Below, in pieces: positions 1-64,000 of a stretch of 64,000 nt of DNA (positions are counted from its first letter, which is position 1; each line of letters starts with the position of its first letter). Position numbers and translations under genes: made by a program. Below the pieces are notes generated by a model that was not told where the DNA came from, did no database searches, and saw only the letters and a program-made list of their open reading frames with translations. Origin of the DNA: Rikenellaceae bacterium (GTDB lineage Bacteria > Bacteroidota > Bacteroidia > Bacteroidales > UBA932); the NCBI GenBank assembly GCA_022766385.1, contig JALEPJ010000056.1, positions 117,356-181,355 of the forward strand, in the 5' to 3' direction.

Positions 1-410
1 TAGGAGTGGCCCCGCTATATAAGCTTGCGAAGGAAATTGCAGCCCGCGGCCTCAGGCAGACTGTCATCTGCGGTTTCAAGAACGCCTCGGAAATCTTTTA
101 TCGTCAGGAGTTTGAGGCAATACAGGGGCTCACCCTCATCATTGCCACCGAAGACGGGTCGGAAGGAGTGAAGGGCTTCGTCACCGACGCGATGAAGGGT
201 CTTGAATTCGACTATTTTTACACTTGCGGGCCTATGCCTATGCTCAAGGCTTTGTGCAAGGTCTGTGATGCTCCGGGAGAGGCTTCTCTCGAGGAAAGGA
301 TGGGCTGCGGCTTCGGAATCTGTATGGGCTGTACCTGCAAGACGATGACAGGAGGCAAGCGCATATGCAAGGAAGGACCGGTTTTCAATAGGGAGGAATT
401 GGTATGGTAG
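1..410 (+). CDS. pyrK: dihydroorotate dehydrogenase B, electron transfer subunit (PyrK), 5'-partial
   Basis: Reading frame is open to the window edge (..GVAPLYKLAKE..); C-terminal [2Fe-2S] cysteine motif EERMGCGFGICMGCTCKT...CKEGPVF; overlaps pyrD start. Confidence 0.93.
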   Translation, partial: GVAPLYKLAKEIAARGLRQTVICGFKNASEIFYRQEFEAIQGLTLIIATEDGSEGVKGFVTDAMKGLEFDYFYTCGPMPMLKALCKVCDAPGEASLEERMGCGFGICMGCTCKTMTGGKRICKEGPVFNREELVW

Positions 411-1327
411 AATTGAAAGACAGGCTCTCCACCAGCCTTTGCGGGGTGGAACTCGACAATCCTGTAATACCGGCGAGTGGAACATTCGGTTTCGGCTATG
501 AGATGGCCGAAGTTTATGATATCAACATACTCGGTTCCATTTCTTTCAAGGGCACGACCCTTAATCCAAGATTCGGAAACCCTACTCCACGCATAGCTGA
601 ATGTGAATCCGGCCTTATCAACTCCGTGGGACTGCAGAATCCGGGCTTGGAGAAGGTAATAAGCGAGGAGCTTCCGAAACTCAGAAACTGCTTCCGCAAA
701 CCATTGATTGCCAATATCAGCGGATTTTCAGTAGATGAATATGTTCAGTGCTGCGAGAGAATGGATAAAGAAGAGCAGGTGGAGATACTCGAAGTGAACA
801 TCTCCTGTCCAAATGTCCATAACGGAGGAATGGCCTTCGGCACCTCTGCCCGGGCAGCAGCGGAAGTAACGGCTGCAGTCAGGGCTGTCACGACGAAAAA
901 ACTCTTCATCAAGCTCAGCCCGAATGTCACGGATATCGTAGCCATTGCAAAGGCCTGTGAGGAAGCAGGAGCTGACGGCATCACCCTGATAAACACCCTG
1001 CTCGGAATGAGGATTGACACAATGAGGCGCAAGCCCGTGATTGCCAACAAAATGGGCGGTTTTTCAGGAAGGGCTATCTTCCCTGTGGCGCTGAGAATGG
1101 TATGGCAGGTTGCCAATGCTTGCAATATTGCGGTGATTGGCTGCGGTGGTGTAGCCAGCGCATCGGACGTGATTGAGATGATGATGGCAGGTGCATCAGC
1201 CGTTCAAGTGGGAGCAGAGAATCTCCACAATCCTTATGCTTGCAAGGAGATTATTGAAGCGCTTCCAGCAGAAATGGACAGACTGGGAATAGAAAGATTG
1301 AAAGATATAATAGGAATAGTTAAATAA
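404..1327 (+). CDS. pyrD: dihydroorotate dehydrogenase B catalytic subunit
   Basis: [65 protein letters not shown] motifs; pyr operon context. Confidence 0.96.
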
Positions 1328-1329
1328 GT

Positions 1330-2031
1330 ATGGCAAAAGACGTTATAGTAGCCTGCGACTTCAGCAGCGCAGAAAGGACTCTCGAGTTTCTCGACCTTTT
1401 CAAAGGAAGGAAGCCTTTCGTCAAGATAGGTATGGAGCTTTATTATGCGGCAGGTCCCGAGATTGTAAGGGAAATCAAGAAACGCGGTCACAAAATTTTC
1501 CTGGACCTCAAGCTTCACGACATTCCCAACACAGTAAGGAAGACTATGAGCGTGCTCTCACAGCTTGATGTGGATATGACCAATCTTCACGCGGCAGGCA
1601 CGATTGAAATGATGAAAGCCGCCCTCGAAGGGCTCACAAGAGAGGATGGCAGCAGACCTATACTCATTGCTGTGACCCAACTCACTTCTACCAGCGAGCA
1701 GAGGATGCAGGAGGAACTGCTCATTAATGCCAGCATAAGCGAGTGCATTGCCAAATATGCTGAAAACACCAGAGAAGCGGGTCTCGACGGCGTGGTTTGT
1801 TCCCCCCTTGAGGCAGGTATCATCAAGGAAAGATGCGGAGCAAACTTCCTTACAATTACCCCGGGAGTACGTTTCGCAGATGCTGCGAAGGATGACCAGG
1901 TCCGCATCACCACTCCAGCCAAAGCCAGGGAACTGGGATCGGACTACATCGTGGTCGGAAGGCCAATCACAGCGGCAGAATTCCCGGTTGCTGCCTATGA
2001 AAGATGTGTAGCAGAATTTTTAGGAGAATAA
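1330..2031 (+). CDS. pyrF: orotidine 5'-phosphate decarboxylase
   Basis: [20 protein letters not shown] (DxKxxD motif), VVGRPIT; operon context. Confidence 0.95.
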
Positions 2032-2044
2032 ATATCTGAATATT

Positions 2045-2653
2045 ATGAAGACTATCATTGCAAAGGAGCTTCTATCTATCAAGGCGGTTTTTCTCCGTCC
2101 TGATGAGCCGTTCACTTGGGCCAGCGGAATCAAGAGCCCTATCTACTGTGACAACAGACTCACACTTTCTTCACCTTCAGTAAGATCCAAGATTGAGGCC
2201 GGACTATCTCAGTTGATATTGCAGCATTTTCCTGATTGTGAAATGCTTATGGGAACATCTACAGCCGGAATCGCTCACGCTGCCATAACGGCAACCATAC
2301 TGAACCTTCCAATGGGTTATGTTCGCAGCAGCGCAAAGGACCACGGTCGCAGCAACCGTATTGAGGGCAGAATGGAGCCCGGTACCAAGGTTGTGGTTGT
2401 AGAGGATCTCATCTCTACGGGAGGCAGTTGCATCGAGGTGGTAGAAGCTTTGCGTGAAGCGGGAGCTGAGGTTCTCGGAATAGTCAGCATCTTCACCTAC
2501 GGACTGAAAAAGGGCTTAGACCGCATTGCCGCTGCGAATACAGTAAATTATTCATTGTCAGACCTTGACGCACTTGTAGATATCGCAGTCAAGGAGAATT
2601 ATATCACTGACGAGCAAAAAGAAACGGTTCTAAAGTTTAGAGATAGTCTATGA
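2045..2653 (+). CDS. pyrE: orotate phosphoribosyltransferase
   Basis: [16 protein letters not shown] motif [21 protein letters not shown]. Confidence 0.95.
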
Positions 2654-3738
2654 AACACTTGATTGACCCTACCGATCTCACTCTGGTTGAGACCAATAAT
2701 ATAATTGCTCTTGCCGAGGAAATCATTGCGCATCCCGAGTATTATACTGCCAGAATGAAAGGCAAGAAACTCGCCACCCTTTTCTACGAGCCAAGTACAA
2801 GGACAAGGCTCAGTTTCACCACGGCAATGATGGAGCTTGGAGGCAACGTTCTGGGCTTCTCGGACCCCAGAAACTCGTCTGTCAGCAAGGGTGAAACCAT
2901 GCAGGATACAGTGAGGGTAATGGGCTGCTTCGCAGACATCATTGCCATCAGACACAACATCGAAGGAGCTCCTCTCGCAGCAGCGGAAGTATCCAAGGTG
3001 CCTATCATCAATGCCGGTGACGGCAGTCACGCCCATCCGACCCAGACACTTACCGACCTTTTGACCATCAAAAGGGAAATAGGTCATTTGGACAATATCA
3101 CCATAGGCTTCTGCGGAGACCTTCGCTTCGGACGAACAGTTCATTCTCTAATCAAGGCGCTTGCAAGGTATGAAGGCAATAAAGTAATCCTCATTGCTCC
3201 GGATGACCTTCGTCTGCCGGACTATATCAGGAATGACGAGGACCTTAACAGGAGACTGGAATTCAGAGAAGTCCAGACTATGGAAGAGGTTATGCCTGAA
3301 CTTGACATCCTTTATATGACACGTGTTCAACAGGAGCGTTTCCTCGATCAGGACGAGTTTGACAGAGTCAAGGACAGTTTCGTACTGACACTTGACAAGC
3401 TCAAGACTGCAAAGGAGAAAATGGCCATCCTTCACCCATTGCCACGTGTAAACGAAATACTTCAGGAAGTGGACAGCGATCCGCGCGCTGCATATTTCCG
3501 TCAGGTTGAAAGCGGTAAGTTTGTAAGAATGGCCCTTCTGAGCCGGCTAATTGATTGGAAAAACGACCCGGCCCACGAGCTGGCAGCAAGGGATGAAATG
3601 GAGGCAGATGAGGCACAAAAGTACCATTGTACCAATGCAAACTGCATCTGCAACCGCGAGCCGGTTAGACGTCGTATCAAACTTCACGCAGACGGGACAG
3701 TAAGATGTCTCTACTGCGATGCAAAAGCAAAATTATAG
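2650..3738 (+). CDS. pyrB: aspartate carbamoyltransferase catalytic chain with C-terminal PyrI-like zinc-binding domain
   Basis: [40 protein letters not shown]; extra C-terminus [30 protein letters not shown] resembles the PyrI zinc domain. Confidence 0.95.
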
Positions 3739-4932
3739 CTCTTTAATCTTTTTGGCGAGGTATCCGGCGAAAATGACCTGAACAGGTCCGCCGGAAACCG
3801 GCTGCCAGAACTTCACCATATCTGCCAGGTCGTTAGGTACTGCGTACTCCGGTATGCCCTGGCCGAAGTCTATTTCATTGGCCCTGAACTTCAGCTGATT
3901 ATTTATATAGAAAAGTTCAGGATTCGGGCAGTTCATCTTGGATGGATCAAAAGGAAAATACGGAAGACTGTATTCAGATGAGGCCAGCGACAAACGCGTG
4001 TTCTCATCCATTATTTTATTATCCAGGCACAAATCAAGCTTCTTCTGAATATCGCTTGCCAGCTCCTCCAGACTTGAATCGGAAGTAAATCTGCCCGGGA
4101 GGATTAAAGCCTGTGAGATATTGCCGCAAAAAGAATCAGGAATACCGTCTACCCTGTTTCTCAGGTCAGCCACCTCAGCCAAAAGGAAAGTCTTTCTATT
4201 CGGATAGTATTTCAGCAGCTTCTTCATTGCAATGGCGCACAAGGCAGCATTGCTGCGCACAGAAGCAGCGTCGCGCAGGGCGCTTATTTCTTCCTGGCTG
4301 ATATCAATGTTGACCGTGTCCTTGATCTTTGCCATTCTGACGGTATTGAATATCATCTTCACCACGGATTTGAGGCCGATTTTTGGCCATCCAAGCTCAA
4401 GGATGCGCTTTTCAACCTTTTCCTTTGGTAAGGCTGTCGGATCAGGCAGGAGAGACTGGTCAACCACCATAGGAGTGATGCTCTCCCCTTTCGTCACAGA
4501 AGCCCATTGCCCTATCAACTTGTAGAAACTGTTTCCGTCCAAAGCGGCGTGGGCGCACTGTACTACAAGGGCAGCTCCATCCTTAAGCTTAACGAGAGAG
4601 GCGCTGAATGCTTCATTCTTTCCATTCTTGAAGGCCTTGACATCATATTCCTTGACCAGTTTATAAGCCTGAATGCCCCGAATGTCCGAAATGCTTGTCG
4701 AACTGGCATCCACAGTTTCGAAAACAGGGTCCGGGATGGACTCGCTGTCCCAAATGATGGACTTTGAGGCTTCTTCATATCTGCCTCTTAGTACTGGATA
4801 CTCTGCCAAAACCTTAACAAGCGCAGCTTTCAACGTATCGAAGTCCGGGAGCGAGCGGTAGATCCAGGCTCCCTTAATTGTCATTCCAAGACAGAATGCG
4901 TCAAAGGATGACAATCTCCATTGTCCTTTCAT
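3733..4932 (-). CDS. HxxxD-type acyltransferase (BAHD/condensation superfamily-like)
   Basis: CAHAALDG (HxxxDG) mid-protein and EIDFGQGIPEY (DFGWG-like) near the C-terminus; about 399 aa. Confidence 0.7.
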   Translation of the reverse strand: MKGQWRLSSFDAFCLGMTIKGAWIYRSLPDFDTLKAALVKVLAEYPVLRGRYEEASKSIIWDSESIPDPVFETVDASSTSISDIRGIQAYKLVKEYDVKAFKNGKNEAFSASLVKLKDGAALVVQCAHAALDGNSFYKLIGQWASVTKGESITPMVVDQSLLPDPTALPKEKVEKRILELGWPKIGLKSVVKMIFNTVRMAKIKDTVNIDISQEEISALRDAASVRSNAALCAIAMKKLLKYYPNRKTFLLAEVADLRNRVDGIPDSFCGNISQALILPGRFTSDSSLEELASDIQKKLDLCLDNKIMDENTRLSLASSEYSLPYFPFDPSKMNCPNPELFYINNQLKFRANEIDFGQGIPEYAVPNDLADMVKFWQPVSGGPVQVIFAGYLAKKIKEL

Positions 4933-4956
4933 AGCAAGATAATTAATTGATATTGT

Positions 4957-7143
4957 TTAGCTTATAAAAAGCAGTTCCCTGTACTTAGGAAGTGGCCAAA
5001 GCTTGTTGTCTACCATTTCCTCAAGTTTGTCAAGAGGTTTTCTAATTGAGAAGAGCGACTCGGCGATATCGTGATAGGCCATGGCCTTGGCGTATGCATT
5101 CTCGAGAACATTGGCGCGTTTTCTGGCCTCGGTCATATCTTCAACCTTCTTCTGAAGCTCGGATACACATTCTGAAATCTTCTTTACTGTCTCTATCTCA
5201 AAGGCAGCCACAACAGCATAGTCTTCAGGAAAGACCTCCTTGCTTCCGGCAATATTGTCCAGAAGGACCTTCTTGTAGTCCAATGCGGCAGGGATGATAT
5301 GGTTCAATGCCATCCTACCCATAACCCGGGCCTCGATCTGCACTTTCTTGCAATAAATCTCCCACTTGACCTCGTTGCGTGCCTCCAGCTCGGACAAAGA
5401 GTACACTCCGGTCTTGGTAAACATCTCCACGGAAGCCGGATTGGAGAAGGTCTTTATCATCTCAGGGACTCTGGTCTCCACATCCAGACCACGTCTTGCC
5501 GCCTCCCGCCTCCATTCTTCAGAATAGCCATTGCCATCAAAACAAATGACATCAATGATAGAGGCAATGATAGGCTTCAGCACATCCATAATGGCGACAT
5601 TGACATTTTTCCCGCTCGCGAGCTCCTTGTCAAGCGCCAGCTTGAAATCTATCAATTGTTCGGCTACTGCCGCGCTGATGGTAGTGACGGCTCCGGCGCA
5701 ATTGGCGCTCGAACCAACGGCACGGAACTCGAAACGGTTGCCGGTGAATGCGAAAGGAGAAGTACGGTTGCGATCCGTATTGTCAACAAAGAGCTCAGGA
5801 ATCTCAACCAGACCAACGGACTGCCCCTTCTTCCCGGCAATCTCTATCGGAGTGTCAGACGGAACCTCAAGCAACTTGCGCAAAACCTCAGTCATAGTCC
5901 TTCCAAGGAAGGCAGAAACGATCGCAGGAGGGGCCTCATTGGCACCAAGCCTGTGAGCATTGGTGGCTGACGCAATGCTGGCTTTCAAGAGAGCATTGTG
6001 CTTTTGAACAGCAGCCAGCACATTCACGAAGAAAGTGATGAATTGGAGATTGCCCATAGCATCCTTTCCAGGTGCGAGAAGCTGAGTACCCGTATCGGTT
6101 CCCAGAGACCAGTTGTTGTGCTTTCCTGAACCGTTAATTCCCTCAAAAGGCTTCTCGTGGAAAAGAACAACGAAGCCGTGCTTACGGGCTATGGTATTCA
6201 TCAGGTTCATCACCATCTGGTTCTGATCATTTGCCAGATTAGCCTCTCCATAGATTGGTGCAAGTTCGAACTGGTTGGGTGCCACCTCGTTATGACGGGT
6301 CTTGATAGGAATGCCGAGTTTATGGCCGGCCACCTCGAGTTCGCGCATAAAGGCTGCCACTCTAGTCGGAATTGCTCCGAAATAATGGTCATCAAGCTGC
6401 TGGTTCTTGGATGAAGCGTGGCCCATTAGGGTACGTCCGGTAATCATAAGGTCAGGACGTGCAGCATACAGGTCCTCATCGACGAGGAAATATTCCTGCT
6501 CCCAGCCAAGATATGAATAAACTTTGTTTACCTTAGGATCAAAAATCCGGCATATTGGAAGCGCAGCATCACTGACGGCCTTTAAGGCCTTCTTAAGAGG
6601 AGTCTTATAGTCCAGGGCCTCACCGGTATAGGATACGAACACTGTAGGTATACAAAGCGTATCATCCTGAATGAAAACCGGAGAGGTAGGATCCCATGCG
6701 GTATAGCCTCTGGCCTCGAAAGTAGCGCGTATTCCACCGTTCGGGAAAGATGAGGCATCAGGTTCTTGTTGAATGAGGCTCTTTCCGTCGAAGGTCTCTA
6801 TGACTCCGCCCTTTCTGTCATAGTCAATGAGAGAGTCGTGTTTTTCCGCAGTTCCGTCAGTCAAAGGCTGGAACCAGTGCGTCACGTGCGTAACACCGTG
6901 TTCCAGTGCCCATTTCTTCATTCCTGCAGCCACTGCATCAGCAGTTTTCCTATCAAGAGGAATTCCGTTGTCAATGCAGTCAAGAAAAGCTTGAAGCGAG
7001 TCTGCATCAAGATACTTATGCATTTTGGTGCGGTCAAAAACGAGGTCTCCGAAATAATCGGAAGGAAGACCGGAAGGCATTTCAAGCGGAATGGCCTTCT
7101 TGGTAAAGGCTTTATTGACTAGTTCAGATCTCGAGGAGTTCAT
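4957..7143 (-). CDS. glnN: glutamine synthetase type III
   Basis: 728 aa; GSIII features such as FVLFHEKPFEGINGSGKHNNWSLGTD, GANEAPPAIVSAFLG, NRTSPFAFTGNRFEFRAVGSS. Confidence 0.95.
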   Translation of the reverse strand: MNSSRSELVNKAFTKKAIPLEMPSGLPSDYFGDLVFDRTKMHKYLDADSLQAFLDCIDNGIPLDRKTADAVAAGMKKWALEHGVTHVTHWFQPLTDGTAEKHDSLIDYDRKGGVIETFDGKSLIQQEPDASSFPNGGIRATFEARGYTAWDPTSPVFIQDDTLCIPTVFVSYTGEALDYKTPLKKALKAVSDAALPICRIFDPKVNKVYSYLGWEQEYFLVDEDLYAARPDLMITGRTLMGHASSKNQQLDDHYFGAIPTRVAAFMRELEVAGHKLGIPIKTRHNEVAPNQFELAPIYGEANLANDQNQMVMNLMNTIARKHGFVVLFHEKPFEGINGSGKHNNWSLGTDTGTQLLAPGKDAMGNLQFITFFVNVLAAVQKHNALLKASIASATNAHRLGANEAPPAIVSAFLGRTMTEVLRKLLEVPSDTPIEIAGKKGQSVGLVEIPELFVDNTDRNRTSPFAFTGNRFEFRAVGSSANCAGAVTTISAAVAEQLIDFKLALDKELASGKNVNVAIMDVLKPIIASIIDVICFDGNGYSEEWRREAARRGLDVETRVPEMIKTFSNPASVEMFTKTGVYSLSELEARNEVKWEIYCKKVQIEARVMGRMALNHIIPAALDYKKVLLDNIAGSKEVFPEDYAVVAAFEIETVKKISECVSELQKKVEDMTEARKRANVLENAYAKAMAYHDIAESLFSIRKPLDKLEEMVDNKLWPLPKYRELLFIS

Positions 7144-7181
7144 ATCTTACACATTAATCGGATAAAGATATAAACTCCTCA

Positions 7182-7189
7182 CAAAACTA
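7182..7189 (-). promoter_or_regulatory. putative Bacteroidetes -7 promoter element for glnN
   Basis: TAGTTTTG on minus strand (TAnnTTTG), about 40 nt upstream of ATG. Confidence 0.4.
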
Positions 7190-7218
7190 ACAAAAAATAG
7201 TATGGACAATTTCAAATA

Positions 7219-8817
7219 TCAATAAATCAGCTTCATATCGTCAACCCATAGGGTGCTGGATGCAGAGCCTGTGAAATAATCACCATACTTGCTTGCCGCA
7301 CAAGAGATAATGATATGGGTAGGTACTTTGGACCGGCTTCTGTAATCAAGCGGTATCGTGATTTCCTCCCAACCATCACTGCTCTTGTCGCTTTCGAAGA
7401 CTCCATAGGCTATAACATCCTCTGAAGCAGGATTGAAGAAGCTGCTTCTATCAGTTGTATTTACCTGGACAGGGCATTCAGGAGTACCACCGTATTTACG
7501 GTAATCCCAACAACCTAAGGCAATGAAGACCTGGCACTTATCATCATCTCCCATACGTACAGTTTCGGAATCAGGGAAAGAGTTGATGTAATCGATCTTG
7601 CCTGACTTGTACTTAAGTGAGAGTTTCAAGGCCTGAGGACGAGCAGTAAACGGACGGCCGAAGTTGACCTTTCCGCCTTGGATTCCTACCAGACCTCCGA
7701 ATTCTCCGGAGAACATATTGCCTGCAGCAAACTTGATGACAACATACCGTGAGTCCATACGGGAAGAGGCCTCGCCCTCCGCTTTCTCATCCGTATCTGG
7801 CATACAGATAGAATAGCTTGAGCCTACCGTAGTAGAACCGTAATTTCCGCTGTCCCACCATTTTTTGTTCCAAAGCATAGATTCAGGGTCATAGAAGGAG
7901 TAATAGTTCTGGGACTCGCATTTTGAATAGACTTCAAAGCCTGCATTAGGTATAGGAAGTTCCTCGCCAGTAGTAAACTCTTCGCTCAGAGTCTCATTAT
8001 TGCCGCTATAGGCTATGCACTCATATGTCGTTTGAGGCTCAAGGCCATCAATTCCAGCCGTAAAAGTACCTCCATCGGAGCTTATGGATGCTGCATCTAC
8101 TTCAATCCATTCCTGGTCGCCCTTCAAACGGTATCTGAAGCCATTGTCCGAGCCTTCAATGCCGGTAGCAGTGAGCCATGCTATACGCGTCCAAGCATCA
8201 ACGGAAACCCAATCTACAAGGGTCTCACTCCTGTCGACATACAATGTCCATTGCTCAGTTCTGCCGTGATAGGTGATACTGACTTCTACAGGTTCTGAGA
8301 AGTCAACCGGGCCATTGAATACCCTTGAGTATTCGGTAATGTCACGTGGACCGAGTTTCAAGGAGTTGACGCTGATCCATGAAAGCGAGATACGGGGACT
8401 GACATAGGCTATTGCCCTTCTGTTCCGTTCATCTATTACCGACTTGCCGACCTGGCCGGAGACCGTGAAATATCTTTCAATATTCTGTTCCGCGGCAATG
8501 GTCCAGGTATAATCCTGATATGTCCTGACATTGAACTCGAATGGCTGCGAAAGGTCAATGGATACAGGGAAGCTCTCTGTCAACTTGGACAAATCATCCT
8601 TGAAACTCGGTTCCCCGATTTTTACAGCCGTAATATCCGTGACTTCATCCAAAACAACCCTTACGGTATGAGTACTTTGGTCAATTACAACAGACTCTGC
8701 CCCTTCCACTTCAAGGCTTTCCATTACGGGCTCGATCACCGGCAATGGAAGGTCGTTCTCGATGCAGGAAACAAGGAGAAAACAAAAGCACAGAAGTGTG
8801 AAAAATCTTTCCGTCAT
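7219..8817 (-). CDS. surface lipoprotein with C-terminal PCMD-like domain
   Basis: Lipobox LLVSC; C-terminal NAGFEVYSK..KWWDSGN..AAGNMFSGEFGG..KVNFGRPFTARP..LWVDDMKLIY, paralogous to the C-terminus of 10307..12112. Confidence 0.75.
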   Translation of the reverse strand: MTERFFTLLCFCFLLVSCIENDLPLPVIEPVMESLEVEGAESVVIDQSTHTVRVVLDEVTDITAVKIGEPSFKDDLSKLTESFPVSIDLSQPFEFNVRTYQDYTWTIAAEQNIERYFTVSGQVGKSVIDERNRRAIAYVSPRISLSWISVNSLKLGPRDITEYSRVFNGPVDFSEPVEVSITYHGRTEQWTLYVDRSETLVDWVSVDAWTRIAWLTATGIEGSDNGFRYRLKGDQEWIEVDAASISSDGGTFTAGIDGLEPQTTYECIAYSGNNETLSEEFTTGEELPIPNAGFEVYSKCESQNYYSFYDPESMLWNKKWWDSGNYGSTTVGSSYSICMPDTDEKAEGEASSRMDSRYVVIKFAAGNMFSGEFGGLVGIQGGKVNFGRPFTARPQALKLSLKYKSGKIDYINSFPDSETVRMGDDDKCQVFIALGCWDYRKYGGTPECPVQVNTTDRSSFFNPASEDVIAYGVFESDKSSDGWEEITIPLDYRSRSKVPTHIIISCAASKYGDYFTGSASSTLWVDDMKLIY

Positions 8818-8820
8818 AGT

Positions 8821-9552
8821 TTACAATTGAATTGAGATACCATAGACAAGACCAAGAGGATTGCCCTTGAGCATACTCTGAAAACGGGTACGTCCACCTG
8901 TCACTTCACCCTTGTCAATAAGTCTCAAATTTGTATATGACAGCGTGGCGATGTTAAGTCCCACGTGTACTGCAACATTGTCAAGGACATACATCATAAA
9001 GCCTGGAGTAAAATCAAAGCTCAACTTATAGCCATTCATATAAGACTCGGAAGGTTTTTCGGGATAAAACTCCAATCTGTTCTCGGAATAGCCAAAAGCA
9101 GTATCATAATAGAGTCCGAAACGCCCGAGACGGTCCAGGCCGGTAAACCATCTGTGGAAAAGCTCGAAGCCTGAAGAACTATAACCGGCGCGAACATTGT
9201 CAAATTTCATCTGAAGACCTTCGTTCAAAAGGTCAACAACGGCCGACTGCCCGCTAAGATCCGCTGAAAGATACTTGATGCTCAGGCCGATTGCCCTATC
9301 CTTTGCATATGAGTAGGACACAAAAGGGTTGAGTCTGGTCAAATGGCCTGACATGTCCAAACCGTTAAGGAAAAGGAGCAGTTCAGCATTTGTTGAGCTC
9401 AATGATTGATGCATGAATGAAGCTCCGGCCTGAATGCCCCCCTTATCCATAAAAGGGAAAGTCTTGAAGACCCTCAAAGAATCACGGTCAATCGCCTGAA
9501 GAGAGAGACAGGCAAATGCCCCTATGAGTATTGCAATCGTTTTCTTCTTCAT
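8821..9552 (-). CDS. putative outer-membrane beta-barrel protein, function unknown
   Basis: Signal peptide MKKKTIAILIGAFACLSLQA; alternating amphipathic segments, C-terminal aromatic/hydrophobic strand; operon context. Confidence 0.6.
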   Translation of the reverse strand: MKKKTIAILIGAFACLSLQAIDRDSLRVFKTFPFMDKGGIQAGASFMHQSLSSTNAELLLFLNGLDMSGHLTRLNPFVSYSYAKDRAIGLSIKYLSADLSGQSAVVDLLNEGLQMKFDNVRAGYSSSGFELFHRWFTGLDRLGRFGLYYDTAFGYSENRLEFYPEKPSESYMNGYKLSFDFTPGFMMYVLDNVAVHVGLNIATLSYTNLRLIDKGEVTGGRTRFQSMLKGNPLGLVYGISIQL

Positions 9553-9556
9553 AAGG

Positions 9557-10303
9557 CTATAGATAATAATAAAGGCCGAGCTTCAATGATAAAACATCAA
9601 TATTGTAACTGAAATCCGAGCTTTTCAGGGAGCCGGAATTCACCTGATTGTGACTCTGGCTTGTCGAATTGAAGCCTGCATTCAGAACATTCAACGAAGC
9701 TTCCAGACCGAAATGCTTGTTGAGCAGCACTACGCCACCGGCATTGACACCCAGGGAAGCTCCCTTGTTTGTGGAATATGTACCTACTACGTTGCCATCT
9801 CTGAGGCAGTGTATTTTTGACTGCCCACCATTACCGCTCAATTGCATCTCGACAAACAGGGCGAGTCTTCCGGCGTGATCCACAGGAATATAGTTCCTCA
9901 GGAACAAGGCGGCAGAGTAATCGTGTTTGAGTATGCAGTAGTCCTTCCAGTCCAACTCGTTCCCTGCCACACCAATAGATAAAGAATTGATATCCACATT
10001 GTTACGAGAGTAGTTAATTCTTACCCCAGCAGCAATATTGTCCTTTATGATATATCCGAAACTTGGAGAAACGCTGACTTTGAAACCGTTGGAATCAAAG
10101 TCCTTCAAAGCTGATAAAGAGAGCTTGTCGTTCTCGTGTAAGGAATACTCTGCGCTGCCGCCAAGAAACCAGCTGCCTTTGGGCGCAAAGACCATAGCAT
10201 TCCTGCTTTTATTGAAATAGCCCCGGTCAATGTTCTGTGCACCGGCACTTATGCTTAAACACAGAGCAATTGCTGAAGCGATAATGACTCTTTTTCCACG
10301 CAT
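9557..10303 (-). CDS. putative outer-membrane beta-barrel protein, function unknown
   Basis: Signal peptide ending AGAQ; repeated amphipathic beta segments, C-terminal LSLKLGLYYYL. Confidence 0.6.
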   Translation of the reverse strand: MRGKRVIIASAIALCLSISAGAQNIDRGYFNKSRNAMVFAPKGSWFLGGSAEYSLHENDKLSLSALKDFDSNGFKVSVSPSFGYIIKDNIAAGVRINYSRNNVDINSLSIGVAGNELDWKDYCILKHDYSAALFLRNYIPVDHAGRLALFVEMQLSGNGGQSKIHCLRDGNVVGTYSTNKGASLGVNAGGVVLLNKHFGLEASLNVLNAGFNSTSQSHNQVNSGSLKSSDFSYNIDVLSLKLGLYYYL

Positions 10304-10306
10304 ACA

Positions 10307-12112
10307 TTATTCATAGATTAGTTCAATCTCGTCAAGCCAGAGTATACTGCTGCTTGAGCCGACAAAGTAATCACCATAGATACTTGCTGCAGCTGAGAAC
10401 ACTATATATGTAGGATACTCCGTTTCTGACTTGTAAGTCAGAGGAACTGTAACCTTGGTCCAGCTTCCCTCGGAGCCATTGCCCTGAACCGTGAGCTGAC
10501 CATAGGCGATGGTGCCGTCTATAGTGTCATAGTCCCAGAATGTGGACTTATCACTTGTATTGACCTGGATAGGAGAATTCCTGCTTCCACCATATACCCT
10601 GTAATCCCAGGTGCCCACTGTACACTTGATTTGGCAACGGTCATAGTCACTGGTTGTGAGAGGGTTATCTGAAGGACCACCTGCCTTGTCTACCTTGCCA
10701 CCCTTGTATTTGTACCAGAAGCTGACTGCGGTAGGGCGTGAGCTCCAAGGCCTTCCGAAGTTAACCTTTCCGTTCAAACCGTCAAGACCTGCGAACTCAC
10801 CGCTGAAGAGGTTGCCGGCTGCAAGTTTGCCCGCAGCAGAAATAGAGGTGAGTTTTGCCGATTTGCTTGAGCCTGTGCCTGAAGGCACATCAGTGTCAGA
10901 GTAGCATATTGCATACTTGGATCCGAGCATTCCAGCTGATGCAGAACTACCATTGTCCCACCACTTGGTCCTGACTGTAGGGTCAGAAGCAGATGGGTCA
11001 TAGAATGAAATCCAATTGGAGCTCTCATCGTTGCTGGTATATTCAAAGCGTGAATTCGGCATCTGAGGTGCAGAATCAGTAGTGAAAGTCATAGGAGAGC
11101 CTATTACCTCACCGGCAATGACGAGTTTGTAGCTGTAGGTGGTAGAAGGGTCGAGATCTTCTGCAACTGCCACGTAGCTGCCATCGCCAACACGCTGAGC
11201 GCTGATATCTGTCCAAGAGACACCATCGGCGCTATATGAGATAACGATGCTTGATGGATCCGGGTACTCGCTCTCATCGACATCCGCATGAAGTGTGGCA
11301 TGTCCTGCCCATATCTCATAACCCGCTGATTTAGAAAGACCTGTCGATACTGGTTCAAAGACAATCAAATCGTCAATATCCTCGAGGCTGTCATCAACAT
11401 TGACAGAGAATCCTAATAGGCCGTCAGTCACTGAATAGCTGAGTGTCATTCTGTAGGTCTTGCCTCCGCTAACATTCTTGATTTCGCCGCTCTTTTCGAT
11501 TGACTTACCATTCTTCAGGCTTCCTTTGAAGGTCCAGCTGAGGCTGCCGTCATTGCCCGGAATGATAAAATAGCCGTTCCGTCCGCTTTTATCAGCAGTA
11601 TAGACGAGCTGTGATGTGGCCTCGCTGCCGCTTCCTATGGTGAAGGTATAGCCGCTGGCGAAATTGCTGGCGACGGACTGGTCAAAAGTGATAGCCGTAA
11701 CGGCATTGCATACTCTGGCGACTACTTTGACGGAAGTATTGACCCCTTCACTTACCTGGAAGGGAGTCGAACCGCTATAGCTCTTCTGGTCCCACGAAGC
11801 CATTGCAGGTGAAGATTTTGCTATTTCACCAGCTTCAACATCCACCCTGTAACTATCTGCAGGCAGATAGATGGTGCCGGGAATATTGGAGTACTTGTAT
11901 GACCTGATCAGGCCGGAAAAATCGCCCATATAGATTTTGACATTGGCACTGGAAAGAAGTTCGTCGGATGACATTGCCTTCGTCTGCATCTGGGCATCGA
12001 ACTCAAGATCAAGCGAGAATACTCCGAGACTGTCCTTATCCTTCAGTTCCAACTGGCAGGATGTAAATGTCAGAGCAAGAATTGCTGTTAAGAAAATGAT
12101 TGAATGTTTCAT
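10307..12112 (-). CDS. lipoprotein with DUF4493-like N-terminus and PCMD-like C-terminus
   Basis: Lipobox LTFTSC; ETKAMS-type N-terminal region; C-terminus NSRFEYTSN..KWWDNGS..AAGNLFSGEFAG..KVNFGRPWSSRP..LWLDEIELIYE. Confidence 0.72.
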   Translation of the reverse strand: MKHSIIFLTAILALTFTSCQLELKDKDSLGVFSLDLEFDAQMQTKAMSSDELLSSANVKIYMGDFSGLIRSYKYSNIPGTIYLPADSYRVDVEAGEIAKSSPAMASWDQKSYSGSTPFQVSEGVNTSVKVVARVCNAVTAITFDQSVASNFASGYTFTIGSGSEATSQLVYTADKSGRNGYFIIPGNDGSLSWTFKGSLKNGKSIEKSGEIKNVSGGKTYRMTLSYSVTDGLLGFSVNVDDSLEDIDDLIVFEPVSTGLSKSAGYEIWAGHATLHADVDESEYPDPSSIVISYSADGVSWTDISAQRVGDGSYVAVAEDLDPSTTYSYKLVIAGEVIGSPMTFTTDSAPQMPNSRFEYTSNDESSNWISFYDPSASDPTVRTKWWDNGSSASAGMLGSKYAICYSDTDVPSGTGSSKSAKLTSISAAGKLAAGNLFSGEFAGLDGLNGKVNFGRPWSSRPTAVSFWYKYKGGKVDKAGGPSDNPLTTSDYDRCQIKCTVGTWDYRVYGGSRNSPIQVNTSDKSTFWDYDTIDGTIAYGQLTVQGNGSEGSWTKVTVPLTYKSETEYPTYIVFSAAASIYGDYFVGSSSSILWLDEIELIYE

Positions 12113-12121
12113 TGCTCCTCC

Positions 12122-13363
12122 TTATTTGACAGTCATTACAATAGGAATTTCCTTCTTGCAGCCCTGCTGGTCGGTAACCTTCATAATGAAAGTATGATCG
12201 CCAGGGAAGGCCAGCAGCGGCTCCTGAGCATCGCTCAAATCGAAATCGATGACATCCTTGTCGTAAACGTCATTGCCATAAGGGAAAGGCAATATGCTTG
12301 AGAACACCTGCTGCGCTCCTGCGGATGGATTGACAAGATCAAGCACGGTCTGTCCGTCATTGATTGATGCTACCGAAGAGGCAAAAGTCTCGCTCGTAGT
12401 GCGTATCTCGACCTCGAACTTCTTCACTCTGTTCGGGATTGTTGCCCTCATAGTGAGGACAAAGGACTGTGACAATGAAGGAACGGCAATAGGAGCAGTG
12501 ATGTCGTAAGAGCAGGTTGACTCGAGACTGATGCCGCCGTCTCCTGCAGGAGCAGAAGGGTCCGAGCCGATTATGGTCTCGGTAGTTGGGATCGAATTGC
12601 TGAGATCCTCGTCTGAGACAAAATCATTGATAACGATATCGAAAGTAGCATTACCCTCAATATCAAGCTTTTTAGTGAAGGTAATGTGTCTCCATTGCCT
12701 TTCCTGGATGCCTGTGAAGGTACGTGTCATTCTCTGGATCTTGCCCTCAATGGAGCCCTTGTAGCTTATTTCCATCGTTGTATTGGAACCGTTGTTTACA
12801 GCGAAGTAGCCTGACCTGGACTCGTAGCTGTTGCTGCTGCCGGAATGCTTGAGTGCAAACTCCAATGGATTGCCTGCAGTTACTGTAACTGTAGTGGCTC
12901 CATCTCCTGTCACCATAGAAAGGAATTCATCAGTGTATCCGACACTTACCTTGCACTGAGCAAGAGTACAAGTAATGTTGCCCACGTCTGTGGTCTTTCC
13001 TGCTGTGATGGTAAAATCCTTGATAGCTCTGTAGACTGGCTGTTCAAAGGCAGCGGCAGGGACATCATACGAGCTTGAACGGGCCTCGAGGCTGTATTCG
13101 CCCGCAGGAAGGCTGACGCTGTTCCCATTGCTCTTGATATCAGCGTAGGTGGTATTGAGCTGTTCTGTTCCGGAAGCATCCCTGATTATTATGCAGAAGC
13201 TGCCGTCGGCTGCGGATGTTGCCTTGGTAATGAGTTCATCGTCCATTGACAGGGTGCAAGCGTCAAATGAAAGTGTTCCTTCCTTAGAGAGAGGTTCAGA
13301 AGGATTTTCGCACGCTGCAAACACTAAGGCAGCGGCTGTTAAAAGTATATATCTTGTCTTCAT
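12122..13363 (-). CDS. DUF4493-like lipoprotein
   Basis: Lipobox VFAAC; LPAGEYSLEARSS..AAFEQPVYRAIKDFTITAGKTTDVGNITCTLAQCKVSV pattern shared with neighbouring lipoproteins. Confidence 0.65.
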   Translation of the reverse strand: MKTRYILLTAAALVFAACENPSEPLSKEGTLSFDACTLSMDDELITKATSAADGSFCIIIRDASGTEQLNTTYADIKSNGNSVSLPAGEYSLEARSSSYDVPAAAFEQPVYRAIKDFTITAGKTTDVGNITCTLAQCKVSVGYTDEFLSMVTGDGATTVTVTAGNPLEFALKHSGSSNSYESRSGYFAVNNGSNTTMEISYKGSIEGKIQRMTRTFTGIQERQWRHITFTKKLDIEGNATFDIVINDFVSDEDLSNSIPTTETIIGSDPSAPAGDGGISLESTCSYDITAPIAVPSLSQSFVLTMRATIPNRVKKFEVEIRTTSETFASSVASINDGQTVLDLVNPSAGAQQVFSSILPFPYGNDVYDKDVIDFDLSDAQEPLLAFPGDHTFIMKVTDQQGCKKEIPIVMTVK

Positions 13364-13366
13364 TTT

Positions 13367-14095
13367 CTATTTGTTCAAATCAATATTGCCCAAATCAACT
13401 GTCTCGGTAGTGTCGTCGAAGCTGATGGTGATTGAGCTGCCGCCAACAGAGTTCACATCGAAACTCAGAGTATAGCAGCAGGCCTCTGAAAGATTTGTGT
13501 ATTCCTTTGTAAAATTGGACTTTACGCCATTCTGGTTGGTCATTTCACCGCTTACTGTGAATTTATAGGCATCCAGAAAAGCCGCCCTGCTCTCCCCTTT
13601 CGGGAAGTCAATGACATTGCCTGCACCGGTAGTGATGGTGAAAGAGTAATCAGTGAAATAATTCTCGAAATTATTCGAACAGCTTACTCTGACGAGGCAA
13701 TTGGTCAATGAAACAGGTATTGTCACCTGATGACTGCCCGCTTCGGCAATTGAAAACTGCTTGCTGCCGCTGAAACTCGGCTTCCCAAAGCCTTCCTCCG
13801 TATTGGAACCATAAGTGGCAGTAACGGTATAGGAGCCGGAGACAAGAGGCATTGAGGGGTTCCAATCAGAAGCCTGACCTGACCAGATCAGTCCTGAGTT
13901 TGAATCATTAAGCTGAAGATTGAAATCGGAAGCAGAAGGCAGGGATGCGTAGTCAGAGACCTTGCTCTTGGTCATATCCCTTACTTCGTCTTTCTGTTCC
14001 ATAATGAAGTCCACATAGCCCTCCGGCAGTGATCTGTCGCAGGACAGCGCCAGGAGAATGAGGATTGATGTGGATAAGACTTGTCTTATTTTCAT
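13367..14095 (-). CDS. DUF4493-like lipoprotein
   Basis: Lipobox LLALSC; LVSGSYTVTATYGS..FGKPSFSGSKQFSIAEAGSHQVTIPVSLTNCLVRV pattern. Confidence 0.65.
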   Translation of the reverse strand: MKIRQVLSTSILILLALSCDRSLPEGYVDFIMEQKDEVRDMTKSKVSDYASLPSASDFNLQLNDSNSGLIWSGQASDWNPSMPLVSGSYTVTATYGSNTEEGFGKPSFSGSKQFSIAEAGSHQVTIPVSLTNCLVRVSCSNNFENYFTDYSFTITTGAGNVIDFPKGESRAAFLDAYKFTVSGEMTNQNGVKSNFTKEYTNLSEACCYTLSFDVNSVGGSSITISFDDTTETVDLGNIDLNK

Positions 14096-14114
14096 ATTGT
14101 AATACTTTTATTTG

Positions 14115-15926
14115 TCAATTATTTGCTGAAACCCTTACTTTGACATTATCGATATAGAACCAGGCGGTTGTGTTGTGTGTACCTGCCTGATGCTCGATAA
14201 CAGTCCTCCATGTAATGCGGTTCGTGCTTCCGGCCGGGAAGTCATCAATGGTCATAGTAATTGAATTCGGCAGATTTGTATATGAGCCGGTGTACTCCTT
14301 GATATAGAAGCTATTGCCATTCTGGAAGACTCCGCTTTCATCACCGCTTTTGTAAGCCTCGGTCGATGTGACATAACCCAAATGAAGAGTCTGTCCAACA
14401 TCTCCGTTGGTTATGATGGAGATACCACCATACTTATTGTTCGCGCCATAATCAAAGCTTACGTCAATGCTGACGGCTTTCTTGATGGTGAAAACCGGCT
14501 TTGAATCCACTCTGGCATTGTAATCTGAAGAAGTCTCCCTTCTGCAAGCTATTCTGATACTCTCGCCTTTAGACGCGCCTATGCGTCCTCCAGTCCAACC
14601 ATCAAGGAAAGAAACAGCGTTTTTTGAACCTGCGCTGGATGTGGTATAGTTGTCATTTGAGCTGAAACTCTCAACGCCTGAGAAATCTTCAAACAGCAGC
14701 CAAGGAACATTCAAGCTGACATCTGCGGAAGTACCTGAAGAGGTATCCGGAATGGTTAGAATCTCTTGGGAAATGACGTGTTCAGAATCATAAGTAACAG
14801 TAATCGTGGCATTTGAAAGAGATCTGTATGCAGCCTCATTCTCCATTTCCACGACGAAACTGTCTCCAGCCTTGAAAGCAGTCTGGGAACTGATGGTGTA
14901 GACATTGCTGCCACTGCCCCAATCGCAACCCTCAGGTGCAGTCAGAGTGACAGTCCCAACATCCTCTCCAAGATTATTTGAGGCAATTCTGAATTCAATA
15001 CTGTAAAGTTCGGAAACACCCTGAGGTTCCAACTTGACAGACGTCGCATGCCCAGGGGCAAAAAACCTTGCCTGCAGGTCAATAGGATCAAGCACCGAAA
15101 CTCCACTCTTGGAGTAGAGTTTCACCTTCAGGGCTTCACCTTCAGTGAACTGTGTAGGAAAGAAAAGGGCATAGGCATATATGCGCGAAGACAGTCCCGA
15201 AACGGTCAGGGGCTCATCCAATTCGAGAGTTATTCTGTTGCTGCCCTCTGTCAGGATTGCCGAGTCAAAGTCAGTAACATCAAGCGAAAGCTTTCCAACC
15301 ACATTGCGCGGAAACTCCAGCTCAATCTTCTGTACGCCTTCAGTTCCGAAACTGTCCTCTCCGTAAGGAAGGAAGAAGCGGAAAGCATGCATCAGATGGT
15401 TCATACCCACCTTCATTGAAACATAGCCGTCAGTCTGTGAAAGAGGCAGGAGTTCAGTATAGGATTGTGGGCTTGAGAGCATAATGTCCTCCCCTCCTGC
15501 AGCCTTGCCGTGCTGTACCGAAGGAATATTGAACACAGCATTGCTTGAACTGAAAGATTCAGGGTAGGGATAAGTAACATAATAGGTATATGACCCGGGA
15601 GTCATTGCCTCGGACAAGCGTGATGTAAAAACACCCTTGTCAGCAGTACTGCCATATAGGCAGAATCTCTGCGCTTCCAGAGAATAATTGCTTCCTGATT
15701 CAGCCCATAAAGCTATTTCATCACCTTCACACCACCTGACACTGGTTCCGTTTGAATCAAGATATGACTTCGTCGCGTCGCTGTCTATACTCAAACCGAT
15801 GATAAGCGGCTCATCTTCACAGATTTCTGCCTTTGTTATTTCTGCCGTACATGATGAGGCGGCCAACATTAGAAAGCAAGGCCCCAGTACACTGTTCAAG
15901 AAAAAGTTCTTCATTATACTTTGCAT
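14115..15926 (-). CDS. fimbrillin-like lipoprotein with C-terminal beta-sandwich domain
   Basis: Lipobox AASSC; VRWCEGDEIALWAESG..FTSRLSEAMTPGSYTYYVTYPYP.. (fimbrillin-like N-terminus); C-terminal DFSGVESF...WFYIDNVKVRV. An alternative start at 15914 is possible. Confidence 0.6.
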   Translation of the reverse strand: MQSIMKNFFLNSVLGPCFLMLAASSCTAEITKAEICEDEPLIIGLSIDSDATKSYLDSNGTSVRWCEGDEIALWAESGSNYSLEAQRFCLYGSTADKGVFTSRLSEAMTPGSYTYYVTYPYPESFSSSNAVFNIPSVQHGKAAGGEDIMLSSPQSYTELLPLSQTDGYVSMKVGMNHLMHAFRFFLPYGEDSFGTEGVQKIELEFPRNVVGKLSLDVTDFDSAILTEGSNRITLELDEPLTVSGLSSRIYAYALFFPTQFTEGEALKVKLYSKSGVSVLDPIDLQARFFAPGHATSVKLEPQGVSELYSIEFRIASNNLGEDVGTVTLTAPEGCDWGSGSNVYTISSQTAFKAGDSFVVEMENEAAYRSLSNATITVTYDSEHVISQEILTIPDTSSGTSADVSLNVPWLLFEDFSGVESFSSNDNYTTSSAGSKNAVSFLDGWTGGRIGASKGESIRIACRRETSSDYNARVDSKPVFTIKKAVSIDVSFDYGANNKYGGISIITNGDVGQTLHLGYVTSTEAYKSGDESGVFQNGNSFYIKEYTGSYTNLPNSITMTIDDFPAGSTNRITWRTVIEHQAGTHNTTAWFYIDNVKVRVSANN

Positions 15927-15961
15927 GCTGCAAAAAATAGGCTAATTGTTAAAAATTTTGC

Positions 15962-15969
15962 TATTTTTG
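15962..15969 (+). promoter_or_regulatory. putative -7 promoter element for ndk
   Basis: TATTTTTG matches TAnnTTTG, 34 nt before ATG. Confidence 0.4.
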
Positions 15970-16003
15970 ACAAAACCGCAATTAATAACCTTAATCAAAA
16001 GAA

Positions 16004-16465
16004 ATGGAAAGGACACTTGTTATTTTGAAACCCGGAGCTATACAGAGAGGAATAGCCGGTGAAATTATAGCCAGAATCGAGAAAAGAGGCTTGAAAATCA
16101 TTGCAATGAAAATGGCACAGTTAACACCTGAAATCTGTAAGGTGCATTATGCCCACCTTCTTGAGAAGCCATTCTATCCTTGGCTGGAAGCGGGAATGAC
16201 GGCAGGTCCTGTGGTCCTGATGTGCGTAGAGGGTTGTGATGCCGTTCACGTAGTTCACGAGATGGCTGGCGCGACCAATGGCAGAAAGGCAGCACCGGGT
16301 ACCATACGTGGAGACTATTGTCTAAGCGCCCAGGAAAATGTAGTTCATACTTCAGACAGTCTTGAGACAGCGGAGAAGGAACTCAAGCGTTTCTTCAAAG
16401 AAGAGGACTATTGTCCATACAGCAGTCCCCTCACTCCATTCCTCTATGCTCCTGACGAAGTATAG
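16004..16465 (+). CDS. ndk: nucleoside diphosphate kinase
   Basis: ERTLVILKPGAIQRG; PGTIRGDYC; NVVHTSDSLETAEKEL (active-site His). Confidence 0.96.
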   Translation: MERTLVILKPGAIQRGIAGEIIARIEKRGLKIIAMKMAQLTPEICKVHYAHLLEKPFYPWLEAGMTAGPVVLMCVEGCDAVHVVHEMAGATNGRKAAPGTIRGDYCLSAQENVVHTSDSLETAEKELKRFFKEEDYCPYSSPLTPFLYAPDEV

Positions 16466-16479
16466 ATGGAGTAGGATAC

Positions 16480-18108
16480 TCACTTCGCTTCTCCGGATTT
16501 CTTATCCTTGTACAGGAAGCGTTTGATTTTCAAGGTGGCAGTCTTGGCGAAAGGTTCTTTCTCGACTTCCACCTCTTTTATTTTGCTGCTCTTGTTCACA
16601 TGGGAATTGACAAACTCCAGTATCTCCTGCTTCTTCTTCTCGAGTTCATAAAGGAATTTGTCCTGGTTTTCAGTGTTCCAGTCAAGCACATTGTCATCGA
16701 AATGCACAAGCGCGACGAGGCGTCCTCCTCTCTCAACGACTATTGACTCATTTATACCGTCAATATTATTGATAACGCTCTCAATCTCCTCAGGATAAAT
16801 ATTCTCGCCTGAAGGACCAAGTATCATATTGCCAAGTCTGCCTTTGATAAAGTAGCGGCCCTTCTTGTCAACGGCAGCCAGATCTCCGGTGTGGAACCAG
16901 CCGTCCGAGGTCATCACTTCCAGAGTACGATAGTAGTCCTTGTAATATCCTCTCATTACATTGTCACCCTTGACTACAAGTTCACCTTCCCCGGTCTCAG
17001 GATCAATGTTGTCCAACTTCACCTGAACACCGTAAGCAGGAGTGCCTGTAGAGCCTACTCTGGTCTTGAACGGAGCCGCCCCACAGATAAGAGGAGCTGT
17101 TTCAGTCAATCCGTAACCAATGGCATAAGGGAATCTGGCCTTGCCGAGGAAATATTCAACTTCGGAGTCCAGTTTAGCACCGCCTATACCAAAGAATTTC
17201 ATTCTGCCTCCGAAAGTCTTCTTCAATTTCATTCCGACCAGCCAATACAGAAGGGTCGGACTGAATTTCTTTAAGGAAGTAAGGAAATGGCTTTTGGCAA
17301 TGGTCGGAACCACACTCGACTTATAAATCTTCTCAATGACCAGAGGTACAGAGAGCATAGCGGTCGGACGCACCGCCTTTAAGGTAGGGATAAGCACGGA
17401 AGGAGTAGGTGCCTTTTGCAAATAGCAAACCTTCGCTCCTACCGAGAACGGATAAAGCATTCCTATGCTGAGTTCATAAGTATGGGCAAGTGGCAATATT
17501 GAAAGAAAGACATCCTTTCTGCCAACCTTGTGCGTATGCCAGGCTTCCAGGATATTCGCACATAGATTCTTATGGCTGAGCATCACTCCCTTTGCAGAGC
17601 CGGTAGTACCTGAAGTATATATGAGGGCGGAAATATCATCCGGTTGCGGATTGTTGATCTTTCCGTCGCAAGTATATGCCTCGTCATTTGCTCTGAGAAC
17701 ACTGAGGTCATCAGTAGCAATTACAATATGCATTTTCTCAAGTATGTCTTCCGGAACGCGGGAATAAAGCTTCTTTGAAACAAAGAGCGCCTTGCTATCC
17801 GAATGGGTCAGGATGTTCCTGATCTCATTTTCAGAAAGCTCGGTAAGCATAGGCACCACAATGCGGCCGAATGCCACTATGGAAAAGAATGCCACTGACC
17901 AGTTCGGCATATTCTGAGAGAAAAGGCCAACCTTGTCGTATGGATTGATTCCGAAATTTGCTAGATTCTTTGAGAGTCTGCGGCAAACATCTCCGAATTC
18001 GGCATAACTATAGTCCTGACCTTCTCCATACTCATAGGCAGGTCTTTTGGAGTACTTGTCAATCGAATGATGGAATACTTCCGAAAGTGTTTGGAAATCG
18101 TGTTTCAT
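16480..18108 (-). CDS. AMP-dependent synthetase / long-chain acyl-CoA ligase
   Basis: YTSGTTGSAKGVMLSHKN; GYGLTETAPLI; DGWFHTGDLA; KTATLKIKRF. Confidence 0.93.
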   Translation of the reverse strand: MKHDFQTLSEVFHHSIDKYSKRPAYEYGEGQDYSYAEFGDVCRRLSKNLANFGINPYDKVGLFSQNMPNWSVAFFSIVAFGRIVVPMLTELSENEIRNILTHSDSKALFVSKKLYSRVPEDILEKMHIVIATDDLSVLRANDEAYTCDGKINNPQPDDISALIYTSGTTGSAKGVMLSHKNLCANILEAWHTHKVGRKDVFLSILPLAHTYELSIGMLYPFSVGAKVCYLQKAPTPSVLIPTLKAVRPTAMLSVPLVIEKIYKSSVVPTIAKSHFLTSLKKFSPTLLYWLVGMKLKKTFGGRMKFFGIGGAKLDSEVEYFLGKARFPYAIGYGLTETAPLICGAAPFKTRVGSTGTPAYGVQVKLDNIDPETGEGELVVKGDNVMRGYYKDYYRTLEVMTSDGWFHTGDLAAVDKKGRYFIKGRLGNMILGPSGENIYPEEIESVINNIDGINESIVVERGGRLVALVHFDDNVLDWNTENQDKFLYELEKKKQEILEFVNSHVNKSSKIKEVEVEKEPFAKTATLKIKRFLYKDKKSGEAK

Positions 18109-18695
18109 CAGTGTGTAATATAGTTTTCTGGATGTTTGCCTACAAGATGCATTTCCTCATATATGGCCTGAATACGCTTCATATCTGCACGCGGGTCGTC
18201 TGTAAGTTCAATCTTCTCTCCCCTGCTGACAGTCTTGGTTCCCCAATCAAAAAAGCCCAGATATACAGGCAGTCCAGTCTCCCTTGCAATCAGATGGAAA
18301 CCCGTTTTCCAATTCTTGACGGGCTTTCTGGTGCCTTCAGGAGCAATGGCAAGGCAGAAGTTGTCGCTCTTCTCAATTTCCTCTATGAGGCTCTTCAGCA
18401 TAGCCGCAGAATTTTTCCTGTCGACAGGGATTGCTCCCATAGCCCTCAGAATCCAGCCAAGCGGAGGAAAGAAAAGCTCCTTCTTTACCATACAGCGGGC
18501 ATCTCCACCTACTGATTGATAATAGAGGTATGATATCACAAAGTCCCAGATGGAAGTATGAGGTACTCCCAGGATCAAATATTTAGGGTCATCAGGCGTA
18601 GGTGCTCCAGCCTTCCAACCCAACGCTTTCAACAAAAAGGCGCAGAATTTTCTCCACATAAGCAAAATAAGGTCGAAAAAGACAAATATAGACAA
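18108..18695 (-). CDS. 1-acyl-sn-glycerol-3-phosphate acyltransferase (PlsC-like)
   Basis: VPHTSIWDF (HxxxxD variant), FPPLGWILRAMGAIPVDR, IAPEGTR motifs. Confidence 0.88.
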   Translation of the reverse strand: MSIFVFFDLILLMWRKFCAFLLKALGWKAGAPTPDDPKYLILGVPHTSIWDFVISYLYYQSVGGDARCMVKKELFFPPLGWILRAMGAIPVDRKNSAAMLKSLIEEIEKSDNFCLAIAPEGTRKPVKNWKTGFHLIARETGLPVYLGFFDWGTKTVSRGEKIELTDDPRADMKRIQAIYEEMHLVGKHPENYITH

Positions 18696-18698
18696 TAT

Positions 18699-20948
18699 TC
18701 AGGAAAGGAAGAAATCGCAGGATTTCTTTTCTCCAGCCATCCAAACGGTATCTCCGGCGATAAATTCGAAGTCTGGCTTGGGATTGGTCACGAACTCATC
18801 ACCGCGCAGAACGCTTAGGACGACACATCCGGAACTTCTCATATTTACCTTCGACAGAGTCTTTCCGCAAAGGTATGCGTCCTGGGCCAAAGTGGCGTTT
18901 TCCACAGAAAAATCTTTCTCAACCTCCTCATTCTCAACAATATCTGCCTTTATCATATCATTAAAACGAGCTATCTGTTCACTAGTGCCGACAGCGAGGA
19001 TTCTGTCGAAAGGATAGATTCTTTCATCTCCGGAAGGAATGACTATATTCTTGTGTCCACGGCTGATTTTGATAATATTGACACCGCTATCCTTTCTGAA
19101 TGGCAAGTCTTTCAGGGCCTTTCCAATATTTCTGTAATCAGGAGAAATCTCGATCAATTCCAGATGCACATCGTAACCGGCCATCTTGGACATCAGCGAC
19201 GACGAAACAGGCTTGCGTTTCTTCTCAAGCAGTTCACGCTCATTCAGGTTTGACATAAAGTGCTTTTCGAGGCTCGAGAAACGGTGAACCGAGAATTTGG
19301 CCGAGAAGAAGGCCACGAATCCGGCCGACAATATCAGAAGGAACACCCAGCCCGAAAGCGTAAAGTGCATTGCAATGACTGAAATCACGAAGGCGAGGCC
19401 AATAAAAATGCGCAATATCATCAAAGAAAGTATTGGCCATTTGTTCATATCTCTGACCTGCAGCAATTTGCGTGAGTATTTGTTCAATGAGCCACCGGTA
19501 ACGGAAAGTCCATACAGGAAAGGAGACATTAGCGCCAATGTCACGCCCACGCAGAAAAGTCCAAGTAAAGCGCTCCTGTTTTCAGGTATGAAGCGAGCTG
19601 CCAAAGATGTCAAGTACAGTTTCGACAGGGCAGTAATGGCAATGAGCACGACACTATATAATAATACACGAATCAAGTAACTCTTTATCAATGACTTCCA
19701 CAGATTCTTCTCTGCGCTCGAGCTATCCTGCTGCACACTCTCGCTATTGATTCGTGACAGCACGCGCGGCGAAAGCTTAGCTGAAAGGAAACGGGTAACA
19801 GGAGCAGCAGCCTTGATCATATAAGGAGTCGTAAAGGTAGTAATGACCGATACGGCAATTATCAACGGATAAATGAAATCCCGGATGACGCCTAAACTGC
19901 AGCCGAGCCCGGCAATGATGAACGAGAATTCTCCCAACTGCGCAAGGCTGAAGCCAGTATGCACCGCATCCTCAAGATTGTTGCCGGCAATGATTGATGA
20001 GAAAGTGCCTATAACAATGATTCCTCCCATAGCCGCTATCGTCAGCACCAGTATCAGCCCCCAATGCTCCACTATCACAGCAGGGTCTATCATCATACCT
20101 ACCGAGACAAAGAAAATCGCGCCAAAGAGGTCCTTGATGCCTCCGATAAGTTTTTCAATCCTTTCGCCCTCGATGCTCTCCGACAGAATCGAACCCATAA
20201 GGAAGGCGCCAAGGGCAGAAGAGAATCCAACATAGGAGGCCAGTGAGACCATACCGAAGCAGAGCCCGATGCTCACAAGAAGCAGAATCTCGTTGCTGAG
20301 ATAAGGCCTGAAGCGCTTGAATAGAGTAGGAATGACATAAATGCCCACCAGGAACGACAGAATCAGAAAAAAGGACAATTTCGCCAGACCCGCAAGCATC
20401 TCCCCTCCAGCAAAGCGATTCGACACAGCCAAGGTGCTGAGCATCACCATCATAAGTATAGCAATGAGATCCTCAACCACCAGAGTGCCGAAGACCAAGG
20501 GTGAATACGACTTATTCTTGATTCCAAGGTCTCCATAGGCTTTGATGATAATGGTGGTCGATGACATTGACATCATTGCCCCAAGAAAAATGCTCTCCAT
20601 AGTAGTCCAGCCGATAGCATTGCCAACGGCAAAACCAAGGGTGAACATTCCGATGCACAGACAGACAGCGACGATAATTGCACTGCTTCCGACTTTTATC
20701 AGCTTCTTGAAACTGAACTCGAGTCCAAGGGCGAAAAGCAGGAAGATGATTCCGATTTCCGACCACTGTTCGACAGTAGCAGTGTCGGTGACGTTCGGGA
20801 ATAGTCCGACGTGAGGGCCTACCAGGAAACCCGCAACGATATAGCCCAGAATAAGGGGCTGTTTAAGGGCTTTGGATATGATTGTAAACACTCCGGCGGC
20901 AATCAGTATGAGCGCCAGGTCTCTAACTAATGAAATTTCTTCTGACAT
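18699..20948 (-). CDS. Kef-type cation/proton antiporter (CPA2) with C-terminal TrkA_C-type domain(s)
   Basis: About 12 TM N-terminal half (VAGFLVGPHVG, SLAQLGEFSFIIAGLG); two TrkA-C-like segments at the C-terminus. Confidence 0.9.
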   Translation of the reverse strand: MSEEISLVRDLALILIAAGVFTIISKALKQPLILGYIVAGFLVGPHVGLFPNVTDTATVEQWSEIGIIFLLFALGLEFSFKKLIKVGSSAIIVAVCLCIGMFTLGFAVGNAIGWTTMESIFLGAMMSMSSTTIIIKAYGDLGIKNKSYSPLVFGTLVVEDLIAILMMVMLSTLAVSNRFAGGEMLAGLAKLSFFLILSFLVGIYVIPTLFKRFRPYLSNEILLLVSIGLCFGMVSLASYVGFSSALGAFLMGSILSESIEGERIEKLIGGIKDLFGAIFFVSVGMMIDPAVIVEHWGLILVLTIAAMGGIIVIGTFSSIIAGNNLEDAVHTGFSLAQLGEFSFIIAGLGCSLGVIRDFIYPLIIAVSVITTFTTPYMIKAAAPVTRFLSAKLSPRVLSRINSESVQQDSSSAEKNLWKSLIKSYLIRVLLYSVVLIAITALSKLYLTSLAARFIPENRSALLGLFCVGVTLALMSPFLYGLSVTGGSLNKYSRKLLQVRDMNKWPILSLMILRIFIGLAFVISVIAMHFTLSGWVFLLILSAGFVAFFSAKFSVHRFSSLEKHFMSNLNERELLEKKRKPVSSSLMSKMAGYDVHLELIEISPDYRNIGKALKDLPFRKDSGVNIIKISRGHKNIVIPSGDERIYPFDRILAVGTSEQIARFNDMIKADIVENEEVEKDFSVENATLAQDAYLCGKTLSKVNMRSSGCVVLSVLRGDEFVTNPKPDFEFIAGDTVWMAGEKKSCDFFLS

Positions 20949-20967
20949 AATCTTCCGATAGGAGTTA

Positions 20968-20975
20968 CAAATATA
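20968..20975 (-). promoter_or_regulatory. putative -7 promoter element for antiporter gene
   Basis: TATATTTG on minus strand, about 20 nt upstream of ATG. Confidence 0.4.
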
Positions 20976-21029
20976 AACAAAATCCCTTCTTCTGGGGTGC
21001 GGACTTTTCCGGATTCAAAGGATTTTTCA

Positions 21030-21037
21030 TATATTTG
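21030..21037 (+). promoter_or_regulatory. putative -7 promoter element for NifU-like/GGGtGRT pair
   Basis: TATATTTG matches TAnnTTTG; about 50 nt leader. Confidence 0.45.
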
Positions 21038-21090
21038 TGGGATGAAATGCGAATTAGTTTCGGCAAACACTCATAAACAGAACTATAGTT

Positions 21091-21783
21091 ATGATTTACA
21101 CAAATGAAGTGCAGCACATGTGCTGCGTTGCAAAGGGCGCAAATCACGCCAACGCTCCAATTCCTGAGGAAGGAAAGTGGGTGCATGCAAAGGAAATCAA
21201 GGACATCTCCGGCCTCACTCATGGTATCGGCTGGTGTGCACCTCAGCAGGGCTGCTGCAAACTCACCCTCAACGTTAAGGAAGGTATCATCGAGGAGGCT
21301 CTCGTAGAAACTCTCGGTTGCTCGGGTATGACTCACTCAGCTGCTATGGCATCTGAAATCCTCCCTGGCAAGACTCTTCTTGAGGCTCTCAACACCGACC
21401 TCGTTTGCGATGCCATCAACACCGCTATGCGCGAGCTTTTCCTTCAGATTGTTTACGGTCGTACTCAGTCAGCTTTCTCAGAGGGCGGTCTTCCTGTAGG
21501 CGCTTCTCTTGAGGATCTCGGAAAGAACCTCCGCAGCCAGGTCGGCACAATGTTCGGAACACGTGCCAAGGGCTCACGCTATCTTGAAATGACTGAGGGC
21601 TACTGCACTCAGATGGCTCTTGATGCAAACGATGAAGTTATCGGTTACGAATTCGTAAACCTCGGTAAACTGATGGATGCCCTCAAGGCAGGTGCTACCG
21701 GTCCTGAGGCTATTGAAAAGGCAAGGGGTACCTATGGCCGTTTCAAGGATGCAGTTAAGTATATTGACCCACGTAAAGCATAA
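21091..21783 (+). CDS. NifU-N/IscU-like iron-sulfur scaffold-related protein
   Basis: Cysteines in CAPQQGCCKLTLNV and LGCSGMTHSAAMASEILPGKTL resemble an IscU/NifU N-domain arrangement; paired with GGGtGRT gene. Confidence 0.7.
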   Translation: MIYTNEVQHMCCVAKGANHANAPIPEEGKWVHAKEIKDISGLTHGIGWCAPQQGCCKLTLNVKEGIIEEALVETLGCSGMTHSAAMASEILPGKTLLEALNTDLVCDAINTAMRELFLQIVYGRTQSAFSEGGLPVGASLEDLGKNLRSQVGTMFGTRAKGSRYLEMTEGYCTQMALDANDEVIGYEFVNLGKLMDALKAGATGPEAIEKARGTYGRFKDAVKYIDPRKA

Positions 21784-21788
21784 GCAAT

Positions 21789-22784
21789 ATGGCACTTTTT
21801 GAAAGCTACGAGCGTCGTATTAATCAGATTAATGCAGCTCTCAACAAATATGGTATTAAGGACATCGAGGAGGCTAAGGCTATCTGCGAGTCAAAGGGCC
21901 TTGACCCATACAAGACTTGCGAGGATACCCAGAAAATCTGCTTCGAGAATGCAAAGTGGGCTTATGTAGTAGGCGCAGCCATCGCTATCAAGAAGGGCTG
22001 CAAGAATGCTGCTGATGCTGCCGAGGCTATCGGTGAGGGTCTCCAGGCATTCTGCATCCCAGGTTCGGTAGCTGACGACCGCAAGGTAGGTCTCGGACAC
22101 GGAAACCTCGCTGCAAGACTTCTTCGTGAGGAAACCGAGTGCTTCGCTTTCCTTGCAGGTCACGAGTCATATGCTGCTGCTGAAGGCGCTATCAAGATCG
22201 CCGAGATGGCCAACAAGGTTCGTCAGAAGCCTCTCCGCGTAATCCTCAACGGTCTCGGAAAGGATGCTGCCAAGATTATCTCACGTATCAACGGATTTAC
22301 CTATGTTCAGACTGAGTTCGATTATTATACAGGTGAGGTAAAGGAGATTTCAAGAACCCGCTACTCTGAGGGTGTTCGCGGTGGCGTAAATTGCTACGGT
22401 GCTGATGATGTACGTGAAGGTGTTGCCATTATGTGGAAGGAGAACGTTGACGTTTCCATCACCGGTAACTCTACCAACCCTACCCGTTTCCAGCACCCTG
22501 TTGCAGGTACATACAAGAAGGAGCGCGTTCTTGCCGGCAAGCCATACTTCTCAGTGGCTTCAGGCGGTGGTACCGGACGTACCCTTCACCCAGACAACAT
22601 GGCAGCAGGTCCTGCATCATACGGTATGACCGATACCCTTGGACGTATGCACTCTGACGCTCAGTTCGCAGGTTCATCTTCAGTTCCTGCCCACGTTGAG
22701 ATGATGGGCTTCCTCGGTATGGGTAACAACCCTATGGTCGGCGCTACCGTCGCTGTTGCAGTTGCAGTAGCTCAGGCTATGTAA
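21789..22784 (+). CDS. GGGtGRT protein (family of unknown function)
   Basis: Diagnostic SGGGTGRTLHPDNMAAGPASYGMTDTLGRMHSDAQFAGSSSVPAHVEMMGFLGMGNNPMVGA. Confidence 0.88.
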   Translation: MALFESYERRINQINAALNKYGIKDIEEAKAICESKGLDPYKTCEDTQKICFENAKWAYVVGAAIAIKKGCKNAADAAEAIGEGLQAFCIPGSVADDRKVGLGHGNLAARLLREETECFAFLAGHESYAAAEGAIKIAEMANKVRQKPLRVILNGLGKDAAKIISRINGFTYVQTEFDYYTGEVKEISRTRYSEGVRGGVNCYGADDVREGVAIMWKENVDVSITGNSTNPTRFQHPVAGTYKKERVLAGKPYFSVASGGGTGRTLHPDNMAAGPASYGMTDTLGRMHSDAQFAGSSSVPAHVEMMGFLGMGNNPMVGATVAVAVAVAQAM

Positions 22785-22809
22785 TTGGTCTGTTCACAAT
22801 ACTTTAGGA

Positions 22810-22841
22810 GAGGATGGCTAAGATGTTAGTCATCCTCTTTT
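22810..22841. terminator. Rho-independent-like terminator between convergent genes
   Basis: 12-bp stem GAGGATGGCTAA/TTAGTCATCCTC (one G.T), GATG loop, then TTTT. Confidence 0.85.
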
Positions 22842-22842
22842 C

Positions 22843-24090
22843 CTATTTGCTCTTTGAGGACTTGAATAAGCGTCCAGGCAATTCGCTCATCAGTACGATT
22901 CCGAATACTATTGCCACGGTCACCTTGAAGGCCATGAAACCGGCATCCAGAGCCGGATGAAACTGATTGGAAGCCAGATAGTATGAAGTCCAGAACAAAC
23001 CGCCTCCAGGAACCATTGGGAATATACCGGTTATCAGGAAAATGATAGCTGGTGTCCTGAAGCGGCTTGCGAAGAAACGGGAAACAAGTACAACAAGCAT
23101 AGTGGCAAAGGCCGTTGACACAGCGACTCCGAGTGGAGTATAGTGCAAAAGAACCAAGTAAAGCATCCATCCGATTGTCGCACATATACCCGTCTGCAGA
23201 TAACACTTTGTAGGAACTCCGAAAAGCACTGAAAAACCTATGGTCCCGATGAAAGCAGCCAAGGCCTGGCACAATAGACCTGAAGTGAACAAATCTGTAC
23301 TTGCGCCGTGAAGCAAAGTCATCATCGAACCTTCAATCCAGGAATCGACTTTGAACACCACCACGGCTCCTGCAGCAATACAGAAAAAGACCAGCAAGGC
23401 ATCCAGCAAACGGGTGGCTCCTGCCAGATAATCTTCATTGGCAATATCCCTGATACCGTTGGTAAATGGAACACCGGGAATCAGAGGGATGAGAGCTCCG
23501 ATAATCATATTGCCCAGATTAACTCCGAAGCCTACTCTATGGAAGATGATGCACAAAGCCGTAGCCAAGGCACTTCCAGCAATATTGCCTACGAATTTTG
23601 ACAAATATGGAGCAGAGATCGTACTTACGAACAGCCAAAGAATAGCGCCCACTACAAAGGATGCGGCTGCATCCAGAAGTCCACCTCCAAAAATGATACA
23701 GAATGCTCCGGCTCCAACAGCAGAGCCGATAATCTGATGAAGCCTGCTCTTGCTCCGGGACTTTCTTATATTGTCCAATCTGGCTCTCGCCTCATCCAGA
23801 CCAAGCAAGCCCCTTTCTATGTCACGGGACAATTGGTTTACAGCAGCAACGCGTTCCAATTGAGCACCCTTGAAAGGGATGAATTCAACTTTCGCAAAGC
23901 CTGTTGCAGCAGTGGAGAAAATACCGTTGGAGAGCACGAAGAAATCGGAGGAACTCACGCCAAAATGCTTTGTGATACGCTCCATAGTTTCTTCCACCCG
24001 TGAGATCTCAGCTCCGTTTTCCAACAAAATATGTCCTGCGTATGATGCGAGATCAAGAGCTTTCAGAGCTTCTTCTTCTGTTTTCTGCAT
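22843..24090 (-). CDS. threonine/serine exporter family (ThrE-like, fused YjjP/YjjB halves)
   Basis: N-terminal GAEISRVEETMERI..FVLSNGIFSTA; multiple TMs; LIPLIPGVPFTNGIRDIANEDYLAGATRLLDALL; C-terminal ITGIFPMVPGGGLF. Confidence 0.87.
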   Translation of the reverse strand: MQKTEEEALKALDLASYAGHILLENGAEISRVEETMERITKHFGVSSSDFFVLSNGIFSTAATGFAKVEFIPFKGAQLERVAAVNQLSRDIERGLLGLDEARARLDNIRKSRSKSRLHQIIGSAVGAGAFCIIFGGGLLDAAASFVVGAILWLFVSTISAPYLSKFVGNIAGSALATALCIIFHRVGFGVNLGNMIIGALIPLIPGVPFTNGIRDIANEDYLAGATRLLDALLVFFCIAAGAVVVFKVDSWIEGSMMTLLHGASTDLFTSGLLCQALAAFIGTIGFSVLFGVPTKCYLQTGICATIGWMLYLVLLHYTPLGVAVSTAFATMLVVLVSRFFASRFRTPAIIFLITGIFPMVPGGGLFWTSYYLASNQFHPALDAGFMAFKVTVAIVFGIVLMSELPGRLFKSSKSK

Positions 24091-24095
24091 ACACA

Positions 24096-27071
24096 CTATC
24101 GAACGTATTTTCCGGCTGACAATTCCTCATCAGGACGACCTGGGAGTTTGAGAGTTGCAGTGCATCCTTCCGGAATTACAAAACTATACTTGACTGAGCC
24201 ATCAGACTGATACTCCCAGGAGCTTTCAATTCTTCCTTCCCTTGAGTCATACCAGCCACGGGCATATGTCATCTGTCTGTTTGGATCAGGTACTGGATGA
24301 AGCACAAAATGCTTGAAACCAGGAGCATTCTCGTCCCTGTCTATACCCAGCGAGTATGCGATAAGCCATTGGCCTACAGCGCCAAATGAATAGTGGTTGA
24401 AGGAGTTCATCGAATTGTTGCCTCCAAAACCGCGTTCAATAGTATATGAATCAAGACGTTCCCAAATAGTAGTCGCACCCTGAGTAACAGGATATAGCCA
24501 GCTTGGATACGAGGTCTGCTGAAGGAGACGGTATGCAAGATCTGAATAGCCGTTATCACTCAGAGCCTTGCTGATCCAGGCAGTGGTGATGAAACCTGTC
24601 ATCAGTGAATATGGAGGGCAATTGATACCATTGTCGGAAACGCTTGAGGAGCGGACACAATCAGCGAGATTGGCTGCCACCTTTGCCCTGAGTTCAGCAT
24701 CATCGATGAGGCCAAAGGCCAAAGGCAGAACATAACTACTCTGAACGTCAATAAGTTGCCCAGCCTTATCCCTCATATATTCGGAAGCTACGAACTTGGC
24801 ACTTAGCGGATCAAGATAGGTTCTGACCCAGTGTTCCTTACGTTCAGAGAGCAATTCATCATACAAGTTCTCATCATCCGTCTTACCGAGGACAGAGGCT
24901 GCCTCTTTCATAATTTGGAGGTCAAAGATATAGTACGCCTCCCATAATGCAGTATTGTCTATACGGCCGTTCTGAGGACCGAGCCAATCGCCAAGTCCAC
25001 CGAAGAAAAGATTGCCCTGAGTCAGCAATCCAAGCTGAGCATCATAATACTTTTCCTCAATATAGTCCATGTACCTATGCATTGCCTCATAATTCATTTC
25101 CAGGATTGAGGTATCAGCATACTGTCTGTAGCATTCGTAAGGAACCGTAATACCTGCACTTCCCCAAAGGAGTCCTCCGAAAGCACCTCCAATCGGGGCT
25201 ACATCCGGCATACGGCCGTCAGGCATCTGAACATCGCGTATTGCCTGAGTATGTCTGCGAAGGAAGGCATTCACATCAGAGAGATAGGTAGCGGTACGGG
25301 CAAATACGCTCAAGTCACCGCTCCATCCCATACGCTCATTGCGCTGAGGACAGTCTGTTGGAATGCTTATGAAATTGGCCAGCATCGACCATTGAATATT
25401 CTGCCAAAGCCTGTTGACAAGCGGATTGCTGCACTCATAATGGGCGGTAAAATTCTGTACCGAGCTGATTACCAATCCTTTCACTGCCTCTAAAGGAAGA
25501 GCCTCATCCAGTCCGCTTATTTCCATATATCTGTATCCATGCTGGGTGAAATATGGTTCAAAGAGTTCAGTCTCAGCACCTGATGCAATATAGATATCCT
25601 GAGCCATAGCACCTCTGATATTCTCAAGCATCAGCATTCCGTTTTCCGGATACAGTACTTCCGCGTAACGGAAACGCACTTGCCTGCCCTTTTCCAAACC
25701 CTTGAGGCTCACACTAGGAATTCCGGCAAAGTTCTGACCCATATCATAAACGAACACCCCCGGGCGCACTTCACTTACACTGCGAGCCTGAAGAACTGTG
25801 AAGACTGCTGGATCCGGATCCTCCTGAAGGACAAGCTGGAAGTCAGAATAATCATCAACTCTCGGAGCTGTAGAACCGAAGGTCTCGGAAGAGATGTGGC
25901 CTTCAAGGCTCATTTCCTCGGCCCTTCTCCAAGAAGCATCCTGAATGCTCTTGCCCGCATCATATACTTCGCCCTGGAACATTGATGCATACACCACAGG
26001 TCCGTCATTGGAAACCTCCCAAGTTTCAGGGTCTGTTACAAAGCGGAATCTGCTACCGTCTTCGTACTCAACATCAAGGCAGGCAAGCAGGGCAAGCTGG
26101 TCACCGAAATAATTGCGATTGCCGGCTCCGAAAGTCAAATCACCGCTCCACCAGCCTTCGCCAAGTTCTGCAAAAAACTGATTATCACCACTCTTAAGCA
26201 GTTCAGCCACATCGTAGCTCTGATAATAATGATGTTTGTTATATTGAGACAAACCAGGAGCGTATTCACCTTTTCCCAGCTTGCTTCCATTCAAATGGAT
26301 ACGATAAATGCCTCTGGCAGTAGCATACAGAGTGGCAGAACGTATTGCCTTGTCCTTCAAGCTGAAACTGGCGCGAAGCATAGGCATTCCGCCGTGATCA
26401 GGGTCGAATAGCTTCTTGACTCCCGAAGCGTGCTTAACCTCATCCAATGCAAACAGAAGGGCATTTGGCTGCCTGCGTTCGCGTATCTGATAATTGCGGA
26501 AGGAAGCGCTTTGTCCCTCCTCCACCGCATATCCAACTTCCGCCATCTGAGGATAGGCAATGTAGTCGCCACCATGTCCCAAAGGACCGACATTGGACTG
26601 TCCGAGGGCAATGCCATTGACACTCAGCTTGATTTCGCTCAAGGCAACATCAGCGACAAGTCTGTATTCGCTCACTGTTTCAGGAATACTATCCGCAGGT
26701 ATGGCAAGACTTTGGAACAGCTTTCCTTCGTAGTCCTGAGGAGTATATCCCGTTCTATAGACATTGACGCACATTGCCTCCCTGTCAAGCTCGATACGGA
26801 CATAGGACTCATCCTTCGCATTTTCAACGTCAAGAATATTGAGATTCCTGTCCATTAACCTCGGGTCGTTGGCGCCAAAGAGGACTGATGCCCGCGAAGA
26901 ACCTTCATCGAAAACAATGTCGGCAGACAATGTAAATTGAGGCAGAAAATCAGAATAAAGTACTGATTCAGAGCTACCTATCCACTTTGCGTCCGCAAAT
27001 GGAGTATCCTCCTGACTCTTACACGATACAAGGCAGAGTAAGGCTCCTGCCAAAAACAAAATGCGTTTCAT
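24096..27071 (-). CDS. alpha-L-rhamnosidase-like (GH78) lipoprotein
   Basis: Lipobox LLCLVSC; RNYFGDQLALLACLDVEYEDG, SIPTDCPQRNERMGWSGDLSVFARTATY, WERLDSYTIERGFGGNNSMNSFNHYSFGAVGQWL. Confidence 0.9.
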   Translation of the reverse strand: MKRILFLAGALLCLVSCKSQEDTPFADAKWIGSSESVLYSDFLPQFTLSADIVFDEGSSRASVLFGANDPRLMDRNLNILDVENAKDESYVRIELDREAMCVNVYRTGYTPQDYEGKLFQSLAIPADSIPETVSEYRLVADVALSEIKLSVNGIALGQSNVGPLGHGGDYIAYPQMAEVGYAVEEGQSASFRNYQIRERRQPNALLFALDEVKHASGVKKLFDPDHGGMPMLRASFSLKDKAIRSATLYATARGIYRIHLNGSKLGKGEYAPGLSQYNKHHYYQSYDVAELLKSGDNQFFAELGEGWWSGDLTFGAGNRNYFGDQLALLACLDVEYEDGSRFRFVTDPETWEVSNDGPVVYASMFQGEVYDAGKSIQDASWRRAEEMSLEGHISSETFGSTAPRVDDYSDFQLVLQEDPDPAVFTVLQARSVSEVRPGVFVYDMGQNFAGIPSVSLKGLEKGRQVRFRYAEVLYPENGMLMLENIRGAMAQDIYIASGAETELFEPYFTQHGYRYMEISGLDEALPLEAVKGLVISSVQNFTAHYECSNPLVNRLWQNIQWSMLANFISIPTDCPQRNERMGWSGDLSVFARTATYLSDVNAFLRRHTQAIRDVQMPDGRMPDVAPIGGAFGGLLWGSAGITVPYECYRQYADTSILEMNYEAMHRYMDYIEEKYYDAQLGLLTQGNLFFGGLGDWLGPQNGRIDNTALWEAYYIFDLQIMKEAASVLGKTDDENLYDELLSERKEHWVRTYLDPLSAKFVASEYMRDKAGQLIDVQSSYVLPLAFGLIDDAELRAKVAANLADCVRSSSVSDNGINCPPYSLMTGFITTAWISKALSDNGYSDLAYRLLQQTSYPSWLYPVTQGATTIWERLDSYTIERGFGGNNSMNSFNHYSFGAVGQWLIAYSLGIDRDENAPGFKHFVLHPVPDPNRQMTYARGWYDSREGRIESSWEYQSDGSVKYSFVIPEGCTATLKLPGRPDEELSAGKYVR

Positions 27072-27080
27072 ATCCTTGAC

Positions 27081-27587
27081 TTATTTTTGTTTGTCAATAC
27101 TGAGCAAGTATTCAGCAACGATGGCGGCTGCAGTCTCGCAGGAATAGGCGCAAGGCCTGCTCTTATAGTACTCCGCACTGCGCTCAGACGGCCTTGGAGA
27201 CTCAATTTCCTTCTTTTTGGCTTCAGCCTTGAGCCCAAGGATGTCGCGACAGACTATGCTGCCCATCTTCTCTTTATATGCGGACGCGAAGCTCTGAACC
27301 AAAGCATAGTTTTCAGTCCTTGCCTCCACATTCGAAGGATCATCGGCCGGGGCAATGAAACCGGCAATTACGGCCATTGCGCTCATACAACCGCAGACCT
27401 CGCGCAAGCGACCGACTCCCCCACCGAAGCCCGAACCCAAGGTCTTAAGTGTCAATGCATCAACGGGCAGGATATCCTCGAAGGCCAGGAGCACCGATTG
27501 ACAGCAATTAAAGCCGTCAAGGAAGAAGTCGCGGCCACGGGCTGCTCTTTCCTCAACAGAAAAATTATCCGGTAAAGTCTTTATCAT
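27081..27587 (-). CDS. C_GCAxxG_C_C family protein
   Basis: FNCCQSVLLAF..TLGSGFGGGVGRLREVCGCMSAMAVIAG. ORF-track start at 27620 overlaps the upstream gene's stop; ATG at 27587 preferred. Confidence 0.85.
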   Translation of the reverse strand: MIKTLPDNFSVEERAARGRDFFLDGFNCCQSVLLAFEDILPVDALTLKTLGSGFGGGVGRLREVCGCMSAMAVIAGFIAPADDPSNVEARTENYALVQSFASAYKEKMGSIVCRDILGLKAEAKKKEIESPRPSERSAEYYKSRPCAYSCETAAAIVAEYLLSIDKQK

Positions 27588-27594
27588 ATGTCTA

Positions 27595-29268
27595 TCAATA
27601 TTTGAAACTTGAGCCTCCAAGGAACTCTCGCAGAAGTGAGGTTGGAGGGATTTCCTTGTCGGAAACGGCGGTAAAGTAATGGATAAACTTCAGGAGACGG
27701 TGTGCTTCGCTATATTCAGGGCAGTTTTTTGGCACTGTCGCCAGTATTGGCTCAGCATGATTGCGGAGCACAGCGAATTCAATCAACAGCGCGGAATTGA
27801 ACATTGCGTCAGCTTCCTCCCGATATGGGGTTATCCATTGCTCCTCAGCCTCGCATACACTCGGCCACTGGCTGATGGTCTCGCGGGCGGTAAAGGCTCC
27901 CTTGTTGTAGTCCCTGACTATGCGACGGAGCAGACGGTTGTCGCTGGTCGGAATCCAGTTGTGGTCATCCAGGGATATGCTGGTCAAAGTGGAAATGAAG
28001 ACCTTGAATTTGGTGCTGTCAGGAACATTAGGTATGAGTGCAGGATTGAGAGCGTGTATTCCCTCAATCAGAAGAATTGAATATGGAGCGAGGCGTAGCT
28101 GCTTGCCATTATACTCACGCTTTCCTGTAACGAAGTTGTACTCAGGCACTTCCACAGTTTTACCGGCAAGCAGGGCGAGAACGTCACGTTCGAGGGCAGC
28201 GTGATCGACTGTCTCGAAATTGTCGAAATCATAGCATCCGTCAGGCAGTTTAGGAGTGTCTATTCTGTTTACGAAATAGTCATCGGTAGAGAACGAGATC
28301 GGGCGGAGGCCACAGGCCTTCAACTGTATGCTCAAACGTTTGCAGAAGGTGGTTTTTCCGCTGCTGCTCGGACCTGTAATCAATACTACGCGGACCGGAT
28401 TATCCTTGCTTCTGTATCTTTGGTCGATTTCTTCGGCTATCTGAACAATCTTCTTCTCCTGAAGCGCCTCAGAAACCTGAATAAGCTCGCTGGCATTGCC
28501 CCTCAGACAAGCATGGTTTACGTCTCCGACAGTACGCAGTTTCATTATGTTGTTCCAACGGAGATTCTCGGCGAAGGCATCAAGGGTTTTTGGCTGCTCA
28601 ATCAAAGGGAGCAGTCTCTCTGGATGCCTTCTGTCAGGATACAGCAGAAGCAGACCACCCTGATATGGCAGCAAGTCCCAGACTTCAAGATATGAAGCGG
28701 AAGGGACAAGCCTGCCGTAATAATAGTCCGGAGTATCTCCAAGCAGATAATAATCCATATACACTTCCCCACTGGTTTCAAGCAGCTTGACTTTGTCATC
28801 CTGGTTGGAAGCGCGGAAAATGTCTATTGCCTTGTCAATATTGACTTCCCTGCGATGGAAGGCAACATCTTCCTTGACCAATTCCCACATCCTTTCCTTT
28901 ATCCTTTCCACATCTTCAGGGCATACCTTTGATCTGTCAGGCTTCAGGAGGCTGCAATAACAACCGTTGGAAATAGGGTGTTCCATCCTGATTTTTGCCT
29001 CGGGAAAGATCTCTATCGTAGCCTTGTAGAGAAGGAAACTCAAGGAGCGGTCATATACCCGCATACCGCTGGCGTCACGTATATCGACAAATTCTACGTC
29101 ACGATTGTTGTATACGCGGAAACGCAGGCCCTGTGATACATTGTTCACTTTGGCAGACACAATTCTGTAAGGTTGGTCAAATTCGAAATGCTTGAGGGCC
29201 TCCTGAAGGGTGATACCTTCCTGGAACTCCTTTGTGACACCGTTGTTGCGGCAGGATATGCTGATCAT
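27595..29268 (-). CDS. nucleoside (uridine kinase-like) kinase with TGS/ThrRS-like N-terminal region
   Basis: P-loop GPSSSGKTTFCKRLSIQL; DDYFVNRIDTPKLPDGCYDFDNFETVDH; N-terminal TGS-like beta-grasp. Start set to 29268 because the predicted promoter abuts 29289. Confidence 0.85.
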   Translation of the reverse strand: MISISCRNNGVTKEFQEGITLQEALKHFEFDQPYRIVSAKVNNVSQGLRFRVYNNRDVEFVDIRDASGMRVYDRSLSFLLYKATIEIFPEAKIRMEHPISNGCYCSLLKPDRSKVCPEDVERIKERMWELVKEDVAFHRREVNIDKAIDIFRASNQDDKVKLLETSGEVYMDYYLLGDTPDYYYGRLVPSASYLEVWDLLPYQGGLLLLYPDRRHPERLLPLIEQPKTLDAFAENLRWNNIMKLRTVGDVNHACLRGNASELIQVSEALQEKKIVQIAEEIDQRYRSKDNPVRVVLITGPSSSGKTTFCKRLSIQLKACGLRPISFSTDDYFVNRIDTPKLPDGCYDFDNFETVDHAALERDVLALLAGKTVEVPEYNFVTGKREYNGKQLRLAPYSILLIEGIHALNPALIPNVPDSTKFKVFISTLTSISLDDHNWIPTSDNRLLRRIVRDYNKGAFTARETISQWPSVCEAEEQWITPYREEADAMFNSALLIEFAVLRNHAEPILATVPKNCPEYSEAHRLLKFIHYFTAVSDKEIPPTSLLREFLGGSSFKY

Positions 29269-29293
29269 TGGTAATAGTGATTTATTCAAAACT

Positions 29294-29301
29294 CAAAAGT
29301 A
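29294..29301 (-). promoter_or_regulatory. putative -7 promoter element for nucleoside kinase operon
   Basis: TACTTTTG on minus strand. Confidence 0.35.
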
Positions 29302-29315
29302 ATAAGAAAAATTCG

Positions 29316-29323
29316 TATGTTTG
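29316..29323 (+). promoter_or_regulatory. putative -7 promoter element for flavoprotein gene
   Basis: TATGTTTG; 24 nt before ATG at 29347. Confidence 0.4.
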
Positions 29324-29346
29324 CATCTATATATGGCAATAAATCA

Positions 29347-30561
29347 ATGAAAATTGCAATAATCGGAGCAGGTGCGTCAGGCTGTTTTTGCGCCATTCAA
29401 TTGAAAAGAAGCATACCTGATGCGGAAGTGACGCTTCTTGAGGCCGGGCGCAAGCCTATGGCCAAACTTGCCATCACTGGAGGAGGCAGGTGCAACTTCA
29501 CCAACACCTTCAACGGAATCAACTCATTGTCAGAGGCTTACCCCCGAGGAGAACGACTGATGAAAAGGCTGATGAAGAGCTTCGACCAGCATAGCATTTG
29601 CGAATGGTTCGAGAGCGAAGGTATTGCCCACACTGTTCAGAGCGACGAGTGCATCTTTCCTGCATCGCAGGATGCGATGGAGATTGTCAATTCTTTCGAA
29701 GGCCTGATGCGCAGGCTCGGAGTGAAGTTGCTCTGTTCGAGCCGTGTGACAAGCATAAGAAAGGACAGCGATGGCTTTGAACTGCAGCTCGAGGGAGGCT
29801 CGACCGTATTCTGCGACCGACTGATTGTGAGCGCTGGAGGATTGTCAAAAGCTTCATCAGTGAAGATGTTCGATGAGTTGGAGCTCGAAATGGTGCCTGT
29901 CGTCCCTTCGCTTTTCACCTTCAATGTCGATGACAAGGATTTCCGTTCTCTGATGGGCACCGTGGTCAAGGACGTCATTGCAGCTATTCCAGGGACCTCC
30001 TTCCGAGCAGAAGGGCCATTGCTCATCACTCACTGGGGTATGAGCGGACCGGCAGCATTGAAACTGTCCTCATACGCAGCGCGTTTCCTTGCCGAAAAGG
30101 AATATCGCAGTCCAGTATCCATCAACTGGCTGAATATCAACACAGAAGAAGCTTTGGAATGGCTACGGTCCACAGCTGCTTCCAGCGCAATGAGACTTGT
30201 CATCTCTGTCTATCCCCCTGCCCTCAATTCACATCTGTGGAAATATCTCGTGAACAAGGCGTTAAAAAGGACAGATGCAAGATGGAACGGTCTGTCCAGG
30301 AAGGACCTCAACAGACTCGCCGAGATACTCACCAACGACCCTTATACGATGAATGGCAAGAGCCGTTTCCGCGAAGAATTCGTAAGCTGCGGTGGCATTG
30401 CCTTGAGCAATGTAAACCTGAACACTCTGGAATGCAAAAAGCACCCCGGGCTCTATTTTACCGGCGAGGTGCTTGATATAGATGCGATTACGGGCGGATT
30501 CAATCTTCAGGCAGCTTGGACTACGGCATATACGGTAGCGCAGGCCATCGCTTCGGAGTGA
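29347..30561 (+). CDS. NAD(P)/FAD-dependent oxidoreductase, HI0933/BaiN-like family
   Basis: MKIAIIGAGASGCFCAIQL; KLAITGGGRCNFTN; GEVLDIDAITGGFNLQAAWTTA. Confidence 0.92.
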   Translation: MKIAIIGAGASGCFCAIQLKRSIPDAEVTLLEAGRKPMAKLAITGGGRCNFTNTFNGINSLSEAYPRGERLMKRLMKSFDQHSICEWFESEGIAHTVQSDECIFPASQDAMEIVNSFEGLMRRLGVKLLCSSRVTSIRKDSDGFELQLEGGSTVFCDRLIVSAGGLSKASSVKMFDELELEMVPVVPSLFTFNVDDKDFRSLMGTVVKDVIAAIPGTSFRAEGPLLITHWGMSGPAALKLSSYAARFLAEKEYRSPVSINWLNINTEEALEWLRSTAASSAMRLVISVYPPALNSHLWKYLVNKALKRTDARWNGLSRKDLNRLAEILTNDPYTMNGKSRFREEFVSCGGIALSNVNLNTLECKKHPGLYFTGEVLDIDAITGGFNLQAAWTTAYTVAQAIASE

Positions 30562-30582
30562 GGACTCATCCGCAATAACTGA

Positions 30583-31890
30583 CTATCTGCGACTGCGTGA
30601 TCTTCTTCTCCTCCTGTTCTTCCTGTTGATGAAAACCACTGCGGCAACAGCCACCAGAGCTACAATAAGAACTATATATGTGGCAATTCCTGCGCGGCTG
30701 CCCTTTACGTTCTGCCACATTGAAAGCAAAGCTTCCGTCCTCTCGCCCCAGTCGTGTTCGAGAGCGCAACGTTCGATGACAGACCTGTCTGGATAGAGTA
30801 TTGGATTCACGTGAACGCTGTCAGCCTCCTCACCGAAGAAATATGAGAGGTCAATTGCTGGGAATGATTCGTCAATCTGCGACTCGAGCACCTCATAAGC
30901 GCCACTGGATGCAATGTAACCGGTTTCCTCCATATTCCTTATGGCAATGTCAGGACGGCACATGAAATTGATGAAGAAGGTCGCTGCCTTCACGTTTTTT
31001 GAATACTTGGGGATTACCCATCCGTCAAACCAAACGGTTGAGCCTTCCTCCGGTACAATATAGTCAAGAGACACACCAACTGAGGCAGCCTCTTCCATTG
31101 CCCACACGGCATCGCCGCTCCAGTTGAGGGAAAGATAGGCCAGACTCTTCGTCATCTGCTCCTTGCCGAGATCGGCCTCCCAGCCCATCACTCCCGGCTT
31201 CACCTGCATCAAATAGTTCTCCACTGCGGCGATTGATTCGTCGGAAGAGTCTGACATCAAATCCTGAAGTGTCAGCTTACCGCTTTTCAACTCATTCTGC
31301 TTCAAATAGATAAGCACAGATCCATAGACATCGCGCGGTGCGTCCTTAATAAGGACTTTGCCTGAGAACTTGGGATTTCTGATAATGTCCCAAGTGGAAG
31401 CTTCCTCCCTGCTTACGAAGGCCGTATTGTAAAGTATGCCTGTAGTTCCCCACATATATGCTACTGAATAGTCATTGGCATCAATCTCAGGATTGATCTG
31501 TCTGAACATTTTCTCTATATAAGGGGATTTCGTATCGTTGATATAATTCGGGGTATTTCCAAGAGCAGCGAAGTCAAGCGGAATGAGAAGACCGTTATTC
31601 AGCATTCTCTCTATAATATAATCCGAAGGACATACGACATCATAATCCTCGTGTCCCTTCTCTATCTTGGAAAGCATAGCCTCATTTACATCGAAGACCT
31701 GGTAAATTACCTGTATCTTCTCTCCGGTCTGTTCGAAATACCACTGCTCAAACTCATCGATCACACCTTCTGCGATATAATCGGACCAGTTGTAAACCTT
31801 CAGAATTTCAGTTCTGTCCTTTGCACTGAGATTCAGGACTGAAACAAGCACTGCAGCAAATGCTGCGGCAAGATTTAGGATTCTTTTCAT
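30583..31890 (-). CDS. potD: spermidine/putrescine ABC transporter substrate-binding protein with C-terminal TM anchor
   Basis: EILKVYNWSDYIAEGVIDEFE; MWGTTGILYN; LAYLSLNWSGDAVWAMEEA; C-terminal TM + RRRRRSRSRR. Confidence 0.92.
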   Translation of the reverse strand: MKRILNLAAAFAAVLVSVLNLSAKDRTEILKVYNWSDYIAEGVIDEFEQWYFEQTGEKIQVIYQVFDVNEAMLSKIEKGHEDYDVVCPSDYIIERMLNNGLLIPLDFAALGNTPNYINDTKSPYIEKMFRQINPEIDANDYSVAYMWGTTGILYNTAFVSREEASTWDIIRNPKFSGKVLIKDAPRDVYGSVLIYLKQNELKSGKLTLQDLMSDSSDESIAAVENYLMQVKPGVMGWEADLGKEQMTKSLAYLSLNWSGDAVWAMEEAASVGVSLDYIVPEEGSTVWFDGWVIPKYSKNVKAATFFINFMCRPDIAIRNMEETGYIASSGAYEVLESQIDESFPAIDLSYFFGEEADSVHVNPILYPDRSVIERCALEHDWGERTEALLSMWQNVKGSRAGIATYIVLIVALVAVAAVVFINRKNRRRRRSRSRR

Positions 31891-32702
31891 TATACTGTTT
31901 CTGTTTGTTTTTGTTTATTGAATGCTCTTACGTTTAAAATTAGGAGAACTACCAGCACAAAGAGGAATATGAAGGTCATAAGCGGTTTCAGCTCAGGAGT
32001 CATGCCTCCCTTTCTGACATCAGCATAGATGTAAGTGGAGAGGGTTGTAAGGCCGGAATTTCCTGCTGTAAAATAGGTTACGGCGAAATCATCAAGGCTC
32101 ATGGTAAAAGCCAGAATAAATCCGGAAATCATGCCCGGACGGAGCTGGGGTACCAGAACCTTCCTCAAGGCCACGAGCGGAGTAGCCCCCAGGTCCAAAG
32201 CAGCTTCATAGATATTAGGATTCATCTGGGCCAGCTTGGGCAGGACATTAAGTACCACGTAAGGGGTACAGAAGGTTATATGTGACAATATCACTGTAAC
32301 ATAGCCCTTGGTCACGTGGGTGAAAACGAAGAGAAGGAAGAGGGAGACACCGGTAATAATATCCGGATTCAGCATAGGGATATTGTTCAGGAACTGTATG
32401 GTCTTTTTCTTCCTGCCCCGGAGATTGAAAATGCCTATGGCAGCCAGGGTGCCGAGCAAAGTCGAGGCCGCAGAGGCGATTACAGCAATGATGAGAGTAC
32501 TCTTGAGAGCATCCATAAGCGACTCGGCAGCCGAATTGGATACCGTAAAGAATGATTTGTAGATGTCAAGAGTAAAGCCCGTCCAGTTACCGAGCGACTT
32601 GGCATTGGTAAAGGAGAAAATGGCAATGAAGACTATTGGCGCATACAGTACCAAAAGTATCAACCAGAGATAGGCCTGGGAAATGAGTTTCTTTGTAGTC
32701 AT
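31890..32702 (-). CDS. potC: spermidine/putrescine ABC transporter permease
   Basis: 6-TM permease; EAALDLGATPLVALRKVLVPQLRPG (EAA loop). Confidence 0.93.
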   Translation of the reverse strand: MTTKKLISQAYLWLILLVLYAPIVFIAIFSFTNAKSLGNWTGFTLDIYKSFFTVSNSAAESLMDALKSTLIIAVIASAASTLLGTLAAIGIFNLRGRKKKTIQFLNNIPMLNPDIITGVSLFLLFVFTHVTKGYVTVILSHITFCTPYVVLNVLPKLAQMNPNIYEAALDLGATPLVALRKVLVPQLRPGMISGFILAFTMSLDDFAVTYFTAGNSGLTTLSTYIYADVRKGGMTPELKPLMTFIFLFVLVVLLILNVRAFNKQKQTETV

Positions 32703-33472
32703 TACAGCAGTCCTCCTTCATTTGCGCTCTCTTCATTATTCGAAAAGAACATTGTTATACCGATTATGATGAGCATCACCAGTGAAAGTGCCGCTCCCTG
32801 ATTCCACATCATATTGTAGAACTGCTCCTGAATAATAGATCCAAAAAGCTGAATGGTATTGTTGGTCAAGATTTCGGAAATGGCGAAGGTGGATACAGTA
32901 GGCATAAAGACCATCATCGCACCGCTGACTATGCCTGGCATAGACAGAGGCAGGGTCACTTTAAGGAATACTGTAGACGGTTTTGCTCCAAGGTCCTGGG
33001 CCGCCTCTATGTATGATTTGTCCATCTTGTTCAGAACGTTGTAGATAGGATAGATCATAAACGGCAGATAGTCGTAGGCAAGACCGAAGAGCAAGGTCCC
33101 CTTCCCCAGCTGTATGCCCAGAGCGTTGAATATCTCCGCAGTGGCCATAGTGCGCATCAGGGCATTGATCCACATAGGCAGAATGAAAAGGACCACTGTC
33201 ACAGCGGACTTGTTCAAATTCTTATCTGCAAGTATAAATGCAACCGGATAGCCTATCAAGATGCAAATCAGCGTATTCTCCAATGCCACTTCGAGTGACA
33301 CGAGGAATGAATTCATAATCTTCGGCTCAGTAAAGAAGGCCAGGAGATTGGAGAAGGTAAAGTGCCCGTTGCCGTCGCTGAATGCATATACCGCAATCAG
33401 AAGCAGCGGGAGCACCACGAAAAGAATCATAAATATGAGGTAGGGCAATGCCCAGCTCGACCTTTTGTTCAT
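32702..33472 (-). CDS. potB: spermidine/putrescine ABC transporter permease
   Basis: EAAQDLGAKPSTVFLKVTLPLSMPGI (EAA loop); overlap with potC. Confidence 0.93.
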   Translation of the reverse strand: MNKRSSWALPYLIFMILFVVLPLLLIAVYAFSDGNGHFTFSNLLAFFTEPKIMNSFLVSLEVALENTLICILIGYPVAFILADKNLNKSAVTVVLFILPMWINALMRTMATAEIFNALGIQLGKGTLLFGLAYDYLPFMIYPIYNVLNKMDKSYIEAAQDLGAKPSTVFLKVTLPLSMPGIVSGAMMVFMPTVSTFAISEILTNNTIQLFGSIIQEQFYNMMWNQGAALSLVMLIIIGITMFFSNNEESANEGGLL

Positions 33473-33475
33473 TTT

Positions 33476-34864
33476 CTAACTGCCGATTTTCGTTATGTGC
33501 ACATCCTCAGGAAGTATCTTGACTCCCACCAGATCATTCTTATCCCAGACATCGTTGGTATCCACCAGGACATGCTCACCACTGTCCGTGATAACAGTCA
33601 GATGGTAATGATTGCCCTTGTAAAGTATGAAAGCGACATTTCCTGTCACAGGGGCATCCTGATCATTATCGAGAAGGTCAATACGGTCGAAGGCTACGTC
33701 TATCCTTACCCTGTCGCCCTTGAATATGCCTTCCGTCTTAGGGCAATCATATTCTCCACCAAGCATACTGACGCTTTCATCTGAAGTCATTGTCCCTTCA
33801 AAACTGTTCATGAGGCAACTTTTTTTCATCACCTGAATATCCTGAGGCTTTATGAGCATTCCAACTACACTGCCCGGTTCAAAGGCATTGTAGTCCTGTA
33901 TCATTATCTCATAGCCCTCGTCCGTATCCACGAACATCTCATAATGGACGCCCTTGAAGATGCATGACTTGACCTTTCCGGTGAACTGGGCAGCCTCAGT
34001 ATTGTTCATGATATATATGTCCTCCGGACGGATGACGACATCCACAGGAACATTCTCTCCGAAGCCCTCGTCAACACAATCGAAATCGTGGCCTATGAAT
34101 GAAACCTTTCTGTCCTCGAGCATAGTACCGTTGAGAATGTTGCTCTCTCCAATGAAGTCAGCAACAAACTCATTATGAGGCTCATTGTATATGTCCGTAG
34201 GGGTGCCTATCTGCTGAATGCGTCCCTCGTTGAAAACGACAATGGTATCGCTCAGAGTGAGAGCCTCTTCCTGATCGTGGGTAACATAGATAAAGGTAAT
34301 GCCCAACTGTTTATGCATCTCCTTTAGCTCTATCTGCATATCCTTGCGCATCTTCAGGTCGAGGGCCGCCAGAGGTTCATCGAGGAGAAGAACCTTGGGC
34401 TGATTGACTATTGCCCTGGCAATGGCTATGCGCTGCTGCTGGCCTCCGGACAATGAATTGACGTCCCTGTCCTCATATCCGTTCATTGATACGAGTTTCA
34501 GAACCTTGCTCACCTTCCTGTCGATTTCATCCTCAGGGACCTTCTTCAATTTGAGCCCGAAGGCAATATTGTCATAGACATCAAGATGCGGGAAGAGGGC
34601 ATAGCGCTGGAAGACGGTATTCAGTTCCCTTTGGTGAGGAGGGACGCCGTTAAGGTCCTTGCCATCCATAGTGATGACTCCGGAATCCGCTGCAAGGAAG
34701 CCAGCTATGAGTCTGAGCAATGTAGTCTTGCCGCAGCCTGAAGGCCCAAGAAAGGTAATGAATTCGCCCTTTTTGACATACAGGTTAATATCGTCGAGCA
34801 CCTTTTTGTCTCCAAAGGACTTGGATACGTGCTCAAGCCTGATGATGATATCTTCGTTGTTCAT
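33476..34864 (-). CDS. potA: spermidine/putrescine ABC transporter ATPase with duplicated C-terminal TOBE-like region
   Basis: Walker [10 protein letters not shown], signature LSGGQQQR, Walker [13 protein letters not shown]; two related C-terminal repeats. Confidence 0.94.
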
Positions 34865-34865
34865 T

Positions 34866-35939
34866 CTACTTGAATAGTCTCTTTATATCAAGGAAATATG
34901 TAGCTCCTATATTAACAGAAAGGGAGCGGGACCAAGTGTTTGCCGCGAGAGCTGTGTGCAATCTCAAATTGTCGCAAGGATACCAGCCGGCACTTGCACC
35001 TCCGAAAAAATAGCTATCTCCGGATGCATTGATGAGAGCAAGACTGGCAGGTATGAAATAATCGTGCGGATCTTCACCGTCAAGGGCAGGATTCCAGCCG
35101 AATACATCTTCGCTTCCGTTAAGGCGCTCATAACCTCCCTTCAACGTAAGGTTGAAACTCTCGGAAGGTGACCATTTTGTCAAGGCGATTAGGGAAAGTT
35201 CATTGAAATCGAAGTCATAACCTCGGGTAGTGGCATCTAAACCTATTTCGAAGTCATTGAGAATCAGCTTATTGCCACTGGAAATAACAAAGACATATGA
35301 ATTGTCCCCACAGCCGAGGGCATTGAGCGAATTATAGGATGAGAAGCAGTCGCTTTCAGACCTGAGAGCCATGGAATAAGCATAGAGTCCGCTTTGGAAC
35401 GGCCGGGTTCCGTACGGGGAACTCGCTATCTGGAAGGAAGCATCCAGGCTGCCTTCGTCATTGGCCCAGGCTGCCTTGGCTGACCATTGATATACCTGAA
35501 GATTGTTCCAAAGACTTGAGCAGAGATTGATGTGCTGGTCGAAGTCATACTCGTCTTCCTCAAAAGAACCAATTGAAAGTATGTCTTTGCCAAGGGTGAA
35601 ATACCAGTTGCCGGGAGCATAAGTTACATTGGCCCAATCAAGCCAGTTAACTTCGTCGGAACGGAAGCTATTGGCATAGAGGGAGGATGGATTGGTGGAG
35701 AGCAGATGCCCTTCAATTGAATATGAAAAGTCTGAATCGCCGAACGCGCCTTCAATGAGGGTGTAGAGGGAAGTGTTGGACAGGTCAAAGCCCGAATAGG
35801 AAGCAGAGCCGGCAGGAATATAGGGATTCACATCAAAGCGGGGGATGACCAGAAAGGTATTCCCTTCATTCTCAGCCTCTTGACAGAGGCACAGACTGCA
35901 GCAAAGAATAGTTGCAAGCGATAAAAACAGTTTCTTCAT
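34866..35939 (-). CDS. putative outer-membrane beta-barrel protein preceding pot operon
   Basis: Signal peptide [19 protein letters not shown] at ATG 35939; beta-rich sequence; 1-nt gap to potA. Confidence 0.65.
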
Positions 35940-35972
35940 TTCGTGCCATAAAAGAGTTTGGAAAACGCTCGG

Positions 35973-35980
35973 CAAAGATA
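35973..35980 (-). promoter_or_regulatory. putative -7 promoter element for barrel-pot operon
   Basis: TATCTTTG on minus strand. Confidence 0.4.
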
Positions 35981-35994
35981 ACAAGGATTTTTAT

Positions 35995-36002
35995 TATTTT
36001 TG
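35995..36002 (+). promoter_or_regulatory. putative -7 promoter element for S46 peptidase
   Basis: TATTTTTG, 21 nt before ATG. Confidence 0.4.
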
Positions 36003-36022
36003 TGAGAATCAATATTTCCGAC

Positions 36023-38092
36023 ATGAAAAAATCAATTTTATTTTTGAGCGCGCTTCTGGCGTTCTCCCTTACATCGAAAGCAGATGAGGGTATGTGGCTG
36101 CCGTCATTGATCTCACAGAGAATCGGGGATATGCAGTCCAAGGGCTTCAAACTTTCAGCCGAAGATATCTACAGCATCAATCAAGCATCCTTGAAGGATG
36201 CCGTTATGCTTTTCGGAGGCGGATGCACGGGAGAAGTAGTGTCCGATGAAGGCCTGCTCTTCACCAATCACCATTGCGGCTACAGCGCCATTCAGAAACT
36301 CAGCAGTGTAGAACACGACTATCTCAAGGACGGCTATTGGGCAATGACAAGGGCAGAAGAACTTCCTGCGGCCGGCCTGAGCGTAAGCTTTCTCGAGAGG
36401 ATGGAGGATGTTACTGCAGCAGTACTCGAGGGTTACAGCGAGGGAATGAGCGAGGCTCAAAGAGATTCGGTCGTTAGAGCCAACATCGATCGCCTCATCA
36501 AGAATGCTACCGCCGGGGGCAATGGCCTTAGGGCAGAAGTGGATGCTCATTTCTACGGCAACCAATATTTCCTCTTTGTATTTCGCACCTACAGGGACAT
36601 TCGTTTCGTGGGAGCGCCACCTTCATCGATAGGCAAATTCGGAGGAGATACCGACAACTGGATGTGGCCTCGCCATACGGGTGACTTCTCCATCTTCCGC
36701 ATCTATGCTGACAAGAACAACAACCCGGCAGCCTATTCGGAGGACAATGTGCCTTATACACCGAAAAAATCATTCAAAATATCAAGAGCCGGCGTAAAGG
36801 AAGGAGACTTTACCTTCATTTATGGTTTCCCCGGAAGTACCAAGGAATATGTTACTTCGGATGAAGTTCGCTATACGGCAGAAATTTCCGACCCTGCAAA
36901 AATAGCTGTCCGTACCGCCAGACTTGACATTCAGAAAAAATACATGGATCAGAGTCAGGCTGTCCGCATACAGTATTCGTCTAAGAACCAGAGCGTTTCC
37001 AATGCTTGGAAGAAGTGGCAGGGAGAAGCCAAGGGCATAAAGAAGAACAAAACCGTAGCCACCAAGCTTGCATATGAGAAGGCCTTCCGTGAATGGGCTG
37101 AGGGAACCCGCTACGAAGGGGTTCTGGACAGACTCCACGCCCTTTATGAGAAGCGGAATCCATATTATCTTGCATACGAGTACTATAGCGAAACCGTGAG
37201 GACCATAGAACTGCTATCTTTGGCTTCAAGCGTACAGTCCCAGCTTTCTAACAAGGAAAGGAAGGATGCTGCGGTGGAAAGTTTCTTCAAGGACTATTAC
37301 CAGCCCATAGACGAGGAATGCTTCGTTGCAGTGATGAATCATTTCAAAGAGGGTGTGCCTGATGAGTTCAAGCCAGCTTATTTCAAGGAAAAGATGCAGC
37401 AATACGGATCCGTCGAGACCTGGGGCAAGGATCTATTCTCCAAGTCCATCTTCACCGACAAGGCTGCTGTGCTCGCGCTGACTCCTGAAGACAAGGAAAC
37501 AGTAGCTGCAGATCCTGCAATAGAAATGCAGAAAGCATTCTTGGATTGGTACAACACTGATCTCCGTCAAACCATAGCCGAGTGCAACGAAGCAATCAAT
37601 CTGGAGTACAGAAGCTATATGCAGGGCCAGATGGACTTCCAGAAAGGCACTGACTTCTACCCGGACGCAAACCTCACCCTTCGCGTTGCATATGGCCACG
37701 TGGAAGGATACTCCCCTTCCGACGGAGTATATTACTATCCTGTTTCGACGCTCAAAGGCATCATAGAAAAGGACAATCCCGACATCTTCGACTACAATAT
37801 TCCTCAGGTACTTCGAGACCTGTATGCACAAGGAGGACACGAAGACCAGCCGGTATGCTTCCTCGCGACCAACCATACGACCGGAGGCAATTCAGGCAGC
37901 CCGGTCATCAATGCCAACGGAGATCTGATAGGAATCAACTTCGACCGAGTATGGGAAGGCACAATGAGTGACCTCGACTTCGACCCCGAGTTCTGTCGTA
38001 ATATCTCACTGGATATACGTTACCTTCTCTTCGTTATCGAGCACGTAGGACACGCCACCCATCTTTTCGATGAAATGCAATTCGTTGATTGA
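36023..38092 (+). CDS. S46 family dipeptidyl-peptidase (DPP7/DPP11-like)
   Basis: DEGLLFTNHHCGYSAIQ; NWMWPRHTGDFSIFRIYAD; TGGNSGSPVINANGDLIGINFD; signal peptide at ATG 36023. Confidence 0.93.
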   Translation: MKKSILFLSALLAFSLTSKADEGMWLPSLISQRIGDMQSKGFKLSAEDIYSINQASLKDAVMLFGGGCTGEVVSDEGLLFTNHHCGYSAIQKLSSVEHDYLKDGYWAMTRAEELPAAGLSVSFLERMEDVTAAVLEGYSEGMSEAQRDSVVRANIDRLIKNATAGGNGLRAEVDAHFYGNQYFLFVFRTYRDIRFVGAPPSSIGKFGGDTDNWMWPRHTGDFSIFRIYADKNNNPAAYSEDNVPYTPKKSFKISRAGVKEGDFTFIYGFPGSTKEYVTSDEVRYTAEISDPAKIAVRTARLDIQKKYMDQSQAVRIQYSSKNQSVSNAWKKWQGEAKGIKKNKTVATKLAYEKAFREWAEGTRYEGVLDRLHALYEKRNPYYLAYEYYSETVRTIELLSLASSVQSQLSNKERKDAAVESFFKDYYQPIDEECFVAVMNHFKEGVPDEFKPAYFKEKMQQYGSVETWGKDLFSKSIFTDKAAVLALTPEDKETVAADPAIEMQKAFLDWYNTDLRQTIAECNEAINLEYRSYMQGQMDFQKGTDFYPDANLTLRVAYGHVEGYSPSDGVYYYPVSTLKGIIEKDNPDIFDYNIPQVLRDLYAQGGHEDQPVCFLATNHTTGGNSGSPVINANGDLIGINFDRVWEGTMSDLDFDPEFCRNISLDIRYLLFVIEHVGHATHLFDEMQFVD

Positions 38093-38093
38093 G

Positions 38094-41239
<3,146 letters not shown>

Positions 41240-41248
41240 TTAATATCA

Positions 41249-41256
41249 CAAAATTA
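41249..41256 (-). promoter_or_regulatory. putative -7 promoter element for GH2 gene
   Basis: TAATTTTG on minus strand, about 33 nt upstream of ATG. Confidence 0.4.
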
Positions 41257-41345
41257 AGAAATAAATCGGGGATTAATCATTTATTTCACATCAAAGAATT
41301 ATAAGAATTTTGGGTGAAAGAACAAGAAAATCGGGAGAAAATCAG

Positions 41346-41353
41346 TAGATTTG
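41346..41353 (+). promoter_or_regulatory. putative -7 promoter element for barrel gene
   Basis: TAGATTTG, 23 nt before ATG. Confidence 0.4.
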
Positions 41354-41376
41354 CAGCAACCAAAATCACAATTATT

Positions 41377-42015
41377 ATGAAAAGAATTGTAAAAACAATC
41401 ATTGCAGCATCATTGATGCTTGTTTCGACACAAGCTTTCGCTCAATTGAGTGTCGGTGTCGGTTATCTGAACTCAACAAGTAAAACCAAGGCTGGAGACG
41501 TAGTCAGCACTCTACCTTCAAACGGGTTCTATGCAGGAGCTGAGTACAATATCTCAGACGGCAAGGGCTTCGGAATCAGTGCAGGTGCTTACTATTCTTA
41601 CCTTATTGCAGCCAAGAGCGGCAATGGCTCCATTGCCGGAATCAATCTTGGAGGAAAGGCCACGGTAGAGGAAATGTATCTCGATATCCCTGTTAACTTC
41701 AATCTCAGTGCAAAGGTCAACAGTTCACTCCGTGCCTTCCTTTTCGCTGGCCCGACATTCAGCGTAGGTCTCTCTTCCACCACCAAAGGTGAAGGCAGCA
41801 TCGGTGGCATCAACCTTGAGACAGGTAAGCACGACAATTATTCAGATGACGACTACAACAGATTCGACATCCTTCTCGGCGGCGGTATCGGTATAGACTA
41901 CGGCTCACTCAGATTAAAAGTGGGTTACAATGCCGGTATGCTCAACAGATACAAATCAGACAACGTAATCCAGAAGAGGAATGTACTCTCAGCGGGTATT
42001 GCTTTCCTTTTCTAA
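41377..42015 (+). CDS. outer-membrane beta-barrel protein (OmpA/X-like barrel)
   Basis: Signal peptide MKRIVKTIIAASLMLVSTQAFAQ; GFYAGAEYNISDGKGFGISAGAYYSYL; C-terminal VLSAGIAFLF. Confidence 0.85.
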   Translation: MKRIVKTIIAASLMLVSTQAFAQLSVGVGYLNSTSKTKAGDVVSTLPSNGFYAGAEYNISDGKGFGISAGAYYSYLIAAKSGNGSIAGINLGGKATVEEMYLDIPVNFNLSAKVNSSLRAFLFAGPTFSVGLSSTTKGEGSIGGINLETGKHDNYSDDDYNRFDILLGGGIGIDYGSLRLKVGYNAGMLNRYKSDNVIQKRNVLSAGIAFLF

Positions 42016-42027
42016 TTCATTGATACA

Positions 42028-42894
42028 ATGAAACTTGACGGAAGAAGAGTCAGTACAAACGTTGACGACCGCAGAGGCCGTAGCGGAGCTGCCAAGGCGA
42101 CGGGACTCGGATTGGGCGGAATCATCATCGTAGGAGTGATTACCCTCCTTTTGGGCGGTGATCCGATTGAAGTGATCAATGACATTCAGCAGATGGGAGG
42201 TCTCGGAACCGAACTTGCTGAAGGGTACAGCCCAAGCGCGGAAGAAGAGGAACTCGCTGTTTTTGCGAAACAGATTCTTGCAGGAACAGAAGATGTCTGG
42301 TCAGCCATATTCGAGCAGAACGGACTCCAATACACAGCGCCGAAACTTGTACTTTTCAGCGGAAGTGTACAGTCCGGCTGCGGTGGAGCCACATCTCAGT
42401 CAGGTCCTTTCTATTGCAGCGGCGACCGCAGCGTTTATCTCGACCTGTCCTTCTTCTCGACAATGAAAAAGCAATATGGGGCAGGCGGTGATTTTGCCTA
42501 TGCCTATGTGATAGCCCACGAAGTAGGACATCACGTCCAGTACCTGCTCGGAACCCTGCAGCAGGCTCATTCTGAAATGAACCGCGTCAGCAAGACCGAG
42601 AGCAACCGCATCAGCGTTCGCCTGGAGCTCCAAGCCGACTATTACGCCGGTGTGTGGGCTCACCACGACAATGAGATGTTCGGTTCACTGGAGGATGGAG
42701 ATATCGAGGAAGGATTGGCCATTGCCGCCAAAATAGGAGACGATTACCTGCAGAAGCAGGCATACGGTTACACCATTCCTGACTCCTTCAACCACGGCAC
42801 ATCCGCTCAGCGCAGCAGATGGCTGAAGAAGGGCATCAGTTCGGGCGATCCTTCAAAGGGCGACACTTTCTCACTTGCCTACAGTCAGCTTTAG
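42028..42894 (+). CDS. neutral zinc metallopeptidase (YpfJ-like family)
   Basis: N-terminal MKLDGRRVSTNVDDRRG; VIAHEVGHHVQYLLG (HExxH); RLELQADYYAGVWAHHD. Confidence 0.93.
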   Translation: MKLDGRRVSTNVDDRRGRSGAAKATGLGLGGIIIVGVITLLLGGDPIEVINDIQQMGGLGTELAEGYSPSAEEEELAVFAKQILAGTEDVWSAIFEQNGLQYTAPKLVLFSGSVQSGCGGATSQSGPFYCSGDRSVYLDLSFFSTMKKQYGAGGDFAYAYVIAHEVGHHVQYLLGTLQQAHSEMNRVSKTESNRISVRLELQADYYAGVWAHHDNEMFGSLEDGDIEEGLAIAAKIGDDYLQKQAYGYTIPDSFNHGTSAQRSRWLKKGISSGDPSKGDTFSLAYSQL

Positions 42895-43713
42895 GCGGTA
42901 CTTGGCACTGCCGAAATTCTTGTACCAACGGTAATAGGGATTGGATACGTGATCTCCGGGATTTCGTACCGGAGTCCGTGACCAATCCCTAATATCTATT
43001 CTGAAAAGGACAGCAGCCTTATCCTCCTCCCTTTCAAAACCCAGGCTTGAATAGACTGAGCCCTCAGACCATTCCAGGTCAGCATAACTCATTATGTCAT
43101 CAGGCTTGACTTCCTCAATGAAATGCTTCAGCATTTTTCCCATTCCACCTTCAACTCTCACGCCTGGCAGAGAAGCGTAACGTACCCATTCATAGGAAGA
43201 TACACGTCTTCCATCCTTCTCCCAACGTCTCGGTGACGAAAATTCTGATACTGCGACAAGTGTTCCGGGAACCAGGAGTCCTGCACTCCCTTCATCACTT
43301 GGCTTATCCGGACGCGTTCCTGTCTTTTCTCCAGTCCGACGTTTCAGAAACAGGCCGTATCTGTACCTGCAGGATGCATCTCCATAGCTATGGCAGGCTT
43401 TCAGGAAAGCAGAGGCAAGAGGCTTGTCAATTCTTCTGATTTCACAGTTCCTCGCATATACCTGGGAAAAAATGTGCTGATGAGCCAGCAATCTGGCTTC
43501 CATCATGGTCCTTTGCGAACGCCATCTATCCTCGACAAGAAAAAGCGCCTTCCCTGCAAAGGCCTTCAGGCCATCATTCTGCGCCTCAGCCTCCTCCGGT
43601 GTACAGGCAATCATTGGGACAGCCATAACAATGGGGTCCAACTCAAGGCCATGGGCTGAATAGAAAGTGTCGATTTCTCTGCAGAAAGCTTCTTGTTCAT
43701 CAATATAAGCCAT
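42871..43713 (-). CDS. uncharacterised GNAT-like protein
   Basis: RIDKPLASAFLKACHSYGDASCRYRYGLFLKR..YEWVRYASLPGVRVEGGMGKMLKHFIEEVKPDDIMSYADLEWSEGSVYSSLGFE. ATG at 43713 preferred over ORF-track start. Confidence 0.55.
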   Translation of the reverse strand: MAYIDEQEAFCREIDTFYSAHGLELDPIVMAVPMIACTPEEAEAQNDGLKAFAGKALFLVEDRWRSQRTMMEARLLAHQHIFSQVYARNCEIRRIDKPLASAFLKACHSYGDASCRYRYGLFLKRRTGEKTGTRPDKPSDEGSAGLLVPGTLVAVSEFSSPRRWEKDGRRVSSYEWVRYASLPGVRVEGGMGKMLKHFIEEVKPDDIMSYADLEWSEGSVYSSLGFEREEDKAAVLFRIDIRDWSRTPVRNPGDHVSNPYYRWYKNFGSAKYRLKLTVGK

Positions 43714-43776
43714 ACAACGCAATAATAAGGAGTTAGCGAAAATAGCCAAGAATAATGAAATGACCAACGAATTGAT

Positions 43777-43784
43777 TATATTTG
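43777..43784 (+). promoter_or_regulatory. putative -7 promoter element for HerA-like ATPase
   Basis: TATATTTG, 32 nt before ATG. Confidence 0.4.
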
Positions 43785-43815
43785 TATTTCCTTTCAGAAA
43801 CCAAGATAACAGAAT

Positions 43816-45411
43816 ATGTACGACGTCGAAAAAGGGCTTTATGTAGCCCACGGATCCAATGGTCCCATCACCATTTGCGGCAAAATGGCCAACAGACACG
43901 GTCTCATATCAGGAGCTACAGGTACAGGAAAAACAGTTACCCTGCAAGTGATAGCTGAAACCTTCTGTCAGGCGGGTGTGCCTTGCTTTATGGCAGATAT
44001 GAAGGGCGACCTGAGCGGCATAAGCCAGACAGGAAAAATGAGCTCTTTCATAGAAAAGAGATGTGCCGAGTTCGGTATTGAAAATCCTGCCTTCGGCAGT
44101 TGCCCTGTAAGGTTCTACGACGTCTATGGCGAGCAGGGACATCCTATGCGCACCACTGTATCCAATATGGGTCCCCAGTTGCTCTCCCGTTTGCTTGGAC
44201 TCAACGATACCCAGGAAGGTGTGCTGAACATAGTGTTCAGAGTAGCTGATGACCGCGGGCTGCTTCTGCTCGATATGAAGGACCTGCGCTCTATGCTTAC
44301 CTATGTATCCGAACACGCATCCGAGTACAGCGCCTTGTATGGCAATGTCTCAGCCGCCAGCGTCGGAGCCATTCAAAGGGCCCTCCTGACTCTTGACAAT
44401 CAAGGAGCGGACAAATTCTTCGGAGAGCCGTCTTTCGACATATACGATCTGCTCCAATGCGAGCAGGGCAAGGGTGTGATGAGCGTCCTTGCAGCAGACA
44501 AACTGATGCTCAACCCGAAACTGTATTCCACCTTCCTCCTTTGGCTGCTGAGCGACCTATATGCCCAGCTTCCTGAGGTCGGAGATATGGAACTTCCTAA
44601 GCTGGTTTTCTTCTTCGATGAGGCCCATATGCTCTTCGACGGCACTTCAAAGGCTCTCGTCGACAAGATAGAACAGGTAGTCAGACTCATCCGAAGCAAG
44701 GGAGTCGGCGTGTATTTCGTAACCCAGAATCCTTGCGACATTCCTGACAGCATTGCCAATCAGCTTGGAAACAGAGTGCAGCATGCACTGAGGGCATTCA
44801 GCCCGAAAGAGCAGAAGGCAGTGAGGGCGGCAGCCGAGACCTTCCGCGCGAACCCTGAGTTCAACACTGAGGCTGCGATTATGGAGCTTGGCACAGGCGA
44901 GGCTCTGGTATCATTCCTCGATGCCAAGGGCGCTCCATCAATTGTTCAGCGCGCCAAGATACTCTTCCCTCTCAGCCAGATAGGTGCAATCTCCGAGCAG
45001 CAACGCGATATGGCCATCAAACAGTCTCGCATCTACGGCCGCTATGACAAGATGATTGACCGTGAGAGCGCCTTCGAAGTCCTTTTAACAGAAAGTGAAG
45101 AAGCAGCGAAGGAGGCTCAGGCACAAAAGGAAGCTGAAGAAAGGGAGCTGGAGGAAAAGAAAGCATCGAAGAGTTCGTCCGGAGGCAAGGCCGGCAGGAG
45201 CCTGGGCAAGGCAATCTTCGGAGCTGCGATAGGAGCTGCTATCACCAGCGTAACCAACAGCATTGGTACAAGTGTTGCAAATGCTGCTACCGGCAAAAAG
45301 TCAAAGACAAAGACTGATGCCAAGACAGTAGCGAACAAAGCCATAAAGTCAGCGACCTCCACCGCGACCCGACAGCTTACCCGTTCTATACTCGGAAACC
45401 TCTTGAAATAA
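43816..45411 (+). CDS. HerA-like / DUF853 family ATPase
   Basis: Walker A GATGTGKTVTLQ; FMADMKGDLSGISQTG; LVFFFDEAHMLFDGTSKALVDKIEQVVRLIRSKGVGVYFVTQNP. Confidence 0.92.
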   Translation: MYDVEKGLYVAHGSNGPITICGKMANRHGLISGATGTGKTVTLQVIAETFCQAGVPCFMADMKGDLSGISQTGKMSSFIEKRCAEFGIENPAFGSCPVRFYDVYGEQGHPMRTTVSNMGPQLLSRLLGLNDTQEGVLNIVFRVADDRGLLLLDMKDLRSMLTYVSEHASEYSALYGNVSAASVGAIQRALLTLDNQGADKFFGEPSFDIYDLLQCEQGKGVMSVLAADKLMLNPKLYSTFLLWLLSDLYAQLPEVGDMELPKLVFFFDEAHMLFDGTSKALVDKIEQVVRLIRSKGVGVYFVTQNPCDIPDSIANQLGNRVQHALRAFSPKEQKAVRAAAETFRANPEFNTEAAIMELGTGEALVSFLDAKGAPSIVQRAKILFPLSQIGAISEQQRDMAIKQSRIYGRYDKMIDRESAFEVLLTESEEAAKEAQAQKEAEERELEEKKASKSSSGGKAGRSLGKAIFGAAIGAAITSVTNSIGTSVANAATGKKSKTKTDAKTVANKAIKSATSTATRQLTRSILGNLLK

Positions 45412-45421
45412 GCAGACTGAA

Positions 45422-46153
45422 ATGAATTCTACTGGCTACTACGACTTCACCATCATTGTTCCCATCTACAACGAGGAGGACAATATGGAAGCATTGGAGC
45501 AGCGTTTGGGGACATTCCTGCCAAGATGCAGGGAGAAGGCCTGCGTATTGTTCGTTGATGACGGTTCCACGGATTCAAGCCTTGAGGGGCTCAAAGGAAT
45601 CTGCGGGAGAAATCCTGATATGTACTATCTGTCCTTTCAAAGGAACGCAGGCTTGAGCGCTGCGATCAAGGCTGGCATAGACTACTGTGAATCAAAGTAT
45701 TGCGGCTATATGGATGCCGATCTGCAGACTGATCCTGAAGACTTCAATCTGCTGCTTGAGGACATTGCATCATACGCTATGGTGATTGGCATACGCGCGA
45801 ACAGAAAGGATTCTTTCTTCAAGAACCTGCAGTCAAAGATTGCAAACGGTTTCAGGAGAATGATGACAGGAGACGGTGCTATCGACACAGGCTGCCCTCT
45901 CAAAGTGCTTCATACCGATGTCGCCAGAAGACTCCCTCTGTTCAAAGGCATGCACCGCTTTCTTCCTGCTCTTGTACTCCTGCAGGACGGTTGCAGCTAT
46001 AAACAGGTGCCTGTGAGGCATTATCCGCGAGTGGCGGGCAAATCAAAATATCATCTCTGGAACAGACTCTGGGGCCCTTTTGCGGATTGCTTTGCATACC
46101 GATGGATGAAACCGCGCTACATCAACTATAAAATCGGTTCTTCCAAGCTATAA
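45422..46153 (+). CDS. family 2 glycosyltransferase (DPM1/ArnC-like, no TM tail)
   Basis: TIIVPIYNEEDNMEAL; VLFVDDGSTDSS; GYMDADLQTDPED. Confidence 0.9.
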   Translation: MNSTGYYDFTIIVPIYNEEDNMEALEQRLGTFLPRCREKACVLFVDDGSTDSSLEGLKGICGRNPDMYYLSFQRNAGLSAAIKAGIDYCESKYCGYMDADLQTDPEDFNLLLEDIASYAMVIGIRANRKDSFFKNLQSKIANGFRRMMTGDGAIDTGCPLKVLHTDVARRLPLFKGMHRFLPALVLLQDGCSYKQVPVRHYPRVAGKSKYHLWNRLWGPFADCFAYRWMKPRYINYKIGSSKL

Positions 46154-46797
46154 TGGATAGTCCACTTTGGATATATTGCGTTGGAATATCGGCCCAGGTC
46201 TTCTACACCGGAAGGGTCTTTGTTCAATGGTACCTTTCTGAAAAGCACGGTCGTGTAGAATCCCCTGCACTCTATTGGATTCTCAGTATTATCGGCTCGA
46301 TGATACTTTTCTTCTATGGATGGTTGAGAAATGATTTCTCCATTATTTTCGGAGAATATCTGTCGTACTATATCTATATGTGGAACATCAAGGCCAAGGG
46401 TCTATATGCCAAGACTCCGAAGATAGTGCCGATAATCCAGGTTCTTTTGCCCGTAGTCGTATCCATTGCCCTATTCAAGGATATACCCCAATTTGCACAG
46501 ACTTTTCTCAAAAATGATGATGTGCCCCTCAGGCTGCTGATACTCGGCACCGCAGGCCAGTTCATATATAAGATGAGATTTGTGTACCAATGGTTATACA
46601 GCGTAAAGAAGGGCCAGTCATTGCTGCCGCTTTCATTCTGGGTCATCGCGATTGTGGGCTCCTTGCTGATTATCATCTATGGAATCATAAGACACGACTG
46701 GGTTCTCATTTTAGGCCAGTTCGGAATAATAGCCTCAGCCCGCAACATAATGATAGGACTGTCCAACAAGATAAAGAATGTTCAAAAAAGCAATTGA
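46153..46797 (+). CDS. membrane protein with two tandem LAB_N (lipid-A-disaccharide synthase N-terminal-like) repeats
   Basis: GISAQVFYTGRVFVQWYLSEKHGRVESPALYWILSIIGSMILFFYGWLRNDFSIIFG and GTAGQFIYKMRFVYQWLYSVKKGQSLLPLSFWVIAIVGSLLIIIYGIIRHDWVLILG. Confidence 0.85.
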   Translation: MDSPLWIYCVGISAQVFYTGRVFVQWYLSEKHGRVESPALYWILSIIGSMILFFYGWLRNDFSIIFGEYLSYYIYMWNIKAKGLYAKTPKIVPIIQVLLPVVVSIALFKDIPQFAQTFLKNDDVPLRLLILGTAGQFIYKMRFVYQWLYSVKKGQSLLPLSFWVIAIVGSLLIIIYGIIRHDWVLILGQFGIIASARNIMIGLSNKIKNVQKSN

Positions 46798-48460
46798 AAA
46801 GCATCCTGTGCTCACAGTGCTGCTGTTTATGGCAGTCACTCTCACTCCGATGATGGCAATGAGGGACTACTCCCCATCTAACGAGTTGAGATATCTCAGC
46901 ATCGCCGATGAAGCCTTGAGCGATGGCAATATCTTCGCATTCACCAATCAAGGCGAGCATTACGCAGACAAACCGCCTCTCTATTTCTGGCTGATTATGC
47001 TTTGCAAGCTGCTCTTCGGGAAGCACAGTATGTTCGTGCTGTCGCTTTTCTCGTTCATACCTGCCTGTGTCATCATTGCCATAATGGACAAATGGATTAC
47101 GGCCGCCTTGCCGGGGTGCTTCAACGCCGAGGAGAGGGCGGGAGCTGCTCTGCTTGCCGCGACTTGCGGACTATTCCTGGGAATGTCGGTGTTCCTTCGT
47201 ATGGATATGCTGATGTGTATGTGGATAGTCCTCGCCCTGTGGACTTTCTGGAAGATGGACAATGGTATTGGCAATATCAAAGTTCAACACTGGCTTCTTC
47301 CTCTTTATATTTTCCTCGCCCTTTTCACCAAAGGACCGGTCGGGCTTCTCGCTCCCCCTTTGGCAATCAGCGTTTATCTTATATGCGACAGGAGGCCTAA
47401 GGACATATTCAAATACCTTGGAATAAAGACCTGGGGGCTAATAGCCGGACTTTGCTTGGTCTGGTTCACCGGAGTATGGTTTGACGGAGGTAAGGAATAT
47501 CTGAACAATCTTCTCTTCCATCAGACCGTAGGCAGGGCAGTTAATTCCTTCCATCACAAAGCTCCACTCTGGCAATATTGCATCCTTATTTGGGAGGTTA
47601 TGTCTCCCTGGTGTCTTCTGACTGTTCCTTGTGCTGTCCTTGCTCTCTGTGGCAAAGCTGAAAAGAAACCATTGAAAGTTGAAAAGTTCTTTGCACTGAC
47701 AGTAATAACTATCTTCCTGATGCTCAGCTGCTTCAGTTCCAAACTTGCCATCTATCTCGCCCCTGTCTTCCCTTTCCTCGCATATTGCTTCCCTGTGGTT
47801 GTCAAGCGCAGGTGCTGGAACGGCTGGTTCGGGGTCGCATTGGCCATTCCTGCATTGCTGTTCATAATCATTGGTGCGGCCGCACTCATTGTATCACTCG
47901 TCTGCATTATTTTCAAATCGGTGCCGGAACTGATCAACTACCCATTCCTGCGCTCGCCTATGATTCTGCTTGCTGGACTCATCGGCATAGCCGGAGGAGC
48001 AATTGCCCTTCATAGTCTTGCCAAATACAAGGGGCAATGGGAAAAGCCGGTCAAGGCAATGGCAATGTCATTGCTGCTCTTCATCTTCGCAGTGAGTTTC
48101 GAGATGCCGCGCATCAACGACTTTGTGGGCTATGGCAATCTGTGCAAACTGATTCCTGAAGGCAATGACGTCTATACACTGTCCGTTCACAGACCTGAGA
48201 ATATGGATGTTTATCTGGGCCGTGACATCTACGATTTCGGGAAGGATGCAGAATCCTTCCTTATGATTGCTCCGAAGAAAGGTTCGCTGGTCGTATCGAT
48301 TTCCTTCCTCAGCAAGAATCCGGAGGTAATGGAATACCTTGAAGGTCTGGATTTTGAATTCTGCGGCAATTATGCCATATACAATTTGGACCTGGAAGAA
48401 ACTTCCAAGTCCAAAATCAAAATCAATAAAGTGACCAAAAAGTCAAGGAAGGATTCCTGA
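46778..48460 (+). CDS. ArnT/PMT-like integral membrane glycosyltransferase (GT39/GT83-like)
   Basis: RDYSPSNELRYLSIADEALSDGNIFAFTNQGEHYADKPPLYFWLI; LFTKGPVGLLAP; multi-TM. Confidence 0.88.
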   Translation: MFKKAIEKHPVLTVLLFMAVTLTPMMAMRDYSPSNELRYLSIADEALSDGNIFAFTNQGEHYADKPPLYFWLIMLCKLLFGKHSMFVLSLFSFIPACVIIAIMDKWITAALPGCFNAEERAGAALLAATCGLFLGMSVFLRMDMLMCMWIVLALWTFWKMDNGIGNIKVQHWLLPLYIFLALFTKGPVGLLAPPLAISVYLICDRRPKDIFKYLGIKTWGLIAGLCLVWFTGVWFDGGKEYLNNLLFHQTVGRAVNSFHHKAPLWQYCILIWEVMSPWCLLTVPCAVLALCGKAEKKPLKVEKFFALTVITIFLMLSCFSSKLAIYLAPVFPFLAYCFPVVVKRRCWNGWFGVALAIPALLFIIIGAAALIVSLVCIIFKSVPELINYPFLRSPMILLAGLIGIAGGAIALHSLAKYKGQWEKPVKAMAMSLLLFIFAVSFEMPRINDFVGYGNLCKLIPEGNDVYTLSVHRPENMDVYLGRDIYDFGKDAESFLMIAPKKGSLVVSISFLSKNPEVMEYLEGLDFEFCGNYAIYNLDLEETSKSKIKINKVTKKSRKDS

Positions 48461-48471
48461 CTTCGGAATGA

Positions 48472-50700
48472 CTACTTCACAGCGAACTGAACGCTCGTTC
48501 TGATATCATCTGATGCGGAACCGATGAGGGCAATGAAATCACCCTTCTCGAGTCTCCAATCAGCAATTGAATCGTCATAGTATTTCAGGGCTTCAGCAGC
48601 TAACTCAAACTCTACCGTAGCTGACTGTCCTGGCTCAAGGTATACTTTTTCAAAGCCCTTAAGCTCCTTAACAGGGCGTGGGAGAGAGGATTCAACATCA
48701 CGGATATAGAGCTGAACAACCTCAGCACCAGCTACAGAGCCAACATTCTTGACTGGAACAGTAAGCTTGAGAGTGCCATTTTCACCTATTGAAGTCTTGC
48801 TTGCCTTAGCATCACCATACTCGAAGGTGGTATAGCTGAGACCGTGTCCGAAGGCGAAGAGAGGTTCGATTTCCTTATTCTCAAACCATCTGTATCCTAC
48901 GAAGATACCTTCATTGTAGTAATTCTTTCCTCTGACAGGGAACCTAAGACCATCCTGATGTGCTGGTGAGTCGGAAAGCTGCTTAGGGAAAGTGAAAGGA
49001 AGCTTGCCGCTAGGATTGACATCGCCAAAGAGTACATCTGCGAGAGAGTGACCGGCCTCTGAGCCACCATACCAGGCCTGGACTATGGCTGGAACTGAGT
49101 CAACCCAAGGCATTGCAACAGCATTGCCACTGACAAGGGCTACAATGACATTCGGATTTACATCCAGAAGTGCCTCAATGACAGCATCCTGGCCATAAGG
49201 AAGACCGAGAGAGCGTCTGTCGGTACCCTCGCAGTCCTGATTGTTGCTCTTATTGAGACCGCCTACGAAGATGACATAGTCAGCATCCTTAGCCTTGGCT
49301 GTAGCATCAGCTATGAGTTCCTCAGCAGAACGAGGATCCGAGAGATCATAAGGCGAGGTTACTCCATTGTATGAACCGGTAATGTCACCTACATAAGCTC
49401 TTTCATACTCCACTTCGATATTGTCCTGAGCAGCACGCTCCTTGATGGCATCGAAGGCGAAGATTTCGTGCATTGCCTTAAGAGAAGAAGAACCGCCGCC
49501 TATGGTCATCATCTTGATGGCATTCTCGCCGACAACGAGTATCTTCTTTGAGTCTGCCTTGATAGGAAGGAGATTACCGTCGTTCTTCAGGAGGACTATC
49601 CCCTCTGCTCCTATCTTGCGGGCAGCAGCATAATGAGCTTCCGAACCGATATTGCCAAAAGGCTTGTCAGGATTCATGGCTGTACGGAAAATCAGACGGA
49701 GTACTCTGCGCACCTTGGCATCAAGCTGGTCCATAGTATACTTGCCTGATTTAATACCCTCGCGGAAAGGCGCTGCAAGATGATACGCATCATAGCCGTT
49801 GGTCGCGCCCATGGTAAGGCCGTCAGTCCAAGTGCCGAACTCAAGGTCAACTCCATACTTTACAGTCGCATCTGTCTCGTGAACACCTCCCCAGTCGGAT
49901 ATAACGGCTCCGTCAAAGCCCCACTCTCCCCTGAGGATATCATCCAGGAGACGCTCATTTGAGCAAAGATACTGGCCGCGGTAAAGATTGTATGCTGCCA
50001 TTACAGACCAGGCGCCTCCCTCTTGAACAGCTGCCTTGAATGCAGGAAGATAAATTTCATAAAGAGCCCTGTCGTCAAGGTCGACATCTGTCTGATGACG
50101 GAATGTCTCCTCATTGTTCAAAGCAAAATGCTTGACACAAACAGCTACACCGTTATTCTGAACTTCCTGAACATAAGGAACAACCATTTGGGAAGCGAGA
50201 TATGGATCCTCTCCCATATACTCGAAATTACGGCCATTGAGCGGGGTTCTGTAGATATTGACACCGGGACCGAGGAGGACATCCTTCTCACGGTATCGAG
50301 CCTCCTCGCCTATTGACTTGCCATAAAGAGCTGACAGATCGCGGTCCCAGGTGGCTGCAAGACAGGTGAGCGCTGGGAAGGCAACGATAGAGTCATTGGT
50401 CCAGCCTGCCTGCTCCCACTCATCCCAGAACACCTCTGTGCGGATTCCATGAGGGCCATCAGTTGTCCAAAGTTCCGGAATTCCGAGTCTCTTCACACCG
50501 GGAGAGGAGAACTTGGACTGGGCGTGAACCATATCTATCTTCTCCTCGAGTGTCATTCTTGAAAGAGCGTCCTCTATCCTGTCCTCGATGTCTGCATTGT
50601 TGTCAAGATAGATAGGGCCTGAAGAACTTGGCGTTGTCGTTGTACAGGCAACGACTGCAGCTGACGCCAGGACAGCGATACAATTCTTAATCAGTTTCAT
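48472..50700 (-). CDS. beta-glucosidase-like GH3
   Basis: DGPHGIRTEVFWDEW; VKHFALNNEETFRHQTDVDLDDRALYEIYLPAFKAAVQEGGAWSVMAAYN; FDGAVISDWGG; PFTFPKQLSD; FnIII-like tail. Confidence 0.94.
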   Translation of the reverse strand: MKLIKNCIAVLASAAVVACTTTTPSSSGPIYLDNNADIEDRIEDALSRMTLEEKIDMVHAQSKFSSPGVKRLGIPELWTTDGPHGIRTEVFWDEWEQAGWTNDSIVAFPALTCLAATWDRDLSALYGKSIGEEARYREKDVLLGPGVNIYRTPLNGRNFEYMGEDPYLASQMVVPYVQEVQNNGVAVCVKHFALNNEETFRHQTDVDLDDRALYEIYLPAFKAAVQEGGAWSVMAAYNLYRGQYLCSNERLLDDILRGEWGFDGAVISDWGGVHETDATVKYGVDLEFGTWTDGLTMGATNGYDAYHLAAPFREGIKSGKYTMDQLDAKVRRVLRLIFRTAMNPDKPFGNIGSEAHYAAARKIGAEGIVLLKNDGNLLPIKADSKKILVVGENAIKMMTIGGGSSSLKAMHEIFAFDAIKERAAQDNIEVEYERAYVGDITGSYNGVTSPYDLSDPRSAEELIADATAKAKDADYVIFVGGLNKSNNQDCEGTDRRSLGLPYGQDAVIEALLDVNPNVIVALVSGNAVAMPWVDSVPAIVQAWYGGSEAGHSLADVLFGDVNPSGKLPFTFPKQLSDSPAHQDGLRFPVRGKNYYNEGIFVGYRWFENKEIEPLFAFGHGLSYTTFEYGDAKASKTSIGENGTLKLTVPVKNVGSVAGAEVVQLYIRDVESSLPRPVKELKGFEKVYLEPGQSATVEFELAAEALKYYDDSIADWRLEKGDFIALIGSASDDIRTSVQFAVK

Positions 50701-50743
50701 ATATTGATTGGTATAGTAGGGTTCTTTTCAGCTATATCTTGAA

Positions 50744-51373
50744 TTATTTGGTTCCGAATATTCGGTCTCCTGCATCACCCAAACCCGGAAGGATATAGCA
50801 GTTCTCATTAAGTCTATCATCAACCGATGCCACATATATATCGACATCCGGATGCCTTTCCTGAACAGCCTTGACACCCTCGGGAGCCGCTACAAGACAC
50901 ATCAGCCTGATGCTGGTAACACCCTTGTTTTTAAGGAGGTCAATAGCGTCACAGGCACTTCCACCCGTGGCAAGCATAGGGTCCGTAATGATTACGGTAC
51001 GCTGCTCAATGTCGAAAGGAAGCTTGCAGTAATAGAAGACAGGTTTATGAGTATCCTCGTCCCTGTACAGTCCGATATGACCCACTTTTGCAACAGGAAT
51101 GAGGGTGAGAAGACCGTCCACCATTCCGAGGCCAGCCCTAAGGATAGGTACTACAGCCACCTTTTTTCCGGAAATCTTCTTTCCTATCATCTTCTGCAGC
51201 GGGGTTTCTATTTCGATGTCCTCAAGAGGGAAATCACGTGTCACCTCGTAGCCCATCAGAAGGGCAATCTCGCTGAGTAATTCCTTGAAATCCTTTGTTC
51301 CTGTGGAAGATTTACGCATAATGGTCAACTTATGCTGAATCATAGGATGGTCAATGATATGAAGTGTGCTCAT
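50744..51373 (-). CDS. upp: uracil phosphoribosyltransferase
   Basis: [54 protein letters not shown]. Confidence 0.95.
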
Positions 51374-51409
51374 GACTGTGATTATGGTGAATTAATATTA
51401 TAATTTAAA

Positions 51410-53404
51410 TCATTGATTATGCATTACAAGAGCCGAAAGGGCGGGAACGCTGGTCCGGCTGCCCCTGACTGTGCCCATCCCCTCAGGATTTACTTTGGTA
51501 TCACTGCAAACAACAGTATAAACCCCGTCAGGAATCTGAAGCTTCGCAGGCTCGCGCGAAGAATTGAAGGCAACAATGATATCGCTCCAATCATCGCCAA
51601 CAGCAGCTCCATTGAGCCTGAAGGCAATGAGGCCGGACTGATCCACTGGAAGGAACTCCATATTAGCGCGAATCAGGTCAGCATCGCCCATATGGAAGGC
51701 AGGATGAGCCTTGCGAAGGGCAATGAGTTCGCGAAGATATACGAAGAAATCATGATATGTGGTCTTGTTGCTCCACCTTATCATATTCACATCATCAGGA
51801 CTGTCAAAGGAGTTGTGAACGAATTTCTTGTGACGGAGGACCTCTTCGCCCGCATAGATGAAAGGAGTTCCCTGGGAGAGCAGGGCTATGGATTGCCCCA
51901 AAGCTGCAGCTTTGAGAATGGTATTGATATCTTCTCCGCTCATATTGATTTTCAGACGGTCTCCGAGGCACATATCGTCGTGGCAACTGATGTAGCTGAT
52001 GTGCTGCCACGGTTGGATTGCCCAAGGCTCATCACTATAATTGACAAGGCTGAAATCGATTTGAGGATGATTGATAGCACCTACGAGGCCGAACTTAATG
52101 CTCTCTTCATTGCCTGGAACTCCTACGAGAAATGCCCCCTTGCTATTGTCATTGAAGGGGCCTCTGACGGCGTCACGCAGCTCATCTCCGAAAGCGGCAA
52201 TGCGCGGCATCGAAGGAATATTGGCCTTCAGCGCCTGAGCCTCCGAAGGCAGCTCGCAAGTTCCTGCTGCCCAACCTTCTCCATAAATATATATTGACGG
52301 GTCAATGGCATCAACGGCTGCGCGAATCGCGTTCATTGTCTCAATATCGTGAATGCCCATAAGGTCGAAGCGGAAACCGTCAACGTGATATTCGTTAATC
52401 CAATAGCACAGCGACTCTATCATGAATCTGCGCATCATCTCGCGGTCCGAAGCCGTTTCATTGCCGCAACCGCTACCGTTTGAATAGCTTCCATCCTCTC
52501 TGAGACGGTAGAAATATCCCGGTGCAGTAAGATTGAACGGATTTCTGTCGGTGTTGAAGGTATGATTATAAACCACATCCATAACGACCCTGATTCCGTG
52601 TTTATGAAGCGACTGGACCATCTGTTTGAACTCCCTGATTCGACAGCCCGGATCAAAAGGATCAGTACAGAAAGAGCCCTCAGGGACATTGTAGTTCTGC
52701 GGGTCGTAACCCCAGCCGTATTTGTTCTGTTCAAGATGTTCTTCATCTATAGAACCGAAATCATAGGATGGCATTATGTGGATATGATTAACTCCAAGCT
52801 CGACAAGATGATCGATTCCGCTGCTCTCTCCGTATGCGCTGAGTGTATTCTCTTCTGTCAAGGCCAAAAACTTGCCACGATTGACAATGCCGCTCAGGCT
52901 ATCGATGGAAAAATCCCTGTGCTGAAGTTCGTAGAGCACTACATCTGAAAAGGATTTGAGTTCAGGACGAACATCCTCATCCCAATTGTCGGGATCAGTT
53001 TTTGAAAAGTCAATGATAGCGCCCCTCCAGCCGTTGACACCCACTGCTTTAGCCATAATACCGGGAGACTCGGCAAGAAACTTTCCATTATCCTTGATTT
53101 TGAAAGTATAAAACTTGCCCTCAAGATTGCCCTTGACCTTTGCCGTCCAGGAGCCATCACGATGATGCCTCATATTCAAGGTCTTGAATGGAGCAGCATC
53201 GCCATTGCCCTCATCATATAAAGAAAGAACAACCTCTTCGGCTGCAGGAGCCCACAGTGAAAAAGAGGTAGCCTTGGGAGACCAGACCATTTCATCAAGG
53301 GATCCCTTCTTCATAGGATATTCTTCATAGCTCTTGAAGTTTTTCGAGTTATGCTGACAGGCAACAAGAGAAAATGCCATAAGCAGAAGTGTTATTTTTT
53401 TCAT
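51410..53404 (-). CDS. pulA: type I pullulanase, GH13 with CBM48-like N-terminus (lipoprotein)
   Basis: Lipobox LVACQ; YGWGYDPQNYNVPEGS; VVMDVVYNHTF; DGFRFDLMGIHD; YISCHDDMCLGDRL; IALLSQGTPFIYAGEE. Confidence 0.94.
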   Translation of the reverse strand: MKKITLLLMAFSLVACQHNSKNFKSYEEYPMKKGSLDEMVWSPKATSFSLWAPAAEEVVLSLYDEGNGDAAPFKTLNMRHHRDGSWTAKVKGNLEGKFYTFKIKDNGKFLAESPGIMAKAVGVNGWRGAIIDFSKTDPDNWDEDVRPELKSFSDVVLYELQHRDFSIDSLSGIVNRGKFLALTEENTLSAYGESSGIDHLVELGVNHIHIMPSYDFGSIDEEHLEQNKYGWGYDPQNYNVPEGSFCTDPFDPGCRIREFKQMVQSLHKHGIRVVMDVVYNHTFNTDRNPFNLTAPGYFYRLREDGSYSNGSGCGNETASDREMMRRFMIESLCYWINEYHVDGFRFDLMGIHDIETMNAIRAAVDAIDPSIYIYGEGWAAGTCELPSEAQALKANIPSMPRIAAFGDELRDAVRGPFNDNSKGAFLVGVPGNEESIKFGLVGAINHPQIDFSLVNYSDEPWAIQPWQHISYISCHDDMCLGDRLKINMSGEDINTILKAAALGQSIALLSQGTPFIYAGEEVLRHKKFVHNSFDSPDDVNMIRWSNKTTYHDFFVYLRELIALRKAHPAFHMGDADLIRANMEFLPVDQSGLIAFRLNGAAVGDDWSDIIVAFNSSREPAKLQIPDGVYTVVCSDTKVNPEGMGTVRGSRTSVPALSALVMHNQ

Positions 53405-53445
53405 AAATATTGGTATTAGTTCAGCAGCGACAAGCTTTATAAATA

Positions 53446-53453
53446 CAAAGATA
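53446..53453 (-). promoter_or_regulatory. putative -7 promoter element for pulA
   Basis: TATCTTTG on minus strand, 42 nt upstream of ATG. Confidence 0.4.
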
Positions 53454-53530
53454 AGTAATTCAGAGTATTTTTTCTAAATTCGCGAAAATTGTAATGACAA
53501 AATAGCAGACAAACACAATTTGTTAATATT

Positions 53531-54196
53531 ATGAAAAAGTATTTTGCTGAAATGATTGGAACCATGGTATTGGTTCTTATGGGCTGCGGAACTGCAGTCA
53601 GTCTCGGTTGTACAACCGCCATCACAGCTACAGTAGTCGGAACAGCTATGGCATTCGGTCTTGCGGTAATCGCTATGGCCTACACCATCGGCAACATCTC
53701 AGGCTGTCATATCAATCCGGCTATCACTCTTGCTTTGTGGCTCTCAAACAAAATGAGTGGCAAGGACGCTGCAATGTATGTATTGTTCCAAGTTATCGGA
53801 GCTATTCTCGGCTCAGCCATTCTCGCTCTCCTTACTGCCAATGTTGACTTTGCCGGCACAGGTGCAAATAGCCTTCAGGCAGGAGTGGGCGTTATCGGCG
53901 GTCTCCTTGCCGAGGTATTCTTCACCTTTGTATTTGTCCTCGTAGTCCTCGGTGCAACCGATGAGAAGAAGGGTGCCGGCAATCTCGCAGGACTTGCTAT
54001 AGGTCTTACCCTGATTCTCGTTCACCTTATCTGCATCCGATACACCGGAACTTCAGTAAATCCAGCCCGCTCAATCGGACCTGCTCTCTTCCAGGGAGGC
54101 GATGCACTGAAACAACTTTGGATCTTCATCCTCGGACCTCTCGCCGGAGGAGCATTCGCAGCTGGAGTCTGGAAACTCATCTCTTGCGAGAAATAG
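53531..54196 (+). CDS. aqpZ: aquaporin (MIP family, AqpZ-like)
   Basis: GCHINPAITLALW and GTSVNPARSIGPAL (two NPA motifs); 6 TMs. Confidence 0.93.
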   Translation: MKKYFAEMIGTMVLVLMGCGTAVSLGCTTAITATVVGTAMAFGLAVIAMAYTIGNISGCHINPAITLALWLSNKMSGKDAAMYVLFQVIGAILGSAILALLTANVDFAGTGANSLQAGVGVIGGLLAEVFFTFVFVLVVLGATDEKKGAGNLAGLAIGLTLILVHLICIRYTGTSVNPARSIGPALFQGGDALKQLWIFILGPLAGGAFAAGVWKLISCEK

Positions 54197-54217
54197 TTTC
54201 TGAATACTTTCAATTAT

Positions 54218-54249
54218 GGCGGCAGATTCCTTGTACGGAACTTGCCGCC
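54218..54249 (+). terminator. hairpin downstream of aquaporin gene
   Basis: GGCGGCA-GA-TTCC-TTGTAC-GGAA-CT-TGCCGCC, weak T-rich tail (ACTTTTG). Confidence 0.5.
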
Positions 54250-54280
54250 ACTTTTGTTCACTTTCTGTGAAAGCGTCTAA

Positions 54281-54481
54281 GCTACATATCTGGAGTCCCT
54301 GTCGAAGGAAGAACTCGTGAATCTTCTCTGTCAGAAAGACGGTAAGATTGCCGAACTCGAAGCCTGTATCCTGAAAGTCCTTACCCATATCAAGCACTGC
54401 CTGAACACAAACGCCATAGCGGCAAGCGCAAACGAAAAAAGCCTTGCAGACATGTCTACAAGGCTCATGGAGTGGAGATAA
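54281..54481 (+). pseudogene. short coding-like remnant without ATG start, possibly transposase N-terminal-like
   Basis: Open frame: LESLSKEELVNLLCQKDGKIAELEACILKVLTHIKHCLNTNAIAASANEKSLADMSTRLMEWR*; in-frame TAA immediately upstream; stop lies in tRNA 3' end. Confidence 0.35.
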
Positions 54482-54545
54482 AGAGATTCGAACTCTTGAC
54501 CCCCTGCTTGCAAAGCAGGTGCTCTACCAACTGAGCTATACCCCC
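54473..54545 (-). tRNA. tRNA-Ala (anticodon TGC)
   Basis: Cloverleaf GGGGGTATAGCTCAGTTGGTAGAGCACCTGCTTTGCAAGCAGGGGGTCAAGAGTTCGAATCTCTTTATCTCCA; anticodon loop TTTGCAA; G3:U70 alanine identity pair. Confidence 0.97.
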
Positions 54546-54556
54546 GATTGCGATTG

Positions 54557-54585
54557 CAAATATATGAATTTTTTTTGGATTCAAA
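54557..54585 (-). promoter_or_regulatory. Bacteroidetes-type promoter for tRNA-Ala
   Basis: Minus strand TTTG-N17-TATATTTG, ending 11 nt before the tRNA 5' end. Confidence 0.7.
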
Positions 54586-54624
54586 CATTTATTTTGAACA
54601 AAATCGTTTTTTATCCTTTTTTCG

Positions 54625-54632
54625 TAAATTTG
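54625..54632 (+). promoter_or_regulatory. putative -7 promoter element for DUF1810 gene
   Basis: TAAATTTG, only 7 nt before ATG. Confidence 0.4.
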
Positions 54633-54639
54633 TAAGGTT

Positions 54640-55059
54640 ATGGAATACGATTTACAGAGATTCAAAGATGCGCAGAACGAGGGCAACGCCTACAAGAACG
54701 CGCTAAAGGAAATAGGAAACGGTCAGAAGGAAGGCCACTGGATGTGGTTTGTTTTTCCTCAACTCAGAGGATTGGGAAAATCTGACAGGGCGATGTATTA
54801 TGGCATAATAGGCAAGGGCGAGGCCAAGGCCTATCTTGCCGACAGGCAGCTGGGCAGCAGACTGAGGGAGATTTGTAACTCGGTGATTCAAGTCAGGGGC
54901 AAGTCTGCAGTTGATATTTTCGGCCCAGCGGATGCAGTGAAACTCAGGTCTTCTATGACTCTGTTCTATATTGTTTCCGGAAAAGAAGAAATCTTCAGAA
55001 AGGTTCTGGCCAAGTACTTCGATGAGAAACTTGATAAGAAAACCCTTGAAATGTTATAA
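54640..55059 (+). CDS. DUF1810 family protein
   Basis: YDLQRFKDAQN..GQKEGHWMWFVFPQLRGLGKS; RLREICNSV; KLRSSMTLFYIV. Confidence 0.9.
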   Translation: MEYDLQRFKDAQNEGNAYKNALKEIGNGQKEGHWMWFVFPQLRGLGKSDRAMYYGIIGKGEAKAYLADRQLGSRLREICNSVIQVRGKSAVDIFGPADAVKLRSSMTLFYIVSGKEEIFRKVLAKYFDEKLDKKTLEML

Positions 55060-55075
55060 TAAGAGAAACGAACTT

Positions 55076-56329
55076 ATGAGATACTCCACCGCGCTGACGA
55101 TCCTTATTCTTTCCCTTTCTTTGCTGCTTATAGCTTCCTGCAGGAACAGGGAGCACAATCAGGAGGAAGCGCAGATTATCAACGATTCTATACCTCCACT
55201 CGGATTTTGGGAAGAGGACTATCATATTGCAGAGGGCAAAGTGAAGAATGGAGACACTTTCTCCGGGCTTATGGGCCGCTTGGGAATGGAGACATCACGA
55301 GCCATTGCCTTGGCAAATGCCTGCGATTCCTGTTTCGATGTCAGAAAACTGAGGGCCGGCAACAGCATCAAAGCTTATTCCGACACAGTCAGCGGCAGAT
55401 TGGAATATGCAGTATATTCAGTCGACAAGACACATCAGGTGATTTTCAGTTGCGGAGACTCTCTTGGTGTCTGGACTTATACGAAACCGATAGAGACTCA
55501 CAGGAAGTACGCAGATGTGACAATCAGTTCATCTCTATGGAACGATATGAGCGCATCCGGCTCCTCTCCCCTGCTGATTCTGAGCCTCTCCGATGTTTAT
55601 GCCTGGACCGTGGATTTCTTCGGGCTTCAGAAGAACGACAGATTCCGTGTCATTTATCAGGAGAAGAGCTGTGAAGGCGCACTCATAGGCATCGACACCA
55701 TCTACTTCGCTGCCTTCTCAAGGGATGGCAAGGACCTCTATGCGATTATGTACGACCAGGGAGATGGTGGCAATATTTACTGGGACGAGAAGGGAGGAAG
55801 CATGAGAAGGGCCTTCCTCAAGGCTCCACTTGAATTCAAGCGCATCTCATCCGGTTTTTCATATAAGAGAAAGCATCCTGTAACGGGCCAGATCAAGCCC
55901 CACACCGCCGTGGACTATGCAGCTCCGACAGGTACTCCGGTGGTTTCAATCGGTGACGGCACCGTCATCAGTGTCGGTTGGGCAGGAGGCGGTGGCAATA
56001 CCGTCAAGATACGCCACAACAGCGAGTATGTCACCAGCTATATGCACCTTTCCAAGTATGCTTCGGGCATCAAGAACGGTGTCAGGGTGAGTCAGGGCCA
56101 GGTAATAGGCTATGTAGGAGCAACAGGTACGGCTACAGGACCTCATCTGGATTTCAGGGTTTACAAGAATGGAACTGCCATCAACCCTCTGACAATGGAT
56201 TCCCCTTCCGCCGAGCCTATCCAAGAAGAGAATCTTGTAGCCCTTGACTCGGTTTTCGTCATCTACAAGGCTGAACTTGACAGTCTTACGGCCCTTGGAG
56301 ACAATGCACAAAGTAATGACGTTCTATGA
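55076..56329 (+). CDS. M23 family metallopeptidase (LytM), lipoprotein-like N-terminus
   Basis: ISSGFSYKRKHPVTGQIKPHTAVDYAAPTGTPV; TSYMHLSKYASGIKNGVRVSQGQVIGYVGATGTATGPHLDFRVYKNG; LLLIASC lipobox. Confidence 0.93.
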   Translation: MRYSTALTILILSLSLLLIASCRNREHNQEEAQIINDSIPPLGFWEEDYHIAEGKVKNGDTFSGLMGRLGMETSRAIALANACDSCFDVRKLRAGNSIKAYSDTVSGRLEYAVYSVDKTHQVIFSCGDSLGVWTYTKPIETHRKYADVTISSSLWNDMSASGSSPLLILSLSDVYAWTVDFFGLQKNDRFRVIYQEKSCEGALIGIDTIYFAAFSRDGKDLYAIMYDQGDGGNIYWDEKGGSMRRAFLKAPLEFKRISSGFSYKRKHPVTGQIKPHTAVDYAAPTGTPVVSIGDGTVISVGWAGGGGNTVKIRHNSEYVTSYMHLSKYASGIKNGVRVSQGQVIGYVGATGTATGPHLDFRVYKNGTAINPLTMDSPSAEPIQEENLVALDSVFVIYKAELDSLTALGDNAQSNDVL

Positions 56330-57030
56330 TGAACATCGAGCCTATAGCCTATTTCAAGTCACCGTTCAAGACAAAGTTCGGTATTCCGCGTCAAAGCGGT
56401 GTCGTTGAGACCTTGCGCGGGGAAATCCGTTTTTCTGAGAAGTACAGGAGGGCGGAAGCTGTTAAGGGCTTGGAAGGCTTTGACTATCTATGGTTGATCT
56501 GGGGCTTTTCTGCCAATGCCAGGTCTAAAGGAGATTGGCAGCCTGTAGTCAGGCCACCCCGCCTCGGGGGCAATGCCACTATGGGAGTATTTGCCACACG
56601 CTCCCCTTTCAGACCGAATCCGCTGGGTCTGTCCAGCGTCCGGATTGAAAAAATCTGTATGGAAGGAAGCGATGCACCACTGATCCAAGTCTGTGGAGCG
56701 GACTTGATGGACGGTACCCCAATCTATGACATCAAACCCTATATTCCATACACAGATGCCCATCCGGAAGCCTCTGGCGGCTTTACCGACAGCTCTGATT
56801 GGACTGAAAAAGAGCTTTACATTGAAGCCGAAGTGATGGATGAATTGCAAAAGAGCCTCAATGCAGCAGACATTGAGACTCTAAAAAAGATTCTTGCCCA
56901 GGATCCTCGACCTCATTATCAGAAAGTCGGAGACAGGGTTTATGGTATGGAATTCAAGGAGTATGATGTTCACTTCCGAGCAGAAGGAGAAGGCATCAGG
57001 CTTCTGGATATCACTGAATCCAAGAAGTAA
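56326..57030 (+). CDS. trmO: TrmO/TsaA-like tRNA (N6-threonylcarbamoyladenosine37) methyltransferase
   Basis: PIAYFKSPFKTKFGIPRQSGVV; GVFATRSPFRPNPLGLSSVRIEKI; DLMDGTPIYDIKPYIPYTDAHPEA. Confidence 0.92.
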   Translation: MMNIEPIAYFKSPFKTKFGIPRQSGVVETLRGEIRFSEKYRRAEAVKGLEGFDYLWLIWGFSANARSKGDWQPVVRPPRLGGNATMGVFATRSPFRPNPLGLSSVRIEKICMEGSDAPLIQVCGADLMDGTPIYDIKPYIPYTDAHPEASGGFTDSSDWTEKELYIEAEVMDELQKSLNAADIETLKKILAQDPRPHYQKVGDRVYGMEFKEYDVHFRAEGEGIRLLDITESKK

Positions 57031-57033
57031 GGA

Positions 57034-58215
57034 CTAGAGCAGTACTGCAGTGAGTTCCGCGAGAGCCATTTTGTAGTCTTTTTCAGCCTCCAGTGTCTCC
57101 AACAGATTCTCATAGTACAGATCAAGCTCGCTTATGTACTCAATCAGGGATATCTCACCCTGTTGTCTGGCCTTATTAAGCAGTTCTCTATTATCGAAGG
57201 TATCAAGTGCGGCTCTGTAACTCTCTGCAATGGACTTAAGAGCAGAAGCCTCATTATATAGCGATAGCAATTGGAAGTAGAATGCCTGAATGGTCTCATC
57301 CTTTTGCATCTTCGCAGCAGTATATTTGGCCTTGGATTGCTTGACCTTGTTCGAATTGCTCCAAAGAGGGATGGAAACGCCGAAGGTCAAACCCCTGTAT
57401 GCTTCAGGCTGAGCGACTTCAGCCATATACCCTATTGAGAGCCCAGGAATCCAGGCACTCCTGTTAATATTCAGTTCCGCTTCGCTTACATCAATTTTGC
57501 TCTTGGCATAATTGACTGCAGGACTTGCAGCAGAGGCATTATCAAAAAAGGATTCAAAATCCGGAGACAGAGGGCTCATCCCAAGCGAATTGAAATCGCT
57601 CAGATTAAGGCTTGGCTCCTGTCCGCCGTTCAGGCTCTTGAGCAGCAGCTGGGCCTTTTTCTTGCCCACACGGACTTTTTCCAATTGACCTTTGATATCA
57701 GTATGGTGAAGCATAGCATTGTTCATTTCCAAGGCTGAGGATTCACCTAATTCCAAAGCTCTCTTGTACGCATCCACAAGAGTCTGGGCATTTGAAAAAT
57801 GAAACGACAGCTCCTGTTCCAAGGCATTGTAATAGACAAGCTCTATACAGGCCTTCTCCGCCTCGAGCAATACATCCTGACGCATTGCCTTATATTCCAG
57901 CGATGCAAGGGCATTCTTTCCGGAGCTCAGGTTTGAGCGCTGACCGCTAAGCAAAGCGAAATCAATGCTTTGGGAAATGGAGAAATCGTGGCGGCGGGCA
58001 TTGTCTTTGCCCCAAAGATAGTTGAATTCAAGCTCGGGATCGGGGAGGAGAGCTTCCTCTTTATTTTCGAGGAACATCGCTTCCTGGTCGAGTCTTGCGC
58101 TCTTGAGAGAAGGATTATTTCTCTCAATCTCGCCGAGCACCCTCTCCAGAGGGGTCTGTGCTGCCAGCGCAATGCCGCAAAACGCGAGTGCGGCCGTCAA
58201 TATTGTCTTAAGCAT
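57034..58215 (-). CDS. TolC-family outer membrane factor (CusC/CzcC-like)
   Basis: Signal peptide; NPSLKSARLDQEA; AWIPGLSIGYMAEVAQPEAYRGLTFGVSIPLWSNSNKVKQSKA; helical repeats; efflux operon. Confidence 0.85.
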   Translation of the reverse strand: MLKTILTAALAFCGIALAAQTPLERVLGEIERNNPSLKSARLDQEAMFLENKEEALLPDPELEFNYLWGKDNARRHDFSISQSIDFALLSGQRSNLSSGKNALASLEYKAMRQDVLLEAEKACIELVYYNALEQELSFHFSNAQTLVDAYKRALELGESSALEMNNAMLHHTDIKGQLEKVRVGKKKAQLLLKSLNGGQEPSLNLSDFNSLGMSPLSPDFESFFDNASAASPAVNYAKSKIDVSEAELNINRSAWIPGLSIGYMAEVAQPEAYRGLTFGVSIPLWSNSNKVKQSKAKYTAAKMQKDETIQAFYFQLLSLYNEASALKSIAESYRAALDTFDNRELLNKARQQGEISLIEYISELDLYYENLLETLEAEKDYKMALAELTAVLL

Positions 58216-61200
58216 CTTTGTTCCTGGTGATTAATATATACATTATAGGGATGATATAAGCATTCAATATGGTAGAAGTCACAAGGCCACCGAGGATAAC
58301 CTTGGCCATAGGCGACTGGATTTCATTGCCCGGAAGCGAGCCTCCGAGCGCAAGTGGGAGCAGTGCGAGCGCAGATGTGATGGCGGTCATCAGTATTGGA
58401 TTGAGACGGTCGAGTGAGCCGGCGCGTACACTGTCCAACAGCTTGCAACCTTCGGCGCGGAGAGCATTGTAGCGGTCAATCAGCAACATACCGTTTCTGG
58501 TGGCAATACCGAAGAGGGAGATGAAACCTATGATGGCCGGAATACTCAAAAGGCTGTCTGTCAGATAGATACCGAACACGCCTCCGATGAGGGCAAGAGG
58601 GAGGTTCAAAAGGACTACCAAAGTCTGCTTCGTATTCTTGAATTCTCCGAAGAGCAGTATAAAGATCAGGATGATTGAGATGATGGTCAGGAGGAAGATA
58701 GTGCGTGATGCGCTCTCTTCGGATTCAAACTGTCCGCCGTATTCGATGTGATAGCCCTCGGGCAGTTCAATATTCTCGTCGATAAGCTTCTCTATGGCAT
58801 TCACAGCATGCCTGAGCTCACCACCCACCACATTGCAGGAAATTACAAGTTTTCTGGATACATTCTCCCTGTTGATGGTATTCGGTCCTGAAACAGATCG
58901 GACATCCGCAAGGTATGAGAGAGGCACCATTCCATTCTCACCCTTGATATTAACATCCACCAGGAGGTCTTCAATGGCCTCTTTCGTAGTTCTTTCAGCA
59001 TCCTCAACCTTCAGAGTCAAGTCAAAAGCCCTGTTACCTTCATATACCTGGGACACCACTTGTCCTTGGAGCAGGACCTCCACCATTTCGCGGAACTCAC
59101 TGAGTGTCACTCCGTAGCGGGCAAGCATTTCCCTTCGCGGCTTGATGACCAGTTCAGGCCTCTCAACCTGTTGCTCCACATTGAGGTCCGTAATGCCATC
59201 AACACCTGCGATTACGGTCTTGATCTGATTGCCAAGGGTATACATCTTATTGAGATCTGTTCCAAAGAGCTTTATGGCAATATTGGCCTGAGTGCCGGAG
59301 AGCATCGCATCAATCCTATGGGCAATCGGGCCTCCGATCTCGATATTGACACCCGGCAGGATTGACAGCTTCTCACGGATTTCGGCCATAAAATCTGCAC
59401 GGGAGCGCTTCCCAAGCTCGAAAGGACAGTCAAACTCAGAAGTATTGACACCGAAAGAATGCTCCGCCAGTTCGGCGCGGCCTGTACGTCTGCACACGTT
59501 CTTGATTTCCGGCACGCTTAGCAGCAGCATCTCCGCTTCGTGACCTATCCTGTCCGACTCCTCGAGGGATATGCCGGGAACGGTGCTGACAGAAACCGTG
59601 AGCGAGCCCTCATTGAAGGCAGGAAGGAAGCTGCGGCCGATGGAGAAGAACATCACAAGGGCAACTGCCAGAAGGGCTATAGTGCCTGAAAGAATAATTG
59701 CCTTATGTCTCAATGCCCATTCGAGCGAGCGTCCGTAGAGCTTTTTAAGTTTCAGCACCAGCCAAGCTTCCTTGTTTTCATTTCCCCCGTCTTTTGAGCC
59801 CTTAAGGAGATATGAGCACAATACCGGAGTCAAGGTCAGGGCAACAAGGGTGGAAGTGAAGAGCGAAATGACGAAAGAAATGCCAAGAGGTATAAGCATC
59901 CTGCCCTCAATTCCCGAGAGGAAAAAGAGAGGAAGGAAGCAGGCTACAATGATCAGGGTGGAATTCAGCATAGGCATACGTACCTCCTTCGATGCTTCAA
60001 AGACAGTTTCTATCACCGACCTGCGCTTTTCCTTCGGCAAGAGCCGATTCTGCCTCAGACGCTTGAACACATTCTCCACATCCACTATGGAGTCATCCAC
60101 CAGGGATCCAATCGCTATGGCTATTCCTCCCAGAGTCATAGTATTCACAGACAGCCCGAGAAGCTTTATCACTATCAAGGTGATAATCACGGACATAGGT
60201 ATGGATATCAAGGATATGACCGTAGTCCTCCAGTTCATGAGGAAGATGAAGAGGACAATTATGACGAAGATACTTCCCTCAAGGAGGGATTTCTTTACAT
60301 TGCTGATGGAATTCTGGATGAAATCAGCCTGCCGGAAGACCTGAGTGTTGATGGACACATCAGACGGGATGGTCTTCTTAAGGTCATCAAGCGCAGATTC
60401 AATATTCTCTGTCAGATCAATTGTGCTGGCATTCGGCTGCTTGGTTATGGCAAGGGTAACGGCCGCTTTTCCGTTGACCGATGCAACACCGAGTTTTGGA
60501 GTCTTGCTGCCAATCTTGACCTCGGCAATGTCATCAAGAGTGATAGGATAGCCAGATTCAGTCTGCTTGACCAGGGCACTGCGCATCTCTTCCAGGCTGT
60601 CAGTAGATAGAAGCCCTCTGACTATATACTCATTGCCGTGCTGATAGATAGTACCGCCGGGAGCATTGAGATTCATATCGTTGACGGCAGCGATTACCTC
60701 ATCCATAGAGACGCCGTAATGCTTCATCCTGGCTGTCTTCAATTGGATCTGATACTCCTTGATATCGCCTCCCATCACAGTAACCTGGGCCACACCACCT
60801 ATTGACAGGAGGCGCTGTCTTATGTTCCAATCGGCTATGGTTCTAAGATCGGCCATAGAAGTACTCTCCGCCGTAAGTCCGACTATGAACATCTCTCCAA
60901 GTATCGATGATTGAGGGCCAAGGGTCGGAGAGCCTGCGGTTTCCGGCAAATCTTCACTGATGACGGCCAATTTCTCAGAAACTATCTGTCTGGCCCTGTA
61001 TATGTCCGTTCCCCAATCAAACTCAACCCAGACTGTGCAATATCCCGGGTTTGATGATGATCTCACCCTGCGCACATCTGTCGCCCCGTTCAGGGCTGTT
61101 TCGATGGGGAAGGTGACCAGCCTTTCAACTTCTTCAGGAGCCATTCCTTCCGCCTCTGTCATCACTACCACGGTAGGGGCATTCAAATCGGGGAATACAT

Positions 61201-61309
61201 CCACGTCCATAGTGGATGCGGAGTAGAGCCCGGCTATCATTAGCAGCACCGCACATACCAGGACAACTATCCTGTTGTCCAAGGCAAATCTGATTATTCT
61301 GTTGAGCAT
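58208..61309 (-). CDS. HME-family RND efflux transporter (CusA/CzcA-like)
   Basis: MLNRIIRFALDNRIVVLV; DVFPDLNAPTVVVMTEAEGMAPEEVERLVTFPIE; GGIAIAIGSLVDDSIVDVENVF. ATG 61309 preferred. Confidence 0.93.
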   Translation of the reverse strand: MLNRIIRFALDNRIVVLVCAVLLMIAGLYSASTMDVDVFPDLNAPTVVVMTEAEGMAPEEVERLVTFPIETALNGATDVRRVRSSSNPGYCTVWVEFDWGTDIYRARQIVSEKLAVISEDLPETAGSPTLGPQSSILGEMFIVGLTAESTSMADLRTIADWNIRQRLLSIGGVAQVTVMGGDIKEYQIQLKTARMKHYGVSMDEVIAAVNDMNLNAPGGTIYQHGNEYIVRGLLSTDSLEEMRSALVKQTESGYPITLDDIAEVKIGSKTPKLGVASVNGKAAVTLAITKQPNASTIDLTENIESALDDLKKTIPSDVSINTQVFRQADFIQNSISNVKKSLLEGSIFVIIVLFIFLMNWRTTVISLISIPMSVIITLIVIKLLGLSVNTMTLGGIAIAIGSLVDDSIVDVENVFKRLRQNRLLPKEKRRSVIETVFEASKEVRMPMLNSTLIIVACFLPLFFLSGIEGRMLIPLGISFVISLFTSTLVALTLTPVLCSYLLKGSKDGGNENKEAWLVLKLKKLYGRSLEWALRHKAIILSGTIALLAVALVMFFSIGRSFLPAFNEGSLTVSVSTVPGISLEESDRIGHEAEMLLLSVPEIKNVCRRTGRAELAEHSFGVNTSEFDCPFELGKRSRADFMAEIREKLSILPGVNIEIGGPIAHRIDAMLSGTQANIAIKLFGTDLNKMYTLGNQIKTVIAGVDGITDLNVEQQVERPELVIKPRREMLARYGVTLSEFREMVEVLLQGQVVSQVYEGNRAFDLTLKVEDAERTTKEAIEDLLVDVNIKGENGMVPLSYLADVRSVSGPNTINRENVSRKLVISCNVVGGELRHAVNAIEKLIDENIELPEGYHIEYGGQFESEESASRTIFLLTIISIILIFILLFGEFKNTKQTLVVLLNLPLALIGGVFGIYLTDSLLSIPAIIGFISLFGIATRNGMLLIDRYNALRAEGCKLLDSVRAGSLDRLNPILMTAITSALALLPLALGGSLPGNEIQSPMAKVILGGLVTSTILNAYIIPIMYILITRNKDA

Positions 61310-61313
61310 AGCA

Positions 61314-62474
61314 TCAATGTGAATGGTTATGACCTGATGGAACTGCACTTACAGAAGCGAGCTTAATCTGCATCGCTCCCTTGGTCACCAGTTCTTCTCC
61401 CTCGTCCAAACCGTTGAGTATCTGAACATTGACTCCGTCAGACATACCCAGTTCAACATCCTTCTTCATGAAGGCATCATCTTCGATTTTCACAAAGACA
61501 CTGTACACGCCCTGGCTTTCGACTATGGATTCGAGAGGCACTGCTATGCAGTCCTCACTTTTTCTCGTCTTCAGATAAACCTCAACATATGAGCCCGGAA
61601 TTATATCTGAATTGTTATCAAGCTCGAAAGACACCGGAATGAAATGATCCGATGCATTTCTTCCGTAGCTCAAGAGACGTCCGTTGTGGTCCTCGAGACA
61701 AACGGTCTTGCCCTCAGGGGTTACGATATTGGCACCTACAATATCCTTTGCTGCGCTGCTGTACTTTTCACTCAGTTCCGCACGTATCTGCAGTCTTCTG
61801 TTCTGGCTTACAACAGCCAGAACCTCACCAGTATTGACATATTGTCCTTCAGACACATAGATGGTTTTGATATAGCCCGACATAGGCGAAGACACACTCA
61901 GCCCGCTATCTCCGTAACCGTTCCTGGTGAGAGCCTCATATACACTCTTTGCCTGGCTGTACTCAAGTTTGCTCTGCTCAAAATGGCTGAGCGAGATGAT
62001 ATTGTCCTTAAGCAGTTCGGTGTCGCGCATATACTCCTTTTCGGCTGTTTCGAGCGCAGCCTTGGCCTTTGACACAGGATCACCGCCATCGACGCTTTGG
62101 GTATTGATTACTGCAATGAGCGCATCCTTGGCGACATGGCTGCCCTCGCTGAGCAACTTGCCTTTGAAGTGGAAGACGCCGGAAGTCGTGGCCGACAATG
62201 TTATCTCATCTCCGCTCGCAGGAAGTATCTCTCCTCCTGTACGTATGATGGATGAGAAAGCCTGTTTCCTTACTTCTCTTGTTTCGATGCCGAAGCGTTC
62301 CTGTTTGTGCTCGTCGAATACAATCTCATCGGCATGGGCTTCATGCTCATTGATGTGCCCCATTTCATGTTCGCTGTGTTCGTGGTCCTCACCCTCATGG
62401 TTGTGGCCATTATGGCAAGCCGGGAATGTTATGCATACTGCAGATGCCAGCAGAATAGCTATTGTTTTCTTCAT
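61314..62474 (-). CDS. RND efflux periplasmic adaptor (CusB/CzcB-like) lipoprotein with His-rich termini
   Basis: Lipobox ITFPAC; CHNGHNHEGEDHEHSEHEMGHINEHEAH..; SPMSGYIKTIYVSEGQYVNTGEVLAVVS; C-terminal SGHNHSH. Confidence 0.9.
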   Translation of the reverse strand: MKKTIAILLASAVCITFPACHNGHNHEGEDHEHSEHEMGHINEHEAHADEIVFDEHKQERFGIETREVRKQAFSSIIRTGGEILPASGDEITLSATTSGVFHFKGKLLSEGSHVAKDALIAVINTQSVDGGDPVSKAKAALETAEKEYMRDTELLKDNIISLSHFEQSKLEYSQAKSVYEALTRNGYGDSGLSVSSPMSGYIKTIYVSEGQYVNTGEVLAVVSQNRRLQIRAELSEKYSSAAKDIVGANIVTPEGKTVCLEDHNGRLLSYGRNASDHFIPVSFELDNNSDIIPGSYVEVYLKTRKSEDCIAVPLESIVESQGVYSVFVKIEDDAFMKKDVELGMSDGVNVQILNGLDEGEELVTKGAMQIKLASVSAVPSGHNHSH

Positions 62475-62508
62475 AAGTCGAATCTGATATTTCTTTTGTT
62501 TCAAGTTA

Positions 62509-62516
62509 CAAAGATA
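62509..62516 (-). promoter_or_regulatory. putative -7 promoter element for RND operon
   Basis: TATCTTTG on minus strand, 35 nt upstream of ATG. Confidence 0.4.
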
Positions 62517-62570
62517 CCCTCGCGCGGACGCAAAGGCAATCACCAATTATTGGGATTTATTAGCGGACAG

Positions 62571-63581
62571 CTATTCGCCGCAAAGCCTCGAAAAGTATGT
62601 CATCACCTCATTCCAGTCCTTAAAGCCGTCAGAACCAAAATGGATGAGTGTGCCCATAAAGTCATTGCCTCCGCATTCCTCTGGATGGGCATCCACCAGA
62701 AAATCTCCGAGAAGCAGTTCCTTGTGCGTAGTCAAACTAACTCTGTTCCAGGCAGGTACAGCAATGTGTTCCTCTATCCAGTTTCTCTTGAGAAGCATCT
62801 CCTCCCATTCATCAGCGGCGCCACTGACCACGAAGTGCAAATCATATCGTGGAGCAAGGTACTGCACCGCTTTCGAGGCAGCAGCTATCATCTCGGAATT
62901 GTGCCTGTAGCTCAGGACATCATCAAAGGCAATGAGCAGGGAAGGTCGCGAGACTTCATTCTGAATGTCGTCTATCCATTGGATTACCGGAAGGACGGAG
63001 TGGAGCAATGCTGCATCATTAAGATAATGTGAGCCATCGAAACGTATGCACTGACTGTAATGTTCCCTGGTCAGGCCCCAGGTATCCACCATTGTGTCGT
63101 GCTTGCCGAACAAGGCAAAAACCTTTGCATCCTCTTCAGAATCAATATTCTCAAAGCAATGAGAAGACAATTCCCTGAAAGCTTCCAGCAGGGCCTTTGT
63201 CACAATGAAGCTTTTCTGGCCGTCCTGACGCGGGTTATGATATTCTCTGAGTCCGAGACCGTTGTTTTTCAGAATCGTGTCAGCAAGACGGAAGGCCGGA
63301 TTGACCAATATCCTGTAACTGCCGTGCAGGAGTTCAGCATACATTGCCCCCATCGAAGTGCCGATAATCAACTCCGGTTTCTGTTCCTCAACCAAGGATT
63401 TCAACAATGCAAGTGCCTCCGAAGGCTCGACAGGAAGATCCGGCGCAATTACTTCTGCCTCAGGCAGGAGCAGCCGGAGGGTTTTTACACTGCCGTTCTG
63501 GCCGCTTGATGCAAAACCGTGAACATACAAGATCTTCTTTCCGGACATCAGCTTCGGCCGTGCATATTCATACAATTCCAT
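62571..63581 (-). CDS. YqiA-like alpha/beta-hydrolase fused to C-terminal HAD-like (5'-nucleotidase-type) domain
   Basis: ILYVHGFASSGQNGSVKTLR, IIGTSMGAMYAELL, VNPAFRL, FGKHDTMVD, DGSHYLND; C-terminal LLIAFDDVLSY..FVVSGA..LLLGDFLVDAHPEE..DWNEVMTYF. Alternative ATG at 63548. Confidence 0.72.
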   Translation of the reverse strand: MELYEYARPKLMSGKKILYVHGFASSGQNGSVKTLRLLLPEAEVIAPDLPVEPSEALALLKSLVEEQKPELIIGTSMGAMYAELLHGSYRILVNPAFRLADTILKNNGLGLREYHNPRQDGQKSFIVTKALLEAFRELSSHCFENIDSEEDAKVFALFGKHDTMVDTWGLTREHYSQCIRFDGSHYLNDAALLHSVLPVIQWIDDIQNEVSRPSLLIAFDDVLSYRHNSEMIAAASKAVQYLAPRYDLHFVVSGAADEWEEMLLKRNWIEEHIAVPAWNRVSLTTHKELLLGDFLVDAHPEECGGNDFMGTLIHFGSDGFKDWNEVMTYFSRLCGE

Positions 63582-63653
63582 ATTACTTTCCAGTTGAAAT
63601 CCAAATAAAAATGGATCTCGATTTTATTGGTTAAACTTTAAAATATTGATAAT

Positions 63654-63704
63654 CATATCCTTACGGATAAATAATTTTTTGTACGGGTACGCATAACCTT
63701 ACGG
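63654..63704 (+). repeat. short direct repeat CATAwCCTTACGG
   Basis: CATATCCTTACGG at 63654-63666 and CATAACCTTACGG at 63692-63704 (12/13 identical). Confidence 0.6.
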
Positions 63705-63910
63705 CCTCTAGGAAGGTCGGATTCAAGAACACGATAAAGATCCTTCGGTAAACAAACTTTCCACAGCGGTCATCCAGTCAGATGCCGCAAGTTCCTGTAT
63801 CAGTTCACAAAGGTGAGAGGAGCAAACTGTTTTAAGCGGACTTCAAAGCCGCAACCAATATGTAGTATTCTCTCTCAGAAAGTCTGTTTACCAGACAGGA
63901 TATATCTCTG

Positions 63911-64000
63911 TTACGCCACAGCATTGACATAAGGCTGTCGGCGTTTGAGTACGAAGTAGATACGGTTCACAAGCTTTCTTGCAACCTTGACGATGGCCTT
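63911..64000 (-). mobile_element. IS110-family transposase, C-terminal end (truncated by window edge)
   Basis: Reverse translation ...KAIVKVARKLVNRIYFVLKRRQPYVNAVA*, resembling the C-terminus of IS110/IS116/IS902-type transposases. Confidence 0.75.

Follow-up and report, generated by a model that had tools for sequence, protein, structure and literature searches.

What might be built at the cell surface by seven adjacent genes that encode five lipoproteins and two barrel proteins? Such a set is present on the minus strand, between positions 7219 and 15926, of a 64,000-nucleotide stretch of DNA (the window) from a Rikenellaceae bacterium (Table 1). It unites parts that are normally found apart: pilin-like lipoproteins, lectins resembling surface glycan-binding proteins (SGBPs), and small outer-membrane barrels. 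With modest confidence, we favor an explanation in which the seven genes form one operon for a surface adhesion/glycan-binding complex, made of type V pilin-like lipoproteins, two paralogous barrels, and an SGBP-like docking lipoprotein. This explanation draws on which genes are present, their conserved order and co-occurrence, the folds predicted for them, an enriched motif, a conserved binding site, and signs of in-place exchange; surface display, cleavage, assembly, contact between barrels and lipoproteins, and the ligand are steps that we infer.

Table 1. Genes of the operon and its upstream neighbor (positions in the window)
Gene	Position	Strand	Lipobox	Product and features
g7	14115-15926	-	ASSC	Lipoprotein, fimbrillin-like N-terminal part; ATKS site; C-terminal region ends FYIDNVKV
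g6	13367-14095	-	LALSC	DUF4493-only lipoprotein; fimbrillin-fold model; MTKS site
g5	12122-13363	-	FAAC	DUF4493 lipoprotein with C-terminal domain of ~150 residues; ITKA site
g4	10307-12112	-	FTSC	DUF4493 + PCMD jelly-roll lipoprotein (predicted lectin-headed subunit); QTKA site
g3	9557-10303	-		Barrel A; modeled 8-stranded outer-membrane beta-barrel
g2	8821-9552	-		Barrel B; g3 paralogue
g1	7219-8817	-	LVSC	SGBP-like lipoprotein, Ig-Ig-FN3-PCMD; CIENDLPLP after lipid cysteine
NDK-like gene	16004-16465	divergent		Upstream neighbor

Layout and conservation of the locus

From g7 to g1, the genes are separated by gaps of 19, 3, 9, 3, 4, and 3 nt. A check of the window's ORFs returned the coordinates as first noted, and these coordinates, the lipoboxes, and the Pfam matches agree with a preliminary description of the locus as seven minus-strand genes with gaps of 3-19 nt, five lipoproteins plus two barrels, and no SusC/SusD. 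The true start of g7 may be the ATG at 15914. Downstream, the operon is followed by a type III glutamine synthetase gene. A search of NCBIfam gave no meaningful match, an Rfam search recovered tRNA alone, and a promoter/terminator scan performed at chance level; a promoter was looked for upstream of g7, and none was identified with confidence.

About 100 other loci keep this gene order, which upholds the earlier proposal of a single multi-component surface unit equipped with barrel partners. In a survey of 105 distinct loci found through barrel A (g3), a PCMD lipoprotein is present downstream in 99, a second barrel adjoins A in 84, and DUF4493 genes lie upstream in 75; the common gene pairs across these loci have median gaps of 1-24 nt. 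The operon is found in well-known gut genera (named Bacteroides, Phocaeicola, Barnesiella, and Odoribacter), in Coprobacter, and in Muribaculaceae and Rikenellaceae. Cultured carriers include B. finegoldii DSM 17565 and B. clarus YIT 12056. A count over 295 Bacteroidales genomes gives 24 with both barrel A and DUF4493, 1 with barrel A alone, 10 with DUF4493 alone, and 260 with neither (Fisher p = 2.7e-26). Thus, the genes do co-occur, and this result, together with an order kept across many Bacteroidales families, refutes an accidental neighborhood of unrelated surface genes, to which we assign practically no likelihood.

The two halves of the operon can also be found apart. In one genome (G196), the DUF4493 trio and the trio of the two barrels and the PCMD lipoprotein (A-B-P) lie on separate contigs, yet both have been retained, a point in favor of one system. 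Many Muribaculaceae loci, and locus L089, contain A-B-P with no adjoining DUF4493 genes; the barrel-PCMD part thus seems able to stand alone, which counts against a single complex as the best explanation. Across 5.39 million open papers, DUF4493 is unnamed and no description of the operon was found, in keeping with the initial view of the system as a candidate for an undescribed one. Because many gut Bacteroidales share the set but no published description of it was found, it is probably an unstudied means for these bacteria to hold sugars or surfaces.

Lipoproteins g4 to g7 and type V pilins

Pfam assigns DUF4493 to g4 (8.5e-39), g5 (8.9e-34), and g6 (7.4e-41). In an AF2 model of g6 (pLDDT 80), this domain appears as a fimbrillin fold of the type V pilin anchor (Mfa2/FimB-like) kind. 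Mfa2 and Bacteroides adhesins/pilins account for 14 of the model's 16 best Foldseek matches (E 1e-7 to 5e-5), and the matches include DUF1812/Mfa2-type anchors; among the nearest solved structures are P. gingivalis Mfa2 and pilin/anchor proteins of Bacteroides (3gf8, E 1.1e-7; 3pay, 4gpv, 5nfi). With DUF4493 modeled as a type V pilin fold and g7 fimbrillin-like, four of the five lipoproteins are pilin-like. By pattern, a lipobox is present in 103 of 110 DUF4493 homologues and 109 of 124 DUF4493 + PCMD homologues. The PCMD portion of g4 scores 5.7e-32 in Pfam (111.8 bits vs a gathering cut-off of 28), with matches to PDB 4jrl, 3hbz, and 4het. Although g7 has no significant Pfam match, two of 10 homologues match Mfa_like_1 (best value 4.4e-13), and the g7 profile matches PDB 4k4k (E 4.5e-4). 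Homology between the C-terminal part of g7 and PCMD was sought, and none was found.

Several observations count against this pilin-like assignment. The TM-scores between the g6 model and pilins are moderate (0.37-0.50), and a profile-profile comparison of DUF4493 with g7 gives a weak match that takes in the signal peptide. Furthermore, while g4 and g7 are of the head type and g6 and g5 resemble anchors, none of the subunits is a clear repeated stalk protein.

The position of a TK[AS] motif bears on the same question. It follows the lipid cysteine in all four proteins, g4 to g7, at the position where pre-pilins are cut. Across the family, T[KR][AST] occurs 10-70 residues past the lipid cysteine in 48 of 103 DUF4493 and 51 of 109 DUF4493 + PCMD proteins, compared with 8-10% of background windows and 11 of 107 g1-type proteins, a 4-5 fold enrichment in which related sequences are counted more than once. 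The loop carrying the site has low confidence in the g6 model, and the predicted site residue in g4 to g7 is lysine rather than the arginine of FimA/Mfa1, which counts against a pilus. Outside this locus, the same genome encodes a C11 (clostripain-family) peptidase, which counts in favor of pilin-like maturation, and a separate fimbrillin-like gene cluster (L179).

As defined (PMC12632263, PMC11316588), type V pili (P. gingivalis FimA-E and Mfa1-5, Bacteroides fimbrillins) share with the operon lipoprotein subunits, a fimbrillin fold (modeled here), a site of a basic plus a small residue past the first strand (here a candidate), and heads with an extra C-terminal domain (predicted here). Further marks of such pili are a trypsin-like/clostripain protease that acts at this site, a C-terminal donor strand, fiber polymerization, and anchor, stalk, and tip subunits from a single operon. 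However, the operon subunits are DUF4493 by Pfam and not FimA/Mfa1/Mfa2, except for g7 through its relatives, and the operon differs in its lysine site, two barrels, and SGBP-like protein, as well as in having no obvious stalk subunit.

The PCMD lipoprotein g1 and the two barrels

As judged from its sequence, g1 has the architecture of a surface glycan-binding protein, with a lipid anchor, Ig-like domains, and a PCMD jelly-roll as the putative binder. Its PCMD match is strong (Pfam 5.6e-38, 131.4 bits vs a gathering cut-off of 28) and extends to 3hbz and relatives, while the profile of the N-terminal half matches the levan SGBP (8a9y/8aa0/8aa2, E 7e-6). Past the lipid cysteine, the family motif is C[IL]xND[IL]PYP. 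In the levan SGBP (BT1761, part of a SusCD utilisome), the lipidated Ig-like domain rests on the lip of SusC (PMC7618045). Like this protein, g1 has a lipid anchor, two Ig-like domains, and a C-terminal domain of glycan-binding type. However, its putative binding domain is PCMD rather than the levan domain, the operon has no SusC, SusD, or glycoside hydrolase, and the presumed partners of g1 are small barrels, not known as TonB-dependent.

The PCMD protein BT2081 (PDB 3hbz) has four described pocket aromatics (F202/F206/Y261/F340) and candidate catalytic residues Asp259 and Arg290, and its function as enzyme or binder was left undecided (PMC2954218). The PCMD domains here resemble it in their jelly-roll, conserved aromatic pocket, and calcium-site Asp, although they are fused to DUF4493 (g4) or Ig-Ig-FN3 (g1) and have barrels alongside. 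PDB entries named "putative glycoside hydrolase" could suggest that the PCMD proteins are hydrolases and the operon degradative. The deposited name is itself putative, however, and in the family consensus the four aromatics are retained while Asp259 and Arg290 are replaced by Q and E; the hydrolase reading was rejected on this loss and is very improbable.

Could the lipoproteins instead form a SusCD-independent glycan-capture complex, with no fiber? They would then be simple glycan-binding proteins that cluster on the two barrels and supply a transporter whose genes lie elsewhere, and the fimbrillin fold would be no more than a stalk. PCMD and SGBP-like domains are present, BT2081 paralogues have been placed in SusC loci (PMC2954218), and the barrel-PCMD pair, which occurs without DUF4493, looks like the oldest core. 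In locus L025, a SusC/SusD-like pair lies just past the operon. However, SusC/SusD is absent inside the operon, here and in the typed runs of the survey loci, so the operon itself is not a SusCD locus, and no carbohydrate enzyme was found inside it either, here or in those typed runs. In addition, the cleavage-like site is enriched in the DUF4493 proteins only and not in g1. We regard such a complex as a possible but unlikely alternative.

The AF2 model of g3 (pLDDT 91) is an 8-stranded barrel with structural matches to OmpA, OmpW, OprG, and Ail. Its Pfam match, to OMP_b-brl_2, is weak, and g2 has no significant Pfam match. Barrel B aligns with barrel A at an hhalign E of 1.3e-56, and by this comparison g2 and g3 are ancient paralogues. 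The g3 model, the OmpA/OmpW-like matches, and the A-B paralogy rule out the concern, raised with the preliminary description, that the barrels might be soluble or unrelated. While g3 is similar in size and predicted strand number to OmpA/OmpW/OprG/Ail, a sequence relation of the operon barrels to these proteins was sought and none detected; unlike them, the operon barrels are nearly always paired with PCMD lipoproteins and have a conserved N-terminal DRG..PKG segment (family motif in g3, [F/I]DRG..F[IV]PKG.W..G).

Because they are nearly always co-encoded with lipoproteins, the barrels might be dedicated Slam-like exporters or folding aids that flip lipoproteins to the surface and stay outside the final complex. 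Slam, however, has a larger, C-terminal barrel and an N-terminal TPR domain. The g3 model has just a short N-terminal segment, with no TPR or POTRA domain, and since it is a narrow, 8-stranded barrel, it is unlikely to be a protein-conducting pore. We consider a Slam-like role improbable.

A possible assembly and its exchange between relatives

In the single complex that we favor, g4 to g7 would be lipidated, travel to the outer membrane, and be exposed on the cell surface, where at least some of them may be cut at T[KR][AS] past the first strand. Cleavage would open a groove through which the fimbrillins could link up by strand exchange, forming a short fiber or oligomer. Ligand would be bound by heads, in g4 through the PCMD jelly-roll and probably in g7 through the extra C-terminal domain. 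Barrels A and B would form the membrane base. On this base g1, carrying a second PCMD lectin, could dock by means of the lipidated Ig-like domain, in the way that the levan SGBP sits on SusC.

We know of no described type V pilus with an outer-membrane-integral barrel base. The operon is a direct test case for whether a fimbrillin-based adhesin can have one. In a bolder version, which we hold to be doubtful, type V pilin-like lipoproteins are assembled on a dedicated membrane-integral base, formed by the two small barrels and the docking lipoprotein, and the system is traded among species at one fixed chromosomal position, in the manner of an antigen locus.

The preliminary interpretation was sound as to the surface unit, the barrels, and the adhesive/glycan-binding domain content; it overlooked the modeled pilin fold of DUF4493, the SGBP-like g1, the barrel paralogy, and the signs of in-place exchange. 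Congeners carry a different version of the operon at the identical chromosomal site, a sign of exchange in place within the genus. Such exchange between relatives suggests selection by the host, phage, or glycan environment.

Layout and conservation of the operon

The operon runs from g7, which encodes a fimbrillin-like protein, to g1, which encodes a PCMD lipoprotein. The minus-strand positions assigned to its seven ORFs in the preliminary description were confirmed exactly, with successive gaps from g7 to g1 of 19, 3, 9, 3, 4, and 3 nt. Pfam matches DUF4493 in g4, g5, and g6 and PCMD in g1 and g4, and it gives a weak outer-membrane barrel match for g3 (barrel A); no significant Pfam match was obtained for g2 (barrel B) or g7.

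Coordinates of the operon, of its neighbours, and of features noted at other loci
Feature	Location	Description
Operon	window 7219-15926	minus strand, g7 to g1
NDK-like gene		divergent, upstream of operon; named from its sequence
Type III glutamine synthetase gene		downstream neighbour of operon
Acyltransferase gene	window 18108-18695	near the locus in much of the same family
Carbamoyltransferase fusion	window 2650-3738	362-residue single ORF: aspartate carbamoyltransferase catalytic domains fused to the regulatory chain's zinc-binding domain (PyrI_C)
Fourth DUF4493 lipoprotein of the window's source genome	L040:8725-9819	stand-alone, fused to DUF6359
Fimbrillin-like gene pair	L179:1348-3128	source genome, contig C9; separate from operon
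Mfa_like_1 protein	L176	source genome, contig C28; stand-alone, ~350 residues, above curated cut-off
SusC/SusD-like pair	L025:2664-7345	genome G034; after operon, same strand, ~240 nt away

Conservation was followed with g2 as a query against 60 genomes of the same family and with a g3 alignment against 295 genomes of the same order; from the named collection, the best 80 of at least 539 confirmed relatives were used. Fetched loci were annotated with profiles built in this analysis. With duplicates removed, barrel A is present in 105 distinct loci. In these loci, which were selected through barrel A so that the fractions describe its neighbourhood rather than all PCMD or DUF4493 genes, a PCMD lipoprotein lies downstream in the same run in 99/105, barrel B directly follows A in 84/105, and DUF4493 genes lie upstream in 75/105. 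Common gene pairs are separated by median gaps of 1-24 nt. The seven-gene set is one conserved unit. The commonest orders (7, g7 type; D, DUF4493; P, PCMD; DP, both domains) are DP-D-DP-A-B-P, seen in Bacteroides, Phocaeicola, and Barnesiella; 7-D-D-DP-A-B-P, seen in the window and some relatives; and A-B-P by itself, seen in many Muribaculaceae.

PCMD is also frequent outside this neighbourhood (138 of 295 Bacteroidales genomes), and DUF4493 is rare (34 of 295). Barrel A and DUF4493 occur together in 24 of these genomes, the barrel only in 1, DUF4493 only in 10, and neither in 260 (Fisher p = 2.7e-26, calculated across related genomes, which are not independent). In one genome (G196), a DUF4493 trio and an A-B-P trio lie on separate contigs, both retained. 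Distant Bacteroidales (L093, L095) and a member of another order (L184) have a two-gene barrel-PCMD pair, which appears to be the ancestral core. Extra DUF4493 genes follow the PCMD gene in some loci (L072, L077, L083, L097, L102, L129), which suggests expansion of the pilin-like part.

Neither DUF4493 nor the PCMD family name is mentioned in the open-access literature searched, and, judged by title and abstract, none of the open-access papers containing both "type V pil" and "barrel" describes such a locus. "Not described" here thus means that no description was found in the open-access literature covered by this search.

Pilin-like, barrel, and lectin-like proteins

The g6 model (pLDDT 80, pTM 0.71) has among its best PDB matches fimbrillin-superfamily Bacteroides adhesins and P. 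gingivalis Mfa2 (3gf8, 1.1e-7; 3pay; 4gpv; 5nfi, 1.3e-5). Since the TM-scores are 0.37-0.50, these matches to a predicted structure are good evidence of a fimbrillin fold, not proof of descent. The g7 profile matches 4k4k, a putative cell adhesion protein, and 2/10 g7 homologues match Mfa_like_1. In the separate fimbrillin-like pair (L179), the first gene scores just under the FimA and Mfa2 thresholds of Pfam; this pair is possibly a canonical type V pilus locus.

In type V pre-pilins, cleavage follows a basic residue located between strands one and two. At this position g4 and g5 have TKA and g6 and g7 have TKS; the g6 site falls in a loop that the model predicts with low confidence. No TK[AS]-type site is present there in g1. 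T[KR][AST] occurs 10-70 residues after the cysteine in 48/103 DUF4493 and 51/109 DUF4493+PCMD proteins, compared with 8-10% of background windows and 11/107 g1-type proteins. Type V pre-pilins are lipoproteins that a surface protease processes near the N-terminus (PMC12632263, PMC11316588). The source genome encodes a C11 (clostripain-family) peptidase, away from the operon.

Barrels A and B are paralogous (hhalign E 1.3e-56). A tree of 101 rows places all A rows together (100/100 support) except the row labelled L029_A, which is the second barrel of its locus, i.e., a B; therefore, the A/B duplication predates the split of the sampled Bacteroidales families. The AlphaFold2 model of g3 (mean pLDDT 91) shows eight long antiparallel strands in addition to a signal helix and a short N-terminal segment, and its closest solved folds include OmpA, OmpW, OprG, and Ail. 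An eight-stranded barrel as modelled here is too narrow for protein passage.

The PCMD parts of g1 and g4 match BT2081 and its relatives. The g1 family consensus retains BT2081's four strictly conserved pocket aromatics together with its Asn149, Asn200, Asp338, and calcium-site Asp351, whereas Q and E stand in place of Asp259 and Arg290, its candidate catalytic residues (residue roles from PMC2954218). Because the pocket is kept and the catalytic candidates are not, the consensus favours a binding rather than a hydrolytic role. Over its N-terminal half, the g1 profile matches the utilisome's levan SGBP (8a9y, 8aa0, 8aa2), in which the lipidated Ig-like domain rests on the lip of SusC (PMC7618045); by analogy with that protein, g1 may dock on barrels A and B.

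Probable exchange at a fixed site

Three congeners (G023, G042, G059) carry a different operon type, DP-D-DP-A-P, adjoining the acyltransferase gene, one with a further D. Identity between the window and these congeners is 67-71% for the acyltransferase and only 23-34% for the operon proteins, which are 29-50% identical to those of another genus, g16 (L025). In the g1 tree the window groups with L025 and L026, and a clade of the window plus congeners is rejected (p-AU 5e-47); the acyltransferase tree places the window on the side of the congeners (99/99). Since g1 groups with other genera and the neighbouring acyltransferase with congeners, two readings of the difference between the window operon and the congener loci (L036, L037, L039) fit: in-place replacement, which is the simplest, and a different sorting of old alleles.
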